NCBI RefSeq assembly: GCF_001718415.1
Contig: NZ_CP013377.1
Span: forward strand, 2,356,001-2,420,000
DNA length: 64,000 nucleotides
Origin: Burkholderia pseudomultivorans
Lineage (GTDB): Bacteria; Pseudomonadota; Gammaproteobacteria; Burkholderiales; Burkholderiaceae
Direction of reading: 5' to 3'
Within the stretch, counting starts at the first letter, position 1. Each line of letters starts with the position of its first letter. Below the pieces are notes generated by a model. It had not been told where the DNA came from and did not search any database. It saw nothing but the letters and a program-made list of their open reading frames with translations. Shown piece by piece: positions 1-64,000 of the stretch. The translations under genes were made by a program, and so were the position numbers.

Positions 1-337
1 TGTACAACTGGAAATAAAATATGTCCAGAAAACTATCCATCCGGACGATATTCAGACCAATTCATCGACGATCGTGACCAATTTCAAAGGTTGACGCGGA
101 GAAATCAGAAAATTGGATACGATTTTGCGCCAGTCAGGCAGGAGTGCATCGTACTCGACGCGTTCGGCAACGGACGCGCGCGCCGATGCGACGGCGAACG
201 CCACGGCGTGATGAAACGGGGATCGATGGGGAACAGGGGTACGCGGGCGACGAGAAGCCCCGCCGGGCGGCTGCGAACCAGACCACGGCACTGGCGTCGC
301 ACATAGCCGCCGGCACGCCGGCGCGACCGGTTTTCCG
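1..337. other. No confident gene; AT-rich window edge
   Basis: This stretch lies between the window edge and the stop of the first MarR gene. The first ~130 bases are clearly AT-rich for this genome, as a promoter region or acquired DNA might be. A reverse-strand frame from 291 to 52 stays open for 79 codons, but it has no ribosome binding site, and its amino-terminal half looks like a GC-rich shadow. A remnant gene end is possible but cannot be supported. Confidence 0.3.
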
Positions 338-766
338 TTACCGCTTGCCGGTCAGTTCGAACAGTTCTTCGCGCAACGCCTTCGCGCGGCCCTTGCCGAA
401 CTGCGTCTCGAACTCGTCCTGCGCCGCCTGCCACGCGATCTTCGCCTGCGCAAACGTGCTGGCGCCGAGCGCGGTCAGACCGAGCGCATGCGCACGCGCA
501 TCGTGTTCGGACGCGGCCGCCGCGACGAGCCCGTCGCGCTGCAACGGCTTCAGCGCGCGCAGCAGCGTCGTGCGATCCATCACGAGCGTCTCGGCCAGCT
601 CGCTCATCAGCATGCCGGGCCGATGCGTCAGGTTCGCCATGATCGAGAACTGCGCGGGCGTGACGCCGACCGGGGCCAGATGACGTTCGTACAGTTGCGT
701 GACGAAGCGCGTCGCCTGGCGCAGCGCGAGGCAGTTGCAGGCGTGGGCAATCCGGGTGTCGTTCAT
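338..766 (-). CDS. MarR family transcriptional regulator (first paralogue)
   Basis: Winged-helix repressor of 142 residues. The DNA-binding part is about residues 35-98, with the recognition-helix segment MDRTTLLRALKPLQRDGLV. I chose the ATG at 766 because it begins MNDTRIAH, the usual MarR start; the longer frame runs across the divergent promoter. It diverges from the LysR gene at 840, and the 73-bp gap holds a perfect TGCATATGCA palindrome that is a likely operator. It is clearly paralogous to the MarR gene at 1878 along its whole length. By MarR logic it probably senses a phenolic or drug-like ligand and controls itself, the LysR gene or the nearby pump; that role is inferred. Confidence 0.9.
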   Translation of the reverse strand: MNDTRIAHACNCLALRQATRFVTQLYERHLAPVGVTPAQFSIMANLTHRPGMLMSELAETLVMDRTTLLRALKPLQRDGLVAAAASEHDARAHALGLTALGASTFAQAKIAWQAAQDEFETQFGKGRAKALREELFELTGKR

Positions 767-783
767 GATGCGCAATTTATATG

Positions 784-793
784 TGCATATGCA
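784..793. promoter_or_regulatory. Palindromic MarR-type operator candidate (site A)
   Basis: TGCATATGCA is a perfect 10-bp palindrome inside ATGTGCATATGCATAA, centred in the divergent marR-lysR intergenic region. Near copies lie before the second MarR gene (1863-1880) and before the efflux operon (2345-2358). Confidence 0.5.
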
Positions 794-839
794 TAAAGTC
801 AATGTACACTCCGCCGTAACGGCCGGCCAGGAGACGGAC

Positions 840-1760
840 ATGGACTATATCGACAAGCTGCGGATCTTCCGGTCGGTGGTGGAACTGCGCAGCTTCACGC
901 GCGCCGCCGACATGCACGGTCTCGCCCGCCCGGTCGTGTCGCGCGCGGTCGCGGACCTCGAGGCGCGCTTCGGCGGCCGGCTGCTGCACCGGACCACGCG
1001 CCAGGTGTCGCTGACCGAAACGGCCGAGCGTCTCTACGAACGCTGCGCGGCCGTGCTCGACGAGCTCGACGCGCTCGAACTCGAGGCGCAGACGCAGACG
1101 CGCGAACCCGAAGGGCTGCTGCGCCTGGTCGTGCACACGACGGCCGCGCTGAACCAGCTCGTGCCGCTGATCGCCGGCTTCAAGAGCGCGCACCCGAAGC
1201 TGCGCCTCGACGTGACGCTGACCGAGCGGCCCGTCGATCTCGTCGGCGAAGGCTACGACATCGGCATCGTCGTGCCGTATATGCTGACGAGCGAAACGAC
1301 CGTCGTGCGGCTCATCGCGCGGATTCCGTTCGTGATCGTCGCGACGCCCGCGTATCTGCGCACGCATCCGCGCCCCGCCACGCCGGCCGATCTCGCCGAT
1401 CATCCGTTCGTGCCGCTGTCGCCGTCGCTGCGCCGGCCCGCGCTGTCGTTCCGCGTCGACGGCGACATCCTGACCGTGCCGTTCCGCTTCGACATCTCGT
1501 CGAACAGCCCCGTGTTCAACCGCGAGATGGTGATGCACGATTTCGGCATCGGCGTCGTGCCGAAAACGCTCGTCAGCGCCGAACTCGCGTCGGGCGCGCT
1601 GGTGCCGCTGCTCGAAGACGCCGAGCTGCTCGACGCGTTCGTCGAGATCAAGCTCGCCTACGCCAACCGCGCGCTGCTGCCCGCCAAGGTCAAGGCATTC
1701 ATCGACTACACGACCCGCTACTGCGAGCGCGAAAACTGGATCACGTCGATGGCGGCCTGA
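840..1760 (+). CDS. LysR family transcriptional regulator
   Basis: A 306-residue LTTR of the CrgA-like branch. The N-terminal winged HTH covers about residues 4-63 (FTRAADMHGLARPVVSRAV), followed by a linker helix and an effector-binding domain from about residue 90. The ATG at 840 is preceded by GGAGACGG at good spacing; the frame stays open upstream only because it overlaps the divergent promoter. It sits between two MarR genes and upstream of an efflux operon, so control of that pump or of the divergent marR is plausible but not shown. Confidence 0.92.
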   Translation: MDYIDKLRIFRSVVELRSFTRAADMHGLARPVVSRAVADLEARFGGRLLHRTTRQVSLTETAERLYERCAAVLDELDALELEAQTQTREPEGLLRLVVHTTAALNQLVPLIAGFKSAHPKLRLDVTLTERPVDLVGEGYDIGIVVPYMLTSETTVVRLIARIPFVIVATPAYLRTHPRPATPADLADHPFVPLSPSLRRPALSFRVDGDILTVPFRFDISSNSPVFNREMVMHDFGIGVVPKTLVSAELASGALVPLLEDAELLDAFVEIKLAYANRALLPAKVKAFIDYTTRYCERENWITSMAA

Positions 1761-1862
1761 CGCGCGGGTTCTTCGCCCGCGCCGGCCCGCGCTCGATTGG
1801 TACGGCCGCGACACCAATCTGATCCCGCCTCGCACATCGCTCCACGCCCGCGCGCCGCTTAA

Positions 1863-1880
1863 CATGTGTACATGCACATG
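1863..1880. promoter_or_regulatory. Inverted-repeat MarR-type operator candidate (site B)
   Basis: CATGTG-TACATG-CACATG has perfect 6-bp outer arms and overlaps the start region of the second MarR gene. This is a position expected for autorepression. It resembles sites A and C. Confidence 0.45.
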
Positions 1881-2303
1881 ACGACCCTCACCGACGACGA
1901 TTGCTTCGCGATCCGGCAGGCCGCCCGCCGGATCTCGCAGTTCTACGAACGCTACCTGTCGCGGGCAGGCGTCACGCCGTCGCAATACAGCATTCTCGCG
2001 CTGCTGCGCGAACGCCCGGGATTGACGATGGCGACGCTGTCGGCCGTGCTGGTGATCGAGCGCACCGCGCTGCTGCGCGCGCTGCGGCCGCTGATCGGCG
2101 CGGCGCTGGTCGCGGGGCGGACCGAGCCGCGCTGCCGCCGGCAGACCTTCGCGCTCACCGCGCAAGGCGAGACGAAGATCGCCGAAGCGCACGCGCACTG
2201 GCGCGACGCGCAGCAGGCGTTCGAGCGGCGCTTCGGGCCGCAGCAGGCGGCGCGCCTCAGAGACGAGTTGTTCCGGATCACGCACAACCTGCCGGAACGT
2301 TGA
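1878..2303 (+). CDS. MarR family transcriptional regulator (second paralogue)
   Basis: A 141-residue winged-helix regulator. The HTH segment LVIERTALLRALRPLIGAALV aligns with the equivalent part of the first MarR protein. Three in-frame starts exist (GTG 1866, ATG 1872, ATG 1878). I use 1878 because the earlier ones lie inside an inverted repeat that looks like an operator. No clear Shine-Dalgarno is visible for any of them. It lies 65 bp upstream of the efflux operon in the same direction, the usual arrangement of an EmrR/MarR-type local repressor, with a third similar palindrome (site C) in that gap. Confidence 0.88.
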   Translation: MTTLTDDDCFAIRQAARRISQFYERYLSRAGVTPSQYSILALLRERPGLTMATLSAVLVIERTALLRALRPLIGAALVAGRTEPRCRRQTFALTAQGETKIAEAHAHWRDAQQAFERRFGPQQAARLRDELFRITHNLPER

Positions 2304-2344
2304 CCCTTTCCGCGATCGACACGGTATCGCCGATCGCTTTGATA

Positions 2345-2358
2345 AGTGCATATACATA
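2345..2358. promoter_or_regulatory. Efflux operon operator candidate (site C)
   Basis: AGTGCATATACATA lies just upstream of the membrane-fusion gene and differs from the corresponding part of site A at one position. It is probably a binding site for one or both MarR proteins. Confidence 0.45.
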
Positions 2359-2367
2359 GGTGAATCG

Positions 2368-3459
2368 ATGGATACGACCCAAACTGCGGCTTCCCGCGAG
2401 GCAGCCACAATCGAACCGCCCGCGAAGCAGCGTCGTCGCGTGCCGTGGATGCGGATCGCGACCGGCGCCGTCGTCGTCGTGATCGTGGCGGCCGCGCTCG
2501 ACTGGCTGTTCGTGCTGCGCTTCCAGGAGCGCACCGACGACGCCTACGTCGGCGGCGACGTGACGGTGCTCGCGCCGAAGGTCAACGGCTTCGTCGACCG
2601 GATCCTCGTGACCGACAACCAGCGCGTGAAGGCCGGCGACGTGCTCGTGCAGCTCGATGCGCGCGACTACGACGCGAAGCTCGCACAGGCCGGCGCGGAA
2701 GTCGACAGCGCCCGCGCGGCCGTCGCCGAGCTCGAAGCGAAGCAGCAGCTGCAATACGCGGTGATCGGCCAGCATGCGGCCGACAGGAGCGCCTCGTCGG
2801 CGGAGCTCACGCGCGCCGCGTCGGATCGCGTGCGCTACCGCGAGCTCGTGAAATCCGACGCGGTGTCGAACCAGATCGTCGAGCGCGCCGATGCCGATTA
2901 CACGAAGGCGGATGCGGCCGTCGCGCGCAGCGACGCCGCGCTGCTCGCATCGAAGCGCCAGCTCGACGTGCTCGGCGCGCAGCTCGCCGATGCGCGGGCG
3001 CGCGTGAACACCGCACTGGCCGCGCAGCGCGTCGCCGCGCTCAACGTCGAGTACACGACGATCCGCTCGCCGGTCGACGGCTATGTCGGCAACCGCACCG
3101 GCCGCGTCGGGATGCTCGCCAACGTCGGCGTGCCGCTGCTGACGATCGTGCCCGCGACGGGGCTGTGGATCGACGCGAACTTCAAGGAGGACCAGCTGCG
3201 CAAGATGCGCGCCGGCGATCGCGTCGACGTGACGCTCGATGCGTCGGGCACGCCGCTGCACGGCCGCATCGACAGCCTCGCGCCCGCGACCGGCGCGACC
3301 TTCAGCGTGCTGCCGCCCGAGAACGCGACCGGCAACTTCACGAAGATCGTCCAGCGCGTGCCGGTGCGCGTGCATCTCGATCCGCAGCCGGGCCTCGAGC
3401 GCGTGCTGCGCCCCGGCCTGTCGGCGGTCGTGACCGTGCACACCGCGCACGCGAACTGA
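2368..3459 (+). CDS. HlyD/EmrA family efflux membrane fusion protein
   Basis: Periplasmic adaptor of a tripartite multidrug pump, 363 residues. A basic cytoplasmic tail (KQRRR) precedes one membrane anchor at about residues 30-50. Next come the biotinyl-lipoyl/barrel-sandwich start (DDAYVGGDVTVLAPKVNGFV), an alpha-helical coiled-coil hairpin at about 90-205, and the returning lipoyl and beta-barrel domains. It is first in a three-gene operon (MFP, MFS, OMF) with gaps of 13 and 10 bp. EmrA-type proteins link the inner-membrane MFS transporter to an outer-membrane channel. The substrate cannot be told from sequence. Confidence 0.95.
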   Translation: MDTTQTAASREAATIEPPAKQRRRVPWMRIATGAVVVVIVAAALDWLFVLRFQERTDDAYVGGDVTVLAPKVNGFVDRILVTDNQRVKAGDVLVQLDARDYDAKLAQAGAEVDSARAAVAELEAKQQLQYAVIGQHAADRSASSAELTRAASDRVRYRELVKSDAVSNQIVERADADYTKADAAVARSDAALLASKRQLDVLGAQLADARARVNTALAAQRVAALNVEYTTIRSPVDGYVGNRTGRVGMLANVGVPLLTIVPATGLWIDANFKEDQLRKMRAGDRVDVTLDASGTPLHGRIDSLAPATGATFSVLPPENATGNFTKIVQRVPVRVHLDPQPGLERVLRPGLSAVVTVHTAHAN

Positions 3460-3472
3460 CCGGGAGCCGACC

Positions 3473-5047
3473 ATGAACACCGCTTTCACCGGCGACCCCG
3501 CGTCGCAACCGATCCGGCAGCGCGTCTTCGCGTTCGCGCTGATGTGCGTCGGCTTCTTCATGGCGACGCTCGACATCCAGATCGTCGCATCGTCGCTGCG
3601 CGACATCGGCGGCGGACTGTCCGCGAGCCAGGACGAGCTGTCGTGGGTGCAGACCGCGTACCTGATCGCCGAGATCATCGTGATCCCGATGTCGGGCTGG
3701 CTGTCGAAGGTGATGTCGACGCGCTGGCTGTTCGTCGCGTCGGCGGTCGGCTTCACGATCACGAGCATGCTGTGCGGCCTCGCGTGGGACATCGACTCGA
3801 TGATCCTGTTTCGCGGCCTGCAGGGCGCGCTCGGCGCCGCGATGATCCCGACCGTGTTCACGACCGCATTCGTGCTGTTCCCCGGCCGGCAGCGGCTGAT
3901 CGCGTCGACGACGATCGGCGCGCTCGCATCGCTCGCGCCGGCGATCGGGCCCGTGATCGGCGGCTGGATCACCGATCAGTGGTCGTGGCACTGGCTGTTC
4001 TACCTGAACCTCGTGCCGGGCATCGCGGTGGCCGCGCTGGTGCCGCGCTACGTGCATATCGACGAGCCGAACGTCGGCCTGCTCAAGCGCGGCGACTATC
4101 TCGGCATCGCGCTGATGTCGGGCTTTCTCGGCTGCCTCGAATACGTGCTCGAGGAAGGCCCGCGCAAGAACTGGTTCAGCGATCACGTGATCGTCGGCTG
4201 CGCGTGGATCGCCGGCATCTGCGGCTTCCTGTTCATCGTTCATGCGCTGAGCGCGGACGAGCCGATCGTCGACCTGCGCGCGCTTGCCGTGCGCAACTTC
4301 GGGATCGGCAGCCTGCTGTCGTTCGTGACGGGCATCGGGATCTTCGTGACGGTGTTCCTGACGCCGCTGTTTCTCGCGCAGGTGCGCGCGTTCAGCTCGC
4401 TGCAGATCGGCATCGCGCTGCTGTCGGTCGGGGCGTTCCAGTTGATCGCGCTCTGCGCGTATGCGTTCGCGGCGCGCTACCTCAGCCTGCGCGCGCTGCT
4501 CGTGTTCGGGCTGGTCTGCTTCGGTCTCGGCTGCTACCTGTATACGCCGATCACGCACGACTGGGGCTGGCGCGAACTGCTGCTGCCGCAGGCGCTGCGC
4601 GGCATCGGCCAGCAGTTCAGCGTGCCGCCGATCGTGACGATGGCGCTCGGCTCGCTGCCGCAGTCGCGGCTGAAATCAGCCAGCGGCCTGTTCAACCTGA
4701 TGCGCAATCTCGGCGGTGCGATCGGCATCGCGGTCAGCGCGACGATGCTCAACGACCGGCTGAACTTCCACTATCTGCGCCTGAACGAGCACGTGAGCGC
4801 CGGCGAGCCGCAGATCGCGTCGCTGCTCGATCGCCAGGCCGCGTACTGGGCGTCGGTCGCCGGCAATACGCTGAACACCGCGCAGGCCGGGCTCGCGAAC
4901 CTGCACCGGCTGATCTATCGCGAAGCGCTGACGCTCACCTATGCGGATGCGTACTACGCGCTGTCGCTGTGCTTCGTCGTCGCGCTGATCGCCGTCGTTT
5001 TCTCCAAACCCATTTCGCTGAACGCGCCGCCGCCCGACGCGCACTGA
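3473..5047 (+). CDS. DHA2 family MFS multidrug transporter (EmrB-like)
   Basis: A 524-residue proton-driven drug exporter with about 14 predicted membrane helices, the DHA2/EmrB layout. The signature start FMATLDIQIVASSLRDIGGG (motif D1-like) is at about residues 29-48, and a motif-C-like region GALASLAPAIGPVIGGW lies in TM5. A ribosome site (GGGAGCC) precedes the ATG at 3473. It lies between the EmrA-like adaptor and the outer-membrane lipoprotein, so it is expected to form a complete envelope-spanning pump. Aromatic acids, fusaric-acid-like compounds or hydrophobic drugs are typical substrates of the family; the specific one is unknown. Confidence 0.95.
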   Translation: MNTAFTGDPASQPIRQRVFAFALMCVGFFMATLDIQIVASSLRDIGGGLSASQDELSWVQTAYLIAEIIVIPMSGWLSKVMSTRWLFVASAVGFTITSMLCGLAWDIDSMILFRGLQGALGAAMIPTVFTTAFVLFPGRQRLIASTTIGALASLAPAIGPVIGGWITDQWSWHWLFYLNLVPGIAVAALVPRYVHIDEPNVGLLKRGDYLGIALMSGFLGCLEYVLEEGPRKNWFSDHVIVGCAWIAGICGFLFIVHALSADEPIVDLRALAVRNFGIGSLLSFVTGIGIFVTVFLTPLFLAQVRAFSSLQIGIALLSVGAFQLIALCAYAFAARYLSLRALLVFGLVCFGLGCYLYTPITHDWGWRELLLPQALRGIGQQFSVPPIVTMALGSLPQSRLKSASGLFNLMRNLGGAIGIAVSATMLNDRLNFHYLRLNEHVSAGEPQIASLLDRQAAYWASVAGNTLNTAQAGLANLHRLIYREALTLTYADAYYALSLCFVVALIAVVFSKPISLNAPPPDAH

Positions 5048-5057
5048 GGTCATCATC

Positions 5058-6488
5058 ATGAAAAAGCTACTCGTCGCGCTCGCCGTCAGCGCGTTCGCCG
5101 CCGGTTGCGCGGTGCAGCCGGCGCAGCATCCCGCGTTGCACGACTCGGTCCGGACGCTTGCGCCGACCGCGTGGGATACCGAGGTCCCGCGTGCGGACAT
5201 CGACGCCGCCGCGTGGTGGGCGCAATTCCGCGACCCCGTGCTCGACCGCCTGATCGCAACCGTGCTCGACGACAACCTCGACCTGCAGGCGGCCGCCGAG
5301 CGCGTGAAGCAGGCGCAGGCGCTGACCGTGCAGAAGCGCGCGGTGCTGCTGCCCGAGCTCGACGCGACCGCGCATGCGTCCGACGCGCGCCAGAACGTTC
5401 CGCCGCCGCTCGGCTACGTGAAGCAGGCCGGCGCGGGCCTCGCGCTGAGCTGGTCGCCCGACGTGTTCGGCGGCGAACGGCTCGACCTGCTGGCCGCACA
5501 AGCCGCGCTGGTCGGGCAGAAGCATGCGGAAGACGCGATGCGGCTCGCGCTCGCGGCCGATGCGGCCGCCGCGTACGTCGACCTGCGCTGGGCGCAGCAG
5601 GAACTGAAGATCCTGCAGGACAACGCAACGATCCGCCAGCATGCGCTCGAACTCACGCGCAAGCGGCAGACGTTCGGGCTGTCGACGGAACTCGACGTCA
5701 CGCGCGCGCAGAACCAGCTCGATGCGCTCGAAGCGCGGATTCCGCCGACGCAGGCGCAGATCGCGCATCAGCTCAATCTGATTGCCGTGTATGCGGGGCG
5801 CACGCCCGAATCGGTCGACCGGCTCGTGCTCGCGCAGCCCGGCGATATTCCCGCGCCGCCGGCCGGCTCGCCGCAGACGCTGCCTTCGCAGGCGCTGCTG
5901 CGTCGCCCCGACGTGCTGGCCGCGTATGCGCAGGTCGAGCAGCGGGCAGCGCAGGTCGGCGTGGCGAAGGCCGAGCGCTATCCGAAGTTCTCGCTGAACC
6001 TGACCGACGGGATTCTCGCGGCCTCGTATCTCGGGCTGCCGACGCTGACCGACAACCTGTTCAGTGCGGCCCTCAGTGCGACGAGCCCGATTTTCAATGC
6101 CGGAAGGATCACCGCCGATATCGCGCAAAGCGAAAGCCGGATGCGCGAATCGGAACTCGGCTTGAGGCAGACGATGCTGCAGGCGTTGAGGGAGGTCGAA
6201 GATGCGCGCGCCAATCTGGTCAGTACGGACCAAGCGACACGGCGGCTCGACAGCGCGCTGGCCGCTTCGGACAAGGCGCTCGGGCTGGCCAATCAGCTCT
6301 ACAAGGGCGGTGCGACGGATTTTCTGGATGTGCTGTCCGCGCAGGAGGTGTATCTGCGCGACTCGGATTCGCTCAATCAGGTGAAGCGCGAGCATGCGCT
6401 CGCGGCGGTCGCGCTGTATCGGTCGCTGGGCGGCGGGTGGAGCAGGAATGAGGCGGGGGAAGCAGCGGAAGCCGTGGCGAGGAATTGA
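5058..6488 (+). CDS. Outer-membrane efflux lipoprotein, NodT/OprM family
   Basis: TolC-like outer-membrane factor of 476 residues. A lipoprotein signal peptide ends in FAAGC, so Cys17 is the predicted lipidation site. Two homologous OEP domains follow (about residues 55-250 and 265-455), rich in long alpha-helices. The AWDTEVPRADIDAAAWWAQF start is typical of the NodT family. It is the last gene of the operon, 10 bp after the MFS gene, and supplies the exit duct. Confidence 0.95.
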   Translation: MKKLLVALAVSAFAAGCAVQPAQHPALHDSVRTLAPTAWDTEVPRADIDAAAWWAQFRDPVLDRLIATVLDDNLDLQAAAERVKQAQALTVQKRAVLLPELDATAHASDARQNVPPPLGYVKQAGAGLALSWSPDVFGGERLDLLAAQAALVGQKHAEDAMRLALAADAAAAYVDLRWAQQELKILQDNATIRQHALELTRKRQTFGLSTELDVTRAQNQLDALEARIPPTQAQIAHQLNLIAVYAGRTPESVDRLVLAQPGDIPAPPAGSPQTLPSQALLRRPDVLAAYAQVEQRAAQVGVAKAERYPKFSLNLTDGILAASYLGLPTLTDNLFSAALSATSPIFNAGRITADIAQSESRMRESELGLRQTMLQALREVEDARANLVSTDQATRRLDSALAASDKALGLANQLYKGGATDFLDVLSAQEVYLRDSDSLNQVKREHALAAVALYRSLGGGWSRNEAGEAAEAVARN

Positions 6489-6500
6489 GGATGCGATGCG

Positions 6501-6524
6501 GGCGCCGGATGCAGGCCCGGCGCC
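6501..6524. terminator. Hairpin between converging genes
   Basis: GGCGCCGG and CCGGCGCC form a perfect 8-bp stem around an 8-base loop between the convergent efflux operon and the LysE-family gene. There is no clear T-tract, so bidirectional termination is only a suggestion. Confidence 0.35.
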
Positions 6525-6552
6525 GGGCGTGTGTGCGACAGCGGGTTCCGGC

Positions 6553-7176
6553 TTAGCGATCGAGCGCCAGCTTCGCGCCGAGCCCGAGCAGGATCGTTCC
6601 CATCACCGCGTCGATCGGCTTGCGCAGCCTGGCATAGCCGACCTGCACGCGATTCGTCGAGAACAGCACGGCGACCGTGCAGAACCACGTCAGCGACACC
6701 GCGACGACCACGGCCAGCGTCGCGCCGTGCACCCATGCCGGCGCATGCGCGGGCAGCAGCGTGACGAACAGGCTGCCGAAGAATGCGGCGGCCTTCGGGT
6801 TCGTCAGGCCGACCAGCAAGCCTTTGCGATACGCATGCGCGCCGCCGCGCACGGCCGGCTGGCGCGCGGCTTCCGGCTGCTGCGCCGACTGACGCAGGCT
6901 CGACAGCGTCTTGATGCCGAGGTAGATCAGGTAGGCGGCGCCCGCGATGCGGATCGCCTCGTACAGCCACGCGAGCTTCGCGACGACCAGCCCGAGCCCG
7001 AAGATCGCCATCGCCGCCCAGACGGCATGCGACGACGCGATGCCCAGCGCGGCCAGCAGGCCGGCGCGGCGGTTGCCGAGCGCATGGGACGACACGGCGA
7101 TCAGGTCGGGGCCGGGGCTGACGCAGGCCAGCAACATCACGCCGCCGACTGCGGCGAGTTGGGGAAGATAGCTCAT
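6553..7176 (-). CDS. LysE/RhtB family amino acid exporter
   Basis: A 207-residue inner-membrane exporter with about six helices. It shows the RhtB hallmark CVSPGPDLIAVSSHALGNRRA in the first helix and the conserved TNPKAAAFFGSLF motif in the middle. Family members export amino acids or homoserine lactone-like metabolites. It converges with the efflux operon and shares no operon with it. The substrate is unassigned; two other members of the family occur at 11784 and 39801. Confidence 0.93.
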   Translation of the reverse strand: MSYLPQLAAVGGVMLLACVSPGPDLIAVSSHALGNRRAGLLAALGIASSHAVWAAMAIFGLGLVVAKLAWLYEAIRIAGAAYLIYLGIKTLSSLRQSAQQPEAARQPAVRGGAHAYRKGLLVGLTNPKAAAFFGSLFVTLLPAHAPAWVHGATLAVVVAVSLTWFCTVAVLFSTNRVQVGYARLRKPIDAVMGTILLGLGAKLALDR

Positions 7177-7295
7177 GGCGGTTCGGATGGTTTCGTGTGG
7201 GTGAACGGGAAGACCGGCCTACTCTAGCACGGCGGTTTTCGACGCGCTCGGCGCGGCCGCGTCGGGCGACAACGCCACCGGGGCGCTGCGTTGCA

Positions 7296-7928
7296 TCACA
7301 GCGGCGGCCGCTTCAGCTTCACCCAGCGCTGCACCGACGGCCGCTCCCATTGCGCGCGCGCATAGTCGGCCAGACGCTGCGGCACCCGATCGTCGTTCAG
7401 CACCAGACGGTTCAGCATCACCGCGAGATCGACGTCGGCAATGCTCCACTCGCCGAACAGGTTCGCCGCGCCCGGCGCGAGCAGTTTGTCGGCGGCCGCG
7501 AACAGCTTCTGCGCGGCGGCCTGCGCGAGCTTCGACAGCGGCTCGCTCGACGGGCCGTAGAACAGCACTTCGGTCGACCGTTCGGTGCGGATCGGCATCA
7601 GGTCGCTGCGCAGCCACGCCTGCACCTGCCGCGCCCGCGCGCGCTGGCGCGGATCGACCGGATAGAGCCGCACGCCGGGGAAAGTCTCGTCGAGATATTC
7701 GGTAATCGCCGACGACTCCGACAGCGCGAAATCGTCGTGCACGAGCGTCGGCACGCGCTGCGTCAGCGAGGTCGCCGCATAGTCGGGCGCGAAGTGCGCG
7801 CGGTTGCCGAGATCGACAGTCACCAGTTCGTAAGGCAGCGTCTTTTCCTCGAGCGCGACGAATACGGACATCGCGTAAGGGCTCGCGTATTGCGCGTCCG
7901 CGTAGAGACGGAGATTACCGGTTTGCAC
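7296..7928 (-). CDS. yfcF: Glutathione S-transferase, YfcF-like
   Basis: A 210-residue GST. The thioredoxin-fold N domain (SPYAMSVFVALEEK, then SESSAITEYLDE for glutathione binding) is followed by the all-helical C domain. As recalled, E. coli YfcF shares unusual stretches such as ARQVQAWLRSDLMPIR, NLFGEWSIADVDLA and MLNRLVLNDDRVP. The start is the GTG at 7928, preceded by CAGGAG at good spacing; the open frame upstream lacks a ribosome site. YfcF has glutathione-dependent peroxidase/transferase activity in E. coli. The role here is probably oxidative-stress defence. Confidence 0.93.
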   Translation of the reverse strand: MQTGNLRLYADAQYASPYAMSVFVALEEKTLPYELVTVDLGNRAHFAPDYAATSLTQRVPTLVHDDFALSESSAITEYLDETFPGVRLYPVDPRQRARARQVQAWLRSDLMPIRTERSTEVLFYGPSSEPLSKLAQAAAQKLFAAADKLLAPGAANLFGEWSIADVDLAVMLNRLVLNDDRVPQRLADYARAQWERPSVQRWVKLKRPPL

Positions 7929-8061
7929 TGCAGGCTCCTGATGGATGCGGAGATCGAGTCGGCACGGGCGGTGCCGCGCGCGGCTCCGAAGGGTCAAAAC
8001 AGTTCGCGACAGTTTAGCAACGCCGTGACATGCCGTTGCGACGATTCGATGCGCGGCGGCG

Positions 8062-8523
8062 TTATCCGGCGTCGGGCCAGCGGTATCCGATTACCTCGCC
8101 GAGCGGATACGCAAGCTCGCGCACCTCGTCGAGCTGGTTGCCGCCGAACAGATGCACGTGCTCGTCGTCGTGACGCAGGTAGAACCCGACATGGCCCTTC
8201 CAGCTCGCCGGATCGTCACGCGTCAGCACGGCGATGCAGCCGTAGACCGGCTTGTCCAGCGGCCTGCCCCATTCGAACCACGACCGCGCGAGCGCGGAGC
8301 CCGTGCCGCGAATCCCGGCGCGCGTCATGCACCAGTTGACGAACGACGAGCACCACGAAATCTTGTCGTCGTAGCCGACCAGGTTCGTCTGGTTGTTGTA
8401 TTCGACGATGCGCGGGTTGATGCTGCCGGGCGGGTGGCGGCGGATGCCGAGTTCGGCCAGGGCGACGGGCATCCAGGGGGCAAGGACTGAATTCGGATCG
8501 CGTTCGGGGTTCGATCGGGTCAC
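8062..8523 (-). CDS. TIGR02594 family protein (CHAP/NlpC-like cysteine peptidase fold)
   Basis: A 153-residue protein with the family's WCSSFVNWCM motif (candidate catalytic Cys58), then KGHVGFYLR (His111) and LFGGNQ (Asn129). This is the Cys-His-Asn order of papain-like amidases. Proteins of this family often sit near phage or secretion genes and are thought to cleave peptidoglycan peptides. No signal peptide is visible and no phage genes are adjacent. Function is inferred from the motif only. Confidence 0.85.
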   Translation of the reverse strand: MTRSNPERDPNSVLAPWMPVALAELGIRRHPPGSINPRIVEYNNQTNLVGYDDKISWCSSFVNWCMTRAGIRGTGSALARSWFEWGRPLDKPVYGCIAVLTRDDPASWKGHVGFYLRHDDEHVHLFGGNQLDEVRELAYPLGEVIGYRWPDAG

Positions 8524-8599
8524 GTCGGTCTCGGTTGGGATGGGTCGCCGTCAATCTTCGCACGAATGCGGCACGGTCCGCCCGCTGCGACACGCAATG

Positions 8600-9733
8600 T
8601 CACTTCGCCCCGAAAAGTAACGTATAGCGTCGACTCGCCTGATCGTCCGACTTGCCCGCAACCTCGATGTTGGCACCGATGCCGTTCATCTGAACCGTCA
8701 CCGCACCGCCTTCCAGCACTTCGTCCGCGACATGCAGCGCGGTTCCGGCCGGAATCCCGAACTCGAGATACTGGTGCCGCTCCAGTGCGAGCGAACTCAC
8801 GCGTTCAGCCGAATTCGCGAAGTCGTTGTCGTCAGGGACATACATCCAGGCGCCCGCCGGAATGCGCATGACGTCGACCTTGAGCGTCGACGCGAGCACG
8901 CCCTCGCGAACGGCCGGCTCGCCTTCCGGACTCCGATAGACGGTTATCTTGCGATCCGCGGCGAGATCATAGCCGGCGACGTGCTGCCGCTGCGCCGACA
9001 CGCACGTAAATCGAGCGGACCCGTCGATGTCGAACGCGCCCTTCGCACACCGGACGCCGAACGTGGACCATTCGCGCGGCAAGGTGCCGGAGATCGTCCC
9101 CACGCGCGTGGCGTCCGTATCGATCGCTTCGATGTGGCTGCCGGTCGGCAAAACGACGTCGCCCGCACGAAAATCCGACGCCAGCGTGCACACGACTTTC
9201 TTTTGATAGTCGCGACTGACCTGCCCGGCGCGATAAGAGAACGGGCCGGCCGCGCAAGCGATGCCTTCGAAGCTTGCCGGCCGGGCCAGCGTTCCTTCCG
9301 TGAGATAAGTGCCCTTACCGACGGAGGCATCGATCGAGTCGGACGCGAAGTCGCCGCTCACGGCGGCGCCCCACAGCGGCGTGTTCGGCGGGACGGTGCC
9401 GCCCGTTACCGCATGCGGCCAGTCGGGGCTCTGCACGACGGTCGACCCTGCCGGAAACGTTGCGCCATCGAAGACGGCAGGCTGCGTCAGATGGTGCGTG
9501 TACCACGCGACACGGGCCCGCTCGTAAAGCTGCTCGATCGCCGTGCTGCCGGCGAGCATGATGACCTCGATGCCCGCGATGACGATGCAGCCGATCAGGC
9601 TGCGCTTCCAGAGCCGGCTCTCGCGAATGGTCCGACCGAGGCCGAGCAACGCAACGACGACGATCAGGCCGATTGTCGCGACGAGTGCCAGGAACATCGC
9701 AATGGCAAATCCCGAGATTCCATAGAGCATCAA
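8600..9733 (-). CDS. Hypothetical membrane-anchored protein
   Basis: A 377-residue protein I do not recognise. Two hydrophobic helices open it (about residues 5-30 and 46-66). A long, mostly beta-rich, presumably periplasmic region follows, with repeated short 'property' segments (AGSTVV, GDVVLPTGSHIEAI, PAGTALHVADEVLEGGAVTV) that resemble stacked beta-roll or cupin-like strands. An alternative ATG lies one codon in. It is followed 76 bp downstream by the TIGR02594 gene on the same strand, so the two may be co-transcribed. Confidence 0.75.
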   Translation of the reverse strand: MMLYGISGFAIAMFLALVATIGLIVVVALLGLGRTIRESRLWKRSLIGCIVIAGIEVIMLAGSTAIEQLYERARVAWYTHHLTQPAVFDGATFPAGSTVVQSPDWPHAVTGGTVPPNTPLWGAAVSGDFASDSIDASVGKGTYLTEGTLARPASFEGIACAAGPFSYRAGQVSRDYQKKVVCTLASDFRAGDVVLPTGSHIEAIDTDATRVGTISGTLPREWSTFGVRCAKGAFDIDGSARFTCVSAQRQHVAGYDLAADRKITVYRSPEGEPAVREGVLASTLKVDVMRIPAGAWMYVPDDNDFANSAERVSSLALERHQYLEFGIPAGTALHVADEVLEGGAVTVQMNGIGANIEVAGKSDDQASRRYTLLFGAK

Positions 9734-9989
9734 CGCTGGAGTTCCTTTTATCCGGCAGCAAAGTGTGTGTGTCGAAACTTCGGGAAGAAACGCGCGACCA
9801 CATTATCGCGACGAGTTTAACCGCAGACGGCCCGAAGCGGCCGATCCGCGCGCATTCCCCGCGACAGTCGGTTTCGATGTCGAATCGATATCGCTCTAAA
9901 CTGAGTGTGCCGTGACTGTTCGGTCAACGCCGTCTCGCGTTGTTCGCCCACACACGGTCGACCACCAGACGAACAAACAGGAAAATCTC

Positions 9990-10601
9990 ATGGTCCGTCT
10001 TTTCAGGCGCTGGTTCGGTAACAGCAAGGCAGTCGACGCGAATAACCCGCCTGAGCCGGCAGAGCCGTCGATTTCCGATGCCGAGATGCTGCGCGACTAC
10101 TTCTCGCCGTCGCCAGAGGCCTTGTCGGCCCTCGCCGATCTCGTGGAAATCATCGTCAAGCCGCTCGACGCCGCCACACGCGAGCGCCTCGTCGCGTATG
10201 TACACCACGCGGAGCCGGGCGAGGACGCGTCGTCGATACTCGACTGGGTGCTCACGCGCGATGTCAGCACGACGCCGGAAGTCATCGACACTTCCGACTG
10301 GTGCCTGTGCATCTCGGTCGACTGGCGCGCGTCGGATAACATCGAATGGCAGGCAAACCAGATGCTGGATACGCTGGGCGTCGCGGAGCGCTGGACCTGG
10401 AGCGCCGACGGCGACGTTCCCGCCGGATTGAGCGTGCTGGGTCGATGGCTGCACGACAGGGGTTATGTGCTGCTGCACCTCGACAACGGATCCGATGAAT
10501 ACACGGCGTTCGCCGTCGGGCATGAGGACCTCGATCGGGTACTCGCGCTTGCGAAGGCCGCCGGCGCCGATATCTCGACGGACATCGAGTTTCGCTCATA
10601 A
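9990..10601 (+). CDS. Conserved hypothetical protein, DUF6630-like
   Basis: A 203-residue soluble protein. The ATG at 9990 follows CAGGAAAATC and starts MVRLFRRWFG. The longer frame from 9912 has no ribosome site. The C-terminal half carries LGRWLHDRGYVLLHLDNGSDEY and a final AVGHEDLDRVLALAKAAGADI, a pattern I associate with DUF6630-type proteins; this match is tentative. No catalytic motif is evident. It is transcribed away from the membrane protein at 9733 across a 256-bp gap. Confidence 0.75.
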   Translation: MVRLFRRWFGNSKAVDANNPPEPAEPSISDAEMLRDYFSPSPEALSALADLVEIIVKPLDAATRERLVAYVHHAEPGEDASSILDWVLTRDVSTTPEVIDTSDWCLCISVDWRASDNIEWQANQMLDTLGVAERWTWSADGDVPAGLSVLGRWLHDRGYVLLHLDNGSDEYTAFAVGHEDLDRVLALAKAAGADISTDIEFRS

Positions 10602-10749
10602 CGCGCCGGCACTCGCGCGTCAACCGCACGCACATCGCATCCCCCGCCCCGGTTTCGACCACGTCCCGCATCCTCGCGCCCCTTCAATATAATTCATGAC
10701 ATGCCGCCGTTTCATGCGCGGTTCACATGCATCGACAGAAGGGACGCCA

Positions 10750-11658
10750 ATGACGCTCGCCCAGTTGCAGGCGCTCGCCGCCGTGGTCGAACTCGGCTCG
10801 CTGACGGCCGCTGCCGACCGGCTCAACCGCAGCCAGTCCGCGATCAGTCACGCGCTGACCGAACTGGAGGACCTCACGGGGGTCAAGCTGCTCGTGCGCG
10901 ACCGTCAGCCCGTCGTACTGACGGCGGCCGGCGAACGCCTGTGGCCGTACGTGCGCAACGTGGTGCGCGAAGCGCAGACGCTGCGCCAGCAGTTCAGCCT
11001 GTCGCGCGGCAAGCTCGAAGGCCGGCTGGTGGTCGCGTCGCTGCCGAGCGTGTCGCTCGCGTTCGTCGCACCCGCGCTCGAGGCGCTGAAGCAGATGCAT
11101 CCGGGCGTGTCGGCAGTGCTGCTCGAAGGCACCGACGCGGAAGTCGAAGGATGGATCGAGGACGGCACCGCCGATGTCGGCGTGGTGGCGGGCAGCAACA
11201 CCTTCGCGAACCATTGGCCGCTGCTCGACGAGGACTTCGTCGCGGTCGCGGCGGCCGGCACCTTCGACGATCGCAAGAGCGTGTCGGCAAGGCACCTGTC
11301 CGCGCAGCCGTTCATTTTCTCGAAGGCCGGTTGCGGGCCCGTGATCGCGGATTACTTTGCGCGCGGCGGCGTGCCGCTGCGGGCCGCCTTCAACGTGGTC
11401 GAGATGCGCACGATCCTGTCGATGGCCGAGGCCGGCATGGGCGTGTCGATCGTGCCGCGCATCACGCTCACCTACACGCCGTTCGCCGGCCGCGTGCTGA
11501 CGCTGTCGCCAAAGCTGCAGCGTTCGGTGCGGCTGGCGTGGAACAGGACCGGCAATGCGGTCACCGACGAATTCGTCAGGCTCGTCGCTGAACAGCGCGC
11601 GAAAGCCGGCACGGCGCGCGGAAAACGAACCTCGAAGCGGGCATCAAAAGAAAAGTAG
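10750..11658 (+). CDS. LysR family transcriptional regulator
   Basis: A 302-residue LTTR with N-terminal HTH LTAAADRLNRSQSAISHALTE (about residues 18-38) and an effector domain from about residue 88. The ATG at 10750 is preceded by AGAAGGGACG at workable spacing. The next gene, a LysE-family exporter, follows after 125 bp on the same strand. That is a frequent regulator/exporter pairing, but LysR regulators usually act on a divergent target, so the link is only suggested. Confidence 0.92.
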   Translation: MTLAQLQALAAVVELGSLTAAADRLNRSQSAISHALTELEDLTGVKLLVRDRQPVVLTAAGERLWPYVRNVVREAQTLRQQFSLSRGKLEGRLVVASLPSVSLAFVAPALEALKQMHPGVSAVLLEGTDAEVEGWIEDGTADVGVVAGSNTFANHWPLLDEDFVAVAAAGTFDDRKSVSARHLSAQPFIFSKAGCGPVIADYFARGGVPLRAAFNVVEMRTILSMAEAGMGVSIVPRITLTYTPFAGRVLTLSPKLQRSVRLAWNRTGNAVTDEFVRLVAEQRAKAGTARGKRTSKRASKEK

Positions 11659-11783
11659 CGGGCCGCCGTCCGATGAGCGGCGCTCATGCACGGCTTGCAG
11701 ATTATTCATGCCGAATGCGCTCGATATGCAATACATTGCACGGAGCCTGTCGACCCGACTTTCCCGCCCCGAAGGAGACCCCC

Positions 11784-12416
11784 GTGCCGCCGATGTCCAC
11801 CCTGCTCGCTTTCGGACTCGTGTCGCTCGGCATGGTCCTGACGCCCGGGCCCAACATGATCTACCTGATCTCGCGGTCGATCTGCCAGGGCCGACGCGCG
11901 GGCCTGCTGTCGCTCGGCGGCGTTGCGCTGGGCTTCGTGTTCTACATGTTTTGCGCGGCATTCGGCATCACCGCACTCGTGCTGACCGTGCCGTACGCGT
12001 ACGACGCGTTGCGCGTTGCCGGCGCGCTGTATCTCGCCTATCTCGCGTGGCAGGCGCTCAAGCCGGGCGGACGCTCGGCGTTCCAGGTCCGGCAGTTGCC
12101 GCACGACAGCCGTCTGAAACTGTTCACGATGGGCTTCGTCACGAACCTCGCGAACCCGAAGATCGCGGTGATGTATCTGTCGCTGCTGCCGCAGTTCATT
12201 TCACCGGGACATGGCAGCGTCCTCGCGCAATCGCTCGCGCTCGGCTGCGTGCAAATCGCGGTGAGCGTCAGCGTCAATGCGCTGATCGCGAGCATGGCCG
12301 GCTCCATCGCGGAATTTCTTGCGCGTCGGCCGGGCTGGGCGCTGGTGCAGCGCTGGCTGATGGGCACGGTGCTGGCCGGGCTCGCGGTACGCATCGCGCT
12401 GGAATCGCGCAGCTAG
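11784..12416 (+). CDS. LysE/RhtB family amino acid exporter
   Basis: A 210-residue exporter with the hallmark LTPGPNMIYLISRSICQGRRA in helix 1 and TNLANPKIAVMYLSLLPQF in the middle. The GTG at 11784 is the best start, since GAAGGAG lies six bases before it; an ATG at 11793 sits too far from that site. It lies downstream of a LysR gene. Substrate is unknown. Confidence 0.92.
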   Translation: MPPMSTLLAFGLVSLGMVLTPGPNMIYLISRSICQGRRAGLLSLGGVALGFVFYMFCAAFGITALVLTVPYAYDALRVAGALYLAYLAWQALKPGGRSAFQVRQLPHDSRLKLFTMGFVTNLANPKIAVMYLSLLPQFISPGHGSVLAQSLALGCVQIAVSVSVNALIASMAGSIAEFLARRPGWALVQRWLMGTVLAGLAVRIALESRS

Positions 12417-12573
12417 AAGATCGCGGGAAGCGGGTTCGGTAGACGGCGCATGCCGAACTTCAGTCCGCACATAAGCGAAGGCCGTCTTTCACACGCCGCG
12501 AGGTAAAACGGCCGCCGCGATTCCACGACGGCCGCGCTCCGCAAACGCGCGATTTCAAGCCGTCACGCGCGCT

Positions 12574-14436
12574 TCATTCATCCACCTTGAACGCCGCAAC
12601 CAGCGTCGTCAGTTCCGCCGCCTGCTGCCGCAGGCTCTCCGCCGCCGCCGCGCTTTCCTCGACCAGTGCCGCATTCTGCTGCGTCATCTGGTCGAGCGAC
12701 TGCACCGCGTCGCCGATCTGGTCGATGCCGGCGCTCTGCTCGAGGCTCGCCTCGGCGATCTCGCGCATCATCGCGCTGACGCCCTGCACCTGCGACACCA
12801 CATCGCTCATCACCGCCCCCGCCTCGGCGACGAGCCGCGACCCGACGTTCACCGTCCCCGCGCTGTGCTCGATCAGCGCCTTGATCTCCTTGGCCGCCTG
12901 CGCACTGCGCTGCGCCAGGTTCCGCACTTCCGACGCGACCACCGCGAACCCGCGGCCCTGCTCGCCGGCCCGCGCGGCCTCCACCGCCGCGTTCAGCGCG
13001 AGGATGTTCGTCTGGAACGAAATGCTGTCGATCATCACGATGATCTCGGAGATCCGCTGCGATGCGTTGCTGATCTGCTCCATCGTGCTTACGACTTCGC
13101 CCACCACCTGCCCGCCGCGCGCGGCCGCATCCGATGCGCCATTGATCATCGTCGCCGCGGTCGTGGCCGTCTCCGTGTTGTTCCTGACGACGGCCGTAAT
13201 TTCTTCCATCGACGAAGCGGTTCGTTCGAGATTGCTCGACTGCCCTTCGGTCCGCGCGCTGAGATCCGCGTTGCCCGACGCGATCTGCGCGGACCCGGTC
13301 GCAATCGACGCCGAAGCCGCACGGATCCGGTGCACGAGCGTCGACAGCGACGACACGAAGCGGTTGAACGCGTCCGACAACTGGCCGATCTCGTCCCCGC
13401 CCTCGACGGTCATCCGGCGCGTCAGGTCGCCGTGCCCGCTCGCGATCTCCGACAGCAGCGTCGCCGCGCGCCGGATCGGCGCGGCGATCGCCCGCCCGAC
13501 GAACCAGATCACCGCCAGCGCGACCCCGAGACCGACCACGGCCGCCACCAGCGCCGCACCATGGATCGCACGCGTCACCGGCCCGAGCAGTTCGTCTTGC
13601 GGCACCTCGACGACCACGTACGCATTCAGCTCCGGCACGAACGAGGTCGCGATGAAGCGCGCGCCGCCTTCACCGTCGTAGCTCATGTACGCATACGGCT
13701 TGCCGCTCAGCAACACCGACGACGCATCGTCCGGCAGGCCCGGCCGATCCTTCATGAAATGCTTGCCGTCGATCAGCGAGGTATCGCGATGCATCATGAT
13801 CGCGCCGTCCGGGCGCACCAGATAGGCGAAGCCGGTCTCGCCGATCCGGTACGCGGCAATCCCCTTCGCGAGCGCATCGACGGACAGGCTCATGCACGCC
13901 GCGCCGATCGGCACGCCGTCGAGTTCGACGCGGCTGTTGATGAACATCATGTAGCCGCCGACCGTCACTTCGTGATCCATGTGCACTTCATACGGCATGC
14001 CGGACGACAGGAAACGCGTGAGCCACTGATCCTGGTCGGTGACCTTGCGCTGCAATCCGGCTTCGTTGTAGTAGTTGCCGCTCTTCACCGACACCCACTG
14101 CACGGACGCGGCCTTCTGCTCGTCCTTCACGTTGCGCGCGAGCTGGATCCAGTTGCGCGCGCCGGCCTCGGGTTCGCCGTCGGCTTCCCACTGCAGCAGG
14201 AACGCATCGCGCGCCAGAATGCGCGATGCGGCGATCGGCCCTGCAAGCTGGCGCTGCACGTCCGCGCGAATGCCGTTGACGGCCGTCGGCAATTCCTCGC
14301 GGACGACGCGCTCGCGCACCGCGTTGCCGATCAGGCGGACGCTCAATCCGCTCGAAATCGCGACGAACACGAGCAGACAGCTCGTCATGCTGAGAATCAG
14401 CTTGTTCTGAATGGAAAGCTTGCGCCAGAAATGCAT
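12574..14436 (-). CDS. Methyl-accepting chemotaxis protein
   Basis: A 620-residue transmembrane chemoreceptor. TM1 is at about residues 11-33, a dCache-type periplasmic sensor at about 35-285 ([20 protein letters not shown] is a typical Cache segment), TM2 at about 287-310, then HAMP to about 362. The cytoplasmic signalling hairpin has the conserved tip [19 protein letters not shown]. There is no C-terminal NWETF-like CheR tether. It is monocistronic; the nearest genes on the same strand are the MotA/MotB-like pair upstream. The ligand is unknown. Confidence 0.95.
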
Positions 14437-14564
14437 GGAGAACCCTCGGTAACCGCTCGTTCGAGCCAGTTCGGGTTATCGGCACGCAATGCGCGGAACA
14501 TCATTGCTGATTCTTGATATCCGTCATATCAAATCCGATATGTCGTTGACGGCGCGCGGCGTCG

Positions 14565-15260
14565 TCAATACGCGACGAAGATCGTCACGCGCCGATTGCG
14601 GGCGCGCGACGCCGCATCGTCGCCCGCGACCAACGGCTGCGTATCGGCGCGGCCGACCGCCGCGAGCCGATGCGGCGCGACGCCCCGCTCGGCCAGATAA
14701 CGGACGACGCTGCCCGCACGCGCCGACGACAGCTCCCAGTTCGATTCGTATTTCGCGTTCGCGATCGGCACGCGGTCCGTATGGCCTTCGACGAGAATGT
14801 CGCCGGTCGCGTGCGCGCCGAGCGCCAGTGCGATCCGGTCCAGCACCGGCGCCGACTCCGGCAGCAGGCGGGCGTCGCCGACATTGAACAGGATCTTTGC
14901 GTCGATGCCGATCTCGACGCCGTGCGGCGCCTTCACGAGCGAAATTCCGCCGTGCGCCTTCAGCGAATCGAGCAGCGCCAGCCAGGCCGGCGGGCGCGCG
15001 GGTGCGGCGGCATCGGTCGCGCTCGCCTGACTGCCGCCGCTTCGCTCCAGCGTCCGATAGCGCGCATCGAGTGCGTTGTATTTCGCGAGCTGCAGCACGT
15101 ACAGCGCGAGAAACAGCACCATCAGCGTCGTGACGAGATCCGCGTACGAAATCAGCCAGCGCCCCGCCTGCGTGCCCTCGGCGTCCTCGTCGTCGCGCTC
15201 GGCGGAACCCGCGCCCGCCCGCGCGCCGTCAGTTCGCGCGTTCATCGCGAAGCGCCGCAT
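14565..15260 (-). CDS. OmpA/MotB family stator-like protein
   Basis: A 231-residue MotB-like protein. A short acidic cytoplasmic head precedes one transmembrane helix beginning SYADLVTTLMVLFLAL. Asp41 is in the position of the ion-carrying MotB aspartate. A periplasmic OmpA-like peptidoglycan-binding domain follows (EGHTDRVPI, then NWELSSARA). An alternative ATG is at 15245. It follows the MotA-like gene by 48 bp and the cNMP/FliG-like gene before that. Chromosomal flagellar motB is normally beside motA and che genes, which are absent here, so this looks like an extra motor-type channel. Confidence 0.92.
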   Translation of the reverse strand: MRRFAMNARTDGARAGAGSAERDDEDAEGTQAGRWLISYADLVTTLMVLFLALYVLQLAKYNALDARYRTLERSGGSQASATDAAAPARPPAWLALLDSLKAHGGISLVKAPHGVEIGIDAKILFNVGDARLLPESAPVLDRIALALGAHATGDILVEGHTDRVPIANAKYESNWELSSARAGSVVRYLAERGVAPHRLAAVGRADTQPLVAGDDAASRARNRRVTIFVAY

Positions 15261-15308
15261 GGATCGCCGCCGCTGCCGTTTTCGGCCAACCGGAATGGCA
15301 CGCGCCGC

Positions 15309-16073
15309 TCATGCGAGCGACTCCGATGCACGGCCGCGCACATCGCCGGTCAGCCGCGTCTCGATCGTATGCGGCGACTCCTTGCGCGAAATCGCCAGCA
15401 GGCCGTCGAGATACAGCTTGCGAAACCGCAGTTCGCTGTCGAGCTGCGCACGCAGCTTTCCGTAGAGCGGCAGGAACACCAGGTTCGCGAACGCGAGCCC
15501 GTAGAGCGTCGCGACGAACGCGACCGCAATGCCGGGCCCGAGCTGCGCGGGTTCGAGAATGTGACTCGTCACCTGCACCAGCCCGAGCACCGAACCGAGA
15601 ATGCCGAAGGTCGGCGCATAGCCGCCGGCCTGCTGCCATACGCGCGCGGCGGCCAGATGGCTGCGCTCGTACGCGTCGAGTTCGCGCTGCAGCGCGTCCT
15701 CGATCACAGCGGTCGACATGCCGTTCGCGAGCAGTTCGATGCCGCGCCGCGCGAACGGATGAATGCCGCTGACATCCATCGACTCGAACGCGAGCAGCCC
15801 GTCGAGCTTCGCGCGATCGCCCCATTCGAGCAGCGCCGACAGATGCGTGCGATCGACCTCGGCCGCCCGCACGAACGCGAGCCGCAACTGCTTCACCGCA
15901 TCGAAAAAGCGCGCCCACGTGTTCTGGATCATGACCGCGCCGAGCGTGCCGCCCAGCACGATCACGAACGCTTCGAGCTGGAACAGCGTCGCCAGGTGGC
16001 CGCCTTCGAGCGAGAAGCCGAACACGATGGCCGCGCCACCGAGCACCACGCCAGCCAATGTCAGCAGGTCCAT
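15309..16073 (-). CDS. MotA/TolQ/ExbB family proton channel protein
   Basis: A 254-residue MotA-like protein starting MDLLTLAGVVLGGAAIVFGF, with TM1-2 in the first ~50 residues and a cytoplasmic loop at about 70-145. The TM3-4 block GGYAPTFGILGSVLGLVQV and AVAFVATLYGLAFANLVFLP match the pore-lining helices of MotA. The length equals a compact flagellar-type stator and it lacks the long cytoplasmic tail of ZorA. Its start is 8 bp after the stop of the cNMP/FliG-like gene, and the MotB-like gene follows. Confidence 0.93.
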   Translation of the reverse strand: MDLLTLAGVVLGGAAIVFGFSLEGGHLATLFQLEAFVIVLGGTLGAVMIQNTWARFFDAVKQLRLAFVRAAEVDRTHLSALLEWGDRAKLDGLLAFESMDVSGIHPFARRGIELLANGMSTAVIEDALQRELDAYERSHLAAARVWQQAGGYAPTFGILGSVLGLVQVTSHILEPAQLGPGIAVAFVATLYGLAFANLVFLPLYGKLRAQLDSELRFRKLYLDGLLAISRKESPHTIETRLTGDVRGRASESLA

Positions 16074-16081
16074 GGCGCGCC

Positions 16082-17329
16082 TCAGACGTCGGATTCGGAC
16101 GGCACGGATGACGTCGCGCCCGCGCTCGGCGCCTTGGCCGCCCGCACCGCGTCGAGCAGGCGCTGCTCGATCTCCTCCACCTCGACCGGATCGAGCTTGA
16201 GGTCGCGACGCATCACCCACGACACCTCGTTGCGCCGCACCTCGGTCATCACCGAGAACAGCCGGTCCGCCACCGCGCGATCGTCGACGCTCGCCATCAG
16301 CTTCGCGAGATCGTAGGTGTCGAACGCGGCGACGACATCGAACAGCGTGCGCGCGTCGATCCACGCGAGATCCTCGAGCGAACGGATGTCGCCGGCACGC
16401 CGCACGTTGCGCCGGGAAAAATACGCGACGCCCTTCTGCTCGACGTAGCCAAGCACCTTCGACTTGCGGAACGCGAACAGTTCGTCGGCAATCTCGCCAT
16501 GCGACAGCTTGTTGAGCAGCAGCTTCCGGTCGACGCCGATCAGCGATTCGAGATCGGCCAGTTCGATCAGCTCCAGTTCGCTGTTGATCGACAGGTCGAG
16601 CTCGCGATCCGCGACCTGCTGTGCGCGATCGACGATGCGCGCCGCATCGAACGCAACGACCTGACGCGCGTCGGCCGACGCCGCGTGCTCGCCCGCGCCG
16701 CCGCTCGGGTCGGCCTGTGCGGCCTCGATCGTGACGAGATTGAGCTTTTCCATGCGCCGCAGCATCGCCATCACGTGCGGGCGCGAATGACCGGCGATCG
16801 CGCGGCATTTGCGGATCACGTCGGCGAGCGGCACCGCGGCCGTCTCCGCATACGCCTGCAACGGGCGGCGGCTCCAGGCGTCGCCCGCTTCGCGCACGTT
16901 GCCGGACGCCATCAGCGCGAGCACGTGCGCATACGACAGCACGCCCGGCATGAAGTCGGCATGCGTATAGGTCGCGAGCTGGTCGTCCCTGCGCTTCACA
17001 CGGCGGATCGTCGTGCGCACGATATGGCGCAGCAGCGCGGACACGCGCTCGATCTCGTCGTCGAGCAGGCTGGCCGGCACGACCGTCAGCTGGCAGAACG
17101 ACAGCGCCTTCGCGGTATGCGCGCGCGGCTCGGCCGCGAGCAGCGCGGATTCGCCGAAGAACTCGCCGCGGCCGAGCGTGGCGAGCACGACGCGCTTGTC
17201 GTCGCAGCGGGTCGACAGTTCGACCTTGCCGTCGGCGATCAGGAAGATGACGGCTTCGCCGGCGAAGCCCTCGGCGTAAATGATCTCGCCGGGCGCGGCC
17301 GTGCGCGTCCACGATTGCTGACGATTCAA
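16082..17329 (-). CDS. Cyclic-nucleotide-binding domain fused to FliG-like domain
   Basis: An unusual 415-residue soluble protein. Residues 10-100 form a cNMP-binding beta-barrel; its phosphate-binding cassette GEFFGESALL...R69 is intact. Residues 165-202 resemble a winged helix. Residues 255-400 match FliG middle/C-terminal repeats (SLEDLAWIDARTLFDVVAAF, then AVADRLFSVMTEVRRNEVSW). FliG-C is the flagellar rotor face that meets MotA. The TTG at 17329 has an excellent AGGGG ribosome site; an ATG at 17383 would add 18 residues but lacks one. It heads an apparent operon with MotA- and MotB-like genes, suggesting cAMP or c-di-GMP control of an ion-driven machine. Function is inferred. Confidence 0.88.
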   Translation of the reverse strand: MNRQQSWTRTAAPGEIIYAEGFAGEAVIFLIADGKVELSTRCDDKRVVLATLGRGEFFGESALLAAEPRAHTAKALSFCQLTVVPASLLDDEIERVSALLRHIVRTTIRRVKRRDDQLATYTHADFMPGVLSYAHVLALMASGNVREAGDAWSRRPLQAYAETAAVPLADVIRKCRAIAGHSRPHVMAMLRRMEKLNLVTIEAAQADPSGGAGEHAASADARQVVAFDAARIVDRAQQVADRELDLSINSELELIELADLESLIGVDRKLLLNKLSHGEIADELFAFRKSKVLGYVEQKGVAYFSRRNVRRAGDIRSLEDLAWIDARTLFDVVAAFDTYDLAKLMASVDDRAVADRLFSVMTEVRRNEVSWVMRRDLKLDPVEVEEIEQRLLDAVRAAKAPSAGATSSVPSESDV

Positions 17330-17574
17330 GTTGTTTCCCCTGCTGCGCTGATTGCCGTCGACCGCGTCGCATGTTCGAAGCATGGATCGGCGGTCGTCCC
17401 CGTGACCCGTTTACGTCATTGCGGTCGCGGTTCTTTAGGGAAATCACACTCGCGCGGATCCGAAATCGACGTCAAACGTTTGCGAGCGATGCGGTCGCAC
17501 GAAACAAATGTCATTTGCCACCTCGGCGACGCCGAATTGAAAGCCGCCCGTCAGCTGCGGCGCGACTGCGGCGC

Positions 17575-18237
17575 TCAGAACTCCATGTCGAGCTCGTCGA
17601 TATCCTCGTGCTCGGCCTTCGCGCCTTCGATCCATTCGGCGACGAACGGCTGCGCGAGCACGCGCATGCAGTAGTCGGCGATGTCCGGTTCGAGCTTCAC
17701 GTCGTAGGTCAGGAAGCGCGTGACGACCGGCGCATACATCGCATCGGCGATGCCGATCTCCGCGCCGAACAGCCAGGGGCCGCCGTACGCGGCGAGACAC
17801 TCGCGCCAGATCGTCACGATCCGCTCGATGTCGTGCTGCGCGCGCGACCAGATCCGGAAGCCGGGAAAATGCGCGCGCAGGTTCATCGGCAACGCGGAGC
17901 GCAGCGCACTGAAACCCGAATGCATTTCGCCGCAGATCGAACGGCAATGCGCGCGCGCATGCCGATCCGCGGGCAGCAGTCGCGCCTGCGGCCGGATCTC
18001 GTTCAGGTATTCGGCGATCGCGAGCGTGTCCCACACCTGGTTGCCGTCGTGCGTGAGGCACGGTACGAGAATCGACGGCGACAGCAGCAGCAGCTCGGCG
18101 CGCGACGCCGCATCGATCGGCACGCTCACCGTCTCGAACGCGAGCCCGCTCAGCTTCGCGAGCAGCCAGCCTCGCATCGACCACGACGAGTAGTTGCGGC
18201 TGCTGATCGTCAGCGTCGTCTGTCCGGTGGATTCCAT
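17575..18237 (-). CDS. Glutathione S-transferase family protein
   Basis: A 220-residue GST. The thioredoxin-fold start LTISSRNYSSWSMRGWLLAK is followed by the glutathione-contact region WDTLAIAEYLNE (about residues 70-81) and a helical C domain ending in an acidic tail (EDIDELDMEF). The ATG at 18237 is chosen because AGGGGAG sits five bases upstream; the frame remains open further but without a ribosome site. It is divergent from phaZ across a 287-bp region. Substrate is unknown. Confidence 0.92.
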   Translation of the reverse strand: MESTGQTTLTISSRNYSSWSMRGWLLAKLSGLAFETVSVPIDAASRAELLLLSPSILVPCLTHDGNQVWDTLAIAEYLNEIRPQARLLPADRHARAHCRSICGEMHSGFSALRSALPMNLRAHFPGFRIWSRAQHDIERIVTIWRECLAAYGGPWLFGAEIGIADAMYAPVVTRFLTYDVKLEPDIADYCMRVLAQPFVAEWIEGAKAEHEDIDELDMEF

Positions 18238-18524
18238 GTCGCTCCCCTGCTGGATGCCGTGCGTGCCCGCGCACCGAAACGGAGGTCGGGCGGCTCGACC
18301 GCACCATGCCGGTGCGACGCATTCGCCGAACTGGCGCAGCTCCGCACGCTGTCGCCGCATGCGCGATCGGCACAATCGGCGCGCGCTCGCTGCGCGCGGC
18401 GCCCGCGCTGCCGCGCACCATCCGCGCCGCCGTGTTGCCCAATCGCGTGCAACGCGCGTGCCAGCCGCGCACTTGGCACACGGCTTGCCTCGTTCTCTAC
18501 AACGCAGCGCTACGAGCGACGGTC

Positions 18525-19886
18525 ATGAACCTGCTTGCCTACCCGTTCTATCAATGGTCTGCAGAATGCCTGCGCCCGGCGCGCGCATGGGCGGCCTGCA
18601 CGCGCGCGACGCTGTCGCTGTGGCCGTCGGCGGCCTCGACGCCGTCGGGCCGCCTGCTCGACGCGCTGTGCGAACTGCTCGAATGCTGCGCGTTCTCGCA
18701 TCGGCGCCCGCCGTTCGGCATCGAGTCGATCGTCGTCGACGGCACCGCCGTGCCGATCGTCGAGGAGGCGCAAGCCATCACGCCGTTCGGCACGCTGCTG
18801 CATTTCCGCAAGGCAGGGCCGGTCGCGCGCCAGCCGCGCGTGCTGATCGTCGCGCCGATGTCGGGACACTTCGCGACGCTGCTGCGCGGCACGGTGCACA
18901 CGATGCTCGCCGACCACGACGTGTACATCACCGACTGGCACAACCCGCGCGACATCCCGCTGACGGCCGGGCGTTTCGGCTTCGACGAATACGTCGCGCA
19001 CGTGATCGACTTCATCCGCCACATCGGGCCCGATGCGCACGTGCTCGCGATCTGCCAGCCGACGGTCGCGGCGCTCGCGGCAGTCGCGCTGATGGCGGCC
19101 GGCGGCGATCCGGCGCAGCCTGCGAGCCTGACGCTGATGGCGGGCCCGATCGACTGTCGCGTGAATCCGACCAAGGTCAACGCGCTCGCGACGAGCCGCC
19201 CGATCGAATGGTTCGCGAAGCATCTGATCAGCGTCGTGCCGACCGGCTTCGTCGGCGCGCAACGCTGCGTCTATCCGGGATTCGTGCAGGTCGCCGCGTT
19301 CATGTCGATGAACCCCGACCGGCACGCGGCCTCGTTTGCCGACCTGTATTACGAGCGCGCGAAGGGCGACCCCGCCAGAGCCGACACGCTGCGGCATTTC
19401 TACGACGAATACTTCGCGACGGCCGACCTGACCGCGGAGTTCTATCTGGAAACGGTGGAGAAGGTGTTTCAGCAATATGCGCTCGCGCGCGGCGAACTGA
19501 CGGTCGGCGGCACGCTCGTCGAGCCGGCGGCGATTCATCGCACCGCGCTGCTGACGATCGAAGGCGAAAAGGACGACATCTGCGCGGTCGGCCAGACCGT
19601 GGCCGCGCAGGAGCTGTGCTCGGGATTGCCGCCGTATCTGAAGACGCATCACGTGCAGACGGGCGCCGGCCACTACGGCGTGTTCAACGGCAGCCGCTGG
19701 GAATCGCAGATCTACCCGATCGTGCGCGCGACGATCCACGACAACGAGCCGTACGATCGCACGGCGGAGGCGGCAGGCCACACGCACGGCGTCCACTACG
19801 TGACGCTGCGTGCGTTGCTGGACGCGCAGGCGGCCAGTCGTGCGAGTGCGGCCGCGGCGGACGCGGCCTCGCCGCAGCCTCACTGA
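18525..19886 (+). CDS. phaZ: Intracellular polyhydroxyalkanoate (PHB) depolymerase
   Basis: A 453-residue PhaZ of the Ralstonia PhaZ1 type, which mobilises PHB granules inside the cell. The alpha/beta-hydrolase nucleophile is a cysteine instead of serine, in VLAICQPTVAAL (Cys177). The probable acid is in EGEKDDICAV and the histidine in GAGHYGVF. The N-terminal MNLLAYPFYQW is typical of the family, fixing the ATG at 18525; the longer frame upstream is promoter DNA. No PHA synthase or phasin is adjacent, so this is a stand-alone copy. Confidence 0.93.
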   Translation: MNLLAYPFYQWSAECLRPARAWAACTRATLSLWPSAASTPSGRLLDALCELLECCAFSHRRPPFGIESIVVDGTAVPIVEEAQAITPFGTLLHFRKAGPVARQPRVLIVAPMSGHFATLLRGTVHTMLADHDVYITDWHNPRDIPLTAGRFGFDEYVAHVIDFIRHIGPDAHVLAICQPTVAALAAVALMAAGGDPAQPASLTLMAGPIDCRVNPTKVNALATSRPIEWFAKHLISVVPTGFVGAQRCVYPGFVQVAAFMSMNPDRHAASFADLYYERAKGDPARADTLRHFYDEYFATADLTAEFYLETVEKVFQQYALARGELTVGGTLVEPAAIHRTALLTIEGEKDDICAVGQTVAAQELCSGLPPYLKTHHVQTGAGHYGVFNGSRWESQIYPIVRATIHDNEPYDRTAEAAGHTHGVHYVTLRALLDAQAASRASAAAADAASPQPH

Positions 19887-19932
19887 ACGCGCAGCGCGCC
19901 ACGCCGGACCGATGACGGCCGGGCTGGCGCCG

Positions 19933-20367
19933 CTACGCGCCCGCTTCCCCCCAGGGCGTCGGCGCCGGCACCGCGCAGGGGCCGTCGACGTCGATCGACT
20001 TGAAGTCGGCCGGCCCGACGATCTCCAGGTACTCCATGTCGGGCGAGTAGTCGAACAGGTAGTGGACGATTCCCGGCGCCTGGTGCACGCAGTCGCCGGC
20101 AGCGACCAGCGTTTCCTGCTCGCCGTACATGAAGCGCGCCCAGCCCTTCAGCATGATCACGATATGGAACTCCGCCTCGTGACGATGCCAGCCGGTGCCC
20201 GCCTCCGGTGCATGATTTGCCCTGACAAGTTGCGCGACGACCTTTCCGTTCGTCGCGGCCGCAATGCCGAGATCGCGATACAGAAAGAAGTCGCGCAGGC
20301 CCTCGCCCTGAAACGCCGTGTCCTGCGGCTTCACGTGGGAGAAACGGGTGGCGGTCGGCGTGCTCAT
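19933..20367 (-). CDS. Cupin domain protein
   Basis: A 144-residue single-domain cupin. Motif 1 is GTGWHRHEAEFHIVIMLKG with metal-binding His residues and Glu; motif 2 lies around GDCVHQAPGIVHYLFDYSPD. The ATG at 20367 has AAGGAGC upstream. It converges with phaZ. Such cupins may be dioxygenases, isomerases or sensors; nothing here decides between these. Confidence 0.88.
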   Translation of the reverse strand: MSTPTATRFSHVKPQDTAFQGEGLRDFFLYRDLGIAAATNGKVVAQLVRANHAPEAGTGWHRHEAEFHIVIMLKGWARFMYGEQETLVAAGDCVHQAPGIVHYLFDYSPDMEYLEIVGPADFKSIDVDGPCAVPAPTPWGEAGA

Positions 20368-20583
20368 CGCGGTGCTCCTTGATCGACAGGATCCCCGTGA
20401 CAAGCATGTCGCGTTCCAGTTTGCGCACCGGCACGCCGGCCGTGCAGGCGAAGCGCCCGCCGTCGCGGCAAGGTCGGCGCCGCGACGCCGTGCGTCGCTT
20501 CGGCCGACCCGCCGCGGCGGCGGGCGACAGGAATGCCCGACAGCCGTCAGGCAACGCGCGGGGGCCGGGCCCCCGCATCCGGC

Positions 20584-21048
20584 TTACGAACAGGCCTTGC
20601 CGTGCGACGGATGGAAGCCTTTCGCCTTCGCATCCGCTTCCGACATGTAGCTGCCGTGCTTGGTCTTGCCGTAGTACTTGTCGGTCGAGCAGTGGTAGAC
20701 CTTCGTGCTGTCGTTGACCCACACCTTGCCTGCACCGCCGCCCGCTGCCGCGGTCGTCGCAGGCGCGCCCTTCGCGGGCGCGGCGCCCGAGGCAGCGGGT
20801 GCGGAAGCCGCGGTCGCCGGCGCCATCGCGGCCGGCGCGCTCGCGCCCGCGGCCGCCGATGCGCCGTACCAGGTCTTCACGCCCTTGTGACCCGCGCATG
20901 CGCCCTTCTTCGACGCGCCCGAATAGAACGAACCGTCCTTGCACAGGCCGGTCGTGCCAGCCGGCGCGCTGGCCGGAACCTGTGCGAACGCACCGATCGA
21001 CATACCCATGCCGGCGACGAGCGCGGCGATCAACATCGTCTTGTTCAT
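20584..21048 (-). CDS. Secreted DUF3761 domain protein
   Basis: A 154-residue exported protein. The signal peptide is about residues 1-22, cleaved after GAFA. Next comes a Cys-containing segment GLCKDGSFYSGASKKGACAGHKG and an Ala/Pro-rich linker of about 50 residues. A C-terminal module follows: KVWVNDSTKVYHCSTDKYYG, then KHGSYMSEADAKAKGFHPSHGKAC. These two modules are the DUF3761 pattern. The four cysteines probably form disulfides in the periplasm. The 45-residue His-rich gene lies 40 bp upstream on the same strand, so both may share a transcript. Confidence 0.88.
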   Translation of the reverse strand: MNKTMLIAALVAGMGMSIGAFAQVPASAPAGTTGLCKDGSFYSGASKKGACAGHKGVKTWYGASAAAGASAPAAMAPATAASAPAASGAAPAKGAPATTAAAGGGAGKVWVNDSTKVYHCSTDKYYGKTKHGSYMSEADAKAKGFHPSHGKACS

Positions 21049-21088
21049 GTTTGCTCCCTGTCAGTGGAATTGCCCGGGCTCGGGACGA

Positions 21089-21226
21089 TCAGCGCACCCA
21101 GCGGCACACGCGATGGTGGTGATGGTCGAAATGGCACACGCGGTGCGAATGCGCTTCGGCAAGCGTCGGCGCGAGGACCGCACAGGCGACGGCCGCAGCC
21201 GTCAGGATCTTTGCGATGCGGGTCAT
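21089..21226 (-). CDS. Small exported His/Cys-rich peptide (45 aa)
   Basis: A short gene with a strong AGGAG ribosome site before ATG 21226. The 45-residue product has a classic signal peptide (MTRIAKILTAAA..., cleavage expected after LAEA). The mature part is only about 20 residues, with two HRVC/RVC units around a run of four histidines (HRVCHFDHHHHRVCRW). The His/Cys spacing suggests metal or heme binding, but this is inference. I recall that Burkholderia genomes carry similar tiny 'HHHH-motif' proteins. It lies 40 bp upstream of the DUF3761 gene. Confidence 0.8.
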   Translation of the reverse strand: MTRIAKILTAAAVACAVLAPTLAEAHSHRVCHFDHHHHRVCRWVR

Positions 21227-21426
21227 GACATTCTCCTGGGTAGGCCAGCCGGTCGTCCGGCTGTTATGTCCTTAACGCCGGCCGACGACGAGCCGTGCAC
21301 CGCACGCATCCGAAATTGACGATCTTTGACATCGCTGCAGGTTGGCGCTGAAAAGCGCCGTGGCGCCGTCCTTTCGGCTTTCGAAGCTTTCACGGCCGAA
21401 TCCGTTCGGAAGCCAAAGGAAAGCAC

Positions 21427-21446
21427 GTCGAGCGAGGGCTCGACGA
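21427..21446 (-). terminator. Possible terminator after the hisP operon
   Basis: CGTCGAGC and GCTCGACG form a perfect 8-bp stem with a 4-base loop, 54 bp past the hisP stop. On the reverse strand it is followed by a short T-containing stretch (TGCTTTCCTTT). The signal is modest. Confidence 0.4.
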
Positions 21447-21499
21447 AGGATGATGCGCACGGCTCGGGAGCGAAGCCGCGCGCACGCATTTCAAACGGA

Positions 21500-22267
21500 T
21501 TACTTCAACCGTCCCGACAGGAACTGCCCGAGCCGTTCGCTCTTCGGGTTGACGAGGATCTCGTGCGGATCGCCCTCTTCCTCGATCTTCCCCTGGTGCA
21601 GGAAGATCACGTGATTCGACACGTTGCGCGCGAAACCCATCTCGTGCGTGACGACGACCATCGTGCGCCCTTCCTCGGCCAGCGCCTGCATCACCTTCAG
21701 CACTTCGCCGACCAGCTCCGGGTCGAGCGCCGAAGTCGGCTCGTCGAACAGCATCACCTCGGGCTCCATCGCCAGTGCGCGCGCGATCGCGACGCGCTGC
21801 TGCTGGCCGCCCGACAGATGCGACGGATACATCGTCTCGACCCGCGACGGCAGCCCGACCTTCTCGAGATACTTGCGCGCGCGCGTCACGGCTTCGTCCT
21901 TGCCGATCCCGAGCACGGCCATCGGCGCTTCGATCACGTTCTCGAGCACCGTCATGTGCGCCCACAGATTGAAGTGCTGGAACACCATCGACAGCTTGGT
22001 GCGCATCCGCTGCAGCTGCTTCTGGTCGGCCACCCGCAGCGAGCCGTTGCGGTCGCGCGTGGTCCGGATCGCCTCGCTGCCGAGCGTGATCTGCCCCGAG
22101 CACGGCTGCTCGAGGAAGTTGATGCAGCGCAGGAACGTGCTCTTGCCCGACCCGCTCGAACCGATGATGCTGATCACGTCGCCGGCCTTCGCCTTCATCG
22201 TGACGCCCTTCAGGACCTCGTTGTCGCCGAACTTCTTGTGCAGGTCCTCGACGATGAGCTTGTACAT
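21500..22267 (-). CDS. hisP: Histidine/basic amino acid ABC transporter ATP-binding protein
   Basis: A 255-residue ATPase of the polar amino acid family. Walker [10 protein letters not shown] is at residues 36-44, followed by a Q-loop, signature LSGGQQQR, Walker [13 protein letters not shown] and the switch histidine in [10 protein letters not shown]. The start MYKLIVEDL has AAAGGAAA upstream. It is the last gene of the order binding protein, HisQ-like, HisM-like, HisP-like, which matches the enteric hisJQMP operon. It powers import of histidine, arginine, lysine or ornithine. Confidence 0.93.
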
Positions 22268-22298
22268 GCGTGTGTTTCCTTTCGAATGCGCGAATGCG

Positions 22299-23012
22299 TT
22301 AGTGGCCGCGGGGCGACAGGTAGGCAAGCCAGCGTGCCTCGAGCTTGCGGAACGCCCAGATGAGCGCGAACACGACCGCCGCGTAGATCACGGCCGCGAT
22401 GCCGTACGCCTGGAACGACATGTAAGTCGCGGAGTTCACGTCGCGCGTGACCTTCAGCACGTCGGGCACGGTCGCGGTGAATGCGAGCGTCGTCGCGTGC
22501 AGCATCAGGATCACTTCGTTGCTGTAGCTCGGCAGCGAGCGGCGCAGCGCGGACGGCAGGATGATGCGCGTATAGAGCTTGAAGCGCGACATCCCGTAGG
22601 CGAGACCGGCCTCGATCTCGCCCGCCGCGGTCGCCTTGATCGCGCCCGCGAAAATCTCCGTCGCGTACGCGGCCTCGTTCAGCACGAACGCGAGCAGCGT
22701 GCAGTTCATCGCGTTGCGGAAGAACGCATCGAGCAGGACGTGGTTGTGCACGACCTGCAGGCTGTAGATGCCCGTGTAGCACATCAGCAACTGCACGTAG
22801 AGCGGCGTGCCGCGGAACACGTAGGTATAGAGCCAGACGGGCCCCGAGATCCAGCGGTTCGACGACGCGCGCGCAATCGCGAGCGGAACCGCCAGCGCGA
22901 AGCCCGCGACGATCGAGACGACCAGCAGCCACAGCGTGATCGCGAGACCGCTGAAGCGGTAGCCGTCGGTATAGAGATAGCTCTGCCAGTACTGGCTGAT
23001 GATTTCGATCAC
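22299..23012 (-). CDS. hisM: ABC transporter permease, HisM-type
   Basis: A 237-residue permease with about five membrane helices and the EAA loop around [20 protein letters not shown], which docks HisP. The start is a GTG at 23012 that overlaps the stop of the HisQ gene (GTGA), indicating translational coupling. [19 protein letters not shown] is typical of HisM/ArtM permeases. It forms a heterodimeric channel with HisQ. Confidence 0.93.
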
Positions 23013-23698
23013 AGTGCAAGCCTCCGGACGCCGGCCGAGTAACGCTTCTCGAGATGGTGCAGCACGAGGTTCGACACCGTCGTGATCGCGAGGTAGATCG
23101 CACCCGCCGCAAGCGTGAAGAAGAAGAAATCGAGCGTGCTCTTGCCCGCGTCCTGCGACGCCTTCACGACGTCGGCCAGGCCGATGATCGATACCAGCGC
23201 GGTCGCCTTCACGAGCACCTGCCAGTTGTTGCCGATCCCCGGCAATGCAAAGCGCATCATCTGCGGGAACAGGATGCGGTGAAACACGCGCCAGCCGTTC
23301 ATCCCGTATGCGAAGCCCGCTTCGAGCTGGCCGCGCGGCACCGCGAGGAACGCGCCGCGAAAGGTCTCGGTGAAGTACGCGCCGTAGATGAAGCCGAGCG
23401 TCACGACGCCGGCCACGAACGGGTCGATGTCGATCTGGTCCCAGCCGAGCAGGTCGGTCGCGTTGTTCAGCAGGATCTGGATCCCGTAGAACAGCAGCAG
23501 CATCAGCACGAGGTCGGGCACCGCGCGGATCAGCGTCGTGTAGAACGTGCCGAGCGACTTGAGCACGCGGTTCGTCGACAGCTTCGCGGCCGCGCCGGCG
23601 AGGCCCAGTATCAGCGACGCGGCGAGCGACAGCACCGCGAGCTTCACGGTTTCGACCGTGCCGGCCCACAGCAGCGGGCCAAATCCTTGGAAAATCAT
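23009..23698 (-). CDS. hisQ: ABC transporter permease, HisQ-type
   Basis: A 229-residue permease beginning MIFQGFGPLLWAGTVETVKL, with about five helices and an EAA loop at RGQLEAGFAYGMNGWRVFHR. RAVPDLVLMLLLFYG is the conserved HisQ/ArtQ segment. It lies 64 bp after the binding-protein gene and overlaps hisM by four bases, so the four genes form one operon. Confidence 0.93.
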   Translation of the reverse strand: MIFQGFGPLLWAGTVETVKLAVLSLAASLILGLAGAAAKLSTNRVLKSLGTFYTTLIRAVPDLVLMLLLFYGIQILLNNATDLLGWDQIDIDPFVAGVVTLGFIYGAYFTETFRGAFLAVPRGQLEAGFAYGMNGWRVFHRILFPQMMRFALPGIGNNWQVLVKATALVSIIGLADVVKASQDAGKSTLDFFFFTLAAGAIYLAITTVSNLVLHHLEKRYSAGVRRLAL

Positions 23699-23762
23699 GT
23701 CAGCGTATCCATCCAGAGAGACGGGCGGCGCGTGCGGACCGGCCGCGCGCGCCGCAGAAGCG

Positions 23763-24536
23763 TCAGCCGCCGTACACGTCGAACGCGAAATACTTCTTTT
23801 CGAGCTTCCTGTACGTGCCGTCCTTCAGCATGCCGGCGATCGCCGCGTCGATCTTCGCCTTCAGGTCGGCGTCGTCCTTGCGCAGGCCGATGCCCGCGCC
23901 GTTGCCGAGCGTCTTCGGATCGTCGATGTCGGCGCCCGCGAACTGGAAGCCCGCGCCGCGCGGCGTCTTGAGGAAGCCGAGGTCGGCCTGCACCGCGTCC
24001 TGCAGCGCGGCGTCGAGACGGCCGGACATCAGGTCCTGGTACACGCCGTCCTGGTTCTGGTACGGCACGACCTGCACGCCCTTCGGCGCCCAGTAGGTCT
24101 TTGCGTAGGTTTCCTGGATCGTGCCCTGCTCGACGCCGACCGTCTTGCCCTTCAGCGATTCGGCCGTCGGCTGCAGCGTCGAGCCCTTCTTCGCGACGAG
24201 GCGCGTCGGCGTGTTGAACAGCTTGTCGGAGAACGCGATCTGCTCGGCGCGCGCGGGCGTCATCGACATCGACGACAGCACGCCGTCGAACTTCTTCGCC
24301 TTCAGCGCGGGGATCATTCCGTCGAAGTCGTTTTCGATCCAGACGCACTTCGCGTTCAGGCGGCGGCAGATTTCGTTGCCGAGATCGACGTCGAAACCGA
24401 CCACCTTGCCGCTCGCGTCCTTCGATTCGAACGGCGGATAGCTGGCATCGACGCCGAAGCGGATCGTCGACCAATCCTTCGCGTGGGCGCCGACGGCGAG
24501 GCAGGCGAGGGCAACACTGAGCACGAGTTTCTTCAT
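23763..24536 (-). CDS. Periplasmic histidine/lysine/arginine/ornithine-binding protein
   Basis: A 257-residue HisJ/ArgT-type solute-binding protein. The signal peptide MKKLVLSVALACLAVGAHA precedes a mature start KDWSTIRFGVDASYPPFES. The ligand-site stretch GFDVDLGNEICRRL is followed by FDGMIPALKAKKFDGVLSSM, typical of this class. The ATG at 24536 has CAGGAAT upstream. It is first in the importer operon and is preceded by a HutC-type inverted repeat, which favours histidine as a ligand. Confidence 0.93.
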   Translation of the reverse strand: MKKLVLSVALACLAVGAHAKDWSTIRFGVDASYPPFESKDASGKVVGFDVDLGNEICRRLNAKCVWIENDFDGMIPALKAKKFDGVLSSMSMTPARAEQIAFSDKLFNTPTRLVAKKGSTLQPTAESLKGKTVGVEQGTIQETYAKTYWAPKGVQVVPYQNQDGVYQDLMSGRLDAALQDAVQADLGFLKTPRGAGFQFAGADIDDPKTLGNGAGIGLRKDDADLKAKIDAAIAGMLKDGTYRKLEKKYFAFDVYGG

Positions 24537-24610
24537 GGCATTCCTGTAAGTGGCCAAGCACGTCAGGGGCGCGGCCCCTGCCCAACCTGCGCGCCTTCGT
24601 CCGGACACCC

Positions 24611-24628
24611 AAGTTGTACATACAACTT
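24611..24628. promoter_or_regulatory. HutC-type operator before the importer operon
   Basis: AAGTTGTACATACAACTT has perfect 8-bp arms (AAGTTGTA/TACAACTT) around CA. It carries the GT-N-TA...TA-N-AC core favoured by HutC/GntR repressors and lies 75 bp upstream of the binding-protein ATG. Confidence 0.7.
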
Positions 24629-24790
24629 TGCCGTTTACCGGTCTGCACCCGCAATCCGTGTTTATCTCTATTCGTCGGGCGCGCCCGTCATTCTGGTAAA
24701 TTCTCTTTTATTTCAAATATATGCGAACACCTTTCAGAGAAATGACGCGTTTCGTCGGATGAATTGCCAAGCCGGCATATGGCTCATATC

Positions 24791-24800
24791 TGTCTAGACA
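24791..24800. promoter_or_regulatory. TGTCTAGACA palindrome
   Basis: A perfect 10-bp palindrome in the middle of the divergent region. It matches the general HutC pattern TGTNTANACA and may be a second repressor site. Confidence 0.4.
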
Positions 24801-24928
24801 TCGTCCTCTGAAACGACGCCGCCCCGCAGGCGGCCGGACTGCGTCAAGAAATCGCCGAAACGAAGGGACGGCCGAGAAATGCGATCGCGCACACGCGGCA
24901 GCATCCCGTTGCCGAAGCGGCCGGCGAG

Positions 24929-24944
24929 CTTGTCTATACTTGAC
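24929..24944. promoter_or_regulatory. Possible HutC autoregulatory site
   Basis: CTTGTCTATACTTGAC, about 115 bp before hutC, keeps one good half-site (TTGTCTATA) and a weaker second half. Autorepression is typical of HutC. Confidence 0.35.
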
Positions 24945-25059
24945 GTCGCCGCGCACGGCCGCCGGCGGCAAACGACGATACGAAACGGCAGCGATAACCG
25001 TGCGGTACGCGCGGACCGGCGCGCGGCGCGCGGTCCGCCGTCTCTCGAACAGCGATGCA

Positions 25060-25755
25060 ATGACCACACCGATCTATCAGGAAATCAAGGACTTCATCCT
25101 CGCGCGCATTCATGCCGGCGAATGGGCGGAAGGCGACCAGGTGCCGTCGGAAAACGAACTCGCGCGCGAATTCAACGTCGCGCGCATGACCGTCAACCGC
25201 GCGCTGCGCGAACTGACGGCCGAACAGGTGCTCACGCGCACGCGCGGCTCGGGCACCTACGTCGCGTCGCCGAAATACGAATCGACGCTGGTCGCGATCC
25301 GCAGCATCTCCGATGAAGTCGCGGCGCGCGGCCACGGTTATCGCGCGCAGGTGCTCGAAGTCGGCGCGGCGATCGCCGACGCGAAACTGGCCGACGAGCT
25401 GCGGCTCGATACCGGCAGCCCGATCTTCCATTCACGCGTGCTGCATTTCGAGAACGACACGCCCGTGCAGCTCGAGGAACGCTGGGTCAATCCGGCCTGC
25501 GCGCCCGAATATGCGCTGCAGGATTTCACGACGACGACACCGAACCAGTACCTGACGCGCGTCGCGCCGCTGCAGCGCGTCGAATACCGGATCGAGGCCG
25601 CGATGCCCGATACGGAAACGCGCCGCCTGCTGACGATGGACGAGCGCGAGCCGTGCCTGATGCTGCATCGACGCACGTGGTCGCAGGGCATGGTCGCGTC
25701 GGTGGCGAACCTGTGGCATCCGGGCAGCCGATACCGGTTCACCGGGCACTTCTGA
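25060..25755 (+). CDS. hutC: HutC-type GntR family histidine utilization repressor
   Basis: A 231-residue GntR/HutC regulator. Winged HTH at about residues 3-70 (VPSENELAREFNVARMTVNR) is followed by a UTRA effector domain (ERWVNPACAPEYALQDFTTTTPNQYL and a late RFTGHF end, as in HutC). The ATG at 25060 fits the family's MTTPIYQEIKDF start. HutC normally binds urocanate and represses hut genes. Its placement here, divergent from a HisJQMP-like importer with a matching operator, suggests control of histidine uptake. No hut catabolic gene lies in the window. Confidence 0.92.
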   Translation: MTTPIYQEIKDFILARIHAGEWAEGDQVPSENELAREFNVARMTVNRALRELTAEQVLTRTRGSGTYVASPKYESTLVAIRSISDEVAARGHGYRAQVLEVGAAIADAKLADELRLDTGSPIFHSRVLHFENDTPVQLEERWVNPACAPEYALQDFTTTTPNQYLTRVAPLQRVEYRIEAAMPDTETRRLLTMDEREPCLMLHRRTWSQGMVASVANLWHPGSRYRFTGHF

Positions 25756-25774
25756 CGCACGCGTCGCGCCGGCG

Positions 25775-27016
25775 TCAGCGCACGCCGGCGCGCACCCATC
25801 GTTCGATCGCGGCAACCGCGCACGTCGCGCCGTCTTCGCGCGCGATGCGCGCACCAAGCTCCGTTGCGCGCGCCCGCGTGTCGTTGCGTTCGGCAAACGC
25901 GATCGCGCGAGCGAGCGCGGCGGCCTGCAACCGCCGGCCCGCGACCTGGTCCGCGACGCCGAGCCGCTGCAAGCGGTCCGCCCAGAAGAACTGATCGCCC
26001 GCGAACGGCACGACGACCGACGGAATGCCCGCGCGCGCGGCCGAATGCGCGGTGCCCGAACCGCCGTGATGAATCGCGAGCGACGTGCGCGGCAGCAGCC
26101 AGTCATGCGGCGTGTCGCCGATCACGCATACCTGCGGCGGCAGCAGCGCCGCATCGATGCCGCTCCAGCCCGGATAGAACAGCGCACGCCGACCGTCGAG
26201 CGCCGTCGCCAGCGCCGCGGCGAGCGCGCCGCGATCGAACCCGCCCATGCTGCCGAAGCCGACATACACGGGCGGCTCGCCCGCGTCGAGAAACGCCGCG
26301 AGTGCGGGCGGCGGCGTCCACTGCGGCGCGGCGGCGACGCGCCACTGGCCGCACGCGCGCGCATGATCGGGCCAGTCGCCGACATCGGGCAGCAGCGCAG
26401 GCGATACGCCGTACAGCATCGGATGATCGGTCCACACGCGCCGGCGCGGCGGCAAGCCGCACACGCCTGCGCGCGCCGCGTTCGTCGCGCGCCTGAACGC
26501 CTGCCACAGCAGCGCATTCACGCAACGGTGGCTCGCGCGGTTCAGCCAGCGCGGCACCTTGCGCGGCGGCAGGAACGGCGATGCAAACGCGGCCGTCGGC
26601 GTGATCGGGATCATCCCCGCGCCGATCGCCGGCACGCGCCGATACTCGGCGACCGACAGCCCGACGAACGACACGAGCCCCGACACGACGATCGCATCGC
26701 AGCCCGCCGATGCCTCCGCGACTTCGCGCATCCAGGCCGCCGTATTCGCGTTCGCGATCGCCGCAAGCGCCTTCGACGTGTCGTTGAAACCGCCCCGCCC
26801 GCGCACGGCATCCGACAACGCGCCGTCCGGCGCGATCGCGCGGCGGATGTCGCCGGACAGTGCGGCCGCCGGCACGCCGGCTGCTGCGGCCGAGCCGAGC
26901 GTCGCGCGGTCGGCCAGCAGCAGGACTTCGTGGCCGGCATCGATCAGCGCGCGGCCCAGCGCTGCAAGCGGGCGTGTGTCGCCTTCGGTGCCGTAGGTGG
27001 CGATGACGAGCTTCAT
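25775..27016 (-). CDS. GT1/UGT-like glycosyltransferase
   Basis: A 413-residue GT-B glycosyltransferase of the MGT/RhlB-like class. The N-terminal MKLVIATYGTEGDTRPLAAL is the acceptor-domain start. The C-terminal sugar-nucleotide motif is HHGGSGTAHSAARAGIPSVV, then PFAGDQFFWADRL. Family members glycosylate lipids, macrolides or sterols using UDP- or dTDP-sugars. It diverges from a TetR regulator with a long inverted repeat in the 93-bp gap, so it is probably the regulated target. The acceptor is unknown. Confidence 0.93.
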   Translation of the reverse strand: MKLVIATYGTEGDTRPLAALGRALIDAGHEVLLLADRATLGSAAAAGVPAAALSGDIRRAIAPDGALSDAVRGRGGFNDTSKALAAIANANTAAWMREVAEASAGCDAIVVSGLVSFVGLSVAEYRRVPAIGAGMIPITPTAAFASPFLPPRKVPRWLNRASHRCVNALLWQAFRRATNAARAGVCGLPPRRRVWTDHPMLYGVSPALLPDVGDWPDHARACGQWRVAAAPQWTPPPALAAFLDAGEPPVYVGFGSMGGFDRGALAAALATALDGRRALFYPGWSGIDAALLPPQVCVIGDTPHDWLLPRTSLAIHHGGSGTAHSAARAGIPSVVVPFAGDQFFWADRLQRLGVADQVAGRRLQAAALARAIAFAERNDTRARATELGARIAREDGATCAVAAIERWVRAGVR

Positions 27017-27063
27017 GCGGAAAACCTCGTTGGTCGTTCACGACGGGAATGCGTGGTTTCAAA

Positions 27064-27101
27064 AAAGTGCACGGCGTATACTAATGCAATTCGTACACTT
27101 T
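27064..27101. promoter_or_regulatory. Inverted repeat between glycosyltransferase and tetR
   Basis: AAAGTGCACG and CGTACACTTT match at nine of ten positions as an inverted repeat spaced by 18 bases. It fills the divergent promoter and is the obvious candidate operator for the TetR protein. Confidence 0.5.
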
Positions 27102-27109
27102 CTTCCGCA

Positions 27110-27769
27110 ATGCTCGCCATGCCGATTCCGACCGACGATCCGGGCCGCCGCGCGCGCAAGCGCATCCAGATGCTCGCGCATCTCGCCGCCACCGCCGCGC
27201 GCCTGTTCGATGCATACGGCTACGACGCCGTGACGATGGAGCAGATCGCCGCTGAGGCCGACGTCGCGAAGCGCACGCTGTACAACCACTTCGCGACGAA
27301 GGAAGCCGTGCTCGCGCACTGGCTCGAACAGGAACTCGCGCGCGATCTCGGGCACCTGCAGCGCGACGTCGCGCGCCGCAAAAGCTTCGCGGCGCGCGTC
27401 GGCTGCGTGCTCGATGCCTCCGCGGCATGGTGCGAGCAGCATCCGGTCCATCTGCTCGCGTATCTGCGGCATCGCTTCCTGAGCATCGGTGCAGCCGCGC
27501 CGGACAGCGACCACGCGCAGGGCAGCGACATCGCGCTCGTCTGGCAGCAGCTGATCGTCGCGGGCCAGCAGGCCGGCGAACTGAACCGCTCGCTGCCGGC
27601 CGAACAGCTCGCGACCTGGTTCCATCACCTGTATCTCGCGGCCATGCTGCGCTGGCTGACCGTGCCGGGCCTGTCGTTGAAGAAGGAATTCCAGTCGGTG
27701 GCGCGACTGTTCGTCGAAGGCGCGCAGGCGAAAACGCCGGCGTCGCCGCGCGACGCGTCACGCGCGTAA
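27110..27769 (+). CDS. TetR family transcriptional regulator
   Basis: A 219-residue TetR regulator (216 if the ATG at 27119 is used; neither has a good ribosome site). HTH at about residues 20-65 includes VTMEQIAAEADVAKRTLYNHF. The C-terminal domain is helical. It diverges from the glycosyltransferase and likely represses it and itself. Confidence 0.9.
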   Translation: MLAMPIPTDDPGRRARKRIQMLAHLAATAARLFDAYGYDAVTMEQIAAEADVAKRTLYNHFATKEAVLAHWLEQELARDLGHLQRDVARRKSFAARVGCVLDASAAWCEQHPVHLLAYLRHRFLSIGAAAPDSDHAQGSDIALVWQQLIVAGQQAGELNRSLPAEQLATWFHHLYLAAMLRWLTVPGLSLKKEFQSVARLFVEGAQAKTPASPRDASRA

Positions 27770-27934
27770 CGCCGCGCGACTGTGTCGGTCGCGACACACG
27801 ACCGATGCGAAAAGCGCCGGGCCGCAGTATGCTGATGACGTACGGTTGCGCAATCCGCATCGGGCAATCCCTGAATCGCACGTTTTCGCGCCGCCGTCGC
27901 GACCGCAATCATGCGTTGCAAGGAGGGATTCGTG

Positions 27935-28285
27935 ATGGCCACCACGCATCAGCATTTCCACCTCGAACTGCGGCACGCCACCGCGCCAACCTATTTCATC
28001 AGCTACCTGTTTCCCGCCTTGCTGTTCGTTTACGAACTGCTGCGCGTCGGCCAGTGGATCCGCGATCACGGGATGCACTTCGCCGGCTTCAAGGAGATGG
28101 GTTACGAGTATCTGCTGATGCTGCTGTTCGTCGGGCTGCAGATCGTCGTCGAGGCGGTCTTCCTGCTCGGGGCCGCGATGCGCAAGGATCGCGACTTCGA
28201 ACACCGCCTGCCGAACGTGATTCTCGGCATCGGCTGCTCGATCGCGCTGCTCGCGATCGATCTCGCGATCCAGCTGTCGTTCTGA
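27935..28285 (+). CDS. Small membrane protein of unknown function
   Basis: A 116-residue protein with three hydrophobic helices (about residues 19-37, 57-82 and 93-114) and a histidine-rich N-terminus (MATTHQHFHLELRH). The ATG at 27935 follows AGGAGGG at good spacing, so translation is convincing. I do not recognise the family. It is a single gene converging with the alpha/beta hydrolase at 28308. Confidence 0.8.
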   Translation: MATTHQHFHLELRHATAPTYFISYLFPALLFVYELLRVGQWIRDHGMHFAGFKEMGYEYLLMLLFVGLQIVVEAVFLLGAAMRKDRDFEHRLPNVILGIGCSIALLAIDLAIQLSF

Positions 28286-28307
28286 GGCGGCGCCGCCCGC
28301 TGCGCGC

Positions 28308-29153
28308 CTACGCGCGCGCGTCGCGCAGCAACGCCGCCACCGCGGCCAGCACGTCGTCGGTCCGCTCGCGATGCGGCAGGTGTCCGCACGCGTCGAGCAA
28401 CAGGAACGACGACGGTCCCGCGACGCGCGCGGCGATCCGCTTCGGGTGCACGTCCGAGCCGTATTCGTCGTGCGCGCCGTGAATCGCGAGCGTCGCGCAG
28501 CGCACGCGCGGCAGGTCGTCGTCGAGGCTCCAGTCGCGAAACGGCGCCGACAGCCAGGTATCGACCCACGCGCGCAGCACCCATTCGGCCTTGTCGCCGT
28601 GATAGCGCGCGAGCCGCTCGAGCTGGCCCGGCGCTTCGAACTGGCGCGCCGCGTCGCGAATGCCGTTCAGCGTGCAGTCCTCGACGAACGCCTGCGCGGC
28701 GATCGTCACGAGCGCGCGGCAACGGTCCGGATACGCGGCGGCGCATCCCGTCGCCATTCCGCCGCCGACGCTGTGCCCGAGCACGACGAACGCGTCGAGG
28801 CCGAACTGCTCGAGCAGCGCGCGAAATCCATGATCGGCCTCGTCGCGCACGAAGCGCACGTCGAGTCGCCCGGGATGGCGATCCGAGCGGCCGAAGCCGA
28901 GACGATCGTAGGCGATCACGTCGCGTTGCGTGGCATGCGCGAGCCGTTCCGGGAAGTCGCGCCATAGCTCGACGCAGCCGAGCGAATCGTGAAGGAGCAG
29001 GATGGGCGCGGCCGGCTTAGGCGCGGCCGGCATAGGCGCGGCAAGCTTCGACGCCTCCGCGGCGTCCCATCCCCCATCCGCGCGCCAGCGCTTGACGAAC
29101 AGACGCCCCTGCGGCGTCTCGATGAAGGTCTCCTCGGTCACGATATCGGTCAT
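28308..29153 (-). CDS. Alpha/beta hydrolase
   Basis: A 281-residue hydrolase. The nucleophile elbow is GHSVGGG (Ser128), the acid Asp229 in HGAHDEYG and the base His258 in ACGHLPHRER. An oxyanion-type HDSLGC lies at residues 55-60. An odd Ala/Pro repeat (APMPAAPKPAAP) sits at about 39-50, before the first core strand. The ATG at 29153 starts MTDIVTEETF. Substrate is unknown; it may be an esterase or a carbon-carbon hydrolase. Confidence 0.93.
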   Translation of the reverse strand: MTDIVTEETFIETPQGRLFVKRWRADGGWDAAEASKLAAPMPAAPKPAAPILLLHDSLGCVELWRDFPERLAHATQRDVIAYDRLGFGRSDRHPGRLDVRFVRDEADHGFRALLEQFGLDAFVVLGHSVGGGMATGCAAAYPDRCRALVTIAAQAFVEDCTLNGIRDAARQFEAPGQLERLARYHGDKAEWVLRAWVDTWLSAPFRDWSLDDDLPRVRCATLAIHGAHDEYGSDVHPKRIAARVAGPSSFLLLDACGHLPHRERTDDVLAAVAALLRDARA

Positions 29154-29273
29154 GTGTCGGTCGTCTGCGTGAAGGCGGCCGCACGCCGGCGGCCGCATCG
29201 AATGCCGACGATGGTGGCCCGGCCACGCGCGCCGCGTCAAGCGCGCCGCCGTCTGCGCCCGGCCGGAAAGCAA

Positions 29274-29299
29274 AACGGGGAGCCTGCGGGCTCCCCGTT
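29274..29299 (-). terminator. Rho-independent terminator after the DUF3717 gene
   Basis: AACGGGGAGCC and GGCTCCCCGTT form a perfect 11-bp stem with a four-base loop. On the reverse strand it ends in TTTT, 46 bp past the DUF3717 stop. Confidence 0.8.
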
Positions 29300-29344
29300 C
29301 GCTGCGTGGTTCGCGCTGCCGGCCTGCGCCTGCGCGAGCGCGCG

Positions 29345-29590
29345 CTACACCTCGGTCGCGTACAGCGCGTCGCGCTGCGCGTCGCTCAGCGTATCGAGCG
29401 GCACGTCCGGTAGGCGATAGCAGATCATCGTGCCGTACAGTTCGGCGAGGCAATTGCTGCCGGCATCGAGCGCGTAGCCGTCCTCGCCGTCCGGCGCCGG
29501 CGGGTACACTTCGCGCCACGCATTGATCGCGGCCTCGATTCGCACGATGGAAACGGGTTCGGTCTTCCGCTCGGCGGGTGATGCGCTCAT
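29345..29590 (-). CDS. DUF3717 domain protein
   Basis: An 81-residue protein. The core VSIVRIEAAINAWREVYP, then NCLAELYGTMICYR and a final LSDAQRDALYA are the DUF3717 pattern seen in Burkholderiales. The ATG at 29590 has AGAGGAAT upstream; the open frame beyond has none. Function is unknown. It is followed by a strong terminator, so it is transcribed alone. Confidence 0.85.
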   Translation of the reverse strand: MSASPAERKTEPVSIVRIEAAINAWREVYPPAPDGEDGYALDAGSNCLAELYGTMICYRLPDVPLDTLSDAQRDALYATEV

Positions 29591-29790
29591 GGATTCCTCT
29601 CGGTTGCGCGCTCCGGCGGGCCTGCCCGGCCCGCGCGGAACGATGAAAACGCCGGAGATCGCCGGCCGCGCGCGCCGCACGCAGCGGATGCCGATCCGCG
29701 CCGCGCTGGTCGCGCCGGCCGGGTCGCGGCCCGGCAGGGTCGGGCAATATAACCGGCTTTGACCCCGTACAGACAAAAGCCGACCAAAAA

Positions 29791-29817
29791 AAACGGGAAG
29801 CGCGATGCTTCCCGTTT
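29791..29817 (-). terminator. Rho-independent terminator of lysP
   Basis: AAACGGGAAGC and GCTTCCCGTTT form a perfect 11-bp stem with a five-base loop. On the reverse strand a run of eight T follows, an excellent intrinsic terminator 44 bp after the lysP stop. Confidence 0.9.
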
Positions 29818-29860
29818 CGATATCGATGGCGCGACGTCGCGTCGCGACTGCCCGCCCGCT

Positions 29861-31408
29861 TCAGGCCACCGTTTCCCGCTCGGTCGCGGGACTCGCCTGC
29901 ACGCCGCGCTGTCCGCGACGGTTCTCGGCCACCCACGGCGCGATCTCCATCTCTTCGTAGCGCACGAAGCGACTCTTGTTCGCGAGCCGGTAGCCGAGCC
30001 ACACGACCAGGAACAGCGGAATGCCGACGTACGTCGCGACGACGCCCGCCCAGTCGATCCGGTTCGCGAGAAACGCCTGATAGTCCTGCCCGAGCGCGAT
30101 CACGAGACACAGCACGAACGCGAACAGCGGCCCGAACGGAAACCACTTCGACTGGTACGGCAGCTGGTCGACCGCATAGCCCTGCTTCACGTAGCCCTTG
30201 CGGAACCGGTAATGGCTGACCGCGATGCCGAGCCACGCGATGAAGCCCGTCATCCCCGACGTGTTCAGCAGCCACAGATAGACGGTCTTGTCGCCGTACA
30301 GCGACGTGAAGAAGCACAGCGCGCCGACCGCGGTCGTCGCATACAGCGCATTGCGCGGCACGCCGCCCGGCGACAGCTTCGCGAACAGCTTCGGCGCGCG
30401 GCCCTCGGTCGCGAGGTTGTACAGCATCCGCGTCGATGCGTACATGCCCGAGTTGCCGGCCGACAGCACGGCCGTCAGGATCACCGCGTTCATCACGCCG
30501 GCCGCGAACGCGAGGCCCGCGTGGCGGAACACCAGCGTAAACGGGCTCACGCCGATATCGGTCACGTCGGTCTTCAACAGGTTCGGGTCGGTATACGGAA
30601 TCAGCACGCCGATCACGAAGATCGCGAGCACGTAGAACAGCAGGATCCGCCAGAACACCTGGCGCACCGCGCGCGGAATCGTCGTGCGCGGGTTTTCCGA
30701 TTCGCCGGCCGCGACGCCGATCAGTTCGGTGCCCTGGAACGAGAAGCCCGCGATCATCGCGACGCCCATCATCGCCGGCAGGCCGCCCGCGAACGGCGCG
30801 TCGCCGATCGTCAGGTTGCCCCAGCCGTTGCCGGGCGCGCCCTTCAGAATGCCGAAGATCATCAGCAGGCCGACGCCGATGAAGGCGACCACCGTGACGA
30901 CCTTGATCAGCGCGAACCAGTATTCGGCCTCGCCGAAGCCGCGCACGGTGAGCGCATTGAGCAGGAACATCACGCCGAGGAACGCCGCGCTCCACCAGAT
31001 GCCCGGCACGTCCGGAAACCAGTAATGCATCACGAGCTGCGCGGCGACCAGCTCGACCGCGATCGTCACCGCCCAGTTGTACCAGTAGTTCCAGCCGAGC
31101 GCGAAGCCGAAGCCTTCGTCGACGTATTTCGCGCCATAGGTCGCGAACGAACCCGACACCGGCATGAAGGCGGCCATTTCGCCGAGGCTCGTCATCAGGA
31201 AGTACACCATCAGGCCGATCAGCATGTACGCGACCATCGCGCCGCCGGGGCCGGCCTGCGAGATCGACGCGCCGGACGCGACGAACAGGCCCGTGCCGAT
31301 CGAGCCGCCGATGGCGATCATCGTCAGGTGGCGCGCCTTCAGCGCGCGATGAAGCTTGGGTCGGTTCGCGGGCGAACCGGCTTGGTCGGAATTCGGGAGT
31401 GCGGACAT
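29861..31408 (-). CDS. lysP: LysP-like amino acid permease (AAT family)
   Basis: A 515-residue APC-superfamily symporter with 12 predicted helices. TM1 carries the substrate-site MIAIGGSIGTGLFVASGASI. SLGEMAAFMPVSGSFATYG and the later AGNSGMYASTRMLYNLA are hallmarks of lysine-type AAT permeases. The ATG at 31408 gives a cytoplasmic tail of about 27 residues. Lysine is the likely substrate by similarity, though other amino acids are possible. It is monocistronic with a strong terminator. Confidence 0.9.
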   Translation of the reverse strand: MSALPNSDQAGSPANRPKLHRALKARHLTMIAIGGSIGTGLFVASGASISQAGPGGAMVAYMLIGLMVYFLMTSLGEMAAFMPVSGSFATYGAKYVDEGFGFALGWNYWYNWAVTIAVELVAAQLVMHYWFPDVPGIWWSAAFLGVMFLLNALTVRGFGEAEYWFALIKVVTVVAFIGVGLLMIFGILKGAPGNGWGNLTIGDAPFAGGLPAMMGVAMIAGFSFQGTELIGVAAGESENPRTTIPRAVRQVFWRILLFYVLAIFVIGVLIPYTDPNLLKTDVTDIGVSPFTLVFRHAGLAFAAGVMNAVILTAVLSAGNSGMYASTRMLYNLATEGRAPKLFAKLSPGGVPRNALYATTAVGALCFFTSLYGDKTVYLWLLNTSGMTGFIAWLGIAVSHYRFRKGYVKQGYAVDQLPYQSKWFPFGPLFAFVLCLVIALGQDYQAFLANRIDWAGVVATYVGIPLFLVVWLGYRLANKSRFVRYEEMEIAPWVAENRRGQRGVQASPATERETVA

Positions 31409-31952
31409 AAACGAGACGAACGTTGAGCGGGCCGCTGGCAGTCGGGGCCGGCGTGCATCCGGCATCGGGCGCGCTGCGCCGCCGGCGATGCATTCGATGT
31501 GGCCCCGATGCGCGCTGCGCGCCGGGCGCCTGCGGCGAAGCGCGGATTCTACCTGATTCGCCGGAGGGACAGCTCGCGCGGCACCGCGCGCGCTCGCGGG
31601 CAGGCTTTGCAGAATCAACGGCTTGGACGCGTCCGCAATGACGAATCGCGCGGTATGCGCCAGTCGCCCTGTCGGAAACCGACAAAAACCGGATTAATGG
31701 AAATGTCCGCCCACACGCCGGCAAATAATCAGACAAAATGGCGCACGCCAATAATCGATTCAATTCGGATCCGGCCCCACCCGTAACGGCATTCGGTAAT
31801 GGGGCGTAATCGTATCGAACGGCATTTGGCCGTGCGCATTTTGTCGCGCGTCGTCGAATCGCAAGGTTTTCGCGAGATAATGCGCGTTAATTCGAAATAA
31901 TCAGCACGGGGAATCGCGACTGCGCGAATATTCCTCCGCCCGCCCACCGAGG
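31409..31952. other. Divergent intergenic region lysP / diguanylate cyclase
   Basis: No gene can be supported in this 544-bp gap. From about 31640 to 31950 the DNA is much richer in A/T than its surroundings, consistent with promoters for the diguanylate cyclase. No lysine-riboswitch-like fold or clear operator was recognised. Confidence 0.5.
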
Positions 31953-33485
31953 ATGAAGTCACACCCACTGTTCGCCGCGCTGCGCCGCCATACCGCATCC
32001 GTCGTGGCCCGCGTCCTGTCGCCCCGCGGCGTGCTCGTGGCGGGCATCGTCCTGCTGCTGTTCAGCTGGGGCCTTTCCGCGTCGCTGCTGATCGAGGCGC
32101 GGCGCGACGCGTATGAGCACGCGATCGAAAATGCACGCAACCTGATGCTGCTGATCGAACGCGATATCGCGCGGAATATCGAGCTCTACGATTTGTCGCT
32201 GCAAAACGTCGTCGACGGCATTGCCGATCCCGAACTGATGGCATTGCCGCCGCGCCAGCGACATCGGCTGCTGTTCGACCGTGCCGCGACCGGCGCCTAT
32301 CTCGGCTCGATTTTCGTCATGGATCCGCACGGCAATATCGTCGTCGATTCGGGCGCATCGCCGCCGCGACACGGCAATTACGCCGACCGCGACTATTTCA
32401 CCGCCCATCGCGACCGGCGCGTGCAGGGCCTGTATATCAGCCGGCCGTATGCGTCCCGGCTGCGCGGCGGCGCGCTGACGATCGCGCTCAGCCGCCGCAT
32501 CGACCGTCCGGACGGCACGTTCGGCGGCGTCGTGGTCGGCACGCTCAGCCTCGACTACTTCCGCGCGCTGCTCGACGGCCTCGCGGTCGGCGAGCACGGC
32601 TCCGCGGCGATCGTCGAGGAGAACGGCATGCTGGTGAGCCGCCTGCCGTACGACGCGCGCGTGGTCGGCCTCGACCTGCACGATTCGCCGCTGTTCATCG
32701 AATCGCGCCGCAGCCGCGACGGCGTGCTGCTCGGCATCGGCGCGATCGACGGCGTGCGGCGCATCTACGTCTACCGGCAGCTGGCCGGACTGCCGCTGAT
32801 CGTCGACGTCGCGCCCGCCGAGACCGACGTCTATGCGTCGTGGCGCCATCGCACGATCTCGATCGTCGTGCTGATGAGCCTGTTTACGGGGTTCATCGCG
32901 TGGGGCTCGCTGCTGCTGTCGCGCGAGCTGAAGCGGCGGCAGCGCGCCGAATCGAAGCTGTACCGGCTCGCGCACACCGATGCGCTGACCGGCCTCGACA
33001 ACCGCGGCACCTTCGACACGGTGCTCGCCAACGAGGCGCGGCGCGCGGCCCGCGCCGGCCGGCCGCTGTCGGTGCTGTTCGTCGACGTCGATCACTTCAA
33101 GGCGTTCAACGACTATTACGGCCACCTCGCCGGCGACGACGTGCTGCGCCGGGTCGCGCAAAGCGCATCGCGCTGCCTGCGCCGCGACAGCGACCAGATC
33201 GCGCGCTACGGCGGCGAGGAATTCGTCGTCACGCTGCCGGACACCGACGCGCACGGCGCGGCGACCGTCGCCGAAGCGATCCGGCGCGCGATCGCGGCGC
33301 TCGACATCGAGCACGCGAAGAGCCCGCACGGGCGCGTGACGGCCAGCATCGGCACCGCGACCGCCGAAGACGGGCGCACCGCGCCCGCGACGCTGCTGCG
33401 GCTCGCCGACGACGCGCTGTATCGCGCCAAGTCCGGCGGCCGCAACCGCGTGGAGGACGCCGAGCGGAGCGCGGCCGACGCATGA
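31953..33485 (+). CDS. Membrane-bound diguanylate cyclase
   Basis: A 510-residue c-di-GMP synthase. TM1 is at about residues 27-48, a periplasmic Cache-like sensor at about 55-290 (GNYADRDYFTAHRDRRVQGL is a typical Cache segment), and TM2 at about 303-322. A GGDEF domain follows, with an intact GGEEF active site at 420-424. The inhibitory I-site RDSD (411-414) is five residues before it. It should therefore be catalytically active and feedback-inhibited. The sensed ligand is unknown. Confidence 0.95.
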   Translation: MKSHPLFAALRRHTASVVARVLSPRGVLVAGIVLLLFSWGLSASLLIEARRDAYEHAIENARNLMLLIERDIARNIELYDLSLQNVVDGIADPELMALPPRQRHRLLFDRAATGAYLGSIFVMDPHGNIVVDSGASPPRHGNYADRDYFTAHRDRRVQGLYISRPYASRLRGGALTIALSRRIDRPDGTFGGVVVGTLSLDYFRALLDGLAVGEHGSAAIVEENGMLVSRLPYDARVVGLDLHDSPLFIESRRSRDGVLLGIGAIDGVRRIYVYRQLAGLPLIVDVAPAETDVYASWRHRTISIVVLMSLFTGFIAWGSLLLSRELKRRQRAESKLYRLAHTDALTGLDNRGTFDTVLANEARRAARAGRPLSVLFVDVDHFKAFNDYYGHLAGDDVLRRVAQSASRCLRRDSDQIARYGGEEFVVTLPDTDAHGAATVAEAIRRAIAALDIEHAKSPHGRVTASIGTATAEDGRTAPATLLRLADDALYRAKSGGRNRVEDAERSAADA

Positions 33486-33496
33486 CGCGGCGCGGC

Positions 33497-33560
33497 GCCG
33501 CATCGCCGCATCGCCGCATCGCCTCACCGCATCACCGCATCACGTCTCCGCATCTCCGCC
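33497..33560. repeat. Short 8-bp tandem repeat tract
   Basis: Three exact copies of GCCGCATC (33497-33520) pass into degenerate copies (GCCTCACC, GCATCACC, GCATCACG) just after the diguanylate cyclase stop. This is probably a slippage-prone spacer. Confidence 0.7.
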
Positions 33561-33695
33561 ACACCTCGCGCAGCCGCCCGCGCCCGCCGTGGACAGCCCG
33601 CGCGCGTTCGGCTAGCGTTACGTCTGCCCGCATGGCGATGCGGCGCCGGCCGGCGCCCGCGCCGCCGCGCGCCTTCCCGGCCACTCCGCTCCGCC

Positions 33696-34763
33696 ATGAC
33701 CGCCCCGTTCCCTGCCCGGCTGCCGCCCTTGATCCGCGGCGCGCTTCGTCCGCTGCTCGATCCGTACCGCCGCTACCGCCACGCGAAGCTGATCCATGCG
33801 GCGCGCGTCGCGCTCGCGATTCTCGTGTCGATCGGGCTGTCGACGGGGCTGCGCGTGCCGCACGGCGAATGGTCGACGATCACCGTGCTGATCGTCGTCG
33901 GCGGGCTGCAGCATCACGGCAACATCCGCAAGAAGGCAGCCGAGCGCGCGCTCGGCACGTCGATCGGCGCGCTCGCGGGGCTGCTGCTGATCCTGCTGCA
34001 TTCGGCCGTGCACGCGCCGCTCGCGATCTACGGGCTGATGGCGATCGCGTGCGGCGTCTGCGCGTATCACGCGATCGGCAAGGCCGGTTATATCGCGCTG
34101 CTGTCGGCGATCACGATGGTGATCGTCGCCGGGCACGGCGACAACGAGATCGTCGACGGCCTGTGGCGCGCGGTGAACGTGCTGACCGGCATCGCGATCG
34201 CGCTGGCGTTCTCGTTCGCGCTGCCGCTCTATGCGACCTATTCGTGGCGCTACAAGCTCGCCGACCTGCTGCGCACGTGCGCGGCCGTGCACGTGCGGCT
34301 CGCGGGCGACCGCCACGTGAGCGACGACGTGCATCTGAAGGAGATGGCCGCGCTCAGCGCGCTGCTGGTCCAGCTGCGTTCGCTGATGCCGTCCGTGTCG
34401 AAGGAATGCGGGATCTCGATGGTGCAGCTGGAGGCGATCCAGCGCAGCCTGCGCCTGTGCATCAGCACGCTCGAAATCCTGTCGAGCGTGCTGCCGGCCC
34501 GCGACGATGTCGCGGCCCGTGAATACCTGCGCGTCGGCCTGAAGGGCGTGAACCGGCAGATCCGCGACACGCTCGTCGGCGCGAGCCGCGCGCTCAAGTT
34601 CGGCACGCCGAGCCGGCTCGCGCCGCGCCGACAGCCCGCCGCGCTGTCGGGCGACGTGCCGCCGCAGCTGCTCGGGTACGTGTCGGTCATGCTGAAACTG
34701 GCCGGCGAGGTCGACCAGCTGCGCGAGAAACTGCTGGATAGCGCACGTGCGTGGAATATCTGA
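33696..34763 (+). CDS. FUSC family inner-membrane protein
   Basis: A 355-residue protein with about six clustered helices in residues 35-185 (including GEWSTITVLIVVGGLQHHGN and RKKAAERALGTSIGALAGLL), then a helical cytoplasmic domain. This is the fusaric-acid-resistance/ArAE-type half-transporter layout. Family members export aromatic acids. There is no adjacent membrane fusion gene, so it may act alone or be a truncated-class FUSC protein. Confidence 0.9.
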   Translation: MTAPFPARLPPLIRGALRPLLDPYRRYRHAKLIHAARVALAILVSIGLSTGLRVPHGEWSTITVLIVVGGLQHHGNIRKKAAERALGTSIGALAGLLLILLHSAVHAPLAIYGLMAIACGVCAYHAIGKAGYIALLSAITMVIVAGHGDNEIVDGLWRAVNVLTGIAIALAFSFALPLYATYSWRYKLADLLRTCAAVHVRLAGDRHVSDDVHLKEMAALSALLVQLRSLMPSVSKECGISMVQLEAIQRSLRLCISTLEILSSVLPARDDVAAREYLRVGLKGVNRQIRDTLVGASRALKFGTPSRLAPRRQPAALSGDVPPQLLGYVSVMLKLAGEVDQLREKLLDSARAWNI

Positions 34764-34949
34764 TTCGGGCGCGCGAAGAAATCTTTCAATTTCCATACAA
34801 GGCCGCGCACCTGGCGGATTCCGCCCCGCTTTTCCGCCCCGTTTTCATCGTTTTGCTGTCGTTTCGCGTCGCGGCGACCGTCGCGCCCGACGCACCGCGA
34901 ACCGGCCGTCAGGCCCGCCGCGACGGGCCGCAGCCGCGGTTCGGGCTAA

Positions 34950-36377
<1,428 letters not shown>

Positions 36378-36426
36378 GCCGCCGTTCGCCGGACCGGGCC
36401 GCGCACTCGCGCATCGAGCCCGGTCG

Positions 36427-36464
36427 GGCAGGCCGCATGTGCGTCGTTGCATGCGCGGCCTGCC
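36427..36464 (+). terminator. Hairpin after argG
   Basis: GGCAGGCCGC and GCGGCCTGCC form a perfect 10-bp stem with an 18-base loop that can itself pair, followed by GTTCTT. It is a likely argG terminator. Confidence 0.55.
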
Positions 36465-36624
36465 GTTCTTCCGCCTCTCCCCCGCTTTTTCCTGCTGTCC
36501 GGCGTGTCGATGTCGCGAGTCGCGACGTGGTCCGTCACCGCTCCCGGCTCCACTCGCGCCAACGACGCTGCAACGCTGCCGCGATCGTGGCAAGCTACGC
36601 TTCGTCCGATCCATCCGCGTCCTC

Positions 36625-37119
36625 ATGCATTCGCTCACCGTCATCCACCTGAACGGCCCGATCAACAGCGGCAAGACGACGCTCGGCCTCGCGCTCGCGC
36701 GCCGGCTGCCCGACGCCCGCTTCATCGACGGCGACGATCACGATGCGCCCGACGATGCGCCGTTCGACGTGCAATGGGCGATCGCGCTGGAGCGCCTCGT
36801 CACGCAGATCGCGAATGCGCGCGAACGCTGTCTGGTGATCGCCTATCCGATCGGCGATGCGGAATTCGCCCGCCTGCGTACGGCCTGCGACGCACGTGGT
36901 GCGCGCCTGTTCGTCGCGACGCTCGCGCCGCCCGAGGCGGTCGCGTCGTCCGATCGCGGCACGCGTGCGCTGACGGACTGGGAACGCCGGCGCATCGCCG
37001 AGATGTATCGCGAAGGCTATGCGTCGCGCGCGTTCAGCGATTGCCTGATCGATACGTCGGCCGCGTCGGTGGAAGCGTGTGCCGACGACATCGCGCGACG
37101 CGTCGCAGCCGGCGCCTAG
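36625..37119 (+). CDS. P-loop nucleoside/small-molecule kinase-like protein
   Basis: A 164-residue P-loop protein. Walker A GPINSGKTT is at residues 11-19, then IDGDDHDAPDDAP, a later basic lid (ALTDWERRRIAEMYREG) and a C-terminal DTSAASVEACADDI that resembles chloramphenicol phosphotransferase or shikimate-kinase-like enzymes. The ATG at 36625 is placed by the family start; the longer frame lacks a ribosome site. It may phosphorylate a small molecule; the substrate is unknown. Confidence 0.85.
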   Translation: MHSLTVIHLNGPINSGKTTLGLALARRLPDARFIDGDDHDAPDDAPFDVQWAIALERLVTQIANARERCLVIAYPIGDAEFARLRTACDARGARLFVATLAPPEAVASSDRGTRALTDWERRRIAEMYREGYASRAFSDCLIDTSAASVEACADDIARRVAAGA

Positions 37120-37179
37120 CGGAACGCCCTGGCGCGCAACGCGCGCACGCGGCGCGTGCCTGCGTCGATGCGGTCGCGC

Positions 37180-38175
37180 TCAGGCGACCGCCGCCGACAC
37201 TTCCGCAACCGGCGTATCACCGCGCCCCGGCGCGAGCCACCTCGCCGCCAGCCCGGTCACGAACCCCGCCTGCTCCCGCGCGGCCGCGTCGAACCGCTCG
37301 GCGATCCAGTCGACGAATGCACGCACGCCGGGCGACACATGCGGACGCTTCACATAGACGGCCGACACGGACACCGCCGACGGCCGCCACTGCGGCAACA
37401 CTTCCCGCAGCTGCCCCGCATCGATCAGCGGCTGCGCGACCGCCCGCGGCGGCTGGATCAGCCCGAGCCCGTGCGCGCCGCATGCCAGGTACGCGTGCTC
37501 GTCGTCGACGCCGACGATGCTGTCGAGCCTGAGCTTGCGCACCGCGCCGTCGACCACGAAATCGCATTCGGCCGCGCGCGGCCCGGACCCCGACGTCCGG
37601 CCCACCGCGCGATGCGTGCCGAGCTCGTCGAGCGTGCGCGGCGTGCCGCACCGATCGAGATACGCGGGACTCGCGCAGGTCACGCGTTCGAGCGCGCCGA
37701 GCGGGCGCGCGACGAACGACGAATCGGGCAGCTCGCCGAGGCGGACGCTGCAATCGACCGCGTCGCCGACCATATCGGCCGCGCGCGCGGACACGCCCAG
37801 CATCAGCATGAGGTCGGGATGCCGCGCATGAAACGCGCCGAGCGCCGGCAGCACGATCGCACTCGCCACCGGGCCCGGCAGGTCGACGCGCAGCGGCCCG
37901 CTCGGATGCCGCGCGGCGCGGCGGATGCTCGCCTCGAGCTCGTCGACGTCCGCCGTGATCCGCAGGCAGCGCCGGTAGTACGCGTCGCCTTCGGGCGTCG
38001 TACGCAGCGCGCGCGTCGTGCGCACCAGCAGCGGCATGCCGAGCGCCGTTTCCAGCTCCTGCACGGTGCGCGTCGCGGTCGCGCGCGAAATGCCGAGCGA
38101 CAGCGCCGCGCGCGTAAAGCTGTTCATCTCGACGATGCGCGCAAAGATGCGCATCGCGCGAATCGGATTGTCCAC
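37180..38175 (-). CDS. LysR family transcriptional regulator
   Basis: A 331-residue LTTR. The HTH contains FTRAALSLGISRATATRTVQE near the N-terminus and the CrgA-like effector domain begins at about residue 90. The start is a GTG at 38175 with CAGGGT upstream (VDNPIRAMRIF). A C-terminal extension of about 30 residues follows the usual end. No obvious divergent target; the upstream gene at 38290 reads in the same direction. Confidence 0.92.
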   Translation of the reverse strand: MDNPIRAMRIFARIVEMNSFTRAALSLGISRATATRTVQELETALGMPLLVRTTRALRTTPEGDAYYRRCLRITADVDELEASIRRAARHPSGPLRVDLPGPVASAIVLPALGAFHARHPDLMLMLGVSARAADMVGDAVDCSVRLGELPDSSFVARPLGALERVTCASPAYLDRCGTPRTLDELGTHRAVGRTSGSGPRAAECDFVVDGAVRKLRLDSIVGVDDEHAYLACGAHGLGLIQPPRAVAQPLIDAGQLREVLPQWRPSAVSVSAVYVKRPHVSPGVRAFVDWIAERFDAAAREQAGFVTGLAARWLAPGRGDTPVAEVSAAVA

Positions 38176-38289
38176 CGGAATACCCTGCCTGGTTGCCGCA
38201 TGCGGCGACGCGCTCGTCCGCGCCGCCGCTGCATGTCGAAGGAATCCATGCGGGCGCGTCACCCTGCGCCCGCCGGTACGCGCGGCCGT

Positions 38290-38706
38290 TCAGCCGTTGA
38301 TCGGCTCGGCAGCGCGCGCGGGCTCGGCGAGCAGCCGTCGTGCCAACGCGAGCGCATCGTCGCGGTTTGCGGCCGCGCTCAGCGGATAGCCCCAGACTTT
38401 CTCGAACGCGCCGGAGAACGCGTCGAGCGCCGCGCGCCGCTGCGCGTCGGGCTCGATTGCGATCATCGCGGGAATCGATGCGCGCGACTGCGCGCGGTTG
38501 GCCTTGCTCCATTTCGCGAGCTGCTTGCGCAGTTCGTGATCGTCGGCGCCGCGATCGCCGGCCGGCGCGTCGTCGGTCAGGAACACGAAGCGTTCGCGCC
38601 GCGCGAGCAACGCGTCGAGTTCGGCAAGCAGCGCCGCGGGGTCGCCCGACGACGCAGGCGTGTAACGCAACCAGACAAACGGGAATTCAGACGTGACGAT
38701 CTGCAT
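38290..38706 (-). CDS. Unknown conserved-type protein behind a Fur box
   Basis: A 138-residue soluble protein starting MQIVTSEFPFVWLRYTPASS. It has an alpha/beta look and a central FVFLTDDAPAGDRGADDHEL; I do not recognise the family. The start codon is 13 bp from a strong Fur-box palindrome, so expression is very likely iron-repressed. It is transcribed toward the LysR gene, 114 bp away. A role in iron limitation is inferred from the operator only. Confidence 0.8.
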   Translation of the reverse strand: MQIVTSEFPFVWLRYTPASSGDPAALLAELDALLARRERFVFLTDDAPAGDRGADDHELRKQLAKWSKANRAQSRASIPAMIAIEPDAQRRAALDAFSGAFEKVWGYPLSAAANRDDALALARRLLAEPARAAEPING

Positions 38707-38718
38707 GTCGACCTCCAG

Positions 38719-38735
38719 ATGAGAACGATTCTCAT
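38719..38735. promoter_or_regulatory. Fur box
   Basis: ATGAGAACGATTCTCAT is an almost perfect inverted repeat, closely matching the Fur consensus form with TGAGAAY...RTTCTCA halves. It overlaps the region immediately before the 138-residue gene. Confidence 0.75.
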
Positions 38736-38822
38736 TTTATGGAGCGACGCCGATCGCGTCATTTTTCGCGCCGGCCAAGCGCTTGCTCAATCCGGCCAAA
38801 ACGCGGGCGACCGGGCCCGCGC

Positions 38823-39629
38823 TCAGCGCTGCCGGTCGCTCAGGTACTGGGTCGGCGACTTGCCCGTCGCCTTGCGGAACATCGTCACGAAGCTGCTCGC
38901 GCTTTCGTAGCCGAGATCGATCGCGACCTGGTGCACGCGACGGCCGGTCGTCAGCATCTGCAGCGACAGCGCGACATGCAGCCGCCGGCGCCAGTCGCCG
39001 AGGCTCATGCCGAGTTCCTTCGCGGCGAGCCGCGTGAGGCTGCGCTCGCTGATGCCGGCGCGCCGCGCGAGTTCGGCGAGCGGCGACTTGTCGGCCGGCT
39101 CGTCGAGCAGATGATCGATCAGCTTGCGCAGCCGGCGATCGACCGGCATCGGCAGGTACAGATCCTCGACCGGCGCCGCGACCAGCTCGTCGAGCAGCGT
39201 CGCCATCAGGCGGCCCTGCGGCCCGTCGACGTCGTACAGGTTCGGAAAGCTCGCCGCCTTCAGCAGCAGTTCGCGCAGCAGCGGCGACACGCCGAGCGTG
39301 CAGCAGCGCGTCGGCAGCGCGAGCGCGGCGTCCGGCTCGACCAGCACCGCGTAAAACTTCGCGCCGGCCGAGCCGCGCGCCGCATGCGGGACGTCGCCCG
39401 GAATCCACACCGTGCATTGCGGCGGCGCACTCCATACGCCGCCGTCGATCTCGCAATAGATGACGCCGCTCAGCGTGTAGAGCAGCTGCGCGTGCCGATG
39501 ACTGTGCCGCTCCAGCCGCCATTCGGGCTCGACGACCGAGCCGCCGAACAGCATGAGCGGACGCGGCGCCGGAGCATCGGCGAGGCTCACCGCCGGATCG
39601 GCGACGGCGCCGCGGGGAAGGTTTTGCAT
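38823..39629 (-). CDS. AraC family transcriptional regulator with cupin sensor
   Basis: A 268-residue regulator. N-terminal cupin-like sensor (HSHRHAQLLYTLSGVIYCEI, about residues 42-61) and two C-terminal HTH motifs (LAELARRAGISERSLTRLAA and VHQVAIDLGYESASSFVTMF). The ATG at 39629 is divergent from the LysE-family gene at 39801, which is its probable target. A conserved CCTLGVSPLLRELLL linker marks the AraC cupin subgroup. Confidence 0.93.
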   Translation of the reverse strand: MQNLPRGAVADPAVSLADAPAPRPLMLFGGSVVEPEWRLERHSHRHAQLLYTLSGVIYCEIDGGVWSAPPQCTVWIPGDVPHAARGSAGAKFYAVLVEPDAALALPTRCCTLGVSPLLRELLLKAASFPNLYDVDGPQGRLMATLLDELVAAPVEDLYLPMPVDRRLRKLIDHLLDEPADKSPLAELARRAGISERSLTRLAAKELGMSLGDWRRRLHVALSLQMLTTGRRVHQVAIDLGYESASSFVTMFRKATGKSPTQYLSDRQR

Positions 39630-39800
39630 GGGACGATCAGCGAAGAAGAAAGGCCGCGCGCCGCAGCGCGCCGTTTCTCCGCGCTTATACCAGAAAGGCG
39701 ACAACGCTGCCGCGCCGCGACCGGCCGCTTCGGCAAGCGCGCATCGAAACGCATACAATGCGGCAGACCACCGCCGCTGCGCCACCTCCCCGGAGCCGCC

Positions 39801-40427
39801 ATGTTCGACCTGACCACGCTGACCACCTTCACCGCCGTCGTTCTCGGTCTGTTCCTGATTCCCGGTCCTGCGGTCCTGCTCGTGCTGAGCCGCACCGTGC
39901 AGGGTGGCCGCCGCACCGGCATCCTGACCGGCCTCGGCGTCGCGAGCGGCGACTTCGTCCATACGCTGTTCGCCGCGGTCGGGCTGTCCGCGCTGCTGAT
40001 GACGTCCGCGCTCGCGTTCAACGTCGTGAAGTGGGTCGGCGCCGCGTACCTGACCTATCTCGGCGTGCGCGCGCTGCTCGACAGGCCGTCCGATCCGTCG
40101 CTGCCGACGGTGTCGCCCGTCACGCCGCTGAAGGCGTATCTGCAGGCGATTCCGGCCGAAGTGCTGAATCCGAAGACCGCGCTGTTCTTCCTCGCGTTCA
40201 TGCCGCAGTTCGTGCATCCGGAGCGCGGCTCGACCTTCGTGCAGTTCGCGGTACTCGGGCTGATCTTCGTCGTGCTCAGCTCGCTCTACACGACGCTGAT
40301 CGCCTGCGCGATCCGCCCGCTCGGCCGCGTCGTGAAGCGGCTGACGTGGCTCACGCGCTGGCAGGGCAAGATCATCGGCTCGATCTTCATCGCGCTCGGG
40401 CTGCGCGTCGCGGTGCAGCAGCGGTGA
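39801..40427 (+). CDS. LysE/RhtB family exporter
   Basis: A 208-residue exporter with helix-1 hallmark LIPGPAVLLVLSRTVQGGRR and the later LNPKTALFFLAFMPQF. CGGAG lies before the ATG at 39801. It diverges from an AraC regulator, and its stop overlaps the start of the following methyltransferase (GTGA), so the two are translationally coupled. Substrate is unknown. Confidence 0.93.
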   Translation: MFDLTTLTTFTAVVLGLFLIPGPAVLLVLSRTVQGGRRTGILTGLGVASGDFVHTLFAAVGLSALLMTSALAFNVVKWVGAAYLTYLGVRALLDRPSDPSLPTVSPVTPLKAYLQAIPAEVLNPKTALFFLAFMPQFVHPERGSTFVQFAVLGLIFVVLSSLYTTLIACAIRPLGRVVKRLTWLTRWQGKIIGSIFIALGLRVAVQQR

Positions 40428-41191
40428 CGGGCGGCGGCGCGGTCGCGCCCGCCGACGAGACGCTGTACACCGACCCGCGCCTCGTCGCGGTCTACGACCT
40501 GTTCAATGCGGGCGACCACGACTTCGCGTTCCATGCGTCGCGCATCGGCGCCGCACCGCAGCGCATCCTCGACGTCGGTTGCGGGACCGGCACGTTTGCA
40601 CGCCGGCTCGCGGCGGCCGGGCATGACGTCGTCGCGATCGATCCGGCGCCGGCGATGATCGAGCACGCGCGTCGCCAGCCCGGCGCGGAGGCGGTGCGCT
40701 GGCTCGCGTGCGATCTGTGCGGCCTGCCGCCCGGCGCGCCGTTCGACGCGGTCGTGATGACCGGGCATGCGTTCCAGTGCCTGCTGACCGACGACGACAT
40801 CGACGCGACGCTGCACGGCGTGCGCCGCATCCTCGCACCCGGCGGCCGCTTCCTGTTCGAGACGCGCAACCCGCGTGTCGAACCGTGGCGCGCATGGACG
40901 CCGCAGCAGTCGGCGCGCCGCGTGGATTCGCCCGAAAGCGGAATCGTCGAGCTTCATCACGCCGGCTGCGAAATCGACGGCGCGATCGTGTCGTTCGACA
41001 CGCACTACCGGTTCCATCGTGACGGCACGCAGCTGAAAAGCGCGAGCCGGCTGCGCTTCATCGCGCAGCGCGACCTGCATGCGCGCGTGCTCGGCGCCGG
41101 CTTCTCCGGCGTCGAGTGGTGCGGCGACTGGCATGGCGCGCCGTTCGACGAAGCGACCAGTGCGGAGATCATCGCGACCTGCCGCGCGTGA
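40424..41191 (+). CDS. Class I SAM-dependent methyltransferase
   Basis: A 255-residue methyltransferase. SAM-binding motif I ILDVGCGTGTFA is at residues 48-59, the acidic ribose contact in VVAIDPAPAMI, and motif IV is near DAVVMTGHAFQCLL. The start is a GTG overlapping the upstream exporter stop. Coupling to an exporter suggests modification of, or self-protection against, an exported metabolite; that is inference. Confidence 0.92.
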   Translation: MTGGGAVAPADETLYTDPRLVAVYDLFNAGDHDFAFHASRIGAAPQRILDVGCGTGTFARRLAAAGHDVVAIDPAPAMIEHARRQPGAEAVRWLACDLCGLPPGAPFDAVVMTGHAFQCLLTDDDIDATLHGVRRILAPGGRFLFETRNPRVEPWRAWTPQQSARRVDSPESGIVELHHAGCEIDGAIVSFDTHYRFHRDGTQLKSASRLRFIAQRDLHARVLGAGFSGVEWCGDWHGAPFDEATSAEIIATCRA

Positions 41192-41228
41192 ATCGCGAAC
41201 GCACGCACGCGCTCGCCCTGCGCCGGTC

Positions 41229-41918
41229 TCACCCCGCGACCGGCATCGTCTCCACCGCATACGCATGGCGGATCGTGCGCCCGAGCACCGGATCCTCCAG
41301 TTCGATCTCGAAGCGCTCGGCCGGCCGGATGCCGCCGATCGCCGCGAGCGTGCCGCCCAGCATCGCGGTGCCGTCGACGAAGCGGCCGCCGTGGTGCGCG
41401 AACTGCGCAAGCAGATCGTCCGGCGCGCGCATCGCGGCGACGCTGCCCTGCTGATACAGCACGCGCTCGCCGTCGATCGTCGCGTACGCACGCAGCACCA
41501 GCCGGTCCCAGTGCGCCGCGACGTCGTCGAGGCGCCACAGCGTGTTCGCGCACGGCTTGCCGCACATCTGCTTCGACACGGTGATCCCGTACGTCTCGAC
41601 CTCGCGATCGGTGTGATCGGACGCGATCCCGACGAAGGTCTCGCCGCCGTCGCGCACCAGCACGAATTCCGCTTCGCCGCTGCTCTGCCCGCCCGACACC
41701 TGGATCGCCGGCGCCGGATCGAGGCGGTCGGCCGCGACGCGATAGAACACCGGCGTGGTCGCCGGACGCCTGACGCCGAGCGCTTCCAGCTCGCGAATGT
41801 GCTTCTCCATGGCCGCCGTGTCGCGCCCCGTCCAGCCGGCGATCACGAGCGTGTCGATCGCGATCGCGCGCTCGGTCGTGCCGTCGCGATCCTCGATCGC
41901 GAATGTGATGGTTTTCAT
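41229..41918 (-). CDS. DUF2848 protein (fumarylacetoacetate hydrolase-like look)
   Basis: A 229-residue protein of DUF2848. The segment SSGEAEFVLVRDGGETFVGI, then SDHTDREVETYGITVSKQMC, resembles the acidic metal-binding strand region of FAH-fold hydrolases; this fold link is my inference. The ATG at 41918 has GAGGAGC upstream. It is last in a four-gene operon with a flavin monooxygenase, flavin reductase and cupin, so it may hydrate or hydrolyse a ring-cleavage product. Confidence 0.88.
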   Translation of the reverse strand: MKTITFAIEDRDGTTERAIAIDTLVIAGWTGRDTAAMEKHIRELEALGVRRPATTPVFYRVAADRLDPAPAIQVSGGQSSGEAEFVLVRDGGETFVGIASDHTDREVETYGITVSKQMCGKPCANTLWRLDDVAAHWDRLVLRAYATIDGERVLYQQGSVAAMRAPDDLLAQFAHHGGRFVDGTAMLGGTLAAIGGIRPAERFEIELEDPVLGRTIRHAYAVETMPVAG

Positions 41919-41991
41919 CGAATGCTCCTCGTGGCGGACGGCGCGCGGCACACGCGCCGCCGTCCGCGCGGGTTCGTGAACCGGTCGCGAC

Positions 41992-42378
41992 TCAGGCCGG
42001 GTCGTAGTAATGGATCTCGAGCAGCACGCAGCCGCCGTTCGACTTGAACGGGCCGTGCCATGCGCCGGGCGGGCGCACCGCATACGTGTAGCCGCTGAAC
42101 GGCGTGCCGCCGTTGCCGTGCTCGTCGTTGCCGACCGTCAGGTCGCCTTCGACGAGAAACACTTCCTCCCAGTAGTCGTGCACGAACGGCTGCTTCGTAT
42201 GAAGGCCGGCCGGCAGACGCAGCAGCCGCGTGCGGCTGCCGCGCCGGTTCACGGTGTCGAGCGCGCCCGACAGGATCAGCTCCTGCGCGCCGGAAGCCGG
42301 GTCATAGCCCTCCGGCAGCCGCCAGTCGCGGCTCATGTCGAGCGTATGGAATTCGTCGTGAAGCTTGTTGATCGCCAT
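41992..42378 (-). CDS. Cupin domain protein of the HpaB-like operon
   Basis: A 128-residue cupin. Motif 1 LHTKQPFVHDYWEEVFLVEGD and motif 2 ending in PPGAWHGPFKSNGG carry His/Glu metal ligands. AGGAGGAAA precedes the ATG at 42378. It sits between the monooxygenase and the DUF2848 gene in the same operon; a ring-cleaving dioxygenase or isomerase role is plausible but unproven. Confidence 0.88.
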   Translation of the reverse strand: MAINKLHDEFHTLDMSRDWRLPEGYDPASGAQELILSGALDTVNRRGSRTRLLRLPAGLHTKQPFVHDYWEEVFLVEGDLTVGNDEHGNGGTPFSGYTYAVRPPGAWHGPFKSNGGCVLLEIHYYDPA

Positions 42379-42421
42379 GCTTTCCTCCTGTGTGTCGTAG
42401 CGAATCGGGTCGATGCCGCCC

Positions 42422-43900
42422 TCACGCGGCGCGCGGCGTCGACAGTTCCTGGGCCAGCGAATAGCTGCCGAGCATCGAATCGACGAGATGCGACGCGCGC
42501 TGCCAGTCGTACGTGCGGTAGGCATGGCCCTTCGTCACGAACGATGCGCCCGCATAGAACAGCTCGTACTGGTTGTGACGCGACGCGAACTCGGAGCCGA
42601 CCGCGTCCCATGCGAGCTTGAAGAACTTCACGCGCTCCTCGGACGAACACACCGGCGACTTCTGCGTCTTCTCGATGATGCGCAGCAGGTCGGGGTTCTC
42701 GAAGTCGCGCACGCTGGACGGCAGCATGATCATTCCGCCGCCGGCCAGTTCGCGCAGCGTGTTGAGCACCTTCGAGTAGAGCTGCTGCGTGACGACCTGC
42801 GAGCCGTACAGCATGTTGCGATCGGGCACGTAGTAGCCGTTGACGACGGCGCCCTTCGCCTCCATCCCGTACACCCACGCCTCGACCATCGACGCCTCGG
42901 CCGCGAGCTGGCCCAGCGTCTCGCGCACCTGCGGGAACGCGTTGGTGCCGTTCACTTCGGAAATCTTCAGGCCGAGGCCGACCAGGAAACGCAGCTTGGT
43001 CATCAGCCGCACCTGGCACTGGTAGTTCTGGTAGACGTGCGCGGGCGTCGCATGGAACTGCTTGGCGCACATCGCGGTGCCGCCCGCGACGAACACGCGT
43101 TCCCACGGCACCTTCACGTCGTCGAAGTACAGCACCGCGTCGTTTTCGTCGAAGCGGCTCGACAGCGGGTTGTCGAACACCGACGGCGCGTTCTCCTCGT
43201 ACGACTTGCGCGACAGGATCTTCATGCCCTTCGCGTTCATCGGCACCGCGAACGACAGCGCATACATCTCGTCGCCGGCGCGCAGCGGCTGGATGCAGCT
43301 GCAGAACACCTCGTTGGCCATGATGCCGCTCGTCGCGAGCATCTTCGCGCCGCGCACCGTGATGCCCTCGGCATCCTGGTCGACGATGCCGACCGCGAGG
43401 TACTTGTCTTCCTGCTCGTGCGCGGCCTTCGACTGGTTGGCCTGCGGATTGACGATCACGTAGGTCAGGAACAGATCGTTGTCGCGTGCGTAGCGGTAGT
43501 AGTCGCGCAGCGCGCCGGCGCGGGCCGGATCGTATTGCTCGAACACGTCGGCGCCCATCACCATCCCCGCGAGGCACGACGCGACGTGGTCGGGCGAGCG
43601 GCCCATGAAGCCGTAATGCAGCTCCGACCACGCTTCGAGCGCCGCGCGACGCTCGACGAGTTCGTCGTAGGAGGTCGGCAGCTGCCAGATCCTGCTGACG
43701 CGACGGCCCGTGTCGGGCGACGCGAACGTCATCTTCTCGACGTTTTCGTCGCGCGCCTGGTAGTCGTACAGGTTCGCGTAGCTGCGGATCGAATTGCGGA
43801 AGGCCGCGTGCGCCGTGACGTCGCCGACCGGCTGGCCGTTCAGATAGACCTGTCGCCCGTCGCGCAGCGACGCGATGTGCTGAGACCCGTTCTTGATCAT
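42422..43900 (-). CDS. HpaB-family FADH2-dependent monooxygenase, oxygenase component
   Basis: A 492-residue two-component flavin monooxygenase of the 4-hydroxyphenylacetate 3-hydroxylase/TftD type. It has the acyl-CoA-dehydrogenase-like fold: TYVIVNPQANQSKAAHEQ is followed by DAEGITVRGAKMLATSG and later MVEAWVYGMEAKG. AGGAGG lies before the ATG at 43900. The reductase partner is the gene just upstream (35-bp gap). It hydroxylates a phenolic or heteroaromatic ring using reduced FAD from that partner. The substrate cannot be assigned; no hpaDEF-like genes are present. Confidence 0.92.
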   Translation of the reverse strand: MIKNGSQHIASLRDGRQVYLNGQPVGDVTAHAAFRNSIRSYANLYDYQARDENVEKMTFASPDTGRRVSRIWQLPTSYDELVERRAALEAWSELHYGFMGRSPDHVASCLAGMVMGADVFEQYDPARAGALRDYYRYARDNDLFLTYVIVNPQANQSKAAHEQEDKYLAVGIVDQDAEGITVRGAKMLATSGIMANEVFCSCIQPLRAGDEMYALSFAVPMNAKGMKILSRKSYEENAPSVFDNPLSSRFDENDAVLYFDDVKVPWERVFVAGGTAMCAKQFHATPAHVYQNYQCQVRLMTKLRFLVGLGLKISEVNGTNAFPQVRETLGQLAAEASMVEAWVYGMEAKGAVVNGYYVPDRNMLYGSQVVTQQLYSKVLNTLRELAGGGMIMLPSSVRDFENPDLLRIIEKTQKSPVCSSEERVKFFKLAWDAVGSEFASRHNQYELFYAGASFVTKGHAYRTYDWQRASHLVDSMLGSYSLAQELSTPRAA

Positions 43901-43935
43901 GATGTCCTCCTGGGTGGAAATGGTTCGGACTGCAT

Positions 43936-44460
43936 TCAGGCCGACGGCGCATGCACGCCGTCGAGCGTGCGGTAGCGGCCGCCGAAGAAAATCAGCGGGC
44001 GCCCTTCCGCGCGCGCCCGGTGCCGCGTCACGCGGCCGACGAAGATCACGTGATCGCCGCCGTCGTAGTGCGCGTACGGCGCGCATTCGAACGTCGCGAG
44101 CGCATCGGGCAGCAGCACTAAGTCGGCGTCCGGCTCGCCGGCGCGCCAGCCCCACTTGTCGCCGTTCGCCTTCGCGAAGCAGTTCGACAGATGCTGCTGC
44201 GTCTCGTCGAGCACGTTGACCGCGTAGCGATCCGCTTCGAGCAGCCCGTCGAGGCTCAGGCTGCGACGGTCGACCGAAAACAGGATCAGCGGCGGATCCA
44301 GCGACACCGAATTGAACGACGCGACCGTGATGCCGATCGGCGCTCCCTGCTTGCGCGGCGCCGTAATCACCGCCACGCCCGTCGCGAACATCGACAGCGC
44401 GGCGCGAAAGCGCCGTTGTTCGTCCGCGCTCGCGCCGTGGCCGGCCTGGTTCTCGCTCAT
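43936..44460 (-). CDS. HpaC-family flavin reductase
   Basis: A 174-residue flavin reductase. FRAALSMFATGVAVITAP, then GITVASFNSVSLDPPLILFS and the NAD-side GGDHVIFVGRVTRH are the split-barrel HpaC pattern. It supplies FADH2 to the oxygenase encoded next. First gene of the operon, it follows an AT-rich promoter region with repeated AGCTTT motifs also found before the MarR gene at 46555. Confidence 0.93.
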   Translation of the reverse strand: MSENQAGHGASADEQRRFRAALSMFATGVAVITAPRKQGAPIGITVASFNSVSLDPPLILFSVDRRSLSLDGLLEADRYAVNVLDETQQHLSNCFAKANGDKWGWRAGEPDADLVLLPDALATFECAPYAHYDGGDHVIFVGRVTRHRARAEGRPLIFFGGRYRTLDGVHAPSA

Positions 44461-44521
44461 CTCGCTCTCCTTGAGTTGATCGCGGTTTCCGCCGTGGAAC
44501 CCGCCCCGACAAACCGCTGAA

Positions 44522-44545
44522 AATTAGCTTTGTTATTTAGCTTTT
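44522..44545. promoter_or_regulatory. Tandem TTAGCTTT motifs before the HpaC/HpaB operon
   Basis: AATTAGCTTTG (44522-44532) and ATTTAGCTTTT (44535-44545) are direct repeats spaced 13 bp apart. The same motif precedes the MarR gene at 46584-46595. They are likely binding sites of that MarR protein. Confidence 0.5.
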
Positions 44546-44595
44546 ATTAAATGTAAACAAAACGGCCGGCTCAAGCTGTCGTAAACCCTGATCTT

Positions 44596-44605
44596 CAAAG
44601 CTTTG
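44596..44605. promoter_or_regulatory. CAAAGCTTTG palindrome
   Basis: A perfect 10-bp palindrome built from two AGCTTTG half-sites, between the HpaC/HpaB operon and iscS. It may be a further operator of the same regulator. Confidence 0.4.
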
Positions 44606-44735
44606 TTTAAAAGACAACCCTACTGACGGGATGGATGTTGCGCGGCGCCCGCGAATGTCCACGTACACTGCGCACAACGCATTTCCCCGGGGCTTTCGCG
44701 CACCGCGGCAGCCCCTGCCTTCCGGAGTCCGATTC

Positions 44736-45959
44736 ATGTCAACCCAGCCGACATCCCGTCCGATCTACATGGACTACAGCGCGACGACGCCCGTCGATCC
44801 GCGCGTGGTCGAGAAAATGGTGCCGTTCCTGCACGTGCAGTTCGGCAACCCCGCATCGCGCAGCCACAGCTATGGCTGGGAGGCCGAGCAAGCGGTGGAG
44901 GAAGCGCGCGCGCACGTCGCCGCGCTGCTCGGCGCCGATCCGCGCGAGATCGTGTGGACGTCGGGCGCGACCGAAGGCAACAACCTCGCGATCAAGGGCG
45001 CCGCGCACTTCTATCAAGGCAGGGGCAAGCACATCGTCACGGTAAAGACCGAGCACAAGGCCGTGCTCGATACCTGCCGCGAACTCGAACGCCAGGGCTT
45101 CGAGCTCACGTATCTGGACGTGCAGCAAAACGGCCTGCTCGACCTCGATGCGCTGCAGCAGGCATTGCGCGCCGACACGATCCTCGTGTCGGTGATGCTC
45201 GCGAACAACGAGACGGGCGTGATCCAGCCGGTCGCGGAGATCGGCGCGATCTGCCGTGCGCGCGGCATCGTGTTTCATTGCGACGCGGTGCAGGCGGCCG
45301 GCAAGATTCCGGTCGACGTGAACGCGCTGAACGTCGATCTGCTGACCGTGACCGCGCACAAGGTCTACGGCCCGAAGGGCATCGGCGCGCTGTACGTGCG
45401 CCGCAAGCCGCGCGTGCGCATCGAGGCGCAGATGCATGGCGGCGGCCACGAGCGCGGAATGCGTTCGGGCACGCTGCCGACGCACCAGATCGTCGGCATG
45501 GGCGAGGCGTTCAGGCTGGCGAAGGAAGAGATGGAAACGGAGAGCCGCCGCGTCGGCGCGCTGCGCGACCGGCTGCTGGCCGGGCTGTCGACGCTCGACG
45601 AGGTCTATGTGAACGGCGACCTCACGCAGCGGATTCCGCACAACCTCAACGTCAGCTTCAACTTCGTCGAGGGCGAATCGCTGATCATGGGGATCAAGGG
45701 CGTCGCGGTGTCGTCAGGCTCCGCCTGCACGTCGGCGTCGCTGGAGCCGTCCTACGTGCTGCGCGCGCTCGGCCGCAGCGACGAGCTCGCGCACAGCTCG
45801 ATCCGCTTCACGCTCGGCCGCTTCACGACCGAGGCCGAAGTCGACGACGTGATCGCGCAGGTGCGCGACACGGTCGGCAAGCTGCGCGCGCTGAGCCCGC
45901 TGTGGGACATGCATCTCGAAGGGGTCGACCTGAGCACGATCGAGTGGGCCGCGCACTGA
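44736..45959 (+). CDS. iscS: Cysteine desulfurase, IscS type, solitary copy
   Basis: A 407-residue PLP enzyme giving sulfur from cysteine for Fe-S clusters and thio-tRNAs. The PLP lysine is Lys209 in [10 protein letters not shown], and the persulfide cysteine is Cys331 in the IscS-type loop [20 protein letters not shown]. Length matches E. coli IscS. The C-terminal LSPLWDM is also IscS-like. No iscR, iscU, hscBA or fdx is nearby, so this is an extra copy outside an isc operon. Confidence 0.95.
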
Positions 45960-46012
45960 GCGCGCCGCCGAGCAGGCAGGCCGCCGGCGCATCGGCGCGC
46001 GGCGGCCGCGTG

Positions 46013-46555
46013 TCAGCCTTTTTCCTGGCGGGCGATCAGGTGGGCGAGATCGAGCGTCGCGCGATCGCCGTTGGTGACGAGGCGATCGATCACCGCGCAG
46101 AGCACCTTGAATTCCGTCCTGGTCACGCCTTCGAACAGCACGTTGTTGATGCGCTGCTGCGTTTCCGCAAGCGCCTTCAGCAGCCTGGTGCCGGCCGAGG
46201 TGACCGTGAGCCGCATCTTGCGCTTGTCGTCGGGATCGGCGCGCTTGTCGATCAGGCCGAGCTTCTTCAGCTTGCCGGTCTCGATCGTGACGAACGCGCC
46301 GCTCAGGTGCAGGTGATCGGCGAGGCGGTTGACGGTCACGACATCGTCGTGCGACAGATGCGCGACCGAGACGAGCAGCGAATACTGGATGCCGGTCAGG
46401 CCGACCAGCGAGCCGAAGCCGTCGCGCACCGACAGCAGGCGCGCGGCAAACGGCAGCAAACCATTGATCAGGTGCCGGAATTCCGTGTCCGTGCCGTCGA
46501 TCAGGCACGCCGGGTTGGTAATCGTCAGAACGGACTCCTCTTGCTGCTTGGCCAT
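46013..46555 (-). CDS. MarR family transcriptional regulator
   Basis: A 180-residue MarR protein. The winged helix spans about residues 50-125 (VNRLADHLHLSGAFVTIETG, then KRADPDDKRKMRLTVT as the wing). I use the ATG at 46555 with a GGAG ten bases upstream; an earlier ATG at 46579 sits almost on the operator-like motif. It diverges from the SnoaL-like gene and shares its promoter motif with the HpaC/HpaB operon, so it is the probable repressor of that pathway. Confidence 0.9.
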   Translation of the reverse strand: MAKQQEESVLTITNPACLIDGTDTEFRHLINGLLPFAARLLSVRDGFGSLVGLTGIQYSLLVSVAHLSHDDVVTVNRLADHLHLSGAFVTIETGKLKKLGLIDKRADPDDKRKMRLTVTSAGTRLLKALAETQQRINNVLFEGVTRTEFKVLCAVIDRLVTNGDRATLDLAHLIARQEKG

Positions 46556-46583
46556 GACGTTCACGCTCCGTGCGGTCATGCGA

Positions 46584-46595
46584 ATTTAGCTTTGA
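46584..46595. promoter_or_regulatory. AATTTAGCTTTG motif in the marR/SnoaL promoter
   Basis: This copy of the TTAGCTTTG motif lies in the 128-bp divergent gap. It matches those before the HpaC/HpaB operon and suggests a shared regulon. Confidence 0.5.
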
Positions 46596-46683
46596 AACGA
46601 AATTATACGGCAAAGGCACATGCGCCCCGGCCCGCCGCCGGGCGGCGCGTGCGGCCGGACGGCCCGCCACAGGAGAAACGACC

Positions 46684-47274
46684 ATGCCCTTCCCGCTTCC
46701 CGCCGAGTCGGTGCGCGCGCTGCTCGAATGCTATCTGCGCGCGAAAGACCTGAACCGTCCCGCGCTGATCGCCGACTGCTTCGCGGCCGACGCCGAACTG
46801 AGCTTTTCGCTCGCGCGCGACGACATCGATTTTCCCGCGCGCGTCGCCGGCGCGCCGGCCATTGCGCACACGCTGGTCGGCGATTTCGGCGAACGCTTCG
46901 AGCGCTGCCGGACCTACTATGTGTGCATGGAGCCGTCGGTGGACGAAGCAGGCGTCAGCGCGATGCCGTGGCTCGTCGCGATGCGCCAGAAGGACAGCGG
47001 CGCATTGCGGATCGGGCACGGCGCGTATCGCTGGCGCTTCGCATCGGATGCGAACGGTATCGGGCGAATTGCCGCGCTGCACATCCATATCGCGCGCATG
47101 GATACGATCGACGATCCGAACGGTGCAAAGCTCGCTGCGCTGCATGCGGCGTTCGGCTATCCGTGGCTGCCGCCGCAGGCGCTCGCGCGCGGGTTCGCGG
47201 CGCTGGCCGCCGCGCACCCCGACTGGACGTTCGTCGCGCCGTTTCGACAGATTGCCGCCGCGACCGACGCCTGA
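46684..47274 (+). CDS. SnoaL/NTF2-like protein
   Basis: A 196-residue protein with an NTF2-like cone fold. The N-terminal helix RALLECYLRAKDLNRPALIADCF is followed by FAADAELSFSLA and later GHGAYRWRFASDANG. The ATG at 46684 has AGGAGAAAC upstream. Proteins of this fold act as hydrolases, cyclases or isomerases of small aromatic molecules. Divergent from marR, it may belong to the same pathway as the HpaB-like operon; the function is otherwise unknown. Confidence 0.85.
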   Translation: MPFPLPAESVRALLECYLRAKDLNRPALIADCFAADAELSFSLARDDIDFPARVAGAPAIAHTLVGDFGERFERCRTYYVCMEPSVDEAGVSAMPWLVAMRQKDSGALRIGHGAYRWRFASDANGIGRIAALHIHIARMDTIDDPNGAKLAALHAAFGYPWLPPQALARGFAALAAAHPDWTFVAPFRQIAAATDA

Positions 47275-47289
47275 GCGCGCCGACGCCGC

Positions 47290-48906
47290 CTACCGCACGA
47301 CGTCGAGCGCCTGCCGGACGCCATCCCAGTCGAGCCCGAATCGCGCGAGATACTTGCGCAGGCGATCCGCATCGTTCGGCTGCTTCTTGCCCTGCCGCGA
47401 CACCGCGAACAGCGTGCGCCCCGCTTCCGACAGACTCGCCGACCCGCAGCACACCTCGAGCACGCGCTCGAGCTGTACGCGGTCGAACAGGTCGAGTTCC
47501 GCCGCGCGTGCGCCGAGCACCGCGTCGACGCGCGCGTCCGCGCCCGCGCCGTCGGGCGTGGACCACGTGCGCGCCAGCCGCTCGACCTCCTGCTCCACGA
47601 TGGCCTCGGTAATGCGGCCCGCGTCGGCCAGCGTCGCCATCCGCGTGACCGACGCCGACAGCTCGCGGAAATTGCCGGCCCACGCCGCGCGCGGCGACGT
47701 CGCAAACGCGAGATAGCGCCGCTTCGCCTCGACGTTGAAGCGCACCTGCTCGCCCTGCTCGCGACCGAAGCGGTCGAGCTCGAATTCGAGGTTCGGCTCG
47801 ATGTCCTCGCGCCGCTCGGCCAGCCCCGGCAGTTCATAGGTCCACAGATTGATCCGCGCATAGAGATCCTCGCGGAACGTGCCGGCGGCCACCATCTGCC
47901 GCAAGTCGCGATGCGTGCCGGCGATCAGCTCGAAATCGCTGCTCGCCTCGACATCCGCGCCGACCGGCAGGAAGCGCTTCTCCTCGATCGCCTTCAGCAG
48001 CATCGCCTGCTCGTCGAGCCCGAGTTCGCCGATCTCGTCGAGAAACAGCAGGCCGCCGTCGGCCGCACGCAGCAGCCCCGCGCGCGCGGACTGCGCGCCC
48101 GTGAACGCACCCTTCACGTGACCGAACAGCGTCGACATCGCGGCATCGCCGCGCAGCGTCGCGCAGTTGATCTCGATGAACGGCCCCGCGAGCCGATGGC
48201 GGGCGCGCTTCAGCTCGTACACGCGCTTCGCGAGAAACGACTTGCCGGCGCCCGTCGGCCCGACCAGCAGCATCGGCGCACGCGAGCGCACCGCGACGCG
48301 CTCCAGCTGCTCGATCAGCGCGTTGAAGCGCGCGTTGCGCGTCGCGATACCGGCCTTCAGGAACGACACCGTCTCGTCGCGCTCGCGCGTGAAGCGCTGT
48401 GCGATCCGGTTGTAGCGCGACAGGTCGAGATCGATCACCGACACCGTGCCCGGCCCGCTCGGCCCCTCGTCGGTCTGTTGCGGCGGCCCCGTCTGCACGA
48501 GGCGTGCCGGCAGATAGCGCGCCTCCGCGAGCAGGAACCAGCAGATCTGCGCGACGTGCGTGCCGGTCGTGATGTGGATCAGGTAGTCCTCGCGGTCGAG
48601 GTCGAACGGATACGCGCGCGCGTAGTCGTGCAGCGTCGCATAGACCTCCTCGAAATCCCACGGATCGCGAATCGCGACCGGCACGGGGCGCACCTCGGTG
48701 TGCGGCGAGATGCGTTCGATATCCTCCTTCACGCGGTTCGCGAGCCGTGCATAGCTCGGCGGATGCAGCAGTTCGAGCCGGTCGATCGGCAGGTCGGGCT
48801 GGTCGCACAGTGAGACCGTCGGCCGCCACTTGCGCCAGCGGCGCTGCACACCGCCGGCCTGGTCGAGCACGGTGCCGAGAAAACCGATCGCGACGGTCTT
48901 GCGCAT
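47290..48906 (-). CDS. rtcR: RtcR, sigma-54 activator of the RNA repair operon
   Basis: A 538-residue enhancer-binding protein. Residues 1-180 form the RtcR CARF-like sensor (MRKTVAIGFLGTVLD, then EDYLIHITTGTHVAQICWFL), which in characterised RtcR proteins senses RNA ends with 2',3'-cyclic phosphate. The AAA+ domain has Walker A GPTGAGKS (216-223), the sigma-54 loop GAFTGA (266-271) and Walker B GLLFLDE. A C-terminal HTH-like region follows. It is divergent from the operon it should activate; a sigma-54 promoter pointing at that operon lies at 49057. Confidence 0.96.
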   Translation of the reverse strand: MRKTVAIGFLGTVLDQAGGVQRRWRKWRPTVSLCDQPDLPIDRLELLHPPSYARLANRVKEDIERISPHTEVRPVPVAIRDPWDFEEVYATLHDYARAYPFDLDREDYLIHITTGTHVAQICWFLLAEARYLPARLVQTGPPQQTDEGPSGPGTVSVIDLDLSRYNRIAQRFTRERDETVSFLKAGIATRNARFNALIEQLERVAVRSRAPMLLVGPTGAGKSFLAKRVYELKRARHRLAGPFIEINCATLRGDAAMSTLFGHVKGAFTGAQSARAGLLRAADGGLLFLDEIGELGLDEQAMLLKAIEEKRFLPVGADVEASSDFELIAGTHRDLRQMVAAGTFREDLYARINLWTYELPGLAERREDIEPNLEFELDRFGREQGEQVRFNVEAKRRYLAFATSPRAAWAGNFRELSASVTRMATLADAGRITEAIVEQEVERLARTWSTPDGAGADARVDAVLGARAAELDLFDRVQLERVLEVCCGSASLSEAGRTLFAVSRQGKKQPNDADRLRKYLARFGLDWDGVRQALDVVR

Positions 48907-48931
48907 TTTTTATCCCACAAGATAAGAAGCG

Positions 48932-48948
48932 ATCCGATTGTATCGGAT
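48932..48948. promoter_or_regulatory. Inverted repeat, candidate RtcR enhancer site
   Basis: ATCCGAT-TGT-ATCGGAT is a perfect inverted repeat about 110 bp upstream of the sigma-54 promoter, the typical distance for an activator binding site. A second repeat, TTATC-N6-GATAA, is adjacent at 48910-48925. Confidence 0.5.
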
Positions 48949-49056
48949 TTTCGCGAGCGCATTTCGCCGACGGCGCTTCGCACCACGCGCCGGTCTCAGG
49001 CAATTTCCCTTCCGATTCAACGACTTGAAAATTATTCCGTGCGCCGCGACACCCGC

Positions 49057-49072
49057 TGGCACGCTCCTCGCT
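49057..49072 (+). promoter_or_regulatory. Sigma-54 promoter of the rtc operon
   Basis: TGGCACGCTCCTCGCT carries the -24 GG (49058-49059) and -12 GC (49070-49071) with exactly ten bases between, and TGGCACG is the ideal -24 element. Transcription should start near 49083, so the tRNA-like sequences lie in the leader of the operon mRNA. Confidence 0.8.
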
Positions 49073-49195
49073 AAATAGAAAGCGCCGGATGTCCCGCTGG
49101 CCCGCGAGTGAAGGTTCGCAAGCCTTGCTGGTGCGCCGCCGCCGAACACGATTCGTCGCGGCAGCGCATGCCGCCATGGACAGACGAAGGCAAAG

Positions 49196-49242
49196 GGGCG
49201 CGCATGGTGCCGCGCCCGGGTTCGACTCCCGGGGCGCCCACC
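49196..49242 (+). ncRNA. Minimal tRNA-like element (acceptor stem plus T-arm)
   Basis: A 47-nt element. The 5' strand GGGCGC (49196-49201) pairs perfectly with GCGCCC (49234-49239), followed by ACC. A canonical T-arm lies between, at 49216-49232: CCGGG, loop TTCGACT, CCCGG. Only about 14 bases replace the D- and anticodon arms; GCATGGTGC could make a vestigial D-arm. It abuts the second tRNA-like element directly. An alternative hairpin (GGCGCG with CGCGCC, 49197-49216) could compete. Confidence 0.75.
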
Positions 49243-49311
49243 GTTCGATAGCTCATGGGTAGAGCAGCCGGCGAAAGCCGGCGTGTAGCGGGTTCGATTC
49301 CCGCTCGAACA
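49243..49311 (+). ncRNA. tRNA-like RNA with GAAA tetraloop in place of the anticodon loop
   Basis: A 69-nt cloverleaf. Acceptor GTTCGA/TCGAAC (49243-49248/49305-49310); T8-A9; D-arm GCTC-ATGGGTA-GAGC (49251-49265); anticodon-arm position GCCGGC-GAAA-GCCGGC (49267-49282), a 6-bp stem capped by a GNRA tetraloop. Variable loop GTGTA; T-arm GCGGG-TTCGATT-CCCGC (49288-49304). Discriminator A311 follows, with no encoded CCA. The conserved D-loop GG and T-loop TTCGA needed for elbow contacts are present. It cannot decode. It lies in the leader of the rtcB operon and is probably a regulatory or decoy substrate of the repair system. Confidence 0.85.
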
Positions 49312-49328
49312 TTGTCCGCAAGGACAAT
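49311..49328 (+). ncRNA. GCAA-tetraloop hairpin after the tRNA-like RNA
   Basis: ATTGTCC-GCAA-GGACAAT is a perfect 7-bp stem with a GNRA loop, beginning at the last base of the tRNA-like element. No T-tract follows, so it is not a standard terminator. It may be a processing or protein-binding element. Confidence 0.6.
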
Positions 49329-49354
49329 CTCTTGAAACAGCAGTACCCGCCGGC

Positions 49355-49372
49355 GCGGGCCGCGAGGCCCGC
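49355..49372 (+). ncRNA. GCGA-tetraloop hairpin in the rtc leader
   Basis: GCGGGCC-GCGA-GGCCCGC is a perfect 7-bp stem with another GNRA loop, 26 bases after the previous hairpin. Confidence 0.5.
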
Positions 49373-49576
49373 CGCGTGTCGGACCGGTTGCGGTTCCGCG
49401 CGACCGGCCGGGCGGCCGGGCGGCCGGACGGCCTGCGCCAGCGCGCATCGCGACACGAAGCAACCGGTGTCGCCGTGAACGCAGGCGCCGGCCCCCGCGC
49501 CGCCCGCCCGGTCGCGTCGCGCCCCGATCCGTGCGATGCGTGCCGCCCGGCGGTCATCGAAGAAAAGGACAAGAAT

Positions 49577-50719
49577 ATGTGGAAGCGTCATGTAGTGAAA
49601 AAGAACGAACGCGCGCTGCTGATGAACGAGGGCGATTTCGTGAAGGTGCTCGAACCGGGCGTGTTCCGGGCCTTCGATCCGTTCAAGCGTCTGTCGGTGC
49701 AGACCGCGCGCCTCGATGCGCCGCTCGCCGACGCGGCACTGGCCGACTACCTGCGTCACGACGCTGCGGACGTGCTCGCGCAGCACTTCGTCGCGATGGA
49801 TCTGGCCGACGACGAAGCGGGCCTGCGCTACGAGGACGACGTGCTCGTCGAGATCCTGCCGCCCGGCACGCGTCGCCTGTACTGGCGCGGCCTGATCGCG
49901 CATCGGCTGGAGCGTGTCGACCTGTCGCAGGACAGCATGCTGCCGGCCGCGCTGGCGAAGCGCCTCGCGCAGCCGGCGCTGCGTGCGCGCGGCGTCGCGG
50001 GCCTGACGGGCGTGCTGCTGGCGCAGGTGCCGGCGTACCACGTCGGCGTGCTGAAGATCGACGGCAAGGTCGAGCGGCTGCTCGATCCCGGGCTGTCGGC
50101 GTTCTGGCGCTTCAACCGCGACGTCGCGGTCGAGTACGTCGACCTGCGCGTGCAGTCGGTCGAAGTCGGCGGGCAGGAAATCCTGACGCGCGACAAGGTC
50201 GCGCTGCGGCTGAACCTGTCGGCAACGTGGTGCTATGCGGACGTGCTGCACGCGTTCGGCCAGTTGCAGAAACCGGTCGAGCACCTGTATCGCGAGCTGC
50301 AGTTCGCGCTGCGCGCGGCCGTCGGCACGCGCTCGCTCGACGAGCTGCTGGAAGACAAGCAGGCGATCGACGAGGTCGTGATCGCGCAGGTGCGCGCCCG
50401 GCTCGCGAATTCGGGCGTCGAGGTGCGCAGTGTCGGCGTGAAGGATATCGTGCTGCCCGGCGACATGAAGACGATCCTCGCGCAGGTGGTCGAGGCCGAG
50501 AAGGCCGCGCAGGCGAACGTGATTCGCCGCCGCGAGGAAACGGCCGCGACGCGTTCGCTGCTGAACACGGCGAAGGTGATGGAAGAGAACCCGACCGCGC
50601 TGCGGCTCAAGGAGCTGGAAACGCTCGAGCGCGTCGCGGAACGGATCGACCGCATCTCGGTGTTCGGCGGTCTCGACCAGGTGCTGAACGGACTCGTCAG
50701 CATCAAGGGTGCGCAGTGA
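49577..50719 (+). CDS. Slipin/SPFH (band 7) family protein
   Basis: A 380-residue SPFH-domain protein starting MWKRHVVKKNERALLMNEGD. The band-7 domain covers about residues 120-300, with IDGKVERLLDPGLSAFWRFN and VEVGGQEILTRDKVALRLNL typical of slipins. A C-terminal coiled coil follows (AEKAAQANVIRRREETAATR). Unlike membrane slipins it shows no N-terminal hydrophobic hairpin. First protein gene of the RtcR-driven operon. Slipins are recurrent partners of RtcB in bacterial RNA-repair loci; their role there is unresolved. Confidence 0.92.
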   Translation: MWKRHVVKKNERALLMNEGDFVKVLEPGVFRAFDPFKRLSVQTARLDAPLADAALADYLRHDAADVLAQHFVAMDLADDEAGLRYEDDVLVEILPPGTRRLYWRGLIAHRLERVDLSQDSMLPAALAKRLAQPALRARGVAGLTGVLLAQVPAYHVGVLKIDGKVERLLDPGLSAFWRFNRDVAVEYVDLRVQSVEVGGQEILTRDKVALRLNLSATWCYADVLHAFGQLQKPVEHLYRELQFALRAAVGTRSLDELLEDKQAIDEVVIAQVRARLANSGVEVRSVGVKDIVLPGDMKTILAQVVEAEKAAQANVIRRREETAATRSLLNTAKVMEENPTALRLKELETLERVAERIDRISVFGGLDQVLNGLVSIKGAQ

Positions 50720-50778
50720 ATGCAACGGCGCGGCGCATCGGCGCCGCGCGCGATGAACGATGGAATCAGGTGAAGCCA

Positions 50779-52002
<1,224 letters not shown>

Positions 52003-52056
52003 CGCGGTGCGCGGCCGATGGCCGGCGGCCGCGCACAACGAAGGAAAACGACAACG

Positions 52057-52869
52057 ATGAACAAGGAAACCTTGAAACCCGTGCGCAGCGCGCATCCGGT
52101 CGAACCGGCCGTGCGGGCGCGCGTGATGGCGGAGCTCGCGGATGTCGAGCGCCGTCACGACGTGAGCGTGCTGTTCGCCTGCGAATCGGGCAGCCGCGGC
52201 TGGGGCTTCGCGTCGCCGGACAGCGATTACGACGTGCGCTTCGTCTACGTGCATCGGCGCGACTGGTATCTGCGCGTCGAAGCGCAGCGCGACGTGATCG
52301 AGCGGCCGCTCGACGACGAGCTCGACGTCAGCGGCTGGGAGTTGCGCAAGGCGCTGCAATTGCTGCACCGGTCGAATCCGACGCTGCTCGAATGGCTCGA
52401 CTCGCCGGTCGTCTATCGCGAGGATCCGCGCTGGGCGCCACGGCTCAGGTCGCTGGCCGGCGCGTTCTTTGCGCCGCTGCGCGGGCGGCATCACTATCTC
52501 GCGATGGCGAAGAAGAACTTTCGCGGCTATCTGCAAGGCGACACGGTGCGCTACAAGAAGTATCTGTACGTGCTGCGGCCGCTGCTCGCGGTGCGCTGGA
52601 TCGACATGGGGCTCGGGATGCCGCCGATGCGCTTCGCGGATCTCGTCGCCGGCACCGTGCACGAGCCGGCGGTGCGCGCGGAGCTCGATGCGCTGCTCGC
52701 GCTGAAGATGAGCGCGAACGAAAGCGAATACGGGCCGCGTCGCCCTGCGCTCCACGCGCTCATCGAGTCGATGCTCGCCGACGCCGCGCACGACCGCGAA
52801 TACAAGCGGCCGTCGGGCGACGTCGCGATGCTCGACGCGTTCCTGCGCGACGTGCTCGCTCATCGATGA
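52057..52869 (+). CDS. Nucleotidyltransferase family protein of the RNA repair operon
   Basis: A 270-residue Pol-beta-superfamily nucleotidyltransferase (COG3541-like). The catalytic signature is GSRGWG (45-50) followed by DSDYDVRFVY (55-64), giving the GS...DxD metal site. AAGGAAAACG precedes the ATG at 52057. It is the third gene of the slipin-rtcB operon. In this setting it may add or trim nucleotides on damaged RNA ends, for instance CCA-less or cleaved tRNAs, but no substrate is known to me. Confidence 0.9.
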   Translation: MNKETLKPVRSAHPVEPAVRARVMAELADVERRHDVSVLFACESGSRGWGFASPDSDYDVRFVYVHRRDWYLRVEAQRDVIERPLDDELDVSGWELRKALQLLHRSNPTLLEWLDSPVVYREDPRWAPRLRSLAGAFFAPLRGRHHYLAMAKKNFRGYLQGDTVRYKKYLYVLRPLLAVRWIDMGLGMPPMRFADLVAGTVHEPAVRAELDALLALKMSANESEYGPRRPALHALIESMLADAAHDREYKRPSGDVAMLDAFLRDVLAHR

Positions 52870-53112
52870 AGCGCGAACGGCGCGATGCCTGCGGGTATCG
52901 CGCCGTTTCGCCCGATGCGCGCAGGGCGCGACGCCGCTCGCCGCAGCAACGCGCATGCCTGCGCGCGGCCCGGCACCGCACGGACCGAAGCCGATCGCGA
53001 CGAGGCTAGCGGCTATACTCGACGTTGTCCGGCCCGACGCGTAGGGCTTGCTTACGATACGCCGACTGCCGGGCCGCTTCTGCTTTCCCGCCCCTCGTCG
53101 ATACGAACCGCC

Positions 53113-54258
53113 ATGTTTCGCCGCCTTTCGCTCGCCATCGCCGCCACCCTGCTCGCCCCGTCGCTCACCGCCCACGCGCATCAGTCCGCGCAGCATTCGA
53201 TCGACCGGACCTTCCGGAACTGGTCCGTCGTCTGCGACAACACCCGCCGCTGCATTGCCGAAAGCGGCGGCGACGATCTCGATTCGCGCACCGGCCTGAT
53301 CGTGCGCCTGACGCGCGATGCCGGCCCGGACGCGCAAGCGTCGCTGGAGCTCTTCGCGACGGCCCCGCTCGATCTGCATGCCGCCCGCGTGGACGGCCGC
53401 CCGTTCGACGTGGCGCCCACCCGCTGGCAGGCGTCCGACGACCACGCGAACGACCGGACGTATCCGTTCCACGTCCGCACCGACGACGCCGCGACGATCG
53501 ATGCATGGCTCGGCGCGTCGCGCAACGCGCAGACGCTGAGCTTCGGCGATCCGGCATCGGCTGCGACGCCGAGTCTTTCCCTGTCGGGATTGAACGCCGC
53601 GCTGCTGCTGATCGACGATACGCAAGGCCGCATCGGCACCGTCACCGCGCTGCTGCGCAAGGGCGGCCGGCCCGCCGCAGCGGTGCCCGCCGCGCCGGCG
53701 CTGCCTGCCGCACCGACGCCCGCGCCGCCCGCTGCCCGGTTGTCGGCGGCCGAACAGCGCCCGCTCGTCGATGCGGTGCTGGCGAAATTCGGCGGCGACG
53801 TGAAGCGCTGCGCGGCCGACATGGAAGACGAGATGTCGCCGCAGGCCCGCCGCCAGGCATCGCAGGCGACATCGCTGTCCGCCGACGAGGCGCTCGTGTC
53901 GATCCCGTGCCAGACGAGCAGCATGTACAACCATACCGACCTCTGGTATCGCGTGCGCCGATCGCCGCCGTACGCGCCGACGCCGGTGGATTTCGGCGAG
54001 AACGCGAACGCGGGACTCGATTCGGCCTCGTTCGTCAACGAGCTGACCCAGGCCAGCTACGATCCCGCCGACGCGACGCTGTCGAGCCTCGTCCGGCTGC
54101 GCAGCGCCGGCGATTGCGGCTCGAGCGCGTCGTGGATCTTCGACGGGCGCCGCTTCGTGCTGAGCGATGTCGCGACGAACGGCACCTGCAACGGGATGTT
54201 CCCCGATCAGTGGGCGCGCCTGTATCGAACGGCCGGCGCGACGGAAAACCGGCACTGA
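53113..54258 (+). CDS. Exported DUF1176 protein
   Basis: A 381-residue protein. The signal peptide MFRRLSLAIAATLLAPSLTA (cleaved about residue 22) is followed by FRNWSVVCDNTRRCIAESGG, the DUF1176 start. A Pro/Ala-rich linker sits near residues 185-215, and a second half ends in CGSSASWIFDGRRFVLSDVA. Four-plus cysteines suggest periplasmic disulfides. A promoter-like TATACT lies upstream at about 53013. Function is unknown; it is not part of the rtc operon (243-bp gap). Confidence 0.9.
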   Translation: MFRRLSLAIAATLLAPSLTAHAHQSAQHSIDRTFRNWSVVCDNTRRCIAESGGDDLDSRTGLIVRLTRDAGPDAQASLELFATAPLDLHAARVDGRPFDVAPTRWQASDDHANDRTYPFHVRTDDAATIDAWLGASRNAQTLSFGDPASAATPSLSLSGLNAALLLIDDTQGRIGTVTALLRKGGRPAAAVPAAPALPAAPTPAPPAARLSAAEQRPLVDAVLAKFGGDVKRCAADMEDEMSPQARRQASQATSLSADEALVSIPCQTSSMYNHTDLWYRVRRSPPYAPTPVDFGENANAGLDSASFVNELTQASYDPADATLSSLVRLRSAGDCGSSASWIFDGRRFVLSDVATNGTCNGMFPDQWARLYRTAGATENRH

Positions 54259-54341
54259 CGCGAACGTCGTCGCGCGCATGCCGGCCGCGGACGCGTCTAC
54301 CCGCTACGCGCCCTCGCCCGTCAATCGCCCGTCAATGCCTG

Positions 54342-55010
54342 TCACTCGCCGACGATCGAAATCGAAAACCCGTCCCAGCCCTTCTGCCCGACGGTCTGCA
54401 CGGCCGTCGTCGTGAGCCGCGGCTCGGCGGCGATGCGCGCGAACCCTTCGCGCACGCCGACGACATCCGGATCGCGGTTGTCGGAATCGGCCACGCGCCC
54501 GCGCCGCACGACGTTGTCGACGACGATCACCGTGCCCGGCCGCGACAGCTTCAGCGCGGCATCGAGATAGGCGCGGTTGTTGTCCTTGTCCGCGTCGATG
54601 AAGATGAAATCGAACGGCGCCTCGCCGTCGGCAATGAGCCGCACAAGACTCTCCTTCGCGCTGCCGACGACGACCGACACCGCCTGCGCGAACCCCGCGC
54701 GCGCGACGTTCCGCGTCGCGACCTCCGCATGCGCCGGATTCAGCTCGAGCGTCACGAGCCGGCCGCCGGGCGGCAATGCGCGCGCCAGCCAGATCGTGCT
54801 GTAGCCGCCGAGCGTGCCGACCTCGAGAATGCGCCGCGCGCCGCGAATCGTCGCGAGCAGCTGCAGCAGCTTGCCCTGGTTCGGCGCGACGTTGATCGCC
54901 GGCAGTCCGGCCGCTTCGCTCGCCGCCAGCGCCGCGTCGAGCGCATCGTCGGACGGCACGAGCGTCGCGGAGAAATAGGCGTCCACCTGGTTCCACTGAT
55001 CCTGATCCAT
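54342..55010 (-). CDS. O-methyltransferase (CCoAMT-like)
   Basis: A 222-residue SAM methyltransferase of the caffeoyl-CoA/COMT type. Motif I ILEVGTLGGYSTIWLARAL is at about residues 61-79. FIFIDADKDNNRAYLDAAL carries the metal-binding Asp residues and VIVVDNVVRRGRV follows. The ATG at 55010 has AAAGGTG upstream. It diverges from metY. It likely methylates a catechol-type hydroxyl; substrate is unknown. Confidence 0.93.
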   Translation of the reverse strand: MDQDQWNQVDAYFSATLVPSDDALDAALAASEAAGLPAINVAPNQGKLLQLLATIRGARRILEVGTLGGYSTIWLARALPPGGRLVTLELNPAHAEVATRNVARAGFAQAVSVVVGSAKESLVRLIADGEAPFDFIFIDADKDNNRAYLDAALKLSRPGTVIVVDNVVRRGRVADSDNRDPDVVGVREGFARIAAEPRLTTTAVQTVGQKGWDGFSISIVGE

Positions 55011-55064
55011 CACGCACCTTTCGTCTGCGGAAAAGGCCATTCTATGCACCGCACGCCAATAAGC

Positions 55065-55109
55065 AACGAACCATTCGTTCTAAGTCGGCACGCCACGGGC
55101 CCATATAAT
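55065..55109 (+). promoter_or_regulatory. metY promoter with upstream inverted repeat
   Basis: TATAAT at 55104-55109 is a consensus -10 box 33 bp before the metY ATG. The inverted repeat AACGAA-CCA-TTCGTT (55065-55079) lies just upstream of the -35 area and may bind a regulator. No SAM riboswitch was recognised. Confidence 0.45.
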
Positions 55110-55142
55110 CGCCGAACCATCACAACAACAGACGGAGCACCC

Positions 55143-56438
55143 ATGACCGAACAGGCCTCTTCGAAGTGGCGTCTCGAAACCCTCGCCGTGCACGGCGGCT
55201 ATCGCCCCGACCCGACCACGCGCGCGGTCGCGGTGCCGATCTACCAGACCGTTGCGTACGCATTCGACGACACGCAGCACGGCGCGGACCTGTTCGACCT
55301 GAAGGTCCAGGGCAACATCTACACGCGGATCATGAACCCGACGACGGACGTGCTCGAACAGCGCATCGCCGCGCTCGAGGGCGGCATCGGCGCGCTGGCG
55401 CTCGCCTCCGGCCAGGCGGCCGTCACCTATGCGATCCAGACGATTGCCGAGGCCGGCGACAACATCGTGTCCGCGAGTTCGCTGTACGGCGGCACCTACA
55501 ACCTGTTCGCGCATACGCTGCCGCAATACGGAATCACGACGCGCTTCGCCGATCCGCGCGACCCGGCCTCGTTCGAGCCGCTGATCGACGCGCGCACGAA
55601 GGCGATCTTCGCGGAATCGGTCGGCAACCCGCTCGGCAACATCACCGACATCGCCGCGCTCGCGGACATCGCACATCGTCACGGCATCCCGCTGATCGTC
55701 GACAACACGGTGCCGTCGCCCTATCTGCTGCGCCCGTTCGAGCACGGCGCGGACATCGTCGTGCATTCGCTGACGAAGTATCTCGGCGGCCACGGCACGA
55801 GCCTCGGCGGCGCGATCGTCGATTCGGGCAAGTTCCCGTGGGCCGAGCATGCGGACCGCTTCAAGCGGCTGAACGAGCCGGACGTCAGCTATCACGGCGT
55901 CGTCTACACGGAAGCGTTCGGGCCGGCCGCGTATATCGGCCGCGCGCGCGTCGTGCCGCTGCGCAACATGGGCGCGGCGATCTCGCCGTTCAACGCATTC
56001 CAGATCCTGCAGGGCATCGAGACGCTCGCGCTGCGCATCGACCGCATCAGCGACAACGCGCTGAAGATCGCGCAGCATCTCGCGCATCACGAACAGGTGG
56101 AATGGGTGAACTATGCGGGCCTGCCCGATCATCCGGACCATCCGCTGGTGGCGCGCTATCTGTCCGGCCGCGCGCCGGGCATCCTGACCTTCGGCGTGAA
56201 GGGCGGCCGCGCGGGCGGCGCGAAGTTCCAGGACGCGCTGCAGCTGTTCACGCGGCTCGTCAATATCGGCGACACGAAGTCGCTCGCGACGCATCCGGCC
56301 TCGACGACGCACCGGCAACTGTCGCCGGCCGAGCTTGCGAAGGCCGGCGTGAAGGAGGAAACGGTGCGGCTGTCGATCGGCATCGAGCATATCGACGATC
56401 TGCTCGCCGATCTGGATCAGGCGCTTGCGCAGGTGTGA
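55143..56438 (+). CDS. metY: O-acetylhomoserine sulfhydrylase (aminocarboxypropyltransferase)
   Basis: A 431-residue PLP enzyme making homocysteine from O-acetylhomoserine and sulfide. The PLP lysine lies in [18 protein letters not shown], with the substrate-side [20 protein letters not shown] at about residues 59-78. The C-terminal [20 protein letters not shown] is typical of the family. Length is normal for MetY. It is a single gene behind its own promoter. Confidence 0.95.
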
Positions 56439-56451
56439 CGCGGCGCGTGCG

Positions 56452-57645
56452 TCACGCGCCGCCGCGTCCCGCACGGCGGCGCTGCGCGAGCCAGTCGAGC
56501 AGCTGCCGCCCGTCGCGTTCGCCGAACCAGCGTGCGTGGCCGAGCAGATAGCCGTCGTACGCGATGTCGACGATCTCCGGCGCATCGACGATGCAGCCGA
56601 AATACGCGACTTCCGACAACGCAAACTCCGTATGCACGATCGGCAGCAGCGCCACCAGCGCCGCATACGCGTCGTCGCTCAGCGGTTCGAGCGCTTCGTA
56701 GCCGTCGAGCAGCGCGTCGATCTGCGCGTACTCGATGCGGCGCGCGTCGGCCGGCGCGAGCCAGTCGATCGCATTGCGCTCGATCGCGAGCGCGAGGTCC
56801 ATCACCGCGCAGGTGCGATCCGACAGGCCGAAATCGAGCACGGTCTGCACCTGCGCGCCCGGCTCGGCGCCGCTCCACAGCAGGTTCGACGCATGCCAGT
56901 CGCCGTGCGTCCACAGCGGTGCGAGCGCGGGCAGCAGCGGCGCGAGGCGCGCATGATACGGGCCGATCGCGTCGGCCACGTCGCCGCGCCAGTCGCGTGC
57001 GCCGAGCGCGCGCACCAGCAGCGGCTGCGCGTCGACCCAGCGTTCGAGCGCGCCCGCGAGATCGGCGCACGACAGCACGCGGAAACTCGACAGCAGCGTG
57101 CGCACCGGCCGCGCAGGCGCGTCGTAGCCGGCCGACACGCGATGCAGGCGGGCCAGCGCCTGGCCGGCCGCATGCGCATGCGACGGATGCATGAACGGCT
57201 TCCACGACATCACGCCGCGATAGGCGTCGACGCCCGGCGCGACCACGTGCACCTCGTAGGTCCAGTCGCCGCATGCAAACGCCGTCGCGCCGCCGCGCGC
57301 CGCGAGCACTTCCGGCACCGGGCAACCGTGCGCGCGCAGATGCGCGATGAAGCGATGCTCTTCCTCGAGCCCCGCGACATCGCGCAGGCTCACGTGATGA
57401 CGCTTGACGAACAGCGGCGTGCGACCGGCCGCCATGCGCACCAGCGCGGCCGCCGAGAACGGCCGCGGGCTGTGCCATGTCAGCTGCTCGGGCTCGCCGG
57501 CGCCGTCGATGCGCGCGAGCACCGCCGCGACTTCGTCGTGCGTCATCAGCGGCCAGTCGCGTTCGGCCTGCTCGCCGTCGACGCCGAATTGCGGCGGCGC
57601 GATGTCGCGCGATACCGGCCCGTCCGGTTCGAGAGGAAATGACAT
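56452..57645 (-). CDS. APH-fold phosphotransferase, candidate vitamin kinase
   Basis: A 397-residue protein kinase-like phosphotransferase. The candidate ATP lysine is in PLFVKRHH (Lys81). The catalytic loop is HGDWHASN (247-254) and the metal site LDFGLSD (270-276). Related enzymes include aminoglycoside and choline kinases, ThiK and SrkA. It is the last gene of a TonB receptor/PnuC/kinase set, 58 bp after pnuC. That context favours phosphorylation of the imported nucleoside-like vitamin (thiamine or nicotinamide riboside) to trap it; this is inferred. Confidence 0.88.
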   Translation of the reverse strand: MSFPLEPDGPVSRDIAPPQFGVDGEQAERDWPLMTHDEVAAVLARIDGAGEPEQLTWHSPRPFSAAALVRMAAGRTPLFVKRHHVSLRDVAGLEEEHRFIAHLRAHGCPVPEVLAARGGATAFACGDWTYEVHVVAPGVDAYRGVMSWKPFMHPSHAHAAGQALARLHRVSAGYDAPARPVRTLLSSFRVLSCADLAGALERWVDAQPLLVRALGARDWRGDVADAIGPYHARLAPLLPALAPLWTHGDWHASNLLWSGAEPGAQVQTVLDFGLSDRTCAVMDLALAIERNAIDWLAPADARRIEYAQIDALLDGYEALEPLSDDAYAALVALLPIVHTEFALSEVAYFGCIVDAPEIVDIAYDGYLLGHARWFGERDGRQLLDWLAQRRRAGRGGA

Positions 57646-57703
57646 GAACGACCTAGCTCCGTAAACGAATCATCGCGCGAACCGCGGCGCGAACCCGCGC
57701 GAC

Positions 57704-58336
57704 TCAGCGCGCGCCGTCGCCCGCCGCGAGCGTGGACCTGCCCGCCGCGCGCAGCGCGTCGGCGGTCCGGCTCCAGTCGCGCCAGCCGACCACCGCCAGC
57801 CCGATGAACAGCGCATAGAGCCCGGCCGTCAGATACAGCTCCTTGAACACGAACATCCCGACGTACACGACGTTCACGACGATCCACAGCCCCCACGACG
57901 CGATATAGCGCCGCGCGGTCCAGTATTGCGCGACGAGACTGAACGCGGTCAGCGACGCGTCGACGAACGGCAGCGCCGCGTCGGTCCAGCGCGCCATCAT
58001 CCCGCCGAGCAGCGCGCTGCCGACCACGGCCGCGATCAGGTCGGGCAGCATCTGGCGCGGCCGCACGCCCGTGACGGGCGCCACGTCGCCCGCCGGCGCC
58101 GCGCCACCGCTCGCCTCCCGCGCGCGCTGCGCGAGCCAGCGCTGCCAGCCGTATACCTGCAGCACCGCGAACGCGCCCTGCAGCAGCATGTCCGAGTACA
58201 GCTTCGCGTCGAAGAAGATCCAGCCGTACAGCGCGACCGACGCGAGGCCGACCGGCCAGCACAGCATGCGCCGCTTCGCGGTCAGCCAGATCGCGAGCGC
58301 GCTGACGATCACGCCGGCGATTTCGAGTGGGGACAT
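57704..58336 (-). CDS. pnuC: PnuC family vitamin transporter
   Basis: A 210-residue membrane protein with about seven helices. The family features WPVGLASVALYGWIFF and LQVYGWQRW (about residues 59-67) are present. PnuC-type facilitators take up nicotinamide riboside (PnuC), thiamine (PnuT), riboflavin (PnuX) or deoxynucleosides and need a cytoplasmic kinase to trap the substrate. A kinase gene follows and a TonB receptor gene precedes it by 58 bp, so the three form a likely operon. Substrate is not determined by sequence alone. Confidence 0.92.
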   Translation of the reverse strand: MSPLEIAGVIVSALAIWLTAKRRMLCWPVGLASVALYGWIFFDAKLYSDMLLQGAFAVLQVYGWQRWLAQRAREASGGAAPAGDVAPVTGVRPRQMLPDLIAAVVGSALLGGMMARWTDAALPFVDASLTAFSLVAQYWTARRYIASWGLWIVVNVVYVGMFVFKELYLTAGLYALFIGLAVVGWRDWSRTADALRAAGRSTLAAGDGAR

Positions 58337-58394
58337 CGTCCGTGCTCTCCAGTGGGGCCGATGGGCCGCCGCTCAGGCGGCCGGCGCCGGCCGG

Positions 58395-60626
58395 TCAGAA
58401 ATCATAGGTCAACGATACGCGAGCCGTGCGCGGCGCGCCCGGGAACAGGTACGCGTCGCCCTGCTGCTCGCCCGCATCGCGCCAGTAGAACTTGTTGAAC
58501 AGATTGTCCACCGACACGCGCAGCACCGTGCGATGGCCCGCGATCTTCGTCGTGTAGCGTGCGCCGAGATTGAACACGAACCACGACGGCACGCGCGCGG
58601 TGCCCTCCTCGTTCGCGTTGCGGGCCGCGCTGTACTCGACGCCGCCGAGCACGTTCAGGCCCGCGACCTGCGGCACCGCGTAGTCCGCGTACAGCGACGC
58701 GCGCAGCGCGGGCACGTTGATGATCTGGTGGCCTTCGTAGGCGGGCGAACCCGAATCGTATGCGCGGGCGCGGATCGCCGCGACGCTGGCCGTCAGCGAC
58801 AGCCGCCGCGTCAGCTGGCCCGCCGCGCCGAGTTCGATCCCCTGGTGCCGCTGCGTGCCGCGCTGCACGAACGTATAGCTGGCGCCCGACGCATCCGGAT
58901 CGGCGAACTGGAACGGCTTGCTGATCGAGAACACGGCGGCCGTGAGGCTCAGCCGGTCGAGCCAGTCGTATTTCGCGCCGAGTTCGACCTGATGCGATTC
59001 GACCGGCGGCAGGAACGCATATGCGTTGGTCGCGCGCACCGGCGCCTGGTCGCCGAGCGACAGCGCCTTGCTGTACGACGCGTACAGCGACAACGCGTTC
59101 ACCGGCTTGTAGACGAGCGCGACCTGCGGCAGGAACACCGAGCGGTCGGTATGCGTCGCCGGGCCGTCGAGGCTGTCCCAGCTGCGCTGACGCAGCAGCA
59201 CTTCCTTGCCGCCCGCGAGCACCTGCCAGTGTTCGCCGAGGCTGATGCGGTCGAGCCCGAACACCCCGTACTGCCACGCATCGAGCTGCGGATACGACGG
59301 GCCCGCCACGTTCGGCGACGGCGCAAACGCGATATCGGGACCGTAGATGTTCTCGCTGCCGACGTAGTCGTACACCGCGTCCGCCATGTGCACGACGCGA
59401 CGCTGCACGCTCAGGCCGAGCGTCAGCTCGTGCCGCAGCGGCCCGGTCGAGAACTTGCCGGTCGTCACCGCGCGCAGGTCGTCGTTGCGACGATATTCGC
59501 CGGGGCTGCGGAAGTCGTACACGTCGTAGTCGCCGTTCGCGCCGAAGAAGAACGGCGAGGTCGCGCCGGCCGCGCAGCTCGGTGCGTACGCGCAACCGTA
59601 CGCGAACGCGCTGTTGTCGTCGATCATCGTGCGACTGCGGCCCGCGGCGACATACGCGCGCCAGTCGTCGCTGAACTGGTAGTCGAAGCGCGCATTCAGG
59701 TTCAGCGCGTCGGTCGTGACGGGCTTCGCCCACGGCTGCGTGCCGAGCGCCTTCGACGTCGTGTTGACCGAGGGCACGACGGTGCCGCCGAGCAGCTGAT
59801 AGCCGGGCGCGGAACGCTGGATCCACTGCTGGAATTCGGCGTTGAGCTGCAGGCTCGCGCGCGGGTTGATGTCCCAGTCGGCGGCGATCGAACCGAACGT
59901 GCGCCGTCCGTTCGTGCCGTCGATATACGAGTGCATGTTCTCCTTCGCGGCGTTGATCCGGAAGCCGAACTGATTGTCGGGGCCGAAGCGACGCCCGAGG
60001 TCCACCGCCGCCGACGTCGAGCCGCGGCTGTCGACGCCCGTCGTCACGCTCGCGACGTTCGCGGAGCGCTTGGTCACGAAGTTGATCACGCCGCCCGGTG
60101 CGACCACGCCGCTGTCGATGCCCGCGAGCCCTTTCAGGATCTCGACCCGCTCCTTGTTCTCGAGCGGCACGTTCTGCTCGCCGGACACCGTCAGCCCGTC
60201 GATGCGGATCGCGCTCGCCAGATCGACCGGGAAGCCGCGGATCGCGAAGCCTTCGTAGTAGCCGACCGGCGCATAGTCGTTGACGACCGACGCGTCGTTG
60301 CGCACCACGTCGCTGAGCCGCTTCGCCTGCTGGTCGTCGAGCTGCGCGCGCGTGACGACGCTCACCGAGGCCGGCGTGTCGCGCAGCGGCGCGTCGTCGA
60401 GGCCGGCCACCGACGCGTCGCGCGCGCGATACGTGCTGCCGCGCGCGCCGTTGACCGTGATGGTCGGCAGTGTCGCGCCGGCGGTCGCATCGGCGTCCGG
60501 CGCCGGCGCATCGCCCGCTGCCGCGGCGGCCTGCGCCGCGAGAAGCGTGATGCCGAGACCGACGCCGAGCCCGACATTCGCGCGCCGCCGCCGTGCGGCC
60601 GACGCTGTTGTTCTATTCACCGTCAT
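58395..60626 (-). CDS. TonB-dependent outer membrane receptor
   Basis: A 743-residue receptor. Signal peptide at about residues 1-38, then a plug domain (STYRARDASVAGLDDAPLRD, then FAIRGFPVDLASAIRIDGL and VEILKGLAGIDSGVVAPGG) and a 22-strand barrel ending in the outer-membrane signature VSLTYDF. The sequence class is 'siderophore receptor', but the gene is followed directly by pnuC and a kinase, which suggests import of a vitamin. No Fur box or TPP/cobalamin riboswitch was recognised upstream. The ATG at 60626 is used; a GTG at 60650 is possible. Confidence 0.93.
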   Translation of the reverse strand: MTVNRTTASAARRRRANVGLGVGLGITLLAAQAAAAAGDAPAPDADATAGATLPTITVNGARGSTYRARDASVAGLDDAPLRDTPASVSVVTRAQLDDQQAKRLSDVVRNDASVVNDYAPVGYYEGFAIRGFPVDLASAIRIDGLTVSGEQNVPLENKERVEILKGLAGIDSGVVAPGGVINFVTKRSANVASVTTGVDSRGSTSAAVDLGRRFGPDNQFGFRINAAKENMHSYIDGTNGRRTFGSIAADWDINPRASLQLNAEFQQWIQRSAPGYQLLGGTVVPSVNTTSKALGTQPWAKPVTTDALNLNARFDYQFSDDWRAYVAAGRSRTMIDDNSAFAYGCAYAPSCAAGATSPFFFGANGDYDVYDFRSPGEYRRNDDLRAVTTGKFSTGPLRHELTLGLSVQRRVVHMADAVYDYVGSENIYGPDIAFAPSPNVAGPSYPQLDAWQYGVFGLDRISLGEHWQVLAGGKEVLLRQRSWDSLDGPATHTDRSVFLPQVALVYKPVNALSLYASYSKALSLGDQAPVRATNAYAFLPPVESHQVELGAKYDWLDRLSLTAAVFSISKPFQFADPDASGASYTFVQRGTQRHQGIELGAAGQLTRRLSLTASVAAIRARAYDSGSPAYEGHQIINVPALRASLYADYAVPQVAGLNVLGGVEYSAARNANEEGTARVPSWFVFNLGARYTTKIAGHRTVLRVSVDNLFNKFYWRDAGEQQGDAYLFPGAPRTARVSLTYDF

Positions 60627-61165
60627 TGTTCTGGATGGAAAACTCGCCACTCAACCCTGTCGAAAGCCGAAGCCCGTCACGAAGCCGCGAAGCGCACGGC
60701 CGATACGCCGCCGGTCTCCGCCGCCACGTCGATCTCCATGCCCGGTCGCACACGCAGACGCCATTCGTCTGACGATAAAGCCGCATGGATGCCGGCCGAT
60801 CGGGGGACGCAAGAGGAAACACCGGATTCAGGCGATGCGCCGGCAACCGGCGCCGCGTGTCGGCGGTCGTTCGTCGGCGCGTATCGTGCGGTCGGCTGCA
60901 TCGCGCAGTCGTTTCATGCGGGGACGCTTCGGACGCCACGGCGCGGCATGCGACGCGTGCAGCGCGCGCCGCTCCGGGGAACGGCAAGCTGCCGGTCGCG
61001 CGCGACATCGCGGCGCGGCGCGCATTTTACCCCGGGCGGACGGGGCGACAGGGAAAACCGCCGGCAGCGGCGGTCGGCGCGTCGAAGCGGTCGACAACCG
61101 GGAGAACAAGGTTTCGACCGTCGCGGCGGAAGGCGGCGCGGCGACGCCGGATCGCCGCGGCCGCG
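60627..61165. other. Leader region between acyl-CoA synthetase and TonB receptor
   Basis: A 539-bp gap. A reverse frame 60901-60677 (74 codons, ending in EWRLRVRPGMEIDVAAETGG and a short tail) reads as somewhat protein-like but lacks a clear ribosome site, so it is not called. I looked for TPP, cobalamin and Fur elements and did not find them. Confidence 0.45.
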
Positions 61166-62884
61166 CTATGCGGTATCGGCAGCCTTCAGCCCGTGCGCTT
61201 CGATCATCTGCTGGCGCATCACGAACTTCTGCACCTTGCCCGTCACCGTCATCGGCAGTTCGTCGACGAAGCACACGTATTTCGGAATCTTGTAGTGCGC
61301 GATCTGTCCGTGACAGAACGCGCGCACGTCGTCCTCGCTCATCTGCTCGTCCGCGCGCAGCACGATCCACGCGCACAGCTCCTCGCCGTATTTCGGATCG
61401 GGCACGCCGAACACCTGCACGCTCTGGATCTTCGGATGCCGGAACAGGAATTCCTCGATCTCGCGCGGATAGATGTTCTCGCCGCCGCGAATCACCATGT
61501 CCTTCAGCCGGCCGACGATATTGCAGTAGCCGTCCGCATCGAGCGTCGCGAGATCGCCCGTGTGCATCCAGCCGTCGACGATCGTCTCGCGCGTCTTCGC
61601 CTCGTCGTCCCAGTAGCCGAGCATCACCGAATAGCCCTTCGTGCACAGCTCGCCCGTCGCGCCGACCGGCACGATATTCCCTTCCGGATCGACGATCTTC
61701 ACTTCGAGATGCGGCTGGATGCGCCCGACCGTCGTCGTGCGCTTCTCCAGCGGATCGTCGGTCGAGCTCTGGAACGACACGGGGCTCGTCTCGGTCATCC
61801 CGTACGCGATCGTGATCTCCGACAGGTGCATCTGCGACACGACGCGCTTCATCGTCTCGATCGGGCACGGCGAGCCGGCCATGATCCCCGTGCGCAGCGT
61901 CGACAGGTCGAACTTCGCGAACTCAGTGTGATCGAGTTCCGCGATGAACATCGTCGGCACGCCGTGCAGCGCGGTGCAACGCTCTTCGGCCACCGCCGCG
62001 AGCGTCGCGACCGGGTCGAACGCCTCGCCCGGGAACACCATCGCCGCGCCGGTCGACACGCACGCGAGCACGGCCAGCACCATGCCGAAGCAGTGATAGA
62101 GCGGCACCGGGATGCACAGCGCGTCCTGCTCGCTGAAACGCATCGCCATCGCGATGAAGCGTGCGTTGTTGACGACGTTGCGATGCGTGAGCGTCGCGCC
62201 CTTCGGGCTGCCGGTCGTGCCGCTCGTGAACTGGATGTTGATCGGATCGGTCGCCGCGAGCGTCGCGCCGAGCGCATCGAGCCGCGCGACGTCGAGCGTG
62301 TCGCGGCCCTGCGCGACGACGTCCGGATAGCGCAGCATGCCCGGCGTGTGGCCGTCGCCCATCCGGATCACGATGCGCAATTCGGGCAGCCGCGCCGCGC
62401 GCAGCTCGCCGGGCGCGCAATGCGCGAGTTCCGGCGCGAGTGCCTGCAGCATCTCCAGGTACGCCGACGACTTGAACTGCTCGGCCGCGATCAGCGCGCG
62501 GCAGCCGACCTTGTTCAGCGCGTATTCGAGTTCCGCGAGCCGGTAGGCGGGATTGATGTTGACGAGGATCGCGCCGATGCGCGCGGTCGCGAACTGCGTG
62601 AGCAGCCATTCGCTGCGGTTCGGCGACCAGATGCCGACGCGATCGCCCTTGGCAATCCCCAAGGCGGCAAGCCCCGCCGCGAGCACATCAACCTCGTGCG
62701 CGAACTCGCGCCAGCTCCAGCGCACCTGCTGCTCGCGAAACACGACAGCCGGCCGCGCCGGAAAGCGCGAGGCGGCGTCGCGCAGCAGCGCGGCGACGGT
62801 CGCGTCCGACAGCGGCACGTCGGTGCGGCCGCGCACGATCGACAGGCCGTCGCGCGGCGCGCCGTCTGCGATGACGGTAGTCAT
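61166..62884 (-). CDS. AMP-dependent acyl-CoA synthetase
   Basis: A 572-residue ANL-superfamily ligase activating a carboxylate via acyl-AMP. P-loop-like [20 protein letters not shown] is at about residues 217-236, followed by [16 protein letters not shown], the hinge [20 protein letters not shown] and the catalytic lysine in [13 protein letters not shown]. It is typical of medium/long-chain or FadD-like synthetases. It follows qhpB by 34 bp and may process acids formed when amine dehydrogenase aldehydes are oxidised; that link is inferred. Confidence 0.93.
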
Positions 62885-62918
62885 GCAAGGTCTCCTGATC
62901 GGTTGCGCCGTGCGTTCG

Positions 62919-64000
62919 TCATCGCGTGAACATCTGCGCGGTCGTGATCGCCATGTCGCCGCCCGGCACGCGGATGTCCTTCAGCTTCTTCAGCGTATCG
63001 GCGTCGTACACGGCGACGGTGTTGAACGTGCCGGCCAGATAGAGCTTGCTGCCCGCGCGGTTGAACGACAGGCAGTAGTACGAGTGATCGAGCGGCGCGG
63101 CCTCGATCAGCTTCTCGTGCTTCACGTCGTATTTCGTCAGCCGGTTCAGCACGCCGTACATCAGGTTCGGATCCTTCGGCGACAACCCGCCCGTGAAATA
63201 CACCTCGGTCACCGGCGCGAAATCCTTCACCGTCGCATTGCCCGACTTCAGGTCGATGTCGATGTAGCCGTACATCGTCTGCGCGGAAGCCGGATCCTTC
63301 CTGTCGTCCTTGAAGCGGTCGGCCGTGTAGAGCAGGTTGAACGTATGCTGCGGACGCTGCTGCGGCCACACGTACAGCACGTCGGGCTGCCCGTACAACG
63401 GCCGCTTCCAGTTGCGCAGCGGCACTGCGACGTCGTACTTGCCCGTCTGCGCATTCATCCGGTAGATGTCCGCGCCGACGATAAACAGCGAGCCGTCGTC
63501 GGCGGCCTGCAGCATCGTCGTCTGGCGCGGCGCCGCGAACGTGCGCACCGGTTTCGCGTCGAGCCCGCCGTCGGTCCGGTACACCTGCAGGCGCGGCGGC
63601 TGCACCTCGTAGCTGTCGCGGTTCAGCCGGGTCGGGTTGACGACGCTGTAGATCTCGCTGCCGTCGGGGCTCAGCGCGATCGAGAACATCGCGCGCGCCC
63701 GTTCGTTGCCCGCCTCGGCAAGGTCAGCATGGAACACGGTCCTGCACGAATCGAGATCGACGCCGTACAGGTCGCCGTAGTGATTGTTCAGCACGTACGC
63801 GCGCGTGCGGTCGGGGCTGATCTGGATCGTGCCGGGCCCGAACGCGTCGGGCAGCGTGCAGGTCTTGACGACGCTGTCGGTGCCCGCGTCGATCACCGTC
63901 AGGTTGTTCGGATAGTTCGTGACGGCGAGGTATTCGCGTCCGGCCTGCAGCGGGCCGTCGGCGGCGGCCGACAGCGTCGCGGCCGATGCGAGCGCCGCGG
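62919..64000 (-). CDS. qhpB: Quinohemoprotein amine dehydrogenase beta subunit (partial)
   Basis: The 360 visible codons run off the window at the 5' end. The visible start is the end of a signal peptide ([12 protein letters not shown]). A seven-bladed beta-propeller follows, with the subunit's own motifs [37 protein letters not shown] and [20 protein letters not shown]. Apparent internal starts, such as the GTG at 63896, are not real. QHNDH oxidises primary amines in the periplasm with a cysteine tryptophylquinone (CTQ) cofactor on its gamma subunit. In the known qhpADCB order the other genes would lie beyond the edge, upstream. Confidence 0.9.

Follow-up and report, generated by a model that had tools for sequence, protein, structure and literature searches.

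Introduction

The vault particle consists of the major vault protein, the TROVE protein TEP1 and vault RNA, and proteins of the SPFH/slipin family build rings and cages. In eukaryotes, mascRNA/menRNA serves as a 3'-end processing signal. The bacterial Y RNA YrlA is encoded in the RtcR-controlled rsr-yrlBA-rtcBA operon; in the portion of the work of Hughes et al. that is used here cut YrlA fragments were reported as not detected, and a role as decoy or nuclease inhibitor was proposed for YrlA (PMC7790460). The CARF domain of RtcR has been reported to bind tRNA fragments (PMC7790460; PMC9650030), and the portion of the second study drawn on here states that such fragments failed to activate RtcR in vitro (PMC9650030). 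Leaders with tRNA-like structures are described in the yjdF study as raising translation 2- to 6.3-fold (PMC9142559). In Anabaena one repressor, TrcR, was reported to control rtcB and a slipin gene together with the trn operon of tRNA genes, and to be relieved by translational stress (PMC10272220).

The element described below was unreported in the literature searched, and a prior mention of it is possible; the main texts of PMC6429828 and PMC2864571 do not contain the terms rtcB, slipin or tRNA-like.

The operon and its leader

The stretch of Burkholderia pseudomultivorans DNA analysed (64,000 nucleotides, called the window below) carries an RNA-repair operon of the RtcR-controlled kind, with a divergent rtcR, a sigma-54-type site and an operon that includes rtcB. 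The rtcR gene, which codes for a sigma-54 activator with a CARF domain, lies on the minus strand (47290..48906; Pfam PF06956, E 4.5e-84; NCBIfam NF038308, 847 bits at a cut-off of 650), and the putative sigma-54-type promoter site TGGCACGCTCCTCGCT (TGGCACG-N4-TCGCT) was located by its sequence at 49057..49072 on the plus strand. The plus strand also carries the genes for a slipin (SPFH) of 380 amino acids (49577..50719; Pfam Band_7, E 4.4e-30), for the RNA ligase RtcB (50779..52002; Pfam PF01139, E 7e-129, the sole PF01139 match in the genome) and for RlaP, an RNA-repair-associated nucleotidyltransferase (52057..52869; Pfam PF10127, E 3.2e-96).

Between the promoter site and slipin five structured modules could be distinguished on the plus strand. 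The first, M5 (49095..49176), is a small hairpin followed by a bulged hairpin, CYGGUGCG...CGYAUGCCG, and was defined by an alignment of 39 loci (A2), by covariation and by R1, a covariance model of M5. It is followed by TLE1 (49196..49242), a tRNA-like element without anticodon arm which was recognised by its T-arm sequence and by homology, and by TLE2 (49242..49311), a tRNA-mimic cloverleaf with the tetraloop GAAA at 49273-49276 and no CCA, which was identified by ARAGORN, the Rfam model, its fold and the alignment. Directly 3' of TLE2 the comparison of leaders revealed the hairpin TTGTCC-GCAA-GGACAA (49312..49327); hairpins of at least 5 bp were present within 34 nt 3' of TLE2 in 53 of 63 distinct leaders, as compared with 411 of 1260 mononucleotide shuffles. 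The 3' module (49340..49384), which was delimited by alignment conservation, consists of AGUACCCGCCGG and a GNRA-capped hairpin with pairing assigned by eye; it is G+C-rich, and two groups of the alignment pair in different registers. The slipin start codon lies 265 nt 3' of the end of TLE2, and the slipin ribosome site appears to be free, as judged by eye.

The cloverleaf is one module of a leader RNA of about 0.4-0.5 kb, made up of M5, one to three tRNA-like elements, a hairpin and the 3' module, and this RNA should be produced each time the operon is activated. In the preliminary description of this DNA a single tRNA mimic had been reported: the cloverleaf is real, but it is one of two in tandem and has further conserved structure on both sides.

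The position of the element at the 5' end of the unit and on the same strand would suit a cis-acting leader, the modules of which control the translation or stability of the slipin mRNA, either through ribosome binding as in yjdF or through cleavage by RNase P or RNase Z; the increase in translation reported for the yjdF leaders (PMC9142559) offers a precedent. However, the operon already has a dedicated activator, and the mimic is placed far from the start codon. An attenuator was also considered and rejected, three terminator-like sites having been found, all of them on the minus strand and none on the plus strand. We regard a cis-acting role as possible, though rather doubtful.

The cloverleaf TLE2

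The interval 49242-49312 was the sole ARAGORN call in the 64-kb window, reported as 'tRNA-???', i.e. without a valid anticodon. The Rfam tRNA model matched TLE2 with 43.5 bits (E 6.6e-8, short stretch searched); a quicker Rfam run over the whole window overlooked it, and the search of the short stretch scores well above the cut-off. Folded alone, TLE2 forms a cloverleaf of -34.4 kcal/mol (z -4.1, equalled by 0 of 200 shuffles), while the leader stretch of 281 nt gives the less striking value of z -1.7, equalled by 7 of 200 shuffles. The acceptor stem GTTCGA/TCGAAC has 6 bp, the seventh pair, C49242-A49311, not being formed; the D-stem is GCTC/GAGC with GGG in the D-loop, the anticodon stem comprises 6 bp capped with GAAA, and the T-stem has 5 bp and the T-loop TTCGATT.

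Several features set TLE2 apart from decoding tRNAs. It ranks lowest among the 69 matches of the tRNA model in the genome, the next lowest having 50.1 bits. No CCA follows it, and CCA is encoded in 30 of 30 ordinary tRNA genes sampled, 38 other matches lying outside this sample. Among the features of a functional tRNA, covarying cloverleaf stems were found in the TLE2 alignment, a 7-nt anticodon loop with U33 is replaced by GAAA in the window, and TLE2 encodes no CCA end. ARAGORN, the Rfam tRNA model and the fold therefore agree with the earlier assignment as a non-decoding tRNA mimic that belongs to the leader of an RNA-repair operon of the RtcR type. The yjdF riboswitch, T-box and tmRNA gave no Rfam match at the cut-off in the window or in 18 related loci.

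The G+C-rich sequence and the only modest fold score of the whole leader might suggest a cloverleaf that arose by chance in G+C-rich DNA. Among dinucleotide shuffles of the leader, however, only 1 of 4000 gave an ARAGORN tRNA call, and the element is conserved among relatives; together with the covariation of TLE2 and the enrichment of T-arms upstream of slipin given below, this rules out chance, the probability of which we consider practically nil. It is close to certain that the leader is a real, conserved structured RNA.

Covariation and variation of the anticodon loop

Including that of the window, 65 TLE2 copies were collected with a cloverleaf parser and some placement by hand. The leaders outside this set were degenerate or partly deleted (L058, L089), unplaced (L091, L094, L099) or too short (L059, L071). 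The alignment held 46 of the 65 copies, with three start points corrected by hand, and the 19 copies left out were close relatives of copies that were aligned (17 of Burkholderia or Paraburkholderia type and two of Chamaesiphon type).

Over the 966 cells of this alignment 91.9% were standard pairs, as compared with 76.7% after shuffling, and 15 of the 21 pairs were altered on both sides; compensatory change in related leaders, which had been put forward as a check on the cloverleaf, was thereby found. The covariation score was 0.436, against 0.150 after shuffling and 0.054-0.124 when the partners were slid, and RNAalifold recovered the structure unaided, minus the two outermost acceptor pairs. 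Those outer pairs, 1:72 and 2:71, were unpaired in 30 and 16 of the 46 copies, respectively, and the D and T stems were paired to 98.9% and 99.6%. An element with these unpaired outer acceptor pairs is expected to be a poor substrate for tRNA-processing enzymes, which counts against the cis-acting reading.

The anticodon loops of the 46 copies comprised 11 GNRA and 4 UNCG tetraloops and 22 loops of 7 nt; of the other nine, six had 5 nt, two had 6 nt and one had 15 nt. Tetraloops were found in five genera (as labelled), the GNRA type in Burkholderia, one Paraburkholderia and one Thiobacillus, and the UNCG type in two Accumulibacter, Pseudomonas viridiflava and one Burkholderia. Of the 22 loops of 7 nt, 16 have U33 and 16 have U36-A37. 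At another locus, L106, the anticodon is UUA and would correspond to a stop codon. GAAA, the form present in the window, is one among several non-decoding loops, and TLE2 does not serve in decoding. The suggestion that the tetraloop is the scar of an intron-like removal had to be abandoned, because the loop is a tetraloop or of 7 nt according to lineage and the stem covaries.

Tetraloops or shortened loops in several lineages are what one would look for in a decoy or competitive inhibitor of tRNA-cleaving nucleases, shielded by the loss of its anticodon loop. The same role was proposed for YrlA by Hughes et al., in the portion of their paper used here (PMC7790460), and a 'bacteriocin-protection' (OmdA) domain is encoded in the unit of the cyanobacterial locus L179. 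Against this, 22 of the 46 copies retain a 7-nt loop, 16 of these with U36-A37, the E. coli version has neither anticodon nor D arm, and the copies of the leader would presumably be few relative to cellular tRNA. A decoy seems to us an unlikely explanation.

TLE1 and other tRNA-like copies

In the window the acceptor strands of TLE1 are GGGCGC/GCGCCC; the element may also form a D-like hairpin, has a T-arm and ends in ACC, and its last base is the first base of TLE2. The T-arm (49216-49232) is perfect, CCGGG-TTCGACT-CCCGG. Since the window copy folds in isolation as two hairpins and not as a junction, its tRNA-like shape rests on relatives: in 5 of the 13 folded (L032, L041, L061, L063, L068) the best fold was a three-way junction without anticodon arm, and the other 8 gave other folds. 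TLE1 is a complete cloverleaf in some pseudomonads, other gammaproteobacteria and cyanobacteria. CCA is encoded in the TLE1 of several relatives (L061, L065, L070, L083, L086, L087), where TLE1 and TLE2 adjoin in the manner of tRNAs in a processed transcript; this is a point for a cis-acting leader.

Further tRNA-like copies were also observed. A third, partial T-arm hairpin lies 3' of TLE2 in L090, L092, L110 and L112, and L123 has three tRNA-like elements in tandem. Two to four extra tRNA genes, mostly CCA-encoding and with ordinary anticodons, are located 5' of the element in five loci, L109 (Lys/Gly/Val), L207 (Gly/Cys/Pro/His), L212 (His/Lys), L214 (Asn/His/Gln/Lys) and L215 (Pro/Leu/Ser) (1.5 kb upstream of slipin). 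Together with the shared repressor of Anabaena they suggest tRNA supply and repair as a theme of the stress response.

The same two observations, i.e. the extra tRNA genes and the common repressor reported for the trn operon, rtcB and the slipin gene of Anabaena (PMC10272220), could be taken to mean that the elements are relics, tRNA genes of a stress-induced array heading the operon which have decayed. The strong covariation and the conservation in distant groups are not those of decay, and M5 is no tRNA. Because compensatory changes are present this reading is disfavoured, and we hold it to be extremely unlikely.

The M5 module

In the M5 alignment (39 loci) 90.3% of the cells were paired, as compared with 80.0% after shuffling, and the covariation was 0.374 against 0.207 after shuffling and at most 0.149 after sliding; 5 of 500 shuffles matched the observed number of both-side changes and 4 of 500 the observed pair types. 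The main hairpin was obtained by RNAalifold unaided, and the small first helix was placed by hand. Of 33 further loci 27 had an M5 match to R1, upstream of slipin and on its strand, these loci including training genomes or near-identical ones (e.g. L222, L177, L209). In 36 loci, selected mostly for having been missed by the first M5 pattern, R1 gave 18 matches in 15 loci, with E values up to 1 and some of them weak. M5 was absent from nine generic slipin loci in an R1 search.

A class-wide R1 search gave M5 in 5 of 369 genomes, two of the matches being weak and lacking T-arms, so that the genome-wide search is insensitive to distant forms. Among the genomes of the 20 distant relatives just 2 yielded M5 in the class-wide model search, direct searches giving more. 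The weak matches L166 and L167 (E 0.003 and 0.006), which lack tRNA-like elements, were taken as chance. A pairing of the conserved GGUG in M5 with the CC(A) end of TLE1, considered by eye, was not conserved and was dropped. In the YrlA stem the 3' strand, GGCGUAUGUUCC (YrlA-model match at about 78-96), resembles by eye the 3' strand of M5, GCGUAUGCCG, which in E. coli reads GGCGUGUUCCG; the likeness is perhaps due to chance or perhaps a hint of common origin.

Distribution and association with one slipin family

A search of genome contigs with the slipin protein yielded 71 loci, including Burkholderia, Paraburkholderia, Pseudomonas, Thiobacillus, Accumulibacter, Zoogloeaceae, Methylococcaceae, the cyanobacterium Chamaesiphon and alphaproteobacteria; the closest match (99%) was the Burkholderia pseudomultivorans locus L055. 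With the exception of L059 and L071, which have too little upstream sequence, 69 of these loci could be assessed, and every one of them carried one or more intact T-arms in the 1.2 kb upstream of slipin and on its strand, 55 having at least two. This amounts to 129 T-arms in 82.7 kb upstream of slipin (1.56 per kb), compared with 6 in the 1070 kb of remaining sequence of the same loci, both strands counted (0.0056 per kb).

The names of class, order and phylum used below were deduced from the placement of the centre genome. Among 369 genomes of the window's class 20 strong slipin relatives besides that of the window were found (L104-L123), and in all 20 a tRNA-like element or T-arm lay upstream; 19 were convincing, while L105 is doubtful, as its nearest element is 1.4 kb from slipin. 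In contrast, no tRNA-like element was found at any of the nine generic slipin/SPFH loci of the same class search (L124-L132). Within the order, slipin (E 1e-40 or better) occurred in 20 of 250 genomes and M5 (E 0.001 or better) in 13, all of them among the 20 with slipin, as against 0 of the 230 genomes without it. Of the 18 loci newly examined in the order 17 had tRNA-like elements, and L218 is a partial gene which could not be judged. Slipin was present in 8 of 194 genomes of the cyanobacterial phylum and in 5 of 289 of the alphaproteobacterial class, and 12 of these 13 loci showed the element by motif or by ARAGORN; in L187 both T-loops are off the motif, and the elements were recognised by eye alone. 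In phage records no slipin match was obtained at E 1e-10.

The neighbouring genes were less constant. Both rtcB and rtcR were unfound in the stretch at 18 of the 69 assessable loci (L072-L074, L076, L083, L089-L096, L098-L102; phmmer on window proteins, several stretches being short), and the element is present there. In E. coli and Citrobacter slipin is accompanied by a nucleotidyltransferase, RlaP-like by annotation and position, and there is no adjacent rtcB. The element is accordingly linked to one slipin (SPFH) family rather than to rtcB; the earlier wording, leader of an rtcB operon, is correct as to its place before slipin-rtcB-nucleotidyltransferase in the window and has to be amended as to its partner.

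A site of the same sigma-54-type pattern occurs at 50 of the 71 slipin loci, and rtcR was found in 50 of the 71. The frequency of rtcR, and the binding of tRNA fragments by the CARF domain (PMC7790460; PMC9650030), would be in keeping with a leader RNA which, cut or whole, signals tRNA damage to RtcR as ligand or feedback sensor. Yet cyanobacterial and alphaproteobacterial loci have the element and no rtcR in the stretch examined, the uncut tetraloop forms give no tRNA half, and tRNA fragments did not activate RtcR in vitro in the portion of the study used here (PMC9650030). We consider a role as RtcR ligand very unlikely.

The reduced leader of E. coli and Citrobacter consists of a sigma-54-type site, M5 (R1 E 0.006) and a single T-arm, the outer pair of which is unformed, and 1621 of the 5426 complete genomes of E. 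coli contained at least 80% of the leader-slipin query. In E. coli WAT (L223, 3530-6416) yjbD and lysC flank an islet of slipin and the nucleotidyltransferase, after which a zeta-toxin-family gene lies on the opposite strand; the L219 leader, near-identical to that of L223, is likewise reduced to M5 and one T-arm. Upstream of position 6001 in L221 (Subdoligranulum, Clostridia) inspection revealed an M5-like sequence, GCGGTGCGC...GCGTATGCC, and two T-arms 24 nt apart; R1 gave no match to this sequence, and L221 is a possible minimal version of the Clostridia. Because the leaders of E. coli, Citrobacter and L221 are reduced to these parts, M5 and the T-arm or T-arms appear from the sequences to be the constant core, and the full cloverleaf an elaboration.

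In two cyanobacterial loci, L179 and L183, the tRNA-like elements are separated from slipin by an open frame. The frame of L179 belongs to the OmdA/YdeI 'bacteriocin-protection' family (Pfam, L179 only), and that of L183 has a similar start. Such an intervening frame counts against a purely local effect on the translation of slipin.

The slipin protein

A PF01145 (Band_7) match was obtained in 35 of 35 aligned members of the slipin family. The protein lacks a strongly hydrophobic segment, and beta units precede the SPFH domain. In its predicted structure (pLDDT 83) the best fold match was stomatin. In major vault protein a series of repeats precedes a shoulder (SPFH-like) domain and a cap helix; the model resembles it over the repeats and the SPFH domain, the N-terminal part alone only weakly, and homology to major vault protein found no support at the sequence level. 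An insert had been suspected in the slipins of L056 and L088 (4001-5590), and the roughly 150 extra residues turned out to be the beta units that precede the SPFH domain, duplicated in tandem.

One might conceive of a vault-like bacterial ribonucleoprotein, in which a soluble SPFH protein, its stack of beta units varying in number, forms a cage or ring about the tRNA mimic of its own leader and provides a stress-induced compartment for tRNA repair or storage, a second design beside Rsr-YrlA. We think this decidedly improbable.

Discussion

Structure, conservation and linkage to slipin are observed; what goes beyond them is what we infer. Tentatively, and by analogy with YrlA and Rsr, we favour a stress-induced structured RNA that partners slipin and presents a tRNA elbow, and this may, with somewhat less than an even chance, be the function of the element. 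The leader RNA would act as a noncoding partner bound by slipin, a member of a ring- and cage-forming family. In the response to damaged tRNA its elbow, formed by the D and T loops, might hold tRNA-handling factors (RtcB, RlaP or RNase P, for example) or serve them as a docking site, or alternatively it might compete with intact tRNA for those factors. The anticodon arm would be a mere strut, the loop of which drifts or acquires a stable tetraloop cap, and such a cap would also make the mimic a poor target for anticodon nucleases.

Recognition of the elbow is suggested because the T-arm, mostly the elbow, M5 and the link to slipin are kept, while the anticodon, the CCA of TLE2 and the outer acceptor pairs are lost. 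Partnership with slipin is preferred because the link persists across changing operons and promoters, because the element is far from the ribosome site and because an open frame can intervene (L179, L183). Several observations count against it. A cis-regulator would be equally well served by the 5' position on the same strand, usually directly before slipin, and E. coli, Citrobacter and the Clostridia record L221 keep T-arms only, so that a full elbow is not always needed. The isolated fold of TLE1 in the window, locus L105 and the sparse recovery of M5 by the class-wide model search also weigh against the partnership.

If the partnership with slipin is correct, repair operons in widely differing bacteria would have a second, unrelated means of joining a tRNA mimic to a member of a ring-forming protein family, and this would suggest that tRNA mimicry is a general part of the handling of damaged tRNA. 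The element gives a handle on the role of RtcB-linked slipins. E. coli provides a small natural version of it for laboratory work. Annotation programs will label some of these elements as tRNA genes, as ARAGORN does for many.

Comparison with known systems

Besides tRNA, no Rfam family reached the cut-off in the 18 related loci. TLE1 resembles mascRNA/menRNA in having acceptor, D-like and T arms only; the mascRNA model gave it 20.3 bits, under the cut-off of 42.5, and the genomic context of mascRNA/menRNA is unrelated to a slipin leader. The yjdF riboswitch likewise places a tRNA-like fold in an mRNA 5' leader (PMC9142559), but it is a single element near the ribosome site with a ligand-binding junction. 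In Anabaena tRNA genes, rtcB and a slipin gene are co-regulated, according to the portion of the report used here; there, however, the tRNA operon stands apart, on a megaplasmid, and tRNA-like leaders are not mentioned in that portion (PMC10272220). A further system compared was the vault particle, with its major vault protein, TROVE protein and RNA.

For YrlA (RF02553) the YrlA model reached at best 20.7 and 18.5 bits in the window against a cut-off of 69, and no match at the cut-off was found in the 18 related loci. A permuted tRNA made of the T-arm of the first element and the D-arm of the second was considered and rejected: their order is due to the tandem, and no acceptor hairpin was seen between them. 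The acceptor pairs of TLE2 are in normal order, unlike the circularly permuted domain of the Y RNAs with its Ro-binding stem. Membership in the Y RNAs fails on every feature tested, and the earlier observation that no Rsr gene is present was borne out by 0 TROVE matches in the genome. In YrlA one circularly permuted tRNA domain stands beside rsr, whereas the leader in the window has tandem unpermuted tRNA-like elements and M5 beside slipin, with no Rsr match. What YrlA and this leader have in common is a non-decoding tRNA mimic with T-arm and D-arm, an RtcR-controlled repair operon and a place beside a ring-shaped partner protein.
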